A DNA stretch of 37,797 bases from Planctomycetota bacterium. Lineage in GTDB: Bacteria > Planctomycetota > Phycisphaerae > Phycisphaerales > SM1A02. The number at the start of each line of letters is the position of its first letter. The first letter of the stretch is position 1. The DNA is taken from assembly GCA_022562915.1 (NCBI GenBank), contig JADFOJ010000026.1, forward strand, positions 1 to 37,797, written 5' to 3'. The position numbers and the translations under genes are program-made. Positions 1-37,797 of this stretch are shown here, piece by piece. The notes under the pieces are model-generated. The model was given only the letters and a program-made list of their open reading frames with translations. It did no database searches and was not told where the DNA came from.

Positions 1-2
1 GG

Positions 3-1433
3 TGCTGCGATCTCGTCTGCGCGCTCGATCCCTTCTGTTGCGATACCAGCTGGGACGGGATCTGCGCGACCGAGGCCACGGAACTCTGCGGCTGCGCCGT
101 CGAGGACGTGCCGCCCAACAACGACTGCATCGACGCAATCGAGGTCTTCGTCAATGTTCCGATCGACGTCTCGACCATCTGCGGCTCACCCGACGGCCTG
201 AGCCACGCCGACTGCAACGACGGGTTCTCCACGGGCCTGGGCATCGACGTGTGGTACTTTTACAACGCCAACTTCGACGGCGCCCTCACCGTCACGCCGA
301 CACCGCTTGCCGGGACGTCGTGGGAGACGCAACTCGCCATCTACGAGGGCGCCGACTGCAATACGCTCTCCGATCCGCCGTTCGTGTGTGCCCCCAACGG
401 CGGCCCGGCCGTCGTGACGGTGACGAGCGGCACCGCCTACCTGATCCGCCTCGGCGGCACCATCAACGGCTCGACCGGGGTCGGCACACTGGAACTGGCC
501 GCCGTGCCCGCTTCGTGTGAAGCGGCAGTCAACCCCTGTCTGACGACGGCGGGCACCGCCGGCTGCAGCGACCTGACCTGCTGTGCAGTGGTCTGCCTGG
601 CACTCCCGGCATGCTGCGACACGGCCTGGGACCAGGCGTGCGTCGACGCCGCCGCAGCAACATGCGCACCGATGGTGTGTACCTTGGATACCTCCGCGTC
701 GAACCTCGTCGAGCCGGAGCTTTGCGGCGAGGATACCGACAGCGGCTGTAACGCCATCCCGGATCCACCGGCCTTCGTGACCATCACTTCAGGTGCGGTC
801 ATCCACGGTACCGCGTGGGCGGACGGCGCGGCACGCGACACGGATTGGTACCTGCTCGATGTCTCCGCCGCTGACGACGTGGACGGTGACGGCTTGGTAG
901 ACATCCACTCCAACGTCCTGGCCGAGTTGCAAGTCACGGCATTCGTCATCGACGACGAGAACAATCCGCCCGGATGCGTTGATACGGACGGTGACGGTGC
1001 GGCCGACAACCTGCTCCCGGGCACGGCCGCTTACAGCCAGTCGTGCGTCAGCGTGAACCAGGGGCTTGTGACCCTGCCGGCGCCCGGCCAGTACTACGTG
1101 TTCGTCTCGACGGCCAACGCGGCCGGCAACGCCGTCTTCGAAGGCTTCCCATGTCCGGTCGCGGAAGGACCGGCGGTCTTCGGCAACAACTACCTGCTGT
1201 GCGTCGACGTCGTTGACGACGGCGTCTCGGTCAGCTCGCCGTGTTTCCAGGCGGCGCCGCCGTGCCCGTGGGACTGCGGTGGCGACAACGACGGCAACGT
1301 CGGCATCGTGGACTTCCTGGCGCTGCTCGGCACGTGGACGACGGTCGGTGCGCCGTGCGACTTCGACAATGACGGCGTCGGCATCGTCGACTTCCTCGCA
1401 CTGCTCGGAAACTGGGGCGACTGCCCGCAGTAG
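3..1433 (+). CDS. GC-type dockerin-tailed secreted protein, 5' partial
   Basis: The frame is open to the left edge, so the N-terminus and any signal peptide lie outside the window; 476 residues are visible. Residues 1-30 are a Cys-rich repeat (CC-x2-VC-x4-P-x-CCDT-x-WD-x2-C) that recurs around nt 575-660 as CCAVVC...CCDTAWDQAC. Between the two copies, from about residue 39 (NNDC), lies a beta-rich stretch resembling the PPC/CUB-like domains of planctomycete surface proteins. The last ~57 residues form a two-repeat dockerin-like tail (PCPWDCGGDNDG..., then CDFDNDGVGIVDFLALLG). The Asp/Asn-rich loops suggest Ca2+ binding. The tail probably acts in sorting or anchoring at the cell envelope, but that is inference from the family name; no partner is visible. 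A strong terminator follows 28 nt downstream. Confidence 0.85.
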   Translation, partial: CCDLVCALDPFCCDTSWDGICATEATELCGCAVEDVPPNNDCIDAIEVFVNVPIDVSTICGSPDGLSHADCNDGFSTGLGIDVWYFYNANFDGALTVTPTPLAGTSWETQLAIYEGADCNTLSDPPFVCAPNGGPAVVTVTSGTAYLIRLGGTINGSTGVGTLELAAVPASCEAAVNPCLTTAGTAGCSDLTCCAVVCLALPACCDTAWDQACVDAAAATCAPMVCTLDTSASNLVEPELCGEDTDSGCNAIPDPPAFVTITSGAVIHGTAWADGAARDTDWYLLDVSAADDVDGDGLVDIHSNVLAELQVTAFVIDDENNPPGCVDTDGDGAADNLLPGTAAYSQSCVSVNQGLVTLPAPGQYYVFVSTANAAGNAVFEGFPCPVAEGPAVFGNNYLLCVDVVDDGVSVSSPCFQAAPPCPWDCGGDNDGNVGIVDFLALLGTWTTVGAPCDFDNDGVGIVDFLALLGNWGDCPQ

Positions 1434-1460
1434 TCGAGCGACGCAACGTGTTTGAATCAA

Positions 1461-1491
1461 CCCCCGGCCCATCATGGGCCGGGGGTTTTTT
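1461..1491 (+). terminator. Rho-independent terminator
   Basis: A perfect 10-11 bp GC stem (CCCCCGGCCC pairing with GGGCCGGGGG, loop centred on 1473) is followed directly by six T residues. It ends the dockerin gene that stops at 1433. On the other strand the tail is only TTGATT, so it is a weak terminator for the ABC ATPase gene ending at 1574. Confidence 0.9.
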
Positions 1492-1573
1492 CGTGGGTGG
1501 GGGGTGGCACGGTCGAGTCCGCCGCAGGCGGGCTCGCCCGTGTCTTCGAACGCTGCTCCACCCCGCTGCGGCG

Positions 1574-2671
1574 CTACTCAAGTCTCCGGCCGTACGGCCC
1601 GGGCTCGAACAGGTGCAGCGCCCCCGGCTCGGCCGCGAACGACACGCTCTCGCCCCGACGTGGTCGGTCGCGCAACGACACACGCGCCGTGAAACCCGCT
1701 CCGCCGGGCGTCCGACCGGAAACATCCGCGTGCTCGCCGAGCGTCTCGACATGCTCGACCCGCAGCGTGAACGCCTCGGGGCCGTCGGGTGCCGGCCGCA
1801 ACGCGCCGGGCCGCACACCGAGCACGACCGCCATGCCCACCATGCCCACCCGGCCACCCTGTGAATCAGCCAGCGTGATCCGCACGCCGCCGGGTTCCTC
1901 GAAGACGACGCGGCCGCCGTCGCCCCGGGACAGAACGCCCTCGAGAAAGTTCATCGGCGGGTCCCCGACGAACCCCGCGACGAAGCGATCCGCCGGCCGG
2001 TCGTAGACCTCGCCGGGCGAGCCGAGCTGACGGGCGCGCCCCCCCGCCAGCACCAGCACGCGGTCGCCGAGACCCATCGCTTCGGCGTAATCGTGCGTCA
2101 CGTACACGCCCGTCCGGCCCAGGCGGCGATGGATCTCCTTCAGTTCGACGCGCAGGGTCCGTGCGGTGAGCGCATCGAGGCCGCCCAGCGGCTCGTCGTA
2201 CAGTGTGCACCCCGGTTCGACGACGATGGTGCGACCCACGGCCACCCGCCGACGCTCGCCGCCGGAGAGCGTTCGCGGCAGACGGTCCAGCAGTTCCTCC
2301 AGGCCCAGCATCGCCGCGGCGGACCCGACCCGGCGCCGGACCTCGTCGCGCTCGACGCCGCGCGCGACGGCCCCGAACGCCAGGTTGCCCCGGACCGTCA
2401 GGTGTGGGTACAGCGCATCCTCCTGGAAGACCATGGCGACGTTGCGATCGCGCGGCGACATTCCGGCGGCAGGTCGCCCGTCGAACCGGATCGTTCCGCT
2501 GGTGACCTGTTCGAGGCCGGCGATGAGCCGCAGCAGCGTCGTCTTGCCGCTGCCGGAAGGACCCAGCACGGAGACGATCTCGGCGTGAGCGACGTGCAGA
2601 TCGAGGTCGCTGAGCGCAACGGCACCGCCCGGAAACACCTTGCCGACTCGTTCCAGGAGCAGGTCCGCCAT
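1574..2671 (-). CDS. ABC transporter ATP-binding protein, MalK/UgpC type
   Basis: This 365-residue ATPase has every ABC motif in order: Walker A GPSGSGKTT (37-45), Q-loop Gln83 in MVFQEDALYPH, signature LSGGE (135-139), Walker B ending in YDE (Glu160), and H-loop VTHD (His193). After about residue 240 it has the TOBE-type C-terminal domain of carbohydrate and polyamine importers (CUT1, UgpC, PotA). It should sit on the inner face of the membrane and power uptake of a sugar or similar solute. No permease or binding-protein gene is in the window, so the substrate is unknown and the partners must be encoded elsewhere. It lies 22 nt downstream of the dockerin gene on the same strand. Confidence 0.9.
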   Translation of the reverse strand: MADLLLERVGKVFPGGAVALSDLDLHVAHAEIVSVLGPSGSGKTTLLRLIAGLEQVTSGTIRFDGRPAAGMSPRDRNVAMVFQEDALYPHLTVRGNLAFGAVARGVERDEVRRRVGSAAAMLGLEELLDRLPRTLSGGERRRVAVGRTIVVEPGCTLYDEPLGGLDALTARTLRVELKEIHRRLGRTGVYVTHDYAEAMGLGDRVLVLAGGRARQLGSPGEVYDRPADRFVAGFVGDPPMNFLEGVLSRGDGGRVVFEEPGGVRITLADSQGGRVGMVGMAVVLGVRPGALRPAPDGPEAFTLRVEHVETLGEHADVSGRTPGGAGFTARVSLRDRPRRGESVSFAAEPGALHLFEPGPYGRRLE

Positions 2672-2693
2672 GCTCAGTGTGGCTCAGCCGAGC

Positions 2694-3518
2694 TCAGGGG
2701 CACGGGCCCCAGTTGCCGAGCAGCGCGAGAAAATCGGTGATGCCCGTGCCGCCGCCGTCGAAGTCGCAGCTCCCGCCGACCACGCCCCACTCGCCGAGCA
2801 GTGCCAGGAAGTCCACGATCCCCACCTCACCGTCGGAATCACCGCAGTCCCACGGGCACGGCGATTCGAGCAGGAACACCCCCAGGGCATTGTTGACCCA
2901 CTCCGACGACCCGCTCGTCAGGGCGTAGTCGTCGGCATTGTTCGAGCTTGCCGCCGCGGCGGTGCCCTGGAATTGCAGAGCCTGCACACCCGCCGACGGC
3001 AGCGGGCCGGGCCACGGCGGGCCGAAATTACCGTCGGGATCGTTGCAGATGTCGCCGTCGTTCGGGCCTGTGTAGGCCGCGCCGCCCCAGCTCAGACGCC
3101 AGTAGACGAAGATTCCGAGGTTGTCCTCGAACGTGAGCGTGCCCGCCGCGAGATAGCTGGCGGGGATCAGGTTGGTCATCGTGAAGTCCGGCACGGCGGA
3201 GGGGCTCGTCGTGCTGTTGAAGCCCGGACTCGTTATGAGCACGCGCCGGCCTGCCAGGCCCACGGGCACGCCGGCGGTAAAGTTCATGACGAGTATGCGG
3301 TTGTCCCCCGTGGCGTCGCGGACCCAGAGCCTGGCCCCGCCGAGCAAGTTCTGGAGACCGGTCCGCATTCGCAGTTGAACGGCCTGGGCCGTGACGTCGC
3401 CGTTGACGCCGCCGATCACCTGCTCGATCTGCATTAAATGGAACGTCGCCTCGGCGCCGGTGGACAGGGCTGCGGCCAGCCCCGCCGCGACGACGACCGT
3501 CCTGGGGGTATTGCTCAT
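2694..3518 (-). CDS. GC-type dockerin-tailed secreted protein
   Basis: A 274-residue exported protein. The N-terminus (MSNTPR, then a hydrophobic run to about AEA at residue 24) is a Sec-type signal peptide. The body (30-210) has no family I recognise; it looks beta-rich and contains a Trp/Tyr-rich WRLSWGGAAYTGPNDGD stretch. The last ~56 residues are the same two-repeat dockerin tail as in the protein at the left edge (PCPWDCGDSDG..., then CDFDGGGTGITDFLALLG). In the second repeat the calcium-type loop is degraded to DGGGTG. I chose the start at 3518 over one at 3536 because signal-peptide geometry is better there and a TACCAT box sits 6 nt upstream. Envelope location is likely; function is unknown. 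Confidence 0.85.
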   Translation of the reverse strand: MSNTPRTVVVAAGLAAALSTGAEATFHLMQIEQVIGGVNGDVTAQAVQLRMRTGLQNLLGGARLWVRDATGDNRILVMNFTAGVPVGLAGRRVLITSPGFNSTTSPSAVPDFTMTNLIPASYLAAGTLTFEDNLGIFVYWRLSWGGAAYTGPNDGDICNDPDGNFGPPWPGPLPSAGVQALQFQGTAAAASSNNADDYALTSGSSEWVNNALGVFLLESPCPWDCGDSDGEVGIVDFLALLGEWGVVGGSCDFDGGGTGITDFLALLGNWGPCP

Positions 3519-3524
3519 GTCCCG

Positions 3525-3530
3525 ATGGTA
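3525..3530 (-). promoter_or_regulatory. TACCAT box 6 nt before the dockerin gene start
   Basis: On the minus strand TACCAT is followed by six bases and then the ATG at 3518. That is the geometry of a -10 element driving a leaderless mRNA. A GGAG lies within the same stretch, so a Shine-Dalgarno reading from an upstream promoter is also possible. No clear -35 is present. Confidence 0.35.
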
Positions 3531-3605
3531 CTCCACGATTCCTGCAAGGCCAGCAGGATTCGCGGACCGTTTATTCCCCGGACATCGGGCTCTTCGATAT
3601 GCGCG

Positions 3606-5654
3606 TCATGGCCGGGCCGAGCCGATGACGCCGGCGATCTGGTTTCCGCCGGTCGGGATCGTGATGGAGGACCCGTCGAAATCGTCACCCACGGGCTCGA
3701 CGCGGCCGCCGAGATGCTCGCCGAGGAATGCTTCCACGACCGCGTAGAACGAGAGACGATTCTCCTGGCGGACGAATCCGTGCCCTTCGTCGGGATAGAC
3801 CACGTAGGTGACCGGGACGCCGTTGTTCCGGAGGGTCTCGACGATCCGGTCGGACTCGGATCGCTGAACCCGCGGGTCCTTCGCCCCGTGGGCGATGAGC
3901 AACGGCCTGGTGATCCTGTCTACGAACGTCAGCGGCGAGCGCTGGGCGAGGAACTCCCGTCCCTCGGCCGTCCGGACATCGCCGACCCGGGTGGCCCACC
4001 GGCTTGCCGCCGGCGCCCGGTCGGTCGGGATCGAGTTCAGGAACGACACGAGGTTCGACGGCCCGACGATGTCGACGCCACAGATGAACTGCTCCGGCGT
4101 GGAGGTCATCCCGATGAGGGTGGCGTAGCCGCCGTAGCTGCCGCCCATGATCGCGATGCGATTCGGGTCCGCGATCTTCTTCTTGACCGCCCATTTGACC
4201 GCATCGATCAGGTCGTCGTGCATCCTGCCGCCCCACTCCGTGTTCCCGGCGGAGACGAACTTCTTGCCGAACCCGGTGGACCCGCGGTAGTTCACGCTGA
4301 GCACGGCGTAGCCGCGATTGGCAAGCCACTGGTGGGTCGCGTCGTAGCCCCAGTAGTCGCGCGACCACGGTCCCCCGTGCACCCACAGCACCATCGGCAG
4401 CGGATGCTTCGGACGGCCCTTGCCGCGTGGATCGGTCCACGGCGGCAGCGTGTAATAGCTGACCATCTTCTGACGGTCCCGCGTCTTGATGACCGCGTCG
4501 TGCATCACGGCCAGCGGCAGCCCTTCGAGCTGTTTCCGGTTGGTGAACAGGAAATGGGCCGTCTCCTCGGGTCGATCGTACCGGTAGTAGCGGACAGGCC
4601 CCGCGTCCATCTCGAACGCAACGATCCACTGCGTGTCGTCGAGCGAGCGGCTCAGGATCGAAAGCTCACCGTCGGCGACACCCTTGAGGTACTTCAGGTC
4701 GCCCTTGACGGACTTGTCGACGATGTGCCACTCCCGCCGCTTGTAGGTCGTCGAGGCGGCCTGGACGGTCCGCTCCGTCGGGTGGATCAGCACGCCGCCG
4801 CTGATGTCCGCGTCCCGGTCCTTGGCAAGCGTCCGGCCGGTGCCCGTGCCGAGGTCGACTCTCTTGAGCACGGCGGTGTTGCCGCCGCGACTGTCGATCA
4901 TGTAGACGGTGTCGCCGGTCTTGTCGAACCCGATCACGCCGGTCGTGGCCGAGTCCTCCGGCGAGATCTGCATGAACGTCTCCCACTCGCCCTCATCGTT
5001 CATGACCAGGTACTCGATGCCGTCGTCGTCCATGAGCCTCGAGACCATCCGCACGCTGTAGTCGTCATCCGTGAAGAACTCGATGAATCCCTCGTTGCGT
5101 TGCAGCTCGATGAGCTCACCCGTCTCGATATTGCAGACGTACAAGTCGTGCCGGCGGGGATCCCGATCATTGAGGCCGATCACGATGTCCTCGGCGTACT
5201 TGTAGCTCACGTGCTGGATGCGCGCCGTCAACGTGTGCGACTTGCCCGGCGCCGTGCTCCTTGCAGGCGTCAGGGCGGTCACATCGCCGGAGGCGAGGCT
5301 CACTCGATACAGTCGCATGTGACCGTGATCGTCGTCATCCTGGAGGAACAGGATGTGATCGTTGGTGTACGCCCACTGGTAGACGCGAATCCCGTGACCT
5401 GTGTCATGGGTGACCGCGCGTGCCCGGCCGGGGTCGCCGACGGGTCCCTCCCAGACATTGATCACGCCGTCAACCGGCGCCAGGAAGCTCAGCCGCGTAC
5501 CGTCCGGGCTCACCTTCGGACTGAGGCGGTCGGGGTGGCCGAACAGCACGCCGCGAGGAATCACCGGCACCGCGTCCTGGGCCGGCGCAGGGGCGGCGGC
5601 CAGACCGAAACCGGGCAGCGCAACGGCGGCCGTCAGGAATGTGCGGATCTTCAT
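3606..5654 (-). CDS. S9 family serine peptidase (prolyl oligopeptidase type), exported
   Basis: A 682-residue protein with a signal peptide (MKIRTFLTAAVALPG... to about APAQ). It has an N-terminal beta-propeller with TolB/WD-like motifs (LSPKVSPDGTRLSFL) and a C-terminal alpha/beta-hydrolase domain from about residue 420. The catalytic triad is visible: Ser506 in GGSYGGY, Asp593 in HGAKDPRV, His625 in DEGHGF. It probably cleaves peptides in the periplasm with dipeptidyl- or oligopeptidase activity. The start at 5654 has GGAGG 8 nt upstream and gives a proper signal peptide; the frame stays open to 5798 but that extension is not credible. A Gly/Ser/Thr-rich tail of about 30 residues follows the catalytic domain. 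It lies 165 nt downstream of the thioredoxin-like gene. Confidence 0.92.
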   Translation of the reverse strand: MKIRTFLTAAVALPGFGLAAAPAPAQDAVPVIPRGVLFGHPDRLSPKVSPDGTRLSFLAPVDGVINVWEGPVGDPGRARAVTHDTGHGIRVYQWAYTNDHILFLQDDDDHGHMRLYRVSLASGDVTALTPARSTAPGKSHTLTARIQHVSYKYAEDIVIGLNDRDPRRHDLYVCNIETGELIELQRNEGFIEFFTDDDYSVRMVSRLMDDDGIEYLVMNDEGEWETFMQISPEDSATTGVIGFDKTGDTVYMIDSRGGNTAVLKRVDLGTGTGRTLAKDRDADISGGVLIHPTERTVQAASTTYKRREWHIVDKSVKGDLKYLKGVADGELSILSRSLDDTQWIVAFEMDAGPVRYYRYDRPEETAHFLFTNRKQLEGLPLAVMHDAVIKTRDRQKMVSYYTLPPWTDPRGKGRPKHPLPMVLWVHGGPWSRDYWGYDATHQWLANRGYAVLSVNYRGSTGFGKKFVSAGNTEWGGRMHDDLIDAVKWAVKKKIADPNRIAIMGGSYGGYATLIGMTSTPEQFICGVDIVGPSNLVSFLNSIPTDRAPAASRWATRVGDVRTAEGREFLAQRSPLTFVDRITRPLLIAHGAKDPRVQRSESDRIVETLRNNGVPVTYVVYPDEGHGFVRQENRLSFYAVVEAFLGEHLGGRVEPVGDDFDGSSITIPTGGNQIAGVIGSARP

Positions 5655-5709
5655 GGGCGATTCCTCCACTGTGTGACGCCCCGACGCGCACACACGGCAC
5701 GTCAGGCGA

Positions 5710-5739
5710 CCGATCGGCGATAGTCCTCCTTCCGATCGG
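5710..5739. repeat. Paired CCGATCGG palindromes upstream of the S9 peptidase
   Basis: Two copies of the 8-bp palindrome CCGATCGG (5710-5717 and 5732-5739) are separated by 14 nt in the 165-nt gap before the peptidase gene. They could pair as a hairpin in the leader or be a double operator. There is no T-tract, so they are not a terminator. Confidence 0.35.
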
Positions 5740-5819
5740 CACGGGGAGGCCGCACCATGAGCAAGGTTTACCTGACTGGTGCAATCGGTGCAGGGCACAC
5801 GCCCGCAGCGCCCGGGAGC

Positions 5820-6842
5820 CTACCCCGGGGCACACCACGTCGCGGCCAGGAGCAGGGCGTGGTCATGCAGATCGGCGATCTCGCGACCGAGCATCTCGGC
5901 GGACGCCGACCGCGAGATGACCCTGGTTCCGAGGCGGCGCAACGCGGCGTTGACCCAGTTCATCTGGTCCGACGCCGCCAGGGTGGCACCGAGCATCTCG
6001 TCCGCCGCGGCCCGGAGCAGCGCAACGTCCGGCGGCTCACCGGCAAGAGCCGTCGCGTCGTACTCGTCGAGCACGCCGAGCATGAACAGTTCGCGGCGGC
6101 TGCCGAGCAGCTCATCCCGGATGCGCGACAGCCGGGGCGTCATGGCGGTGACCGCCCGCGGCGAAGACATCGCGGCCTCGAGGCGATCCAGCACACCGGA
6201 GACCGCCGACAGGCGTTCGGTCACGTCCTGCAGCGGCGTCATCGCGCGTTGAAGCTCCCTTCGGGCCACAGTCAACCGCTCGACCAACCGGGCGGTCTCC
6301 GGATCCAGGTCGGCCCGGGCGGGCACGTCGGCCTCCACCGCGAGCGCGGTGCGGATCGCCGCCTCCAGGCGGCGCCCGCGTGCCTTGTCCGCAACGCACA
6401 CGCCGTTGCGGTCGAGGACGTACATCCTGGGAATGGACGAGACGCCGTACTTGACGGCGAGACGGGTCCGCCAGCCGCCTCCCTCCATCACGTGGTGCCA
6501 GTCCATCCCGCTCCCGGCAACGAACGCCCGGAAGGCCTTGTCGCTCCTGTCGAGCGAGATGCTGATGATCTCCAACCCCTCATCGTGGAAGTCCCGCCAG
6601 GCTTTCCTGACGTTGGGAAGCTCGCGCCGGCAGGGGCCGCACCACGTGGCCCAGAAATCCACGACGACTGCCTTGCCGCGTAGATCGGCGAGGGAAATCT
6701 CTGCGCCGGTGATCGCGTCCGTCGCCGAGAAGTTCGGGAACTCCTTGCCGAGATAGTCCGCGCCCAGGCTCGTCTCGGCCAGGCCGGCCACGCCGGCCAG
6801 ACCGGTCAGGACCAGCATCGGGGTACGCAGGTGTCGCTTCAT
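5820..6842 (-). CDS. TlpA/ResA-like thioredoxin-fold protein with helical C-terminal extension
   Basis: 340 residues. A signal peptide (1-28, MKRHLRTPMLVLTGLAGVAG...) leads into a redoxin/TlpA domain (about 30-165) with the active site WCGPC (Cys68, Cys71) and the conserved SSIPRMYVLDRNG segment containing the cis-Pro. Such proteins are periplasmic thiol-disulfide reductases for cytochrome c maturation or other exported cysteines. Residues 170-340 are unusual: a Leu/Arg/Glu-rich, predicted all-helical region with no motif I recognise, about doubling the usual TlpA length of 160-190. It may be a coiled-coil dimerisation or docking module. Neighbours are DUF427 (56 nt upstream) and the S9 peptidase; no cytochrome genes are nearby. 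Confidence 0.88.
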   Translation of the reverse strand: MKRHLRTPMLVLTGLAGVAGLAETSLGADYLGKEFPNFSATDAITGAEISLADLRGKAVVVDFWATWCGPCRRELPNVRKAWRDFHDEGLEIISISLDRSDKAFRAFVAGSGMDWHHVMEGGGWRTRLAVKYGVSSIPRMYVLDRNGVCVADKARGRRLEAAIRTALAVEADVPARADLDPETARLVERLTVARRELQRAMTPLQDVTERLSAVSGVLDRLEAAMSSPRAVTAMTPRLSRIRDELLGSRRELFMLGVLDEYDATALAGEPPDVALLRAAADEMLGATLAASDQMNWVNAALRRLGTRVISRSASAEMLGREIADLHDHALLLAATWCAPG

Positions 6843-6898
6843 CGGTCAATCTCGCCTCTGAAGTATCGGCGCCTGGTGCCGCGGAATCAATACGGCTG

Positions 6899-7183
6899 CT
6901 AGGACTCTACGATCACGCCGTTCCAGAAGGCGATACGGCCCTTGATCCGGGCGGCGGCGGGCGTGGGATCGGGGTAGAACCACGCGGCGTTGGTGTTGAG
7001 TTCTCCGTTGGCCTCGACGTGGTAATAGCTCGCCTCGCCCTTCCACGGGCAGATGGTCTTGTGTTCGCTGGGCAGGAAGAACTGCCTGGCGATCGATTCC
7101 GGCGGGAAGTAATGGTTGCCCTCCATGACGACGGTGTCGTCGCTCTCGGCCAGGACCACACCGTTGAAGCTTGCTCGTGGCAT
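6899..7183 (-). CDS. DUF427 domain protein
   Basis: A 94-residue single-domain protein matching the DUF427 (PF04248) pattern along its whole length: an N-terminal NGVVLAESDDTVVMEGNHYF strand pair, then TICPWKGEASYY, AWFYPDP and a C-terminal KGRIAFW. The family is a small beta-fold of unknown activity, widespread in bacteria and fungi; nothing here shows its role. There is no signal peptide, so it is cytosolic. The start is set by GGAGG about 7 nt upstream. It is divergent from the adenine deaminase gene with an 86-92 nt gap, and the thioredoxin-like gene follows on the same strand. Confidence 0.88.
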   Translation of the reverse strand: MPRASFNGVVLAESDDTVVMEGNHYFPPESIARQFFLPSEHKTICPWKGEASYYHVEANGELNTNAAWFYPDPTPAAARIKGRIAFWNGVIVES

Positions 7184-7263
7184 GATGAACCTCCAGGCCG
7201 ACCTGGAACCGTGTCGAGCGCCGGATCACGGCGTCATCGACGACCCGGGCCGCGGGCCCCGGG

Positions 7264-7269
7264 TACAGT
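7264..7269 (+). promoter_or_regulatory. TACAGT box 6 nt before the adenine deaminase start
   Basis: TACAGT is followed by six bases and then ATG at 7276, with no Shine-Dalgarno sequence. A -10 at this distance would place the first transcribed base at or next to the start codon, that is, a leaderless mRNA. No -35 match is seen 16-18 nt upstream. Confidence 0.4.
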
Positions 7270-7275
7270 ATGGCC

Positions 7276-9009
7276 ATGAGCGACGCCAAGACGCTGGCGA
7301 GGCGCATTCGAGTGGCCCGCGGCTTCGAGCCCGGCGACCTCCTGCTGACGGGCGGCCGGGTGGCGAACGTGTTCACCGGCTCCGTCGAGACCGCCGACGT
7401 CGTCGTCGCCGACGGCTGGATTGCCGGGGTGGGCCCGTACGAATGGGAGGCCACCGAGAGAATCAACCTCCAGGGCCGCGTGATCATTCCCGGGCTCATC
7501 GATGCGCACATGCACGTCGAGAGCACACTGCTCCTGCCGGGGCGGCTCGCGGCCGTCGTGGTTCCGCGCGGGACCGGCACCATCATCGCCGACCCTCACG
7601 AGATCGCCAACGTGATGGGGCCGGCGGGGGTGGACCTGCTCATCAAGGCAAGCAGGGATCTTGGTCTCGACATCTTCTATATGGCCCCGTCGTGCGTTCC
7701 GGCGATGAGCTGGGAACACGCCGGCGCCGTGATCGACGCGGACGGCGTCGAGGGCCTGCTCGGCACCCCCGGCGTCCTGGGGCTCGCAGAGATGATGAAC
7801 TTCCCCGGCGTGCTCGCCGGCGATCCGGACGTCCTGGCCAAGGTTGCCGCGGCGGCGCGGCACCACGCGATCGTGGACGGCCACGCGCCGGGACTCGCCG
7901 GGCGCGACCTCGTCGCCTATGCCGCCGCGGGCATCCGTTCCGACCACGAGTCCACCGACCCTGCCGAGGCCGCGGCACGGGGGGCCCTCGGCATGCTCGT
8001 GCAGGTGCGCGAGGGTTCGATCGCACGCAACCTCGACGCGATGCTGCCGCGCATGGTCGAGGACTCTCTCGGGGAATGGTGCCTGTGTACCGACGACGTC
8101 CACCCCGACGAGCTGCTGGAGCATGGTCACCTCGACGGGCTGCTCAGGCGGGTCGTCGCCGCCGGCGTCGACCCGGTACGGGCCGTTCGCCATGCGACGC
8201 TCGTCCCGGCGCGCCACTACGGGCTGAACGATCGCGGCGCCGTCGTGCCGGGGCGGCGCGCGGACCTCGTCGTGGTCGAGGACCTCGTCGATTTTCGCGC
8301 GGCCGTAGTGGTCAAGAACGGACGCGTCGCGGCCCGCGACGGCACGTACGCCTGGCCGGACACGCCCGACGAGATCCCCGTCTCCAACACGGTACACCTC
8401 GGCCCGCTCGACGAAGCGTCCTTCGCTCTTGCATTGTCCGGCGACACCGCCACGGTGATCGGCATCGTCCCCGACCAGATCATCACCCGCCGCGAGCAAC
8501 GCACCGTCGCCGTCAACGGCGGGCACTGGGCCTTCGATCCCGGCATCGACGTCGCGCTGGTCGCCTCGATCGAGCGGCACCGCGCGACGGGGTCGATCGG
8601 CCTCGGTCTCGTGTCGGGATTCGGATTCTCGACGCACGGCGCGATCGGGTCATCCGTCGCACACGACTCGCACAACATCGTCGTCGCCGGGACCAACGCC
8701 GGCGACATGCTCGCCTGCGCCCGGGCGCTGGCGGACTCCGGCGGCGGTTTCGTGGTCGCCTCCGGCGGCGCGATCACGGCGCTGCTTCCGCTGCCCGTGG
8801 CGGGGCTGCTCTCCACGGAGCCCGCCGAGGAGGTCCGCCGGCAGCTGCGCGCCGCGAGGGGCGCCGCCGGCGAACTGGGCTGCGTGCCGGCCACGCCCTT
8901 CGGAACACTCTCCTTCCTCCCGTTGTCAGTCATTCCCGAGCTGCGCATCACCGACCAGGGACTGTTCGACGTCACCCGGCAGGAGTTCGCCACGGTCTCG
9001 GAGCCTTGA
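7276..9009 (+). CDS. ade: Adenine deaminase
   Basis: Cytosolic amidohydrolase converting adenine to hypoxanthine and ammonia in purine salvage. At 577 residues it matches the ~550-600 of the family. Visible motifs are the metal-binding PGLIDAHMHVEST, then DPHEIANVMG, DGHAPG, SDHEST and CTDDVHPDEL, all diagnostic for Ade rather than for other amidohydrolases. The C-terminal domain with GGAITALLPLPVAGLLS is present. An alternative ATG lies two codons upstream at 7270; I prefer 7276 because a TACAGT box is 6 nt before it. The downstream gene starts 2 nt after the stop, so they are co-transcribed. Confidence 0.95.
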   Translation: MSDAKTLARRIRVARGFEPGDLLLTGGRVANVFTGSVETADVVVADGWIAGVGPYEWEATERINLQGRVIIPGLIDAHMHVESTLLLPGRLAAVVVPRGTGTIIADPHEIANVMGPAGVDLLIKASRDLGLDIFYMAPSCVPAMSWEHAGAVIDADGVEGLLGTPGVLGLAEMMNFPGVLAGDPDVLAKVAAAARHHAIVDGHAPGLAGRDLVAYAAAGIRSDHESTDPAEAAARGALGMLVQVREGSIARNLDAMLPRMVEDSLGEWCLCTDDVHPDELLEHGHLDGLLRRVVAAGVDPVRAVRHATLVPARHYGLNDRGAVVPGRRADLVVVEDLVDFRAAVVVKNGRVAARDGTYAWPDTPDEIPVSNTVHLGPLDEASFALALSGDTATVIGIVPDQIITRREQRTVAVNGGHWAFDPGIDVALVASIERHRATGSIGLGLVSGFGFSTHGAIGSSVAHDSHNIVVAGTNAGDMLACARALADSGGGFVVASGGAITALLPLPVAGLLSTEPAEEVRRQLRAARGAAGELGCVPATPFGTLSFLPLSVIPELRITDQGLFDVTRQEFATVSEP

Positions 9010-9011
9010 GC

Positions 9012-10328
9012 ATGCGACATGTCACATTCGCCCTGACAGGGGCCCTGCTGCTGGCCGGCGGGCTGCATGCCGATCCCGGCAAGCCGGTGGCGGTCCGCTT
9101 CTGGGGCCGGGGACTGGTCACGATCGAGACGTACTGGGACCTGCGGATCGCCGTGGACCCGTATGCACTTCGAATCGGATACGACGATCCGCAGATCGAC
9201 GCCGACCTCGTCCTGGTCACGCACGAGCACTTCGACCACAACAACGTCGGGCTCATTCGTGGTGCACCGCGGGTTCTCCGGGGTCTCGACGACGCCGGGG
9301 ACGTCGTCGCTCTGGACGTCGTGCTGGACCGAATGCCGGACAGCCCCACCGTCGCCCTGTTCGACGCCTCGGAACCGGTCACCCGCTCCGACCACGCCGT
9401 CCGCGTGCGGTCGATCGGGGCGTTTCACGATGCCGAAGACGGCAGCCAACGCGGTCGCACGGCGCTGTTTCTCATCGAGGTCGACGGCGTGCGCATCCTT
9501 CACTGCGGCGACCTCGGCCAGCCGGCCCTGAGCCGGGCGCAGCTCCGGGCGATCGGGAGCGTGGACGTCCTGCTGCTGCCCGTCGGGGGCGTGTACACGA
9601 TCGACGGCCCCCAGGCCGCCCGGATCACCGCGCAAGTGCAGCCTCGCATCGTTATACCGATCCACTACCGGACCGAGGCGCAGTCACTCAAGCTGGACGG
9701 GGCCGAGGCGTTCCTGGAGGCGCTGCCGCAGCGTTACGAGCGCGTGACCAGCACCGGCAACACGCTCGCCGTCACGGCGGGTCTCGGGCCGACCCGGGAC
9801 GCTCCCCGGGTCGTCATGCTCGAGACCCGCCCGGCGGCGATGCCGCCGGAGATTGCCGCGCTCCTGGCCGCCAAGGAGAGCGCCGCCGCAGATTCCCGGG
9901 AGGTCTTCCGGACCCTGACGAAGAACCAGTTGAACCACCGGCCCGGCAACGGCACGCACACCCCCAGATGGAACGCGGAGCACATGATGGGCATGGAGCT
10001 GCGGTTCTTCACGGCCGTCTATGCAGCCGTGGATCCGTCCGTCGGCATCGTGAACCTCGCGCCCGCGCAGATGCCCGACGAGTACGCGGCGGCGCACCCC
10101 GGCTGGACCGGCGCCGAGGAAGCCCGGCAGATCGATCGCGTGCAGAAGCTCACCCGCCGCTTCGCCTACCTGCTCCGGGAACTCGATCTCGACGAGCAAC
10201 CGCCGGGAAGTCCCTGGTCCGTGCGCGGGCTGCTGCGCCGGATGCAGCGGCACTACGTCGAGCACACGGACAATGTCAGGAAGAAGTTCGAGCTTCCGGA
10301 CTGGCCGCCTCGCTCACCCGAACGATGA
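9012..10328 (+). CDS. Exported MBL-fold metallohydrolase fused to a DinB-like domain
   Basis: 438 residues. The N-terminus (MRHVTFALTGALLLAGGLHA) is a signal peptide. Residues 25-260 form a metallo-beta-lactamase fold of the UlaG/UPF0173-like 'Lactamase_B_3' type: THEHFDHNN supplies His71, His73, Asp75 and His76, later metal ligands are in LHCGDLGQP and the IPIHYRTE strand. Residues ~275-430 look like a DinB/DUF664 four-helix domain (LTKNQLNHRP..., HMMGMELRF, a late MQRHYVEHTDNV). DinB-like proteins are usually cytosolic metal-dependent thiol enzymes, so an exported fusion is odd. The substrate is unknown. It overlaps the convergent acyltransferase gene by 53 nt at the 3' end. Confidence 0.85.
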   Translation: MRHVTFALTGALLLAGGLHADPGKPVAVRFWGRGLVTIETYWDLRIAVDPYALRIGYDDPQIDADLVLVTHEHFDHNNVGLIRGAPRVLRGLDDAGDVVALDVVLDRMPDSPTVALFDASEPVTRSDHAVRVRSIGAFHDAEDGSQRGRTALFLIEVDGVRILHCGDLGQPALSRAQLRAIGSVDVLLLPVGGVYTIDGPQAARITAQVQPRIVIPIHYRTEAQSLKLDGAEAFLEALPQRYERVTSTGNTLAVTAGLGPTRDAPRVVMLETRPAAMPPEIAALLAAKESAAADSREVFRTLTKNQLNHRPGNGTHTPRWNAEHMMGMELRFFTAVYAAVDPSVGIVNLAPAQMPDEYAAAHPGWTGAEEARQIDRVQKLTRRFAYLLRELDLDEQPPGSPWSVRGLLRRMQRHYVEHTDNVRKKFELPDWPPRSPER

Positions 10329-12459
10329 ACCGTTCGATCGCGGCGAAGACCGCCTCGCTGCCTTCGCCGCGAATGATCAGGTGCCGGTCAAATGGCATGG
10401 TCGAGAGGATCTTGTCCCGCGTGCCGAGTTGCTGCAGCAGGATCCGGCCGCCGTCCGGATCCACCAGCGGGTCGTGGTCGGCCTGGAGCAATAGCGCCGG
10501 GACGGTCACATCGCCGACACGCCGCCGGCAGGCCTTCACGGCCCGCCTGAGTTCGCGGACGCCGCGAAGGTAATCGACGCCGTAGTTGATGTCGGGGCTC
10601 TCGGTCCCGTCGTTGGAGATGCTGTAGTGCCTGCGCCGCAGACCAAGCCTGCGCATCCACCCGTTCAGTCCCACGAGCGGACCCACCAGCGGAGCCCGGC
10701 GATCGCGCAGCTTCACCGGCGCATTGATGCTGAAGACACCCTGCACGGAATTGGTGTTCCGAGCCGCCAGCAGCAATGACAACGTCCCGCCCAGCGAGAA
10801 GCCCCCCGCCACCACGGTGTCGCACTGCTGGCGGACCAGCGCCAGCGCACGCGTCAGGCTCTCCAGCCAGTCTCGCCACTTCACCTCGGTCAACTGTTCG
10901 GGGGCGGTCCCGTGACCGGGCAGGCGCAGCACGTACACGCTGTGCCCGCGGTCGTGGAGGAACTCCGCCAGCGGCCGCACCTGTTCGGGACTGGCGAGGT
11001 AGCCGTGTGCCAGCACGATGCCGGTGGATGTCCCCTTTGCCTTCAGGAAGAAGGGCTCGCCCAGGTGTCTCGCCTTGGATTCGTCGGGATCGTACGCCTC
11101 GGAATAGTCCTGCCGGAAGACCTCCACGTCGTGCTCGTGCAACGCCGCCTGGGTCTGCTCCCTGAGGCGCGAGCTCGAAAGGTTCACGTGTCGGCGCACC
11201 GCCTCGACGGCGGGTCGCACCGGTTCGATTTCGTTGGCGAGCACCTGGATCATCTTGTGAAGACGGATCGTGTGGAACCCGTGTTCCTGGTCAAGGCTCT
11301 CGCGATCGATGACGTAGTGATCGAGGTCGCGACGAATCACGCCCTCGCGAGTGGCCAGCCCGATCACACTCTCCCACGGCTCGAACACCTCGCCCGTCAC
11401 CAGCGCGGTGATTCCGTTGCGCATCGTCGGGTGCAGGCGTACGCCCTCCACACCGCTGAGCTCGCGCGCGGCGAGGTACAACGCCGCCCGCAGATCGTCG
11501 ATCTGGATCCGGTCGTCCTCCAGGACACGGAGGCTGCAACAGAACAGGTGATCGAAGCTGACCTCGATGTTGTTGTAGATGCCCCGCATGCAGGTCTCGG
11601 TGAGCTTCCGGGCCTGGGCACGAAGGAACAGGTCCGCGCCACGCTCCTCGTTGAAGATGCCCGCGACCTTGCGCGCCATCGCCACGATCTTGCCGAGATA
11701 GTCAGTGACCTCGATCGGCTCACCGAAGTGGATGCAGATCTCGGCGCCCTTGAGCAGAATGCTGCCCTCCACGGTCAGTTCCTCGTCGATGCGCGGATCC
11801 AGGTCCCGTATGAAGAACCGGGCGAGCCGGTTGAAGATGTTGCGGCTGGGCCGCATCGGATAGAAGGTCAGCGTCACGGGGACCATCACGATTCCCTGGG
11901 CGCAGACGCTGTGCGGGCCGGAGAGGCCGTAGGCCTCCTCGTAGAACTCGATCCGGCGCAGATCGTCGTCTTCGCAGGCGATGCCATAGCGCCGCTTGGC
12001 GATCTCCGCCTTGAGCGCCAGCATGGCGGCGCCGGTGTGCGGCGGGCCGTGCCGATCCGGATGGTCCAGTTCGTACCGGCCCCGGCAATACGTCTTCTTG
12101 TTCTTGATGAGGCCGCCTTCGGGGTAGATGACCCAGTCGCTGCGACACGTCATCAATTCCCGGATGATCGTCCGGTTCCGGCGGGGATGGCGCGTGGACA
12201 TGCCCCCCACGGCCTCGAAGTACCTGCCGAAGATGCCCTTGAAGACGCCGTGGGTTCCGAGGCTCCGCACGTGCCTGCCGGCGTACTTGTAGATGACGTA
12301 CGGGACGAGGAACGTCTCGACGCGCGTGAAGTGGTTCGGCACGAAGAGCGTCGGCCGGCAGACGAGGTTCTCCGTGCCGGTGACCCGGATCCGGATGCCC
12401 ATCATCCTGCTCAACACACCCATCAGGGTGCCGCTGACCTGGTACGCCTTGAGCCCCAT
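10276..12459 (-). CDS. Acyltransferase (PlsC/LPLAT) fused to an alpha/beta-hydrolase
   Basis: 727 residues with two enzyme domains. Residues ~20-300 are a glycerophosphate-type acyltransferase: motif I is PNHFTRVET (His43), motif III is YPEGG (112-116). The usual HX4D is HX4E here (Glu48). The middle part (300-480) is helical and unassigned. Residues ~490-727 are an alpha/beta-hydrolase of the monoacylglycerol lipase/esterase type: oxyanion segment LAHGYLASPEQ, nucleophile elbow GGFSLGG (Ser555), acid DHDPLVD, and a late His in FDRHLI. The pairing suggests phospholipid remodelling, one domain releasing and the other attaching acyl chains. It is the last gene of the fatty-acid operon, 5 nt after the acyl-CoA dehydrogenase. 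Confidence 0.88.
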   Translation of the reverse strand: MGLKAYQVSGTLMGVLSRMMGIRIRVTGTENLVCRPTLFVPNHFTRVETFLVPYVIYKYAGRHVRSLGTHGVFKGIFGRYFEAVGGMSTRHPRRNRTIIRELMTCRSDWVIYPEGGLIKNKKTYCRGRYELDHPDRHGPPHTGAAMLALKAEIAKRRYGIACEDDDLRRIEFYEEAYGLSGPHSVCAQGIVMVPVTLTFYPMRPSRNIFNRLARFFIRDLDPRIDEELTVEGSILLKGAEICIHFGEPIEVTDYLGKIVAMARKVAGIFNEERGADLFLRAQARKLTETCMRGIYNNIEVSFDHLFCCSLRVLEDDRIQIDDLRAALYLAARELSGVEGVRLHPTMRNGITALVTGEVFEPWESVIGLATREGVIRRDLDHYVIDRESLDQEHGFHTIRLHKMIQVLANEIEPVRPAVEAVRRHVNLSSSRLREQTQAALHEHDVEVFRQDYSEAYDPDESKARHLGEPFFLKAKGTSTGIVLAHGYLASPEQVRPLAEFLHDRGHSVYVLRLPGHGTAPEQLTEVKWRDWLESLTRALALVRQQCDTVVAGGFSLGGTLSLLLAARNTNSVQGVFSINAPVKLRDRRAPLVGPLVGLNGWMRRLGLRRRHYSISNDGTESPDINYGVDYLRGVRELRRAVKACRRRVGDVTVPALLLQADHDPLVDPDGGRILLQQLGTRDKILSTMPFDRHLIIRGEGSEAVFAAIERFIVRVSEAASPEARTSS

Positions 12460-12464
12460 CGCGG

Positions 12465-14420
12465 CTACCTCGGGACGGAGTCGGTCCCCGTCATCCTCAT
12501 GGGCACGGGCTCCGGCGCGCCATCCGGCGCCGCCGCGGCTCCCGGCGCCTCGATGATGCCCTCCTCCAGCCAGAGGAACCGGCCGTCGAGCACGTCCCCG
12601 GCGAGCGTGTTGGCCCCGCGTTGCTCGCGATGACTCCGCCCGCGAAAAGACTCCCGGATTCGGCGCCGTGCGCTGCGGCAGTAGACCCCGGCGAGCGCCA
12701 CGGCGCCGGCGCGTTGCGCGTCCGGCGTTTCGGCGTACGCGCACACGACGGACATGACAAAGAGTTCCGTACCGATGTCCATGAACCGCCCCAGCAGGAC
12801 CTGCCGCCGCTGGAGCTTCGGTCCGAACCGGACCATGGACCGGAACATCGCCGCGGCAAGCCGGTGACTCGAGCGATCGACGAAGCGGTGGTGCGACGCC
12901 AGCCTCCCGCGCGAACCGTAGCGCGGCGGGAACCACCGCCCCCAGACCTGCGACGGGTACCACTTCAGGTAGAAGGCCGCCACCGGACCCAGCGCCCGAA
13001 GCTTGCGCAGCAGCCCGACGTCGCGCCGCAGCAGGTCTCCGGCGATCTTCAGGTGCGGATCGAGCGCCTCGCGAGCGAGGAACAACCGCATGATGTCCGA
13101 GGTACCCTCGATAATCGTGTTGATCCGGCAGTCGCGCATCATCCGTTCGACGGGCCACGGATCCTCACCGCGAGTGCGCAGCGACTGGGCCCGCTCGTAC
13201 CCGCGGCCGCCACGGAGCTGCATCGTCTGATCGACGATCCGCCACGCCGTTTCCGAGCAGAACAGCTTCGCCATCGCCGCCTCGATACGGATGTCGCGGT
13301 GCTCGTCCGCCCAGTGCGAGGTCAGCCAGGTGACCGCTTCCATGGCGAAGGTCGTCGAGGCGATCTCGGCGATCTTCTCGCTGCCCGCTTCGTGCCGGCC
13401 GATCGGCAGCCCCCACTGCACCCGATCGGCGCTCCACCGGCGGGCGATCGACAGGCACTGCTTGCCCATGCCGGTGCACGCCGCCGGGAGCGTCAGGCGG
13501 CCCGTGTTCAGTGTCTGAAGGGCGAGCTTCAGCCCCAGCCCCTCACCCCAGATGACGTTGGCGGCCGGCACCCGCACGTCGGTGAACCGCATGATCCCGT
13601 TCTGAATGCCGCGAAGGCCCATGAAGTCGCAGCGATGGAGGTTCTCGACGCCCGGGCTCGCCGCTTCGACGATGAACGCGGTGATCTGCTCGCGTTGCTT
13701 GCCGCGGACCATCTTCGGGGCGGTCTTGGCCATGACCACCAGCAGTTCCGCGATGGGGCCGTTGGTCGTCCATTGCTTGACGCCGTTGAGCAGGTAGTAC
13801 GAGCCGTCCTCGCTCAGTTCAGCGGTCGTCGTCATCCGGGCCGGGTCGCTCCCGACCTCCGGCTCGGTGAGGGCGAACGCCGAGAGCGCCCCCTGCGCGA
13901 TCCGCGGCAGCCACGTCTGCTTCTGCTGCTCGGTGCCGAACATCTTCAGCGGCTGCGGCACGCCGATGGATTGATGGGCCGAGACGAGTACGGCCGTCGA
14001 ACCGCAGTGCGAGGCGATCGCCATGAGAACTCGGTTGTAGTTGACCTGCGAGAAGCCGAGGCCACCGTACTCCGTGGGCACCTTCATCCGGAAGACGCCG
14101 AGCGTCTTGAGTCCCTCCACGACCTCATCGGGAATGGTCCGGGTCTCGTCGACCTCGTCGGGATCGAGATCTCTCGCGAGCAACTCGGTGACGGACCGGA
14201 CCATTTCGTCTCCGATGCGGCGGTCCTCCTCGCGCTGGACGGGGAACGGCGCGATCATGCCCGGTGCATAGCGACCCATGAACAACCGGCCGGCGAAACT
14301 CTCACCCTCGGCGCCATCGCGGGCGGCTTCGGCCACTTCCATGGCCGCGCGCTCCTCTCGGTTCATGGTGACGCCCTCGAGCAGGGCATCGGTGGTCGTG
14401 GGTTGGTCGGGCTGTTCCAT
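12465..14420 (-). CDS. Acyl-CoA dehydrogenase, long form
   Basis: Flavoprotein for the first step of beta-oxidation, introducing the trans-2 double bond and passing electrons to ETF. It has 651 residues, longer than the ~380 of short/medium-chain enzymes and similar to VLCAD-type proteins with an extra C-terminal domain. Visible: AFALTEPEVGSDPA (FAD/substrate contact), WTTNGPIAELLVV, QLRGGRGYERAQ, and the catalytic Glu438 in IIEGTSDIMR. Residues ~450-651 are the helical extension, ending in a Pro/Ala-rich tail. The start at 14420 lies 20 nt after the FadJ stop. An in-frame ATG at 14366 has a GAGGG about 8 nt upstream and is a fair alternative. Confidence 0.92.
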   Translation of the reverse strand: MEQPDQPTTTDALLEGVTMNREERAAMEVAEAARDGAEGESFAGRLFMGRYAPGMIAPFPVQREEDRRIGDEMVRSVTELLARDLDPDEVDETRTIPDEVVEGLKTLGVFRMKVPTEYGGLGFSQVNYNRVLMAIASHCGSTAVLVSAHQSIGVPQPLKMFGTEQQKQTWLPRIAQGALSAFALTEPEVGSDPARMTTTAELSEDGSYYLLNGVKQWTTNGPIAELLVVMAKTAPKMVRGKQREQITAFIVEAASPGVENLHRCDFMGLRGIQNGIMRFTDVRVPAANVIWGEGLGLKLALQTLNTGRLTLPAACTGMGKQCLSIARRWSADRVQWGLPIGRHEAGSEKIAEIASTTFAMEAVTWLTSHWADEHRDIRIEAAMAKLFCSETAWRIVDQTMQLRGGRGYERAQSLRTRGEDPWPVERMMRDCRINTIIEGTSDIMRLFLAREALDPHLKIAGDLLRRDVGLLRKLRALGPVAAFYLKWYPSQVWGRWFPPRYGSRGRLASHHRFVDRSSHRLAAAMFRSMVRFGPKLQRRQVLLGRFMDIGTELFVMSVVCAYAETPDAQRAGAVALAGVYCRSARRRIRESFRGRSHREQRGANTLAGDVLDGRFLWLEEGIIEAPGAAAAPDGAPEPVPMRMTGTDSVPR

Positions 14421-14440
14421 GGCGTGCGTGTCCGGTGTGT

Positions 14441-16621
14441 TCAGGCGGCCTTGTTCGTGTAGAAGCTTCCCCTGGTCGCGGCGATCTTGTCGATGAGCGG
14501 GGCAGCCTTGAACCGATCGCCGAACTGGCGAGCCAGCTCGCCGAGCCGATCCCTGATCTCGACCACGCCGCGCTCGTCGGCGTACTTCAGGAGGCCGCCG
14601 CGGAAAGGTGCGAACCCGGTCCCCATGACCATCGCCATGTCGAGGGTCTCCGGCTCCGCGATGACGCCTTCCTCCAGGCACCGCGCCGCTTCGTTGACCA
14701 TGATGAGGATCGCCCGATCGACGATCTGCTCGTCGGTGAGTTCACGCGCGGAGATGCCGTCCTCACGTCGTGCCTCCCGGGCCAGTCGCTCGACGCGGCG
14801 GTTGGGCTTCTTGCGGCCGTTGCGATACCGGTAGAACCCCGCGCCCGTCTTGCGACCGAGGAATTCGCCGGTCCTCACCACGCTGCCGAGCGCGCCGGGC
14901 ACCTGCATGCGTTGGCCGTACGCCTCTTCGAGGACCTTGGCGACGGTGTAGCCGACGTCCAGCCCGACCTCGTCGACCAGGGCAAGCGGCCCTATCGGCA
15001 TGCCGAAACCCTCCAGCAGGGTGTCGATGCGCCGGAGCTCGATGCCCTCCTCGAACATCCACGCCGACTCGATGAGGTACGGCAGCAGGATCCGGTTGAC
15101 GAGGAACCCGGCGCAGTCGCCCACGATCATCGGCGTCTTGCCCATTCGCTTGACGAGTTCGGCCGCGGCCACGACCGTCTGTTTCGTCGTCTGCGGCCCG
15201 GCCACGACCTCCACCAGCGGCATCTTCGGGACGGGGTTGAAGAAATGCAGCCCGACGAAACGCTCCGGGCGCTCCAGGGCGCCGGACAGTTCCTTCAGCG
15301 ACAGCGACGAGGTGTTCGTGCAGATCAGCGTGTCGGGACCGACGACCTTCTCGATTGCCGCCAGCACGGTCTTCTTGACCTGCATGTTCTCCGCCACGGC
15401 CTCGATCACCACGTCCACGTCGCCGAAGCCCGTGTCGTCGACGGTCGGGCCTATTCGATGCATGGCGAGCGTCATCTCGGACTCGGTCATCCTGCGGCGC
15501 CTGACCAGCGCGCCGAACGCGGACGCGGCCGCGGCCATGCCCTTTCCAAGCGCCGGCCACGAGACGTCCTTGAGACGGACGTTGACCTCGTTGCGGGCAA
15601 GCGACCACGCGATCCCGCTGCCCATGATCCCCGCGCCCACGACCGCGGCCCGCGTGACGGGCCGTGTTCCGTCGCCGGCGCAATGCGCCTTCTTGAGTCG
15701 CTGCCCCGCCTGGAAGAGCCAGACCAGGTTCCGGCTGATCGGCGTGACCGCCAACCGCGCGAAGGCCTCGGTCTCGATCGCCGCCGCCGTCTCGCCGGCG
15801 CGGCGGTATGTCCGGGCCACGACGTCCAGTGCGCTCAGCGGGGCGGGATAGTGGCCGCGGGTCCGCGCCAGGACCTGCCGCCGCGCCTGGCGAAGGACAA
15901 GCCACTGGCCGACCGACGTCGACGTGACGAACCTGGCCGACCAGCCGCGGCAGCGCCGCCGGCGCCGTGCGACCTCACGTTGACCCTGCCTGGTGAGCAC
16001 GTTCTCGATGAACCGCCGCGCCTGCTCCTCGACGAACGGCTCGCCGGTGATCGCGTCGGCAAGGCCGATCCGCGCGGCGCGGCGCCCGTCAACCGGGCGG
16101 CCCGTAAGAATGAGCTTCAAGCCTTGCGGCAGGCCGACGACCCTCGGAATGCGCAACGTGCCGCCCCAGCCGGGGATGATCCCCAGGTTCACCTCCGGAA
16201 CGCCCAGGCTCGTCGAAGAATGGTCGGTGACGAGCCGGTAGCGGCACGCCAGCGCCAACTCCAGGCCTCCGCCGAGGCATGTTCCGTGGATCACCGCCAG
16301 CGTGGGCACCGGCAGCGCGGCGAGCTTCTCGAAGATCCGCTTGCCCAGGTCAGCCTTGGCGGCGGCGTCGTCAAGATCCGTGATCCCGGCGAGCTCGTTG
16401 ATGTCGGCGCCGACGACGAAACTGTTTTTCTTGGCGCTGCGTATGACCACGGCCCGAACGGCGCCGCCGACCTGTTCGTCCAGGATCGACTCCAGCTCAG
16501 CCAGCGCCGTTGCGGTGAGCTTGTTCACCTTCTCGCCGAAGAGGTCGAACGTCAGCCAGGCGATGTTGTCGCTGTCAAGGGTGATGGTCCATGCACTGTT
16601 CGCACCGGTTTCACTGGTCAT
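14441..16621 (-). CDS. fadJ: Multifunctional enoyl-CoA hydratase / 3-hydroxyacyl-CoA dehydrogenase
   Basis: 726 residues carrying the second and third steps of beta-oxidation. The N-terminal crotonase domain (1-210) has both catalytic glutamates: Glu121 in LGGGLELALA and Glu143 in GVPEVNLGIIPGWGG. After an Arg-rich linker (a five-Arg run at 219-223) comes the NAD-binding domain with VVGAGIMGSGIA (~327-338), then VIEAVAEN and the catalytic His in GLHFFNPVP. Two C-terminal helical domains follow (PIGPLALVDEVGLDVG). Together with the thiolase 2 nt upstream it makes a FadI/FadJ-type trifunctional complex. The start codon sits just after the thiolase stop, so translation is probably coupled. Confidence 0.94.
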   Translation of the reverse strand: MTSETGANSAWTITLDSDNIAWLTFDLFGEKVNKLTATALAELESILDEQVGGAVRAVVIRSAKKNSFVVGADINELAGITDLDDAAAKADLGKRIFEKLAALPVPTLAVIHGTCLGGGLELALACRYRLVTDHSSTSLGVPEVNLGIIPGWGGTLRIPRVVGLPQGLKLILTGRPVDGRRAARIGLADAITGEPFVEEQARRFIENVLTRQGQREVARRRRRCRGWSARFVTSTSVGQWLVLRQARRQVLARTRGHYPAPLSALDVVARTYRRAGETAAAIETEAFARLAVTPISRNLVWLFQAGQRLKKAHCAGDGTRPVTRAAVVGAGIMGSGIAWSLARNEVNVRLKDVSWPALGKGMAAAASAFGALVRRRRMTESEMTLAMHRIGPTVDDTGFGDVDVVIEAVAENMQVKKTVLAAIEKVVGPDTLICTNTSSLSLKELSGALERPERFVGLHFFNPVPKMPLVEVVAGPQTTKQTVVAAAELVKRMGKTPMIVGDCAGFLVNRILLPYLIESAWMFEEGIELRRIDTLLEGFGMPIGPLALVDEVGLDVGYTVAKVLEEAYGQRMQVPGALGSVVRTGEFLGRKTGAGFYRYRNGRKKPNRRVERLAREARREDGISARELTDEQIVDRAILIMVNEAARCLEEGVIAEPETLDMAMVMGTGFAPFRGGLLKYADERGVVEIRDRLGELARQFGDRFKAAPLIDKIAATRGSFYTNKAA

Positions 16622-16623
16622 GG

Positions 16624-17916
16624 CTACGCGGCCTCCACGGTCACCGCGGCCCCCTGGCCGCCGCCGACACACAGTGTGGCGAGCCCCCATCGCTCGCCGC
16701 GCCGCCGGAGTTCCCGCAGCACGGTGAGCAGAAGCCGGGTCCCGGTCGCCCCGACCGGATGCCCCAGCGCGATCGCCCCGCCGTTGACGTTGAGCCGGCC
16801 CGGGTCAAGCTCCCCGACGGCGTCGCTGAGGCCCAGGTGTTCCCGCGCGAAGCTCGCGGAGGCGAAGGCCCGCTGGTTGGCGATGACCTGGACGGCAAAC
16901 GCCTCGTTGAGCTCGACGACATCGAAGTCGCTCATGCTCCGGCCGGTCTGCTGCAGGAGCCTGGCGGTCGCGTAGACCGGCCCGAGGCCCATGCGCCGCC
17001 CGTCCAGCGCCGCGTACGCCCAGTCACCCACGTATCCGAGCGGCTCGACGCCCAGTTCCTTCGCCTTGAGCTCGGAGGCGAGCACGAGCCCCGCGGCGCC
17101 GTCCGTGATCGGGCAACTGTTCCCGGCCGTCACCGTGCCCGCCTGCCGGTCGAAGTACGGCCGAAGCTTCGCCAACGCCTCCATGGACTGTTCCGGACGC
17201 GGTCCGTCGTCCGCGGTCTGGGCATGGTCCCACGCCGGCGGCCCGATAACGGCGATGATCTCCTCCTCGAATCTCCCGGATTCCGCGGCAGACACGGCCT
17301 TCTCGTGGCTGGCCAGCGCGAACTCGTCCTGCTCGCGGCGACTGATGCCGAACTCGCGGGCCAGCACCTCCGCCGTCTCACCCATGTTGAGCCCGCAGAC
17401 GGGATCGGTGAGACCAAGCTGCAGCGCGACGATCGGCTTCAGGTGCGACGGTCTGAAGCCGAGCAGGGCCCGGAGCCTGGCTCCCGGCGAACGCGCCTTC
17501 AGGAGCTTCAGGAACAGCGCCGTCATCGGCGCGCTCACGAGAAGCGGTATCTGGCTCATCGACTCGGTCCCGCCGGCGATCACCAGGTCGGCGCGGCCCG
17601 CCTGGATGTGCATCGCCGCCGTCGTCACCGACTGGATGCCCGACGCGCAGTTGTGGTGAACGGTGTGGCAGACCATGCTCCGGGGCAGGCCTGCCTTGAG
17701 AGCGACCACCCTGGCGATGTTGGCGGCGTGGGCCGGCTGGCCGACATTGCCGAAGATGAGTTCCGAGACCTGCTCCGGGTCGATGCCCGTGCGAGCCAGC
17801 AGTTCCTTGACGACGATCGCGCCAAGATCGTCCGCAGGGACGAATCGAAGCGGCCCGCCGGACTTGCACTGCGGCGTCCGAAGCCCATCCAGAATGGCAA
17901 CCCGTGGTCTGTCCAT
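16624..17916 (-). CDS. fadI: Acetyl-CoA C-acyltransferase (3-ketoacyl-CoA thiolase)
   Basis: Last step of beta-oxidation: thiolytic cleavage of 3-ketoacyl-CoA to acetyl-CoA and a shortened acyl-CoA. The 430-residue length is nearer FadI (~436) than FadA (~390). All thiolase residues are present: nucleophilic Cys90 in HHNCASG, His386 in GGAIALGHPVGATG, and the second Cys416 in LCVGGGQG; the NEAFA motif is also there. A GGAG lies 10 nt before the start. It is the first gene of a four-gene operon, behind a TATGAT box and two inverted repeats that may be the fatty-acid-responsive control site. Confidence 0.94.
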   Translation of the reverse strand: MDRPRVAILDGLRTPQCKSGGPLRFVPADDLGAIVVKELLARTGIDPEQVSELIFGNVGQPAHAANIARVVALKAGLPRSMVCHTVHHNCASGIQSVTTAAMHIQAGRADLVIAGGTESMSQIPLLVSAPMTALFLKLLKARSPGARLRALLGFRPSHLKPIVALQLGLTDPVCGLNMGETAEVLAREFGISRREQDEFALASHEKAVSAAESGRFEEEIIAVIGPPAWDHAQTADDGPRPEQSMEALAKLRPYFDRQAGTVTAGNSCPITDGAAGLVLASELKAKELGVEPLGYVGDWAYAALDGRRMGLGPVYATARLLQQTGRSMSDFDVVELNEAFAVQVIANQRAFASASFAREHLGLSDAVGELDPGRLNVNGGAIALGHPVGATGTRLLLTVLRELRRRGERWGLATLCVGGGQGAAVTVEAA

Positions 17917-17966
17917 GACCCGGTAGCTCCAAAATGTTCGTTCGTCCCCGGTCCCGGGCGGTCGCG

Positions 17967-17986
17967 AAGGATTCGCTGAAATCCTT
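17967..17986. promoter_or_regulatory. Candidate operator in the fatty-acid operon leader
   Basis: A perfect inverted repeat AAGGATT-N6-AATCCTT lies about 50 nt before the thiolase start and downstream of the candidate -10 at 18005-18010. A 20-bp palindrome of this form is typical of TetR- or GntR-family regulator sites, such as those controlling fad genes. No regulator gene is adjacent. Confidence 0.45.
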
Positions 17987-18004
17987 TCGACCTATGAACT
18001 TCTG

Positions 18005-18023
18005 ATCATAGCGCCAATGGCGC
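18005..18023 (-). promoter_or_regulatory. Candidate -10 (TATGAT) abutting an inverted repeat
   Basis: On the minus strand a perfect palindrome (GCGCCA, one base, TGGCGC; 18011-18023) is followed at once by TATGAT (18010-18005), a good -10. The palindrome therefore fills part of the -35/-10 spacer, a classic repressor position. The implied leader for the thiolase operon is about 80 nt. No good -35 hexamer is visible. Confidence 0.4.
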
Positions 18024-18074
18024 GGAAGCGGTGTGAGACCCCCTGCAAGCCCCCCCACATATCACCACGAGGCT

Positions 18075-20969
18075 TTACGGACCTTCCGGCGCCAGGACCA
18101 GGCCCGTGAGCTGGAACGGCGCCCAGTACGCCGGGTGCGGACTCCGGAGCAGACCGTGGAGTTGTGCCTGCCGCAGCGCGCCGGCGGTCGTGTGCGAACC
18201 GGCCATCCACGCCTCGTAGAACTCTTCCATGATCGGCGCCGCGGTCTCGTCGTCGACCCGCCACAGGCTCACCAGCACCGACGAGGCGCCGGCGGCCAGG
18301 AACCCGCGGAGCAACCCGACGAGTTCGTCCCCGGTATGCACGAGGCTCCGGCCGGTCTCACATCCGGAGAGGGTGACCAGCCCTGCATCCAGTCGAAGCG
18401 AGAAGATGTCCCGGACGGTGAGCCAGCGATCCGCCAGCCGCACGCCGGACCCAAGCGGCGTGGCCGGGGCGAACCGGGCATGGCAGGCGAGGTGAATGAG
18501 ATCGGCCCGCGGCACCGCCGCGCAGAACCTCGCGACGCTTGCGTCCGGGCCGATAAGCGTCGTGGTATCGTCGCCGAGCAACGCCGCGACGCGGCGTGCT
18601 TCGGATTCGATCCGCGGCGCGACCTCGTCGGCGACACCGACCACGACGGCCCGCCTGCCGGTGGTCTGCCTGGCGGGTCGCCGGGCGAGCTGCGCGTACA
18701 CGCCGGCACTGGGGGCGGTGTGAATCTCGTGCCGCTGTACGAGATAGTGCGTCCCATCCCAGAGGGCATTGAACGGCAGCATGTGCAGCGGACCGTGCGG
18801 CACGATGAGCAGGCGATCCTCCTCCGGGAAGAGTCTTCGCAGGGGGGCCATCAGCATCCGGTCGAGCGCCGCGAGTTCCGCCACGACATCGTCGAGCAGG
18901 CGCTCCGCCCGCCAGCCCTCGTGCGCCCCCGGCCGCAAGGCGCGGTTCATCTGGAACTGAAGTCGTGCCATCCGGTCCTCAAGTTCGACGACAGGCCCCA
19001 GCGTCCGGCAGACGACCGGCTTGCCCTCCGACACGACGAACGCGAGGACCTCGCCGCCGCTGCCGGCGAATTCGATCAACGTGGTCCTTTCCGGAAGGGC
19101 CGCGACCGCCGCGTCGAGGTCCGCCGGCGGGGCGTACAACGTCACGGCGCCGCGCGTCGTCGACAACCGGCTTTCCAGCGCCTCCAGGCGGTGCTCGCGG
19201 TCGACGATCGCGTCGTGCCACGAGGCGTCGGCGCCCGCGGCAACGTCATCGCCGAGACGGCTGTACAGACCGCTGAGTTCGGCGCGCAGCGCGTCGTACG
19301 CCTCCACCAGTTGCTGCTCCTGCGGGTCGGCCGCAGGCCGGTCGGAGCCGGAGACATCCGGCTCGCCCTGGCCCGGTTCAACCTGGCCCGGCTCGACCTG
19401 CCCCCCCAGGACCTCCAGCAGCAGGCGGCTCTTGGCCTGCTCGGCGACGGCGAAAGCCCTCCGGACCGACTCGTCACCGCCGCGCTCCAGCAGGACCGCG
19501 AGAAGGTCGTCGTACACGCCGAGCCGGTCGCTCAGAAAGGCGCCGCGAAATCGAATCGCGTGCAGCGTTCCTCGCACGCGTTCGATCTGCGCTGCGGCCG
19601 CCTCGAGATTGCTCACGGCACCCTGGAGGTCACCTTGTCGCCGGCACAGCCGCCCCTTGGTATGCAGCAGGTCCGCGAGCAACGGCGCGAGATCGAGCCG
19701 GCGGACGGTTTCCAGTGCCGCGGCGAGCTCGGCGGACGCCATGTCGAGCGATCCCTCCTCGAGCGCAAGCCTCGCCAGCAGGTACCGTGCCGTCGCCGAC
19801 TCGATCGGGCGGTCGTGGAGTACGCTCAAAGCCGCATGGATGAGTCGCCTGGCCTCCGCCGCCAGCCCGTTGGCGGCGGCAAGCTCGGCGCGGACGAGGT
19901 CCACGCGGGCCCGGGCCGAAGCGTGCCCCAACTCGTCGAAGGCGCGCGCCGCCGCGGCGAGGGCCGTCTCGGCCTCGCTGAGTCGTCCCAGTCGCACGAG
20001 GGCCCGCCCGAGACCTGCCCGCGCACGCGCCGCTTCGAGGGCCTGCCCGGCCCGATCGAGCTGGGGCAACGCGGCCTCGTAGAGGTCCAGCGCGTCGGTG
20101 GGCAGCCCCAGGACGCTCATCGCCTCGGCCTGCTCGGTCAGCAGGCGGGCGAGGTGCCCTTCAGAGTGCCGCGATTCGAATTGCCGCCTCGCCCGTTCGA
20201 AGTGATACACGGCCCGATGCAGCAGCCCGCGCCTGGCGGCGAGGTCGGCGAGGTTGCCCTCCACCACCGCGGTCATGAGCGACGCGTCCGCCCGTTCGCA
20301 GTGCGCAACGGCCGAGGTGAAGGCGTCCTGCGCGCCGCTGAAGTCGTTGAGCACCAGCAGTGCCACACCGCGATTGTTGTCCACGGTCCCCTTCGACAGC
20401 GGTTCGTCACCGATGCGCGGCCGGGCGCGGTCGAAGTACTCCATGGCTCGGGCCGGATCGTCGTGCCGCTGGTACATGATGCCGATGTTGACCTCGGCCC
20501 GGGCGGCAAGGGCATCCTCGTCGGCGTCCAGGAACGCGCGCCGGGCGGCCTCGCCGGCTTCGATCGACTCGTTGAACCGGCCGAGTTCGCCCAGCGCCTG
20601 CATTGACCGAAGGCGGGCCCGGCCGGCCTCGACGGGTCGGCCGGCTTCCTCGGCCAGCGCCGCGGCATCGGTGCACTGCACCCATCCTTCTTCGAGCCGC
20701 CCCGCGTTACAGAGGGCGTGACCACGCGCGCGGCGGGCCAGGGCGCGCCCGAGCGAGGTGCCCACGAGGTCCGCCACCTCGACGAGGGTTTCGGTCGCCG
20801 TAAGTGCGCGCGCCACGTCCGTGACGGCGAGCTGCTCCGCTTCCAGGCCGAGCTCACCGAGCGCAGCGTCCGCGTCATCGCAGCCGCGCACGAGCGCCGC
20901 CTGCTGCTGCCTCGGAAGCGCCAGCAGGGCATCGAGGTCGATGCTGCTCCCGGAGGACGGGTCGGTCAT
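18075..20969 (-). CDS. TPR-CHAT protease
   Basis: 964 residues, cytosolic. Residues ~60-440 are a run of tetratricopeptide-type helix pairs (for example GRLEEGWVQCTDAAALAEEA and NRGVALLVLNDFSGAQDAFT). A Gly/Gln/Pro/Glu linker (~523-550) made of a tandem 5-residue repeat follows. The C-terminal ~300 residues are a CHAT caspase-like domain: LLIVPHGPLHMLPFNAL, His830 in HLACHARF, Cys870 in LSGCETG. The His-Cys spacing of 40 fits an intact peptidase. The start overlaps the stop of the anti-sigma-like gene as ATGA, so translation is coupled and that protein is the obvious candidate substrate or partner. TPR-CHAT proteins in type III-E CRISPR (Csx29) are activated proteases acting in a sigma-factor circuit; here no CRISPR gene is present. 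Confidence 0.92.
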   Translation of the reverse strand: MTDPSSGSSIDLDALLALPRQQQAALVRGCDDADAALGELGLEAEQLAVTDVARALTATETLVEVADLVGTSLGRALARRARGHALCNAGRLEEGWVQCTDAAALAEEAGRPVEAGRARLRSMQALGELGRFNESIEAGEAARRAFLDADEDALAARAEVNIGIMYQRHDDPARAMEYFDRARPRIGDEPLSKGTVDNNRGVALLVLNDFSGAQDAFTSAVAHCERADASLMTAVVEGNLADLAARRGLLHRAVYHFERARRQFESRHSEGHLARLLTEQAEAMSVLGLPTDALDLYEAALPQLDRAGQALEAARARAGLGRALVRLGRLSEAETALAAAARAFDELGHASARARVDLVRAELAAANGLAAEARRLIHAALSVLHDRPIESATARYLLARLALEEGSLDMASAELAAALETVRRLDLAPLLADLLHTKGRLCRRQGDLQGAVSNLEAAAAQIERVRGTLHAIRFRGAFLSDRLGVYDDLLAVLLERGGDESVRRAFAVAEQAKSRLLLEVLGGQVEPGQVEPGQGEPDVSGSDRPAADPQEQQLVEAYDALRAELSGLYSRLGDDVAAGADASWHDAIVDREHRLEALESRLSTTRGAVTLYAPPADLDAAVAALPERTTLIEFAGSGGEVLAFVVSEGKPVVCRTLGPVVELEDRMARLQFQMNRALRPGAHEGWRAERLLDDVVAELAALDRMLMAPLRRLFPEEDRLLIVPHGPLHMLPFNALWDGTHYLVQRHEIHTAPSAGVYAQLARRPARQTTGRRAVVVGVADEVAPRIESEARRVAALLGDDTTTLIGPDASVARFCAAVPRADLIHLACHARFAPATPLGSGVRLADRWLTVRDIFSLRLDAGLVTLSGCETGRSLVHTGDELVGLLRGFLAAGASSVLVSLWRVDDETAAPIMEEFYEAWMAGSHTTAGALRQAQLHGLLRSPHPAYWAPFQLTGLVLAPEGP
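19359..19403 (-). repeat. 15-nt tandem repeat encoding the TPR-CHAT linker
   Basis: Three near-identical 15-nt units encode GQVEP, GQVEP, GQGEP (residues ~523-537) inside the TPR-CHAT gene. The repeat lies exactly between the helical repeats and the region leading to the CHAT domain. It looks like a flexible linker that can change length by slippage. Confidence 0.7.
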
Positions 20970-21601
20970 ACGATCCTGATGTCCGGAACCACCACCGTCG
21001 TCTTCGGCAGATGCAGGTGAAAGTCCCATGTGCCGGGTCTCAGACGGAGCATGAACGCGCCGCGCCGATCACCGACGGTGGTCTGTTCCGGCGTCAGGCT
21101 CCCCGCGCGGCAGACATCGACTCTGAGCGACGGAATCGGCTCGCGCGTGGCGAGCTGGCCCACGACCCGCCAGGACCCGTCCGGATCACTCTCCACGGGT
21201 TCCGCGGCGAGGTCGAGTTCACCGGTCAGACCTTCCGGCCCCGAGAGCGACCAGGTCATCTGAAAGCTGGTGGTCGGACCGCGAAGTCCGGCCGCGAGGG
21301 GCATGACCCGGCTGTCGAACATGATGGTGGCGATGATCCGCCCCACCTCGACGACGCGGTCGGCCAGGTTCGCCCCCGGTGCACTCCGGAAGATCGCGCG
21401 GGCCGACGCGGATGCGGCCGGCGAGGGATCCGCGCCGTCGTCTGCCAGCAGCGTGCGGCGGGCCAACCGGTAGCGGGCCACCGTGGCCGACGCCCGCGGG
21501 TCGCGGCTGAGCATGGCCTTGACGGTCGCGGCCTCGGTGCCGCCGAGGTCGCCGGCGGCGTATGCGATCAGTGTCGTTCGTGGAATCCGTTTTCCGGTCA
21601 T
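20966..21601 (-). CDS. Soluble anti-sigma-like protein between sigma factor and TPR-CHAT
   Basis: 211 residues; no database family assigned by me. The first ~45 residues (LIAYAAGDLGGTEAATVKAM, then LSRDPRAS and an Arg-rich helix) resemble the helical anti-sigma domain that usually reads LxAYxDGELxxxExxxVExxL, but without the zinc-binding His/Cys set. A middle segment contains ATIMFDSRVMPLAAGLRG. Residues ~130-211 look like a small beta-sandwich, with a SLRVDVCRAG strand and a closing TTVVVPDIRI. No convincing membrane segment is present, so it should be cytosolic, unlike most anti-sigma factors. It begins 32 nt after the sigma gene with a GGGGG 6 nt before ATG, and overlaps the TPR-CHAT start by ATGA. 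I infer that it holds the sigma factor and is cut by the CHAT protease; neither is shown directly. Confidence 0.75.
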   Translation of the reverse strand: MTGKRIPRTTLIAYAAGDLGGTEAATVKAMLSRDPRASATVARYRLARRTLLADDGADPSPAASASARAIFRSAPGANLADRVVEVGRIIATIMFDSRVMPLAAGLRGPTTSFQMTWSLSGPEGLTGELDLAAEPVESDPDGSWRVVGQLATREPIPSLRVDVCRAGSLTPEQTTVGDRRGAFMLRLRPGTWDFHLHLPKTTVVVPDIRIV

Positions 21602-21633
21602 GTCAACCCCCTGTGGTTCATCCAGCAGAGGCC

Positions 21634-22287
21634 TCACGACGGGTCGTGATACTCTCGTGCTGACGATTCCTCGTCGGGATCCGCCGACAGACCCAACTCG
21701 AGGAGGATTTTCTCCAGCTTCTCGAAGCAGCGGGCCCGTGTCGGGCCGATGCTTCCGACCTTCATGCCCAGTTGCTCGGCGATCGTGTCGTACCGGGGCT
21801 GGCCGGGGGCCAGGAACAACGCCGTCAACAGGCCCTCGCATCGGCCACCGAGTTGACGCAACGCCTGGCGAACCAGGTGGCGGGTCTCCCACGTCTCCAG
21901 GAGGTCGTCACTCGGCTCGGAGACGTTCTGGATGACCCGGTCCAGATCGACGTACCGGCCGGACCGCTTTCCGACGCGGTAGCACTCCCTGTGCGTGGTG
22001 CGAATCAGCCACGCCGAGAGGCGGCTGCGGTCCCGAAGCTGGCCGAGCCTCTCGTAGAGGATGGCAAAAGCCGTCTGGAAGACATCGTCCGCGTCAGCGT
22101 CGGAGAGGCCGTATCGCCTCGGAATCGAGTACACGAGGCGCCCGAACCGGCCCACGACCTCGTCCCATGCCTCTGAATCGCCTCCCAGGCACGCCTCCAC
22201 GAGCTTGGCGTCGTCGAACGACGCTGCCCGGCGGCGCGGACCTGCCTTGGGGGGGACGGTGGGCACGGAGAGTAGCCTAGCAGCCAT
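21634..22287 (-). CDS. ECF-like sigma-70 family RNA polymerase sigma factor
   Basis: 217 residues with the two-domain ECF layout. Region 2 (~28-95) includes DADDVFQTAFAILYERLGQL and RLSAWLIRTTHRECYR. Region 4 (~145-205) includes a helix-turn-helix around YDTIAEQLGMKVGSIGPTRA and RCFEKLEKIL. It directs RNA polymerase to a small set of promoters. It heads the three-gene sigma / anti-sigma-like / TPR-CHAT operon and is divergent from the histidine kinase gene across 399 nt. No clear ribosome binding site precedes the ATG at 22287, and the frame stays open upstream, so a start a little further upstream cannot be excluded. The first ~25 residues (Pro/Arg-rich) are a non-conserved extension. Confidence 0.9.
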   Translation of the reverse strand: MAARLLSVPTVPPKAGPRRRAASFDDAKLVEACLGGDSEAWDEVVGRFGRLVYSIPRRYGLSDADADDVFQTAFAILYERLGQLRDRSRLSAWLIRTTHRECYRVGKRSGRYVDLDRVIQNVSEPSDDLLETWETRHLVRQALRQLGGRCEGLLTALFLAPGQPRYDTIAEQLGMKVGSIGPTRARCFEKLEKILLELGLSADPDEESSAREYHDPS

Positions 22288-22333
22288 GCCGGGAGAAGGA
22301 ACTCGCGTCAGCCCGCCGGCAGAACCGGTGGCA

Positions 22334-22555
22334 TCATCGCGTTGCGACCCCTGGCGACCGGCTGGAAGCCGACCGTCTCCATCGGCCGTGTTGCGAGGGG
22401 CCGTGGGCAGGGTGGAAGCCAGGGCTGTCGGCTGCCGGCGGGTGACGGCTGCCGGGCGCGGCGCCGATCCGTGCCAGCACCGCCGCCACGACGGCCGACA
22501 CCACCAGCGACAGCGTGTGCCGGTCGTCTCGCATTGGTCGTTTCATTCCGGGCAT
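22334..22555 (-). CDS. Possible small membrane protein (doubtful)
   Basis: A 73-codon frame with GGAG about 9 nt before its ATG. Its N-terminal half could be a single membrane helix (HTLSLVVSAVVAAVLARIGA) after a basic start. The rest is Pro/His/Ser/Arg-rich and resembles translated non-coding GC-rich DNA. It points the same way as the sigma gene and ends 46 nt before it. It may be spurious; homologues would be needed to accept it. Confidence 0.2.
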   Translation of the reverse strand: MPGMKRPMRDDRHTLSLVVSAVVAAVLARIGAAPGSRHPPAADSPGFHPAHGPSQHGRWRRSASSRSPGVATR

Positions 22556-22564
22556 TGACGGTCA

Positions 22565-22643
22565 CTCCGCATGAACGGAGCCCCGCCGAAAATCAGGGGA
22601 TACCGACTCCCCTGCACTCAACGGGGAATGAGGCGGATTCCCC
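22565..22643. promoter_or_regulatory. Cluster of three inverted repeats upstream of the kinase gene
   Basis: CTCCG-N6-CGGAG (22565-22580), CAGGGGA-N7-TCCCCTG (22594-22614) and GGGGAAT-N7-ATTCCCC (22623-22643). The last two share GGGGA/TCCCC arms, and a further ATTCCC half-site lies at 22654-22659. The cluster ends 43 nt before the kinase ATG and looks like a set of binding sites for a dimeric regulator, perhaps the response regulator of this operon. Confidence 0.5.
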
Positions 22644-22686
22644 AGTCCGGAGTATTCCCACCGCCTCTGGGGCCTCTTCTTGAGGG

Positions 22687-24132
22687 ATGACCCTGCGACC
22701 GAGGCTGCATCACGTCTACTTCGCGCTGGCCGCGTTCGATCTGCTGACGGTCTCGCTCGGCCTGTACCTGATCAACCGGCTTGCGGACATCTACGAGGAC
22801 TCGGTGGCCGTCAACCAGGTGTGGGCGACCCGCCTCAATGAGTACTCCGTACTCAGCGGGCTGGCGGCGGCCGTCAACGCGCCGGGCAACGACGTCTTTC
22901 AGAGCGGTGATATCCGCGGGGAGTCCGCCCGGCTCGCCGGTGCGCTGGCCCGGTTCGATGAACGTGCTGCCATAGTTCGCCGGGACCTGGTGCGCAATGT
23001 CGGCGCATCGGAGTCACCGGAACTCCTGGCGGCGTTCGATGCGATTCCGCCCGCGATGCGCGAGATGGCTGTACAGGCGCAGAGTATCTTCTCGTACCTG
23101 CAGCGTCGCGAGCCGGAGCAGGCCGCACGGCGCATGGCCCGGATGGACCGCGAATTCGCGAGCGTGAACGCCGCACTCGCCCGTCTCAGCGGGCGGGTTC
23201 GCGCCATACAGACGCTGCACTTCCAGCAGCAGATCGCCCACGCGGCGGGGGTGCGTCGTTTCGAGCTCGTCATCGCAAGCCTGGTCGTGCTGATGGTCGC
23301 AGGCGTGACGTTCTACGGATCGATGCTGGCCACGCGCATGCGGCAGAACCGTGCCGAGCTGGCACGCCATCGTGATCACCTCGAGGAGCTCGTCGCCGAG
23401 CGCACGGCGGAGCTTCGGGCTTCCCACCAGCAGCTCAGGCTCGCCGAGCGTCTCGCCTCGGTCGGCACGCTCGCCGCCGGGCTCGGCCACGACATGAACA
23501 ACCTGCTGTTCCCCGTTCTCTGTCGACTCGACGCGCTGGATGCCGCCGGGCTCGACGACCAGGCAGCCGAAGAGGTCGCCCAGGTACGGCAGTCGATCGA
23601 GTACCTTCAGCAACTGAGCGACGGGTTGCGGCTGATGGTCCTGGACCCCGATGACCCCGACGCCTCCCGGCACACCACCGACCTGCGTTCATGGGCCGAC
23701 GAGGTCGCCCCGCTGCTTCGCGCGGCACTGCCGCAAGAGTCGACACTTGATTACGATATTCCCGACGACGTCCCGCCGATCGCCGTCGCGCCGCATCGGC
23801 TCACGCAGGCCGTCTATAACCTGGTGGTGAACGCTTCGGAGGCCATTTCCAAGGGCGGGACGATCACCGTCCGCGCCGAGGTCCAGGGCGAGGGGCGCCT
23901 CGTCCGCGTCAGCGTCACGGATAACGGCAAAGGCATGCCCGCCGAGGTGGCCGGCCGGGCCCTGGAGCCGTTCTTCACGACCAAGAAAAGACACCTGTCC
24001 ACCGGCCTGGGCCTCGCGCTCGTCCACGGCGTCGCGACATCCGCAGGCGGGTCGGTCGAGATCGAGTCGTCGCCGGGCGCCGGCACGACCGTCACGTTGA
24101 ACCTGCTGACCCGAAGAGGAGCCTGTCCGTGA
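22687..24132 (+). CDS. Sensor histidine kinase
   Basis: 481 residues. Two membrane helices (about 10-30 and 193-215) enclose a ~160-residue helical periplasmic sensor domain. There is no evident HAMP domain: the second helix runs straight into a coiled coil (HRDHLEELVAERTAELRASH) and the dimerisation helix with the phospho-acceptor His268 in LGHDMNN. The ATPase domain has the N-box (QAVYNLVVNASEAI), G1 (DNGKGMP), F-box (EPFFTTK) and G2 (STGLGLALVHG), so it is complete. The stop overlaps the GTG start of the response regulator (GTGA), making it the cognate kinase. The signal is unknown. Start support is weak: GAGGG abuts the ATG. Confidence 0.92.
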   Translation: MTLRPRLHHVYFALAAFDLLTVSLGLYLINRLADIYEDSVAVNQVWATRLNEYSVLSGLAAAVNAPGNDVFQSGDIRGESARLAGALARFDERAAIVRRDLVRNVGASESPELLAAFDAIPPAMREMAVQAQSIFSYLQRREPEQAARRMARMDREFASVNAALARLSGRVRAIQTLHFQQQIAHAAGVRRFELVIASLVVLMVAGVTFYGSMLATRMRQNRAELARHRDHLEELVAERTAELRASHQQLRLAERLASVGTLAAGLGHDMNNLLFPVLCRLDALDAAGLDDQAAEEVAQVRQSIEYLQQLSDGLRLMVLDPDDPDASRHTTDLRSWADEVAPLLRAALPQESTLDYDIPDDVPPIAVAPHRLTQAVYNLVVNASEAISKGGTITVRAEVQGEGRLVRVSVTDNGKGMPAEVAGRALEPFFTTKKRHLSTGLGLALVHGVATSAGGSVEIESSPGAGTTVTLNLLTRRGACP

Positions 24133-24779
24133 CCAAGCCGATTCGTCTCCTGTGCGTTGATGACCACGCGTTTCTTGCCGAGGGGATCAAGACAAGGCTC
24201 AGCCTGGAAGAGGACATGGAGTTCGTGGGCTGGATCGAGTCGGTCGGGGAATTGTCGCGCGAAATCCGCCGGACGGACGCGAACATCGTGCTGCTGGACA
24301 TCGAGATGCCCGGCACCGATTCATTCGAGGTCCTGCGGAATATCAAGCGGGAGCACGCCGGCACGCGGGTCATCATGTTCAGCGCCTTCGTGCGCGACCA
24401 CTACATCGATGCAGCGGTCAAGGGGGGCGCGTGGGGCTACGTCTCCAAGAGCGATACCCCCACCAGCGTCGTCGAGGCGATCCGGAAGGTGAGCCGCGGC
24501 GAGTTCGGGTTCGGGCCGAAGGTCCTTCAGCGCTGCCGTACCGGCGGCCGCAACGGCATGGAACCGTCGTCGCGTCTCGGCCAGCTTTCACCGAGAGAAC
24601 TGGGCATTCTGCGATTGATCGCCAAGGGAATGTCCCGCACCGACATCGCCGAGACCATCCACCGCAGTCCGAAGACCGTGGACAATCATCGGGCAGCGAT
24701 CATGGCCAAGCTGAAAATCCACGATCGCGTCGAGCTTGCACGCTTCGCACTGCGCGAGGGACTGGCCGAGGCCGGGTAG
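24129..24779 (+). CDS. NarL/FixJ (LuxR-type) response regulator
   Basis: 216 residues, GTG start overlapping the kinase stop. The receiver domain has the acidic pair Asp11/Asp12, phospho-acceptor Asp57 in VLLDIEMPG, Ser85, and Lys107 in YVSKSD. The output domain (about 150-212) is a GerE/LuxR helix-turn-helix: LSPRELGILRLIAKGMSRTD, then RSPKTVDNHRAAIMAKL. It is therefore a DNA-binding transcription factor controlled by the adjacent kinase. The inverted-repeat cluster at 22565-22643 is a candidate for its own binding site. Only ~60 nt separate it from gatE. Confidence 0.94.
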   Translation: MTKPIRLLCVDDHAFLAEGIKTRLSLEEDMEFVGWIESVGELSREIRRTDANIVLLDIEMPGTDSFEVLRNIKREHAGTRVIMFSAFVRDHYIDAAVKGGAWGYVSKSDTPTSVVEAIRKVSRGEFGFGPKVLQRCRTGGRNGMEPSSRLGQLSPRELGILRLIAKGMSRTDIAETIHRSPKTVDNHRAAIMAKLKIHDRVELARFALREGLAEAG

Positions 24780-24827
24780 ACTGGCGGCCTCCGGAGCCCG
24801 TCGCGCCGGTGGGCCCGTGACGCCCTC

Positions 24828-24833
24828 TATGAT
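24828..24833 (+). promoter_or_regulatory. TATGAT box 7 nt before the gatE start
   Basis: TATGAT followed by seven bases and ATG at 24841, with no Shine-Dalgarno sequence. It could be a -10 for a separate, leaderless gatED-cls transcript inside the kinase operon. Two other in-frame ATGs (24829, 24832) overlap the box, so the start is not certain. Confidence 0.35.
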
Positions 24834-24840
24834 GGACCCC

Positions 24841-26826
24841 ATGGACGCCCTGCCGCTCAAGCCGTTCGAGCTCATGACGGTCGATGACTACGCCGCCATC
24901 GGCTTGAAGTGCGGCCTGGAGGTTCACCAGCAGTTGCTCACGCGGTCGAAGCTCTTCTGCAGGTGCCCCGCCGGCCTCTACAGCAGCGACTACGACGCGG
25001 AGATCCTCCGCCACATGCGGCCGACGCTCTCGGAGATGGGCGAGTACGACGGAACTGCACTGATGGAGAAGAAAACCCGCAAGAACATCATCTACCGGGT
25101 TCATCACGCCACGGTCTGCACGTACGAGTTCGATGACACGCCGCCGTTCGCCATGGACGACGACGCGATCGACATCGCCCTGGGCCTGGCCCTGCTGCTC
25201 CGGCTCAATCTCGTCGACGAGTTGCACATCGCCCGCAAGCAGTACCTCGACGGCTCCATCCCCGCCGGCTTTCAACGCACGACGATCCTGGGTGTCGACG
25301 GCTGGCTCCCCTTCAAGGACCGCCGGATCGGCATCCGCCAGCTCGGGCTCGAAGAGGACTCCTGCCGGGAGGTCTACGACCGGGGCCACGAACGGGCATT
25401 CCTGACCGACCGATTGGGCACGCCGCTGATCGAGGTCGTGACGGAACCGGACATGGTCACGCCGCAGGAGACGGCCGAGGCGTGCTCGCTGATCGGCAGG
25501 CTCTGCCGCAGCACCGGGAAAGTCCGGCGGGGCTACGGCGCGACACGCCAGGACGTCAACGTGAGCGTCACCGGCGGCACGCGAATCGAGATCAAGGGCG
25601 TCCCCCAGATCTGGAGAATCCCGCGGCTCGTCTACAACGAGGCGAGTCGCCAGCTCGCGCTGCTGCGCATCCGCGACGAACTGGCCGCCCGCGGCGTGAC
25701 CCGTGACACGGTCCGTACAGCGTCGCGCGACGTCACGGCACTGCTCGAGGGCACGAGCTATGCGCCTGTCCGGGCCGCCGTCACGATCGGCCACCGGGCG
25801 AGGTGCATCCTGCTGGCAAAGTTCGCCGGGCTGCTCAACACGCCTACCCAGCAGTACCGGACCTTCGCCGGGGAGTTTTCCGACCGCGTTCGCGTCATCG
25901 CCTGCCTGACGGCGCTGCCGAACCTCGTACACAGTGACGCCGCGTCGACATCGTTGAGCGCCCGGGAATGGCAGGCGTTGCGGCAACAGATGAACGCCGA
26001 TCCCGACGACACGCTCATTCTGGTCTGGGGCGACCGGTGCGACACCGAGACTGCCTGTGCGGAGATCGACGCGCGTGCCCGGGAGGCCACGATCGGCGTC
26101 CCGAGCGACACACGCCAACCATTCAAGGACGGCACCAACGGGTTCGAGCGCGTGTTGCCGGGAGCCGCGCGCATGTATCCGGACACCGACATGCCGCCGA
26201 TCGAGATCACTGCGAATCGTCTTCGGCGGGCGCGGGCGAACCTGCCGGAGTTCCTCTGGCACACCGAGGCGAGGTTCCGCACCGGCGGCATGGTCGAGGC
26301 GGACCTGCTCAGGCTGGCCATCTCGTCGCGATCGGTCGTCGCCACCCGCGCCATCGAGGAGCTGCACCTGTCGCCGGTCCTGCTGGGCGTGCTGCTGTCC
26401 CAGAGACTGATCGCCCTGCGTCGAGCGGGCTTGCGGCCGCACCGGCTCACCAACGATGCCCTGGAGGCCATACTCACCGCCTACGCGAGGGGCCGCGTCG
26501 CGCGAGAGGGCCTTGCGTGGCTCCTGGAGCAGATCCTCCGGCGACGGTCGACGGACACCATCATCGACGAGGACGTCCTGCGCTTCCTGGACGAGCTGGA
26601 CATGCAGCCGGCGACCGAGGCCCGGATCGAGCAGACCATCGACCGGGCGCTCGACGCCGCGGCGCCCCGGCATTTCGCCACACGCCGGAAACGAGAGCGT
26701 TACGTGATGGGACGCCTCATGGCCGAACTGATCGGCCGCGTCGAGGGGACGGCTCTCCTGCGCCGTCTCGGCGAGCGGCTCGACCGGCCCCGGCCGGCCG
26801 TGCCGCGGGAACGAGCAAAGGCATGA
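24841..26826 (+). CDS. gatE: Glu-tRNA(Gln) amidotransferase subunit E (archaeal type)
   Basis: 661 residues. GatE binds misacylated Glu-tRNA(Gln), activates the glutamate by phosphorylation and aminates it with ammonia from GatD to give Gln-tRNA(Gln). The N-terminal kinase-like domain is shared with GatB, but the sequence follows the archaeal GatE form: GLKCGLEVHQQL, RQDVNVSVTGGTRIEIKGV, and the AspRS-like inserted domain around residues 325-450 (AKFAGLLNTPTQQYRTFAGE), which GatB lacks. A C-terminal helical/YqeY-type tail follows. It overlaps gatD by ATGA. GatDE is described as an archaeal enzyme, whereas bacteria use GatCAB, so this is a likely ancient transfer; base composition matches the surroundings. 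Starts at 24829 or 24832 are possible. Confidence 0.93.
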   Translation: MDALPLKPFELMTVDDYAAIGLKCGLEVHQQLLTRSKLFCRCPAGLYSSDYDAEILRHMRPTLSEMGEYDGTALMEKKTRKNIIYRVHHATVCTYEFDDTPPFAMDDDAIDIALGLALLLRLNLVDELHIARKQYLDGSIPAGFQRTTILGVDGWLPFKDRRIGIRQLGLEEDSCREVYDRGHERAFLTDRLGTPLIEVVTEPDMVTPQETAEACSLIGRLCRSTGKVRRGYGATRQDVNVSVTGGTRIEIKGVPQIWRIPRLVYNEASRQLALLRIRDELAARGVTRDTVRTASRDVTALLEGTSYAPVRAAVTIGHRARCILLAKFAGLLNTPTQQYRTFAGEFSDRVRVIACLTALPNLVHSDAASTSLSAREWQALRQQMNADPDDTLILVWGDRCDTETACAEIDARAREATIGVPSDTRQPFKDGTNGFERVLPGAARMYPDTDMPPIEITANRLRRARANLPEFLWHTEARFRTGGMVEADLLRLAISSRSVVATRAIEELHLSPVLLGVLLSQRLIALRRAGLRPHRLTNDALEAILTAYARGRVAREGLAWLLEQILRRRSTDTIIDEDVLRFLDELDMQPATEARIEQTIDRALDAAAPRHFATRRKRERYVMGRLMAELIGRVEGTALLRRLGERLDRPRPAVPRERAKA

Positions 26827-28220
26827 GTGACGTCGTCTCCGACAATCGCAGCAACGGCTACCGCGGACCGGGTCTCGACGCCCTTGGGCGACACGGTGTC
26901 TCGGTGTGGTGCGACGTCGAAGTCAAGACGACCACCGGCCGGTTCAGGGGCATCGTCCTGCCGCGCTCCGAGACCTCCGACGACCGTCACATCGTCCTCA
27001 AGCTCGCCAACGGCTACAACGTCGGTCTCGCCGCGGACTCGATCGAGGCAATGACCACGCACGGTCGGCGCGAGGCAACCTACGGCATTGCCGAGCAGGA
27101 CTTCCCGATCGACCCCCGCAAGCCGAACATCGTCCTCTTCGGTACGGGCGGAACGATCGCCAGTCGTCTCGACTACCGCAGCGGCGCGGTCGTCCCCGCG
27201 TTCAGCCCGGGGGAGCTGTACGGCTCGGTGCCGGAGCTTGCCGACTACTGCAACCTCCGCACCGAGAAACTCTTCGGCGTCTTCAGCGAGAACATGGGCC
27301 CGGAACAGTATGCCTGCCTCGCCCGGCGGATCGGCGAGGCGATCGAGGACGGTGTCGACGGCGTCGTGATCGGCCACGGCACGGACACCATGCACCACAC
27401 CGCGGCGGCGCTGACGTTCATGGTGCAGGATCCGCCGGTCCCCATCGTGCTGGTCGGTTCGCAACGATCCAGCGACCGGCCGAGCTCCGACGCCGCGCTG
27501 AACCTGATCTGCGCGGTCAAGACCGCGGCGGAATCCGACATCGCCGAGGTGCTGGTGTGCATGTTCGGACCGACCTCCGACCAGTACTGCCTGCTGCACC
27601 GCGGCACGCGCGTCCGCAAGATGCACTCCAGCTACCGTTCGACGTTCCGCACCATCGGCGACATCCCCGTCGGGATGGTCGATCCGGACCGGATCACCAC
27701 CTTCCGCGATGACTACAAGCACCGGCGCAGTGACCGCAAGGTCATCGTCAACCCCGCCTACAGCGAGGACGTGACGCTCCTGTACTATTACCCCGGGATG
27801 AAGCCGGACGTCATGGAGGCGTTGATCGAGACGGGGTACCGCGGCATTATCATCGCCGGCACGGGGCTGGGGCACGTGAACAAGCCCACCTACCGGGCGT
27901 TGGGCCGTGCCCGGGATGCAGGCGTGCACGTCTACATGACCGTGCAGACACTCTGGGGCTACGTCGGGATGTACGTCTACGAGACGGGCCGCGAGATGAT
28001 GGCGCTCGGCGTGATCCCGCTGGCGAACATGCTGCCGGAGGTCGCCTTCATCAAGCTCTCATGGGCGCTCGGCCGGACCGACGACCGCGACGAGGTCAAG
28101 CACATCATGCTCACCTCGATCGGCGATGAGATCACCGAGCGCGAGCCGTACAACGGGTACCTGGTCTACCAGGGCGCCGTGCCGGAGATCCAGGAGTTTC
28201 TCAGGACGATCAAGCGGTAG
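26823..28220 (+). CDS. gatD: Glu-tRNA(Gln) amidotransferase subunit D (archaeal type)
   Basis: 465 residues. GatD is an asparaginase-like glutaminase that releases ammonia for GatE. An N-terminal small beta-barrel domain (~25-80, SVWCDVEVKTTTGRFRGIVL) is typical of GatD and absent from plain L-asparaginases. The catalytic set is complete: Thr111 in GTGGTIAS, Thr187 and Asp188 in GHGTDTMHHT, Lys266 in RVRKMHSSYR, with nearly the same spacing as in archaeal GatD. The start overlaps the gatE stop, as expected for subunits made in equal amounts. The combination with gatE rules out a lone asparaginase. Confidence 0.95.
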   Translation: MSDVVSDNRSNGYRGPGLDALGRHGVSVWCDVEVKTTTGRFRGIVLPRSETSDDRHIVLKLANGYNVGLAADSIEAMTTHGRREATYGIAEQDFPIDPRKPNIVLFGTGGTIASRLDYRSGAVVPAFSPGELYGSVPELADYCNLRTEKLFGVFSENMGPEQYACLARRIGEAIEDGVDGVVIGHGTDTMHHTAAALTFMVQDPPVPIVLVGSQRSSDRPSSDAALNLICAVKTAAESDIAEVLVCMFGPTSDQYCLLHRGTRVRKMHSSYRSTFRTIGDIPVGMVDPDRITTFRDDYKHRRSDRKVIVNPAYSEDVTLLYYYPGMKPDVMEALIETGYRGIIIAGTGLGHVNKPTYRALGRARDAGVHVYMTVQTLWGYVGMYVYETGREMMALGVIPLANMLPEVAFIKLSWALGRTDDRDEVKHIMLTSIGDEITEREPYNGYLVYQGAVPEIQEFLRTIKR

Positions 28221-28226
28221 CCGACC

Positions 28227-29669
28227 ATGCACGTGTATCTTCCGGTCGCGCTGCTGCTGGCGGAATTCGCGCTGAGAGTCATCCTCGGCGCGGTCATCAT
28301 CGTCCGCTCGCGAGGCACGCCGGCGGTCCGGCTGGCGTGGCTGCTGCTCCTGCTCGCCGTGCCTGTCGTCGGCCTCGTCGCGTACCTGCTCTTCGGGGAG
28401 ACGAGGCTTGGCCGTCGCCGCCTGCAGCGGTACCGGCGCAGCGCCGAACGGATTAATCTGGGGAACGTCGAGTACGCCTCCGCGAGCCCGCCCGTCGAAG
28501 CTGACATCCCCGACGTCAACCGGCAGATCGCGTATCTCGCGGAGTCCGTCGGGGGCAACATTCCCCAGGGAGGCCACGCGTTGCGCCTGTACGGCGACAC
28601 CGACCTGTTCATCCAGGCGCTGGTGCAGGACATCAATGCGGCCACGGCGCACTGCCATCTGCTGTTCTACATCTTTCTGACGGACCGCAGCGGCACGCGG
28701 GTCGCCGAGGCACTCATCGACGCCGCCGGGCGCGGCGTCGCCTGCCGGCTGCTCGTCGACGGCGTCGGATCGAAGGGCTTCCTGCGATCGGATCTGCGCC
28801 GGCGGCTCGCCGCCGGCGGCGTCCAGGTCGTGGCAGCGCTGCCTGCGCACCTCCTGCGGATGCTGCTGGCGCGAATCGATCTTCGCAACCACCGCAAGAT
28901 CGCCGTGATCGACGGCATGATCGGGTACTCCGGAAGCCAGAACATCGCCGATGCCGCGTTCGCCATCAAGCCGAAGTATGCGCCGTGGGTCGACGTCATG
29001 GTTCGAATCGAGGGTCCGGCGGTGCGCGACCTGCAGGTTCTCTTCGGCCAGGACTGGTACCTCGACACGGACGAGGCTCTCACCGACCTGCTCGCCATCC
29101 GCCCGCGGGAAGTACCCGGCGGCCACACGGTCCAGGTCATCGGCACCGGCCCCGCCCGCCACAACGAGGCGATGGTGCAGATGATCCAGGTGACGTTCCA
29201 CGCGGCCCGCGAAGAGCTCATCCTGACCACGCCGTACTTCGTGCCGGACGAGGCCACGCTCGTCGCCCTGTACACCACGGCCCTGCGCGGCGTCGACGTG
29301 TCGCTGGTGGTTCCCGCCCGCAACGACTCGCCGCTCGTGGCGGCGGCCAGCCGCAGCTACTACGAACAACTCCTGGAGGCGGGCGTCACCATCCACGAGT
29401 TCGAGCCCGGGCTGCTCCACGCCAAGACGATCACCATCGATCGGCAGCTTGCCATGATCACCTCGGCCAACATCGATCGCCGGAGCTTCGATCTCAACTT
29501 CGAGGTGAGCACCATCGTGTACGCCACGGATTTCGCGAGCCGGCTCAGGATGATGCAGAAGTCGTACATCAACCGCTCGACGCCCGTCAACTACGCCGCG
29601 TGGTCGAGAAGGGGATGGCCGCGAAAACTGCTGGAGAACGGGCTGGGCATGGTCAGTCCGCTTCTCTGA
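28227..29669 (+). CDS. cls: Cardiolipin synthase (phospholipase D superfamily)
   Basis: 480 residues, membrane-bound. Two N-terminal membrane helices (about 4-27 and 35-57) precede two phospholipase D catalytic motifs: His222, Lys224, Asp229 in NHRKIAVID followed by GYSGSQNIAD, and His398, Lys400, Asp405 in LLHAKTITID followed by SANIDRRSF. It joins two phosphatidylglycerol molecules to cardiolipin and glycerol; length and layout fit ClsA. The gene starts 6 nt after gatD, so it is in the same transcript, though there is no known functional link. Its 3' end overlaps the convergent FKBP-like gene by 17 nt. Confidence 0.94.
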   Translation: MHVYLPVALLLAEFALRVILGAVIIVRSRGTPAVRLAWLLLLLAVPVVGLVAYLLFGETRLGRRRLQRYRRSAERINLGNVEYASASPPVEADIPDVNRQIAYLAESVGGNIPQGGHALRLYGDTDLFIQALVQDINAATAHCHLLFYIFLTDRSGTRVAEALIDAAGRGVACRLLVDGVGSKGFLRSDLRRRLAAGGVQVVAALPAHLLRMLLARIDLRNHRKIAVIDGMIGYSGSQNIADAAFAIKPKYAPWVDVMVRIEGPAVRDLQVLFGQDWYLDTDEALTDLLAIRPREVPGGHTVQVIGTGPARHNEAMVQMIQVTFHAAREELILTTPYFVPDEATLVALYTTALRGVDVSLVVPARNDSPLVAAASRSYYEQLLEAGVTIHEFEPGLLHAKTITIDRQLAMITSANIDRRSFDLNFEVSTIVYATDFASRLRMMQKSYINRSTPVNYAAWSRRGWPRKLLENGLGMVSPLL

Positions 29670-30705
29670 CCAGTTCAACCTCGCCGAACAACGTCTCGTT
29701 CGGGCCGATGTCGGGGAACTTGCCGCCTGGACCGTGAGCCATCTCCGGCGGAACTGCGATCAGCCACTTCGCGCCGGTCTTCATCATTCCCAGGATCTGC
29801 GCCCCGCCGTCAACCACGCTGCTGACACGAACGACCTCGGCCGTGCCCTCGCTGGCCACCGAACCGTCGAGCAGCAGTATCCTGAAGGTCACGACGACCT
29901 GGTCATCCGGGCCGGGCGACAGCCCGTCACCGGCCCGGATCACCTGGTACTGGATGCCGTTCGGAAGCGTGACGACGCCCGGGCGACTGCCGAACTCCTC
30001 GTGGAATTCCCGGCTCCGCTTCAGGTTGTCCTCCGAGAGCTTCCGGAAGTCGGGGTCCCGGATCTGCAAGGCCTCAACAAGCTTCGCCTCGACCTGGCAG
30101 TGCAGCTCGGCGAGGACCTCCTCCATTTCGATCCGGGGCACCCGTGGCAGGTTCTCGAAAAGGCCGTCGCGGAAACCGCGGATCACCGAGTCGGGGTCGG
30201 CATCGATCTCGTCGCGCTCGAGCCCGGCCCGAACTTCCTCGCCGAGAAAGTACCCCAACGCGTAGCTGATCTGCTCCATCTGGTGCTGCGCAGCCTCGGG
30301 CAGTGGCGCGGCCTGCTCGGCGCCGTCGGCGAGGCCGGCAACGTAACCCTTGTCAAAACCCTCGCCGAACCTGGACGTGCTCGAATGGTCACGTCCCGGC
30401 TCAAAGCGGCGATGGTCGTCGCGGCGCACGGACGATCCGGTGGGGTCGTAGCGGCGCTGCTCGGTGAACGCGTTGCGGTAGTCGATGTGGCCATATTGCC
30501 CCCGATAGATCGTCTCCCGGAACGGTCTCCCGCCCGTGCGGGCGCCCCTGCCCGCGCCGACCGCGCCGTTGTACCCGCCGCTGCCCAGCCGGAGGTTGGC
30601 GTCCAGCGAGTTGCCGGAACCGACGATCTGCTGTGCGGTCGCCGTCGCCATGATGGCGATGCTCGCCGCGACGGTCACCAGTCCCAGTGTCACGACCCGC
30701 CTCAT
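29653..30705 (-). CDS. FKBP-fold protein with degenerate active site (paralogue 1)
   Basis: 350 residues, exported (signal peptide to about ATATAQ). Residues 30-130 are low-complexity, Gly/Arg-rich, including the LDANLRLGSGGYN motif I associate with planctomycete exported proteins. Residues ~140-245 match the FkpA/Mip dimerisation domain (QISYALGYFLGEEVRAGL). The last ~100 residues are an FKBP fold, but the residues lining the prolyl-isomerase pocket are changed: the Trp of VIPGW is Gly (VVDGG), the FD pair is Ala-Ser, Tyr of AYG is His, Phe near the end is Gly. It is probably a chaperone or structural protein rather than an isomerase. It overlaps its paralogue upstream by ATGA. Confidence 0.88.
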   Translation of the reverse strand: MRRVVTLGLVTVAASIAIMATATAQQIVGSGNSLDANLRLGSGGYNGAVGAGRGARTGGRPFRETIYRGQYGHIDYRNAFTEQRRYDPTGSSVRRDDHRRFEPGRDHSSTSRFGEGFDKGYVAGLADGAEQAAPLPEAAQHQMEQISYALGYFLGEEVRAGLERDEIDADPDSVIRGFRDGLFENLPRVPRIEMEEVLAELHCQVEAKLVEALQIRDPDFRKLSEDNLKRSREFHEEFGSRPGVVTLPNGIQYQVIRAGDGLSPGPDDQVVVTFRILLLDGSVASEGTAEVVRVSSVVDGGAQILGMMKTGAKWLIAVPPEMAHGPGGKFPDIGPNETLFGEVELVREAD

Positions 30706-31409
30706 TTGATGGCCACCAGTTCAACGATGCCCACGATCGACTCGTTCGGTCCGATGAGGGGCATGCGACCGCCGGCGCCGTGCGCCAGTGCCGGGGGAAC
30801 GGCCACTTGCCACCGGCCGCCGACTCTCATGTGCTGCAGCGCCATGATACCGCCCTCGATGATCGCATCGACGCGGGTCTCGACACCGTCGGCCTCGCTG
30901 ATCACTGTGCCGTCCAGCAGCGTCACACGTTCGTTCAGGACCACGACGTCGGTCGGCACGGGAGATCGACCCGAACCCTGGTGAAGAACCTTGTATTGCA
31001 CTCCGCCGGGCAGCGTCACCACGCCCTCCTGTGCTCCAAAGTGTTCGTGAAACCGCTTGCTTCTCGCGAGGTTCTGGTCGTGCCGCGCCTTGAACTCCGG
31101 GTTGTCCTCCAGGAGCCGCCGGACCATGCGGTCCTGCATCTCGCGGTGAAGCAGCGCGAGGATCTGCTCCATCTCGTCGCGCGACACCAGTGGATCGCCG
31201 CCGTTGAGCCCGTCACGGAATCCCCTGGCGAGGAGGTCCGCGTCCACGCCCACACCGTCCCGGGCGAGCCCGGTGCGGATCTCCTCGCCGACGATGAACC
31301 CCACGCCGTAACTGGTGATCTCGACGGGCCGATCTGTCTGGCCGGCGGCGACGCAGACCGCGCCGGCGACCAGACCGACCCCGACAAGAATGGACGGCAG
31401 TACTCTCAT
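30702..31409 (-). CDS. FKBP-fold protein with degenerate active site (paralogue 2)
   Basis: 235 residues, exported (signal peptide to about AAGQ). It has the FkpA/Mip-type N-terminal helical domain (ITSYGVGFIVGEEIRTGLAR) and a C-terminal FKBP fold (~130-235), without the Gly-rich insert of its neighbour. The same pocket residues are lost as in the paralogue: IIEGG in place of VIPGW, LAHG in place of LAYG, IVGIVEL in place of LVFDVEL. Shared loss points to duplication of an already altered ancestor with a retained, different function. The downstream paralogue's ATG overlaps its stop. It follows the K+-channel-like gene by 33 nt. Confidence 0.88.
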   Translation of the reverse strand: MRVLPSILVGVGLVAGAVCVAAGQTDRPVEITSYGVGFIVGEEIRTGLARDGVGVDADLLARGFRDGLNGGDPLVSRDEMEQILALLHREMQDRMVRRLLEDNPEFKARHDQNLARSKRFHEHFGAQEGVVTLPGGVQYKVLHQGSGRSPVPTDVVVLNERVTLLDGTVISEADGVETRVDAIIEGGIMALQHMRVGGRWQVAVPPALAHGAGGRMPLIGPNESIVGIVELVAIK

Positions 31410-31416
31410 GGCACGT

Positions 31417-31422
31417 ATCGTA
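31417..31422 (-). promoter_or_regulatory. TACGAT box 7 nt before the FKBP-like gene
   Basis: TACGAT, seven bases, then ATG at 31409 on the minus strand, without a Shine-Dalgarno sequence. It sits in the 33-nt gap after the channel gene and could give a separate, leaderless transcript for the two FKBP-like genes. The -35 position (TGAACC, 17-nt spacer) is a poor match. Confidence 0.35.
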
Positions 31423-31442
31423 CGCAGCCGCTGCGACCGGGT

Positions 31443-32204
31443 TCAGTGCGGCGAGTCCTCGCCGGGAGTCCGGGGCAATCGTCCCGTCGAGTGGGCGATG
31501 TGCATCCCCACCAGGCGGGCCACCAGGACGGCGAGGTACATCTGTCCGGTCACCGCCTCCATCGCCGCGAACGACCGTGCCGGCGCCGTGCCGGGAACGA
31601 TGTCGCCATAGCCCAGCGTCGTCATGGTCACGAGGCTGTAGTAGAGAGCCATCGCGGTACCGCCGGCGCCCAGCTCCAGTGACACGTCCTGCCCGGAGCC
31701 GGCGATGCGGAACGAGCCGGGCTCCAGTATCTCCATGATCGAGTACACCTCGGCCCACAGGACCGCCAGCAGAAAATAGATGCACAGCGAGGCCGCGATG
31801 GTGTCGGTCGTGACGCGATCAGTGCTGAACAGGTACCGGAGCATCAGGATCACGACATACCCGACGAAGACGATTCCCATCGCGTGCCGGGGGATCGCGA
31901 CGCTGCCGGGCCCGGACGCAAGGTCAATCAGCCAGAGCAACAACACCGGCGTCACCAGGCACCACGCCGCGATCACCGTCGCCCTGCTGCGACTCGCCGC
32001 GTACGCCGCCGCCATGAGCATGGCCATGAACAACAGGCCGAGGGCGATTTCGCGCATGCCGGCATGGTCCCGCACATCGGGATCGCCGAGGAACGGGGAG
32101 ACGAGAATCAGCGCTGCTAACGACGCCAGCAACAGGGGAAAACGGCCGCGAACGGAGTCAAGCCCGTGTGCCACGAAGCCCCCCGCTGAATCGCTGGACG
32201 ACAA
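31443..32204 (-). CDS. Potassium-channel-like membrane protein
   Basis: 253 residues with about six hydrophobic segments (22-40, 52-70, 76-95, 107-127, 133-155, 213-235). The pore-loop selectivity filter TTLGYGD (195-201) lies between the last two, as in the ion-channel superfamily. There is no Arg-rich S4 voltage sensor and no cytosolic RCK domain, so gating is not obvious. The chosen start overlaps the RND pump gene by 47 nt, which is long; a GTG at residue 11 would cut the overlap to 14 nt. Placement in the efflux operon suggests a link with membrane potential or ion balance during export, which is inference. Confidence 0.82.
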   Translation of the reverse strand: MSSSDSAGGFVAHGLDSVRGRFPLLLASLAALILVSPFLGDPDVRDHAGMREIALGLLFMAMLMAAAYAASRSRATVIAAWCLVTPVLLLWLIDLASGPGSVAIPRHAMGIVFVGYVVILMLRYLFSTDRVTTDTIAASLCIYFLLAVLWAEVYSIMEILEPGSFRIAGSGQDVSLELGAGGTAMALYYSLVTMTTLGYGDIVPGTAPARSFAAMEAVTGQMYLAVLVARLVGMHIAHSTGRLPRTPGEDSPH

Positions 32205-35200
32205 CGTACAGCATCGGGATCAACATGACCCCCAGCACCGTGCCCGCAATCATGCCGCCGAAGACGGCCGTGCCCAGCGCGCGGCGGCTCGCCGCCCCGG
32301 CACCGCTGGCGATCACCAGCGGAATGACACCGAGAATAAAGGAGAACGCCGTCATGAGAATCGGCCGGAAACGCAGGCGCGCGGCCTCGATGGCGGCCTC
32401 CGCGACCGACTTGCCTTCGCCGTGCAGTTGCTTCGCGAACTCGACGATCATGATGGCGCTCTTGGCGGAAAGCCCGATGAGCAGCACCAGACCGATCTGC
32501 GTGTAGATGTTGTTGTCGAACGAGCGATACCACGTCAGCCCCACCGCGCCGAGAATCGCCAGCGGAACCGACAGCAGTACTGCGACGGGGATCGCCCAGC
32601 TCTCGTACTGCGCCGCCAGGAGCAGGTACACGAAGAGAATGGCCAGCCCGAAAATGATCGGTGCCTGGTTGCCGGACAGGATCTGCTGGTAGGTCACGCC
32701 GGACCACTCGTAGCCCATCGAGGCAGGCAGCACCGTCCTGGACAGGTGCTCCATTTCGGCGATCGCCTGCGAGGAGCTGTGTCCCGGCGTGGCCATTCCG
32801 GTGATGGTGGACGACGGGTAGAGGTTGTACCGCAGAACCGTCGTCGGCCCGGCGGTGTCGCTGGTCGCCACCAGCGTGCTCAACGGGATCATGTTGCCGT
32901 CGCGGTCGCGGACCTCGAGCCGGCCGATGTCCTCGACGCGGCTGCGGAATTGCTGATCCGCCTGGATCATGACCTTGTAGGTTCGACCGAAGATGTTGAA
33001 ATCGTTGACGTACGCCGAGCCGAGATACGCCTGGAGCGTCGCGAAGATGGAGCTCAGCGGAACGCCGAGCGTCTTGGCCTTGATCCGATCGACGTCGAGA
33101 TACAACTGCGGGACGGTCGCCCGGAAGTTGCTGTTCATGCGGGTGAGCGCCGGGGCCGAATTCGCCGCGAACACCAGGTCGTCGGCGATCGCCTGGAGTT
33201 GGTTCATCCCCGCGTTGCCGCGATCCTGGAGCTGGTACTCGAATCCCCCCGCGGCGCCGAGCCCCTGGATGGGCGGCGGGTTCAGCGCGAAGCAGATCGC
33301 CTCCTGGATGCCGCCCAGTTGCCGCATGAGCGAGCGCAGCACGCCGCCGACCTGGAGTTCGGGGGTTGTCCTCTCGTCCCACGGATCCAGTGTCACGAAC
33401 ACCGCCCCGGCGTTGGTCACGACCACCTGGTCCAGCACCGAGTAGCCGCCGATCGTGATCGCGTGGTTGACACCGGGGGTCTCGGCGACGATTGCATTGA
33501 TCCGGTCCATGACCTGCCTGGTCCGCTGGAGCGTCGCCCCGTCGGGCAGTTGCGCGCTGATCATGACATAGCCCTGGTCCTCGTCGGGGATGAACCCCGT
33601 CGGTATACGGCCGAAGCCGTACACCATCAGCCCGACCAATCCCAGGAACAGGACCATGGCGATGGCGGTGCGCCGGACCACGAGCCGGACGACTCCCATG
33701 TATCCGCCGGTGATCCGGTCGAAGACGGTATTGAACGCCCCGAAGAACAACCCACGTTTCTTCGGGCTCGGCCGCAGCAGCAGGCCGCACAGGGCCGGGC
33801 TCAGCGTCAGCGCATTGATCGACGAGAAGACCGTCGCCGCCGCGATCGTCAGTGCGAACTGCTGGTAGAGCCGTCCCGTGATCCCGCCCATCATGGCCGT
33901 CGGGATGAAGACCGCCAGCAGCACGAGCGTCGTGGCGATGATCGGCCCGGTGATCTCCTTCATCGCCTTCTCGGCGGCTTCCTTGGCGGGCAGCCCCTCG
34001 TCGTCGATGATCCGAAGGGTGTTCTCGACCACGATGATGGCGTCGTCCACGACGATGCCGATCGCCAGGACGAGCCCGAAGAGCGTCAGCGTGTTGATGG
34101 ACAGCCCCAGCACCTTCATGACGGCGAACGTGCCGATCAGCGACACGGGAATCGTCACGGCGGGAACGAGTGTCGTTCGAATGTCCTGCAGGAATATATA
34201 GACCGTCAGCACGACCAGGATGATCGCGATCACCAGCGTCTCCAGAACTTCCTTCAAGGAAGCCGTGATGAAGCGAGTCGTGTCGTAGGCAATCGTGTAC
34301 TCGAGTCCCTCCGGGAACGACTCCGCCAGCCGGTCCATGTTCGCCCGAATACCCTTGGCGACCTCCAGGGCGTTGGCGCCCGGAAGCTGGTAGATGCCGA
34401 TGGCGATCGACGGTACCCCGTCGAGCTGGGCGTACCAGTTGTACGACGCGGCTCCGAGCTCGACCCGGGCCACGTCGCGCACACGAACAAGGCGGCCGTC
34501 GTCGCCGACCTTCACGATGATCTGCTCGAACTGCTCGACGTCCGAGAGGCGGCCCAGCGTCTTGACCGTGTACTGGAACTCCTGCCCCGGCGGGCTCGGC
34601 GGCGCCCCGATCTGCCCGGCGGCGACCTGGACGTTCTGCTCGCGAATGGCGTCGAGCACGTCCGTCGTCGTGAGGTTCCGGCTCTTGAGCGCGTCGGGGT
34701 CGAGCCACACGCGCATGCCGTAGTCCTTGGCCCCCATGATCAGGATCTCTCCGACGCCCGGAATGCGGCCAAGCACGTCCTTGATGTTCACGGTGATGTA
34801 GTTGCTCAGGTAGATCTCGTCGAAGTCGCCGTCCGGCGAGATCAGGCTGACCATGAGGACGATGGCCGTTGACTTCTTCTTGGTCGAGATGCCCTCGCGC
34901 TTGACCTCGTCAGGCAGCTTGGGCTCGGCCATCGACACGCGGTTCTGCACCAGGACGGTGGCCATGTCGATGTCCGTGCCCACGGCGAAGGTCACGGTCA
35001 GCTTCATCGTGCCGTCGTCGGATGACTTCGACGACATGTAGATCATGTCCTCGACGCCGTTGACCTCGTCCTCGATGGGGAACGCGACGGTCTCGGCGAT
35101 CACCTCGGCGCTCGCGCCCGGATAGGTCGCCGACACTTCCACCGTCGGCGGCGTGATGTCCGGCGTCTGCTCGATGGGCAGCGTCGGGATCGTGATTCCG

Positions 35201-35271
35201 CCGATGATGACGATGATGATCGACATCACGCCGGCGAAGATCGGCCGATGGATGAAGAAGCGGGAGATCAT
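32158..35271 (-). CDS. RND family multidrug efflux pump, inner-membrane permease (AcrB/MexB, HAE1)
   Basis: 1037 residues, the normal size for hydrophobe/amphiphile exporters. Twelve membrane helices and two large periplasmic loops are evident, starting with MISRFFIHRPIFAGVMSIII. Proton-relay residues are kept: Asp409/Asp410 in GIVVDDAIIVVEN and Lys937 in GLSAKSAIMIVEFAK. It exports drugs, bile-type detergents or similar compounds as a trimer using proton influx. The adaptor gene lies 18 nt upstream. No outer-membrane TolC/OprM-type gene is in the window, so the channel must be encoded elsewhere. It is followed by the overlapping channel-like gene. Confidence 0.96.
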   Translation of the reverse strand: MISRFFIHRPIFAGVMSIIIVIIGGITIPTLPIEQTPDITPPTVEVSATYPGASAEVIAETVAFPIEDEVNGVEDMIYMSSKSSDDGTMKLTVTFAVGTDIDMATVLVQNRVSMAEPKLPDEVKREGISTKKKSTAIVLMVSLISPDGDFDEIYLSNYITVNIKDVLGRIPGVGEILIMGAKDYGMRVWLDPDALKSRNLTTTDVLDAIREQNVQVAAGQIGAPPSPPGQEFQYTVKTLGRLSDVEQFEQIIVKVGDDGRLVRVRDVARVELGAASYNWYAQLDGVPSIAIGIYQLPGANALEVAKGIRANMDRLAESFPEGLEYTIAYDTTRFITASLKEVLETLVIAIILVVLTVYIFLQDIRTTLVPAVTIPVSLIGTFAVMKVLGLSINTLTLFGLVLAIGIVVDDAIIVVENTLRIIDDEGLPAKEAAEKAMKEITGPIIATTLVLLAVFIPTAMMGGITGRLYQQFALTIAAATVFSSINALTLSPALCGLLLRPSPKKRGLFFGAFNTVFDRITGGYMGVVRLVVRRTAIAMVLFLGLVGLMVYGFGRIPTGFIPDEDQGYVMISAQLPDGATLQRTRQVMDRINAIVAETPGVNHAITIGGYSVLDQVVVTNAGAVFVTLDPWDERTTPELQVGGVLRSLMRQLGGIQEAICFALNPPPIQGLGAAGGFEYQLQDRGNAGMNQLQAIADDLVFAANSAPALTRMNSNFRATVPQLYLDVDRIKAKTLGVPLSSIFATLQAYLGSAYVNDFNIFGRTYKVMIQADQQFRSRVEDIGRLEVRDRDGNMIPLSTLVATSDTAGPTTVLRYNLYPSSTITGMATPGHSSSQAIAEMEHLSRTVLPASMGYEWSGVTYQQILSGNQAPIIFGLAILFVYLLLAAQYESWAIPVAVLLSVPLAILGAVGLTWYRSFDNNIYTQIGLVLLIGLSAKSAIMIVEFAKQLHGEGKSVAEAAIEAARLRFRPILMTAFSFILGVIPLVIASGAGAASRRALGTAVFGGMIAGTVLGVMLIPMLYVVVQRFSGGLRGTRA

Positions 35272-35289
35272 GGTTCGCGTGCGCCGCCG

Positions 35290-36432
35290 CTAGCGCCCAC
35301 CGGGGGCCGGGTCCTGCATCTGGGGCCTGACGGGAAGACCGGGCCGGGCGCGTTGAAGGCCGTTGACGATGTACCGCTCGTCGCCGGACAGCCCGTCCTC
35401 GATCACGCGCATGCCGTCAAGCAGGGCGCCGATCGTCACCGGCCGATGCTCCACGATGTCGTCGGTGTCGACGATCAGCAGGTACTTGCCGCCGAGGTCC
35501 GTTCCGAGTGCCCGCTCGCTGACCAGCACCGCGTTTTCGCGGATCCCCGCCGAGAGCCGCACGCGGACGAACGCCCCCGGAAACAGCAGCCCCTGGTCGT
35601 TGGGGACCTCGCCCCGAACCAGCAGCGTGCCTGTGGCCGCGTCAACGGTGTTGTTGATGAAGTCGAGCGTGCCGTGGTGCGGGTAGCCCTCCTCGTGGGC
35701 GAGACGCACCCAGAACGGCGTGCGGAGCCTGCGTCGCTCGTCCTGCGGGACCTCCGCGAGCCGCTGCATCAGGAATCGTTCGCTCACGTTGAAGTAGACG
35801 TGCATCGGGTCCATCTGCACGACCGTGGTCAGAAGGGTCTTCTCGCCGGCACCGACGAGGTTGCCGACGTCAACGAGATTGCGGCTCAACCGGCCGGCGA
35901 TGGGCGACTTCACATCCGTGTAGCCCAGCTCGAGCCGGGCCTTCTCGTCGGCGGCCCGGGCGGACTTCAGTGCGGCCTCGGCGAGGGCCCGGTCCGTCCG
36001 GCGGTCCTGGATCTCTTTCTCGGTGGACGCCCCGCGTGCCGCCAGCGACTCGACCTGGCCCAGGTCCCAGACGGCCTGGTCCAGTTCGGCCTGCCGTCGC
36101 TCGACAAACGCGACGGTCCGATCGACCTCGGCCTGGTACAGCGCCGGATCGATGACGAACAGGACCTGGCCGGCCGTGGCTTCGTCGCTGTCCTGGAACT
36201 TCTGCTCCAGTAGATAGCCCTCGACGCGGGCGCGGATTTCGGCGGTCTGCATCGCCACCGTCGTCCCGGTGAACTCCACCCACAACTCGGCGTCCATCCG
36301 GACGGGTGTCGCCACCGTGACCGCCGGCGGTGGCGGCGGCGCGGCCGCGGGGGCTTCCCGCCCGCATCCGGAGTGCACGGCCACGCCGGCAAGTCCGACC
36401 GCGACGGCGGCGCATGAAGAGAGCCGCTTCAT
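35290..36432 (-). CDS. RND efflux periplasmic adaptor (membrane fusion protein)
   Basis: 380 residues. The N-terminus is hydrophobic and ends in HSGC (Cys23), a near-lipobox, so it is probably a lipoprotein, followed by a Pro/Ala-rich stretch. The HlyD/AcrA layout follows: a lipoyl half (EIRARVEGYLLEQKF), a helical hairpin (~100-170, ending LELGYTDVKSPIAGRLS), the second lipoyl half and beta-barrel (GTLDFINNTVDAATGT, then FPGAFVRVRL). It bridges the inner-membrane pump to an outer-membrane channel. It is the first gene of the efflux operon. A TACAGT box lies 6 nt before its ATG and there is no Shine-Dalgarno sequence. Confidence 0.94.
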   Translation of the reverse strand: MKRLSSCAAVAVGLAGVAVHSGCGREAPAAAPPPPPAVTVATPVRMDAELWVEFTGTTVAMQTAEIRARVEGYLLEQKFQDSDEATAGQVLFVIDPALYQAEVDRTVAFVERRQAELDQAVWDLGQVESLAARGASTEKEIQDRRTDRALAEAALKSARAADEKARLELGYTDVKSPIAGRLSRNLVDVGNLVGAGEKTLLTTVVQMDPMHVYFNVSERFLMQRLAEVPQDERRRLRTPFWVRLAHEEGYPHHGTLDFINNTVDAATGTLLVRGEVPNDQGLLFPGAFVRVRLSAGIRENAVLVSERALGTDLGGKYLLIVDTDDIVEHRPVTIGALLDGMRVIEDGLSGDERYIVNGLQRARPGLPVRPQMQDPAPGGR

Positions 36433-36438
36433 GCCCCC

Positions 36439-36444
36439 ACTGTA
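36439..36444 (-). promoter_or_regulatory. TACAGT box 6 nt before the efflux adaptor start
   Basis: On the minus strand TACAGT is followed by GGGGGC and the ATG at 36432. Sequence and spacing are the same as before the adenine deaminase gene. It is the candidate promoter of the efflux operon and implies a leaderless mRNA. Confidence 0.4.
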
Positions 36445-36478
36445 GCGAATCCAACGGCGCGTGCCGCCATGTTGGCAT

Positions 36479-36484
36479 TACAAT
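36479..36484 (+). promoter_or_regulatory. Candidate -10 (TACAAT) for the MBL-fold hydrolase
   Basis: TACAAT lies 26 nt before the ATG at 36511, leaving a short leader that contains AAAGGAGA as a Shine-Dalgarno sequence. No matching -35. This gene thus has an ordinary leader, in contrast to the divergent efflux gene. Confidence 0.35.
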
Positions 36485-36510
36485 ACCGCCGTCATCGAAA
36501 GGAGATTCCC

Positions 36511-37416
36511 ATGAGCCCGATACGTCCCTGCCTCGCCTGCCTCGCTGGTCTCGGTGTCATGGGTCTGGCCGCCGTCACGACTGCCCAGGAGATGGCCGAC
36601 GTCACCATCAAGGCGCAACTCGTCGCCGGCAACGTCTACATGATCACCGGCCGCGGCGGCAACATGGGCCTTTCCGTGGGGGCCGACGGCGCGTTTCTCA
36701 TCGACGACCAGTTCGCCCCGCTCACCGCCAGGATCATCGAGACGATCAAGGACCTGAGCCCGAAACGGGTCCAGTTCGTCATCAACACCCACTGGCACGG
36801 CGACCACACCGGCGGCAACGAGAACCTCGGCAAGGCGGGGGCGATCATCGTCGCCCACGAGAACGTCCGCCTCCGCATGAGCACCGAGCACTTCATGGAA
36901 GCGTTCGACAGGACGGTCCCGGCCTCACCGGACGGTGCGCTGCCGGTGATCACCTTCGCGGAGTCGATGACCTTCCACCACAACGGCGACGAAATACGCG
37001 TCCAGCACGTTGCGCCGGCCCATACGGACGGCGACGCAATCGTCTTCTTTCGCAACGCCAACGTGATCCATATGGGCGACACGTTCTTCAGCGGGATGTA
37101 CCCGTTCATCGACGTGAGCTCCGGCGGATCGATCTCGGGGATGATCCAGGCGGCGGAGACGGCGCTCGCGCTCGCCGACGAGCAGACGCGAATCATTCCC
37201 GGACACGGACCGCTCTCGGGCGTGACCGAGCTTCGCGCGTCCCGCGCCATGCTCAGGATCGTTCACGAACGCGTGCAGAACCTGATCCGCGCCGGCCGTT
37301 CCCGCGACGAGGTCATCGCGGCCAGGCCCACCGGCGATCTCGATGCCGTCTGGGGCGGCGGCTTCATGAAACCGGACCAGTGGGTCGGCATCGTCTACGA
37401 CGGCATGACCAGGTAG
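36511..37416 (+). CDS. Exported MBL-fold metallohydrolase
   Basis: 301 residues with a signal peptide (MSPIRPCLACLAGLGVMGLA to about TTAQ). The metallo-beta-lactamase signature HWHGDH (His94, His96, Asp98, His99) is complete, with further ligands in PAHTDGD, MGDTFF and IPGHGPLS, so two zinc ions can be bound. The sequence resembles the periplasmic MBL hydrolases often annotated as beta-lactamase-like or cyclase proteins; a true beta-lactamase activity cannot be claimed. The start is fixed by AAAGGAGA about 6 nt upstream. It is divergent from the efflux operon across 78 nt and convergent with the small lipoprotein gene (13-nt gap). Confidence 0.9.
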   Translation: MSPIRPCLACLAGLGVMGLAAVTTAQEMADVTIKAQLVAGNVYMITGRGGNMGLSVGADGAFLIDDQFAPLTARIIETIKDLSPKRVQFVINTHWHGDHTGGNENLGKAGAIIVAHENVRLRMSTEHFMEAFDRTVPASPDGALPVITFAESMTFHHNGDEIRVQHVAPAHTDGDAIVFFRNANVIHMGDTFFSGMYPFIDVSSGGSISGMIQAAETALALADEQTRIIPGHGPLSGVTELRASRAMLRIVHERVQNLIRAGRSRDEVIAARPTGDLDAVWGGGFMKPDQWVGIVYDGMTR

Positions 37417-37429
37417 AACCGTTTCGAGA

Positions 37430-37624
37430 TCACTCGAAGTCGCGATAGCCCAGGCGGTCCTTGCGCCCATCGGCGATGTCGTTCGGGTTGCTGATCTCGT
37501 ACCCGGTGAGTACGCCGGTGTTCGTCGGGTCGCCGCTGGTGGTCTGCTGGCTGCACCCGGCGAGAACGGCCGCGAGCAGAACCGCGCCGGCAGCGGCGAG
37601 GGTGGGATGTACGCAACGGCTCAT
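37430..37624 (-). CDS. Small lipoprotein of unknown function
   Basis: 64 residues. A lipoprotein signal peptide with lipobox LAGC (Cys24) leaves a 41-residue mature peptide rich in polar residues (SQQTTSGDPTNTGVLTGYEI, then RKDRLGYRDFE). No family recognised. The start at 37624 is supported by GGAAGGAG about 6 nt upstream; the frame opens at 37651 but that would spoil the signal peptide. Membrane-anchored, role unknown. Confidence 0.75.
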   Translation of the reverse strand: MSRCVHPTLAAAGAVLLAAVLAGCSQQTTSGDPTNTGVLTGYEISNPNDIADGRKDRLGYRDFE

Positions 37625-37671
37625 GGTCTGCTCCTTCCCTAGCCTTGGCATCGGGGCTTGACGGGGGATCC

Positions 37672-37797
37672 TAGCAGCCCGTTGAAGAAGTGCTTCGATG
37701 GCGAGAGCGCGACCAGATTCGTCAGATCAAGGAGCCGGATCGAAGGCATATCCCGGAGATACGGCGAGATTCGGCGACGCCGAGCTGGCGGATCTGG
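37672..37797. mobile_element. Possible insertion-sequence end at the right edge (tentative)
   Basis: From about 37672 the sequence reads tagcagcccgttgaagaag and then changes character (lower GC, no clear link to the lipoprotein gene). The motif resembles the CAGCCYGTTGAAAAAG-type terminal repeats of some transposons, recalled from memory. Open frames run off the window on both strands; none can be recognised as a transposase from so few residues. Confidence 0.3.

Follow-up and report, generated by a model that had tools for sequence, protein, structure and literature searches.

A conserved operon of sigma factor, inhibitor-shaped protein and caspase-like protease without CRISPR

Introduction

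There is experimental precedent for a system that brings together a TPR-CHAT protease, an inhibitor and an ECF sigma factor, namely Csx29-Csx30-CASP-sigma, in which Csx30 uses its N-terminal part to bind the sigma factor, while CHAT2 grips its C-terminal domain and cleavage takes place in a loop of that domain (PMC10028731). A further experimental precedent, CalpL-CalpT-CalpS, consists of a cytosolic protease, its anti-sigma substrate and an ECF sigma factor (PMC11417357). As for gene context, PMC8999054 reports, after Huang 2015 and Casas-Pastor 2021, that the ECF54 group of sigma factors is accompanied by carboxypeptidase, subtilase and CHAT proteins, and that control by proteolysis “without an anti-sigma factor” has been proposed for it.

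We describe here a conserved operon that encodes a sigma factor, an inhibitor-shaped protein and a caspase-like protease, without CRISPR. It is located in the window, by which we mean the whole 37,797-nt stretch of planctomycete DNA that was analysed, and a sequence-only reading of this DNA had proposed that the three genes form a protease-controlled transcription switch.

Results

Organization of the operon

The operon comprises the following features:

21634-22287, minus strand: ECF-type sigma factor gene (217 aa, sigma2 and sigma4)
20966-21601, minus strand: middle gene, encoding a soluble anti-sigma-like protein (211 aa)
18075-20969, minus strand: TPR-CHAT protein gene (964 aa)
22288-22686, no strand assigned: presumed operon promoter region, divergent, between the sigma and histidine kinase genes

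All coordinates agree on the minus strand with the tandem arrangement that had been proposed: the sigma and middle genes are separated by 32 nt (21633-21602), and the middle and CHAT genes share an ATGA overlap (20969-20966). The sigma protein matches Sigma70_r2 (PF04542, 2.6e-12) and TIGR02937 sigma70-ECF (2.4e-18), the latter over residues 39-194, spanning sigma2 and sigma4. The promoter is presumed from the layout only. Histidine kinase and LuxR-type response regulator genes (22687-24779) diverge from the operon. The long plus-strand ORFs at 18033-20606 and 14435-16975 were rejected as genes, as they look like mirror frames of high-GC genes.

Conservation of the three genes

We found the middle protein in 18 of 151 genomes (the window's genome and its relatives), with three copies in the window's own genome. 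The trio is kept in the same order and on the same strand at 18 of the 20 middle-protein loci fetched; the two exceptions are L023, which ends at a contig end, and L038, which has the middle protein alone. A CHAT-alignment search gave further loci: the 14 examined that score above 400 bits all have a sigma and a middle gene, and neither partner is found near six distant CHAT genes from related genomes. Among the 147 distinct CHAT loci examined, 82 carry the complete trio with its gene order unchanged, most of them in Phycisphaerae and some in Chloroflexota; by contig name, the trio is present in Phycisphaerae, other Planctomycetota and two Chloroflexia genomes, with further ones in Chloroflexota. 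Because 82 distinct loci keep the trio while the six distant CHAT genes have neither partner, the association is more than chance.

The sigma alignment, searched against the 151 related genomes, gave 40 matches of at least 158 bits, the next full-length match scoring 87 bits; on these scores, the window sigma belongs to a discrete subfamily. Within this clade, 38 of the 40 sigmas sit in a trio; of the other two, one is truncated where its contig stops and one has a universal stress protein gene as its neighbour. The CHAT-anchored and sigma-anchored searches converge on the same loci. The co-occurrence of the three families in relatives, which the sequence-only reading had put forward as a check, is thus borne out by these 38 sigmas and the 82 loci. 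As a side observation, a close subfamily sigma without CHAT or middle gene (L225:6361-7020) adjoins a universal stress protein gene. As for the Streptomyces plasmid sigma matches, the annotated one lies outside any trio and the other record has no annotation (H32 and H34). One clade member counts against a switch: L121:4300-5970 keeps the middle, CHAT and subtilase genes with an AhpD-like gene in the sigma's place, and has no sigma directly upstream.

The suggestion of CRISPR independence is supported in that cas1 was not found in the window's genome, which is 93% complete, and that clustering of the conserved neighbours of the trios showed no cas-like family.

The middle protein: probable anti-sigma half

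The middle protein falls into two halves, in which we distinguish the following:

21374-21601, minus strand: predicted anti-sigma domain (residues 1-76, four helices, no zinc ligands; AF2 model md8afea38871b, pLDDT 84)
20969-21334, minus strand: beta-sandwich domain, about residues 90-211, CarboxypepD_reg/transthyretin-like, no enzyme (AF2 pLDDT mostly >92)
21266-21313, minus strand: conserved flexible loop, residues 97-112 (Arg107 codon 21283-21281)

The window protein has no Pfam match. It contains a single Cys, lacks the Hx3Cx2C motif and shows no hydrophobic stretch (the highest Kyte-Doolittle mean over 19 residues is 1.14), which agrees with the earlier description of a protein lacking both zinc ligands and a membrane helix; zinc-redox sensing is accordingly rejected for it. 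The NCBIfam antisigma family matches it at 9.8e-5, well under the whole-protein cut-off of 100 bits, and is found in 11 of 20 homologues (best 1.8e-7), the ChrR family being found in seven; an RseA match is at 0.026.

The AF2 model of the full-length protein (pLDDT 87) shows four or five helices followed by the beta-sandwich. Foldseek with the whole protein returned mostly beta-sandwich matches, with E-values above 0.009, and the N-terminal domain was therefore modelled alone. Among 350,542 chains compared, the best structural match of residues 1-76 is SigE-bound ChrR (2z2s_F, Z 8.1, 3.1 A over 58 residues), followed by SigL-bound RslA (3hug_L, Z 5.8), and the first unrelated fold scores Z 2.2; one has to keep in mind that the Foldseek E-values are weak and that a Z near 8 may reflect a common arrangement for small helical domains. 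It is nevertheless hard to call it chance that, for a predicted model, the two top families are both sigma-bound anti-sigma factors, and the sequence models point the same way. The anti-sigma-like N-terminus that had been noticed in the letters thus takes the form of a class-I anti-sigma (ASDI) fold, a four-helix N-terminal domain in a protein encoded next to an ECF sigma gene.

The zinc anti-sigma motif Hx3Cx2C is kept in 18 homologues, trio members among them, and zf-HC2 is above its cut-off in one Chloroflexota member; for these reasons, the window protein is a descendant or a sister of zinc anti-sigma factors, with the zinc lost. We consider it highly probable that the operon's sigma has the middle protein as its anti-sigma factor, the binding between the two being predicted. 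Mean-field DCA on 75 sigma/middle pairs gave top scores equal to those of shuffled pairings, with too few sequences to exclude coevolution, and these scores come chiefly from a small number of columns close to the termini of the sigma alignment. In some members, little or nothing is left of the anti-sigma part (61 of 82 trios fill at least 40 of 70 columns), and it is absent from the Nonomuraea protein discussed below; it is, therefore, not the sole link between sigma and CHAT.

The middle protein: beta-sandwich and Arg107 loop

The beta-sandwich has Ig-like/FN3-like structural matches, and CarboxypepD_reg is matched in homologues; this CarboxypepD_reg/transthyretin-like half is a structural domain and not a carboxypeptidase. 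The most conserved residue of the middle protein is Arg107, an Arg in 98% of the 82 trio proteins and also in 16/16 homologues without a detected sigma neighbour. It lies in a loop between the first strand and the core, where model confidence drops (mean AF2 pLDDT 74 for residues 101-110 vs 93-95 in the flanking blocks). From its conservation and predicted mobility, the loop is a candidate cleavage or docking site.

Two Chloroflexota genomes carry a single ORF upstream of CHAT that joins a sigma-like domain to a zinc-type anti-sigma/beta-domain protein (L177:6903-8465 and L178:2687-4207); the fused sigma part is divergent (TIGR02937 at 5e-4 in one of the two) and aligns with clearer sigma factors found at the same position in sister loci. 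In other Planctomycetota and in Chloroflexota, the beta-sandwich stays beside CHAT without a detected sigma, often without the anti-sigma part. On account of these fusions and of this retention, the anti-sigma part appears to pair with the sigma and the beta-sandwich with CHAT. Five planctomycete loci without a detected sigma (L182, L184, L187, L190 and L201) have a subtilase gene after CHAT and, beyond it, genes for one or two small beta-domain proteins, and some of the small proteins in this type of layout have an Hx3Cx2C-like N-terminus.

The TPR-CHAT protein

The protease domain is placed as follows:

18102-18875, minus strand: CHAT caspase-like domain, residues 699-956 (His830 18482-18480; Cys870 18362-18360)

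This domain matches PF12770 at 4.1e-59 and comes with TPR repeats. The catalytic dyad that had been called intact is found at these codons, and H830 and C870 are invariant in the 80/80 trio proteins reaching these alignment columns; the protein has the catalytic His and Cys expected of an active CHAT peptidase. Against the Csx29 model, the window protein (P0003) scores 42 bits (cut-off 300), vs 53 bits for a CHAT without sigma neighbours, other CHATs giving 20-60 bits or no match. Membership of the Csx29 family was rejected on these scores, which leave no special closeness to Csx29; the two are kin only at the level of their CHAT domains.

A fourth gene and a promoter motif

A subtilase gene (PF00082, 3e-39) whose product has an N-terminal signal-like segment lies directly 3' of CHAT in 58/77 trios, according to neighbour clustering, in which it is the only widely shared further neighbour; examples are L124:8825-11335 and L030:10851-12293, and some of these subtilases have FG-GAP repeats. 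It is absent from the window copy, is present in the C120 copy of the same genome and, in other Planctomycetota, is likewise found with CHAT genes that have no detected sigma. The operon usually has four genes, including a secreted subtilase, a point missed in the sequence-only reading.

A CAGGAG-N14-TGATACA-like motif lies upstream of 17 of 70 sigma genes (those of L081, L125, L137, L150 and L153 among them), where the remaining sequence of the loci would predict 0.4, with a matrix trained on the same sequences. It was not found upstream of the window sigma gene. We take it as a lead only, to a possible autoregulation.

Discussion

Proposed mechanism and alternatives

Our preferred reading, in which our confidence is evenly balanced, is a cytosolic switch where the anti-sigma factor holds the sigma, CHAT cuts the middle protein and the sigma is released. 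In the resting state, the sigma would be clamped by the middle protein's N-terminal domain, much as SigE is by ChrR, and the beta-sandwich would be a handle held by TPR-CHAT, offering both docking and a cleavage target. The TPR part would sense a cue, the CHAT domain would cut the middle protein, perhaps at the Arg107 loop, and the sigma, its inhibitor lost, would direct transcription; the secreted subtilase encoded by the same operon in most relatives is probably an output. Supporting this switch, we count the trio in two phyla, the ChrR/RslA fold, the zinc motif in homologues, the Chloroflexota fusions, the beta-sandwich kept by CHAT without sigma, the invariant dyad, and the CASP-sigma and CalpL-CalpT-CalpS precedents. 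The protease-controlled switch of the sequence-only reading is, on the whole, partly supported, with gene conservation, the anti-sigma fold and the lack of a membrane anchor in its favor; that CHAT acts by cutting the middle protein is a step that we would accept or doubt with equal ease.

The beta-sandwich could instead sense a signal, a change of shape freeing the sigma as in ChrR, with CHAT (and the subtilase) as effectors of the sigma regulon. ChrR, the closest fold to the N-terminal domain of the middle protein, has its anti-sigma domain at the N-terminus and a beta-rich, cupin-like sensor after it, and sigma operons often contain output genes. Soluble anti-sigma factors of known mechanism mostly act by conformational change (PMC8999054). 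We consider this alternative unlikely, though worth keeping in mind, as the beta-sandwich follows CHAT genes even without a detected sigma, suggesting a physical partnership with CHAT, and no ligand pocket was identified.

It is improbable that the sigma itself is the target of CHAT and/or other proteases, which would keep its level low, with the middle protein as an adaptor, since the anti-sigma fold present in the window and in most Planctomycetota members provides a simpler inhibitor; proteolysis of the sigma has already been proposed for ECF54 from gene context (PMC8999054), and at the Nonomuraea locus the genes for sigma, beta-domain protein, CHAT and subtilase come without an anti-sigma domain. 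An immunity or cell-death module, in which CHAT would do the killing and the sigma/anti-sigma pair would do no more than set its dose, recalls predicted conflict systems that have been described as containing caspase genes alongside ECF sigma and TPR genes (PMC8195603) and is very improbable, as none of the three proteins matches PADLOC, no effector-associated domain was found, and a single type of architecture runs across many genera.

Relation to ECF54 and significance

At the Nonomuraea locus (L154), the layout is ECF54-like, with subtilase, sigma, a 147-aa CarboxypepD_reg-type beta-domain protein and CHAT in a row, and the sigma encoded there scores 3e-41 with the profile of the trio sigmas. 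Together with the ECF54 context given in PMC8999054, proteolytic control included, this layout means that the cassette was noticed before. The papers searched yielded no description of the “carboxypeptidase” protein as a soluble anti-sigma factor in two phyla.

We tentatively propose, with somewhat more doubt than belief, a widespread CRISPR-independent, Craspase-like circuit in which TPR-CHAT senses an internal cue and cuts a zinc-less anti-sigma factor at its Arg loop, the sigma then driving a secreted protease. If true, TPR-CHAT protease-released sigma switches would be common among bacteria, occurring in at least two phyla, rather than peculiar to CRISPR, and type III-E CRISPR would have recruited a pre-existing kind of switch. 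The many Planctomycetota CHAT proteases would gain a substrate, the ECF54 picture of “no anti-sigma factor” would be corrected, and a small phage-free system for testing CHAT activation would be at hand.

Comparison with known systems

The parallel drawn at the outset with Csx29/Csx30/CASP-sigma, a three-part logic, is sound as logic (PMC10028731). Like the type III-E system, the window operon combines TPR-CHAT, an ECF sigma and a two-part inhibitor, here with a predicted N-terminal sigma binder and a predicted CHAT-bound C-terminus; unlike it, the operon lies in a genome without cas1, and its inhibitor has 211 aa vs 565 aa. Csx30 is not among the NCBIfam matches or the PDB structural matches of the middle protein, a result on which we rest no claim.

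With CalpL-CalpT-CalpS, the operon shares a cytosolic protease (CHAT in the window), a predicted anti-sigma substrate and an ECF sigma, whereas CalpL is CRISPR-linked and, instead of being a TPR-CHAT protein, is a Lon protease whose SAVED domain senses cA4. The likeness to ECF54 is one of gene context, through carboxypeptidase-type, subtilase and CHAT neighbours of the sigma (in relatives, 58/77 with the subtilase); in contrast to the group as described, most members from Planctomycetota and Chloroflexota have a CarboxypepD_reg-type protein with an anti-sigma fold, and the subtilase is missing from the window copy.

Finally, the middle protein resembles ChrR-SigE and other soluble class-I anti-sigma pairs in its anti-sigma domain fold (Z 8.1) and its solubility, but it differs from ChrR in having no zinc ligands, in having a protease gene in its operon, and in carrying a beta-sandwich in place of the cupin-like sensor that ChrR is generally known to possess.
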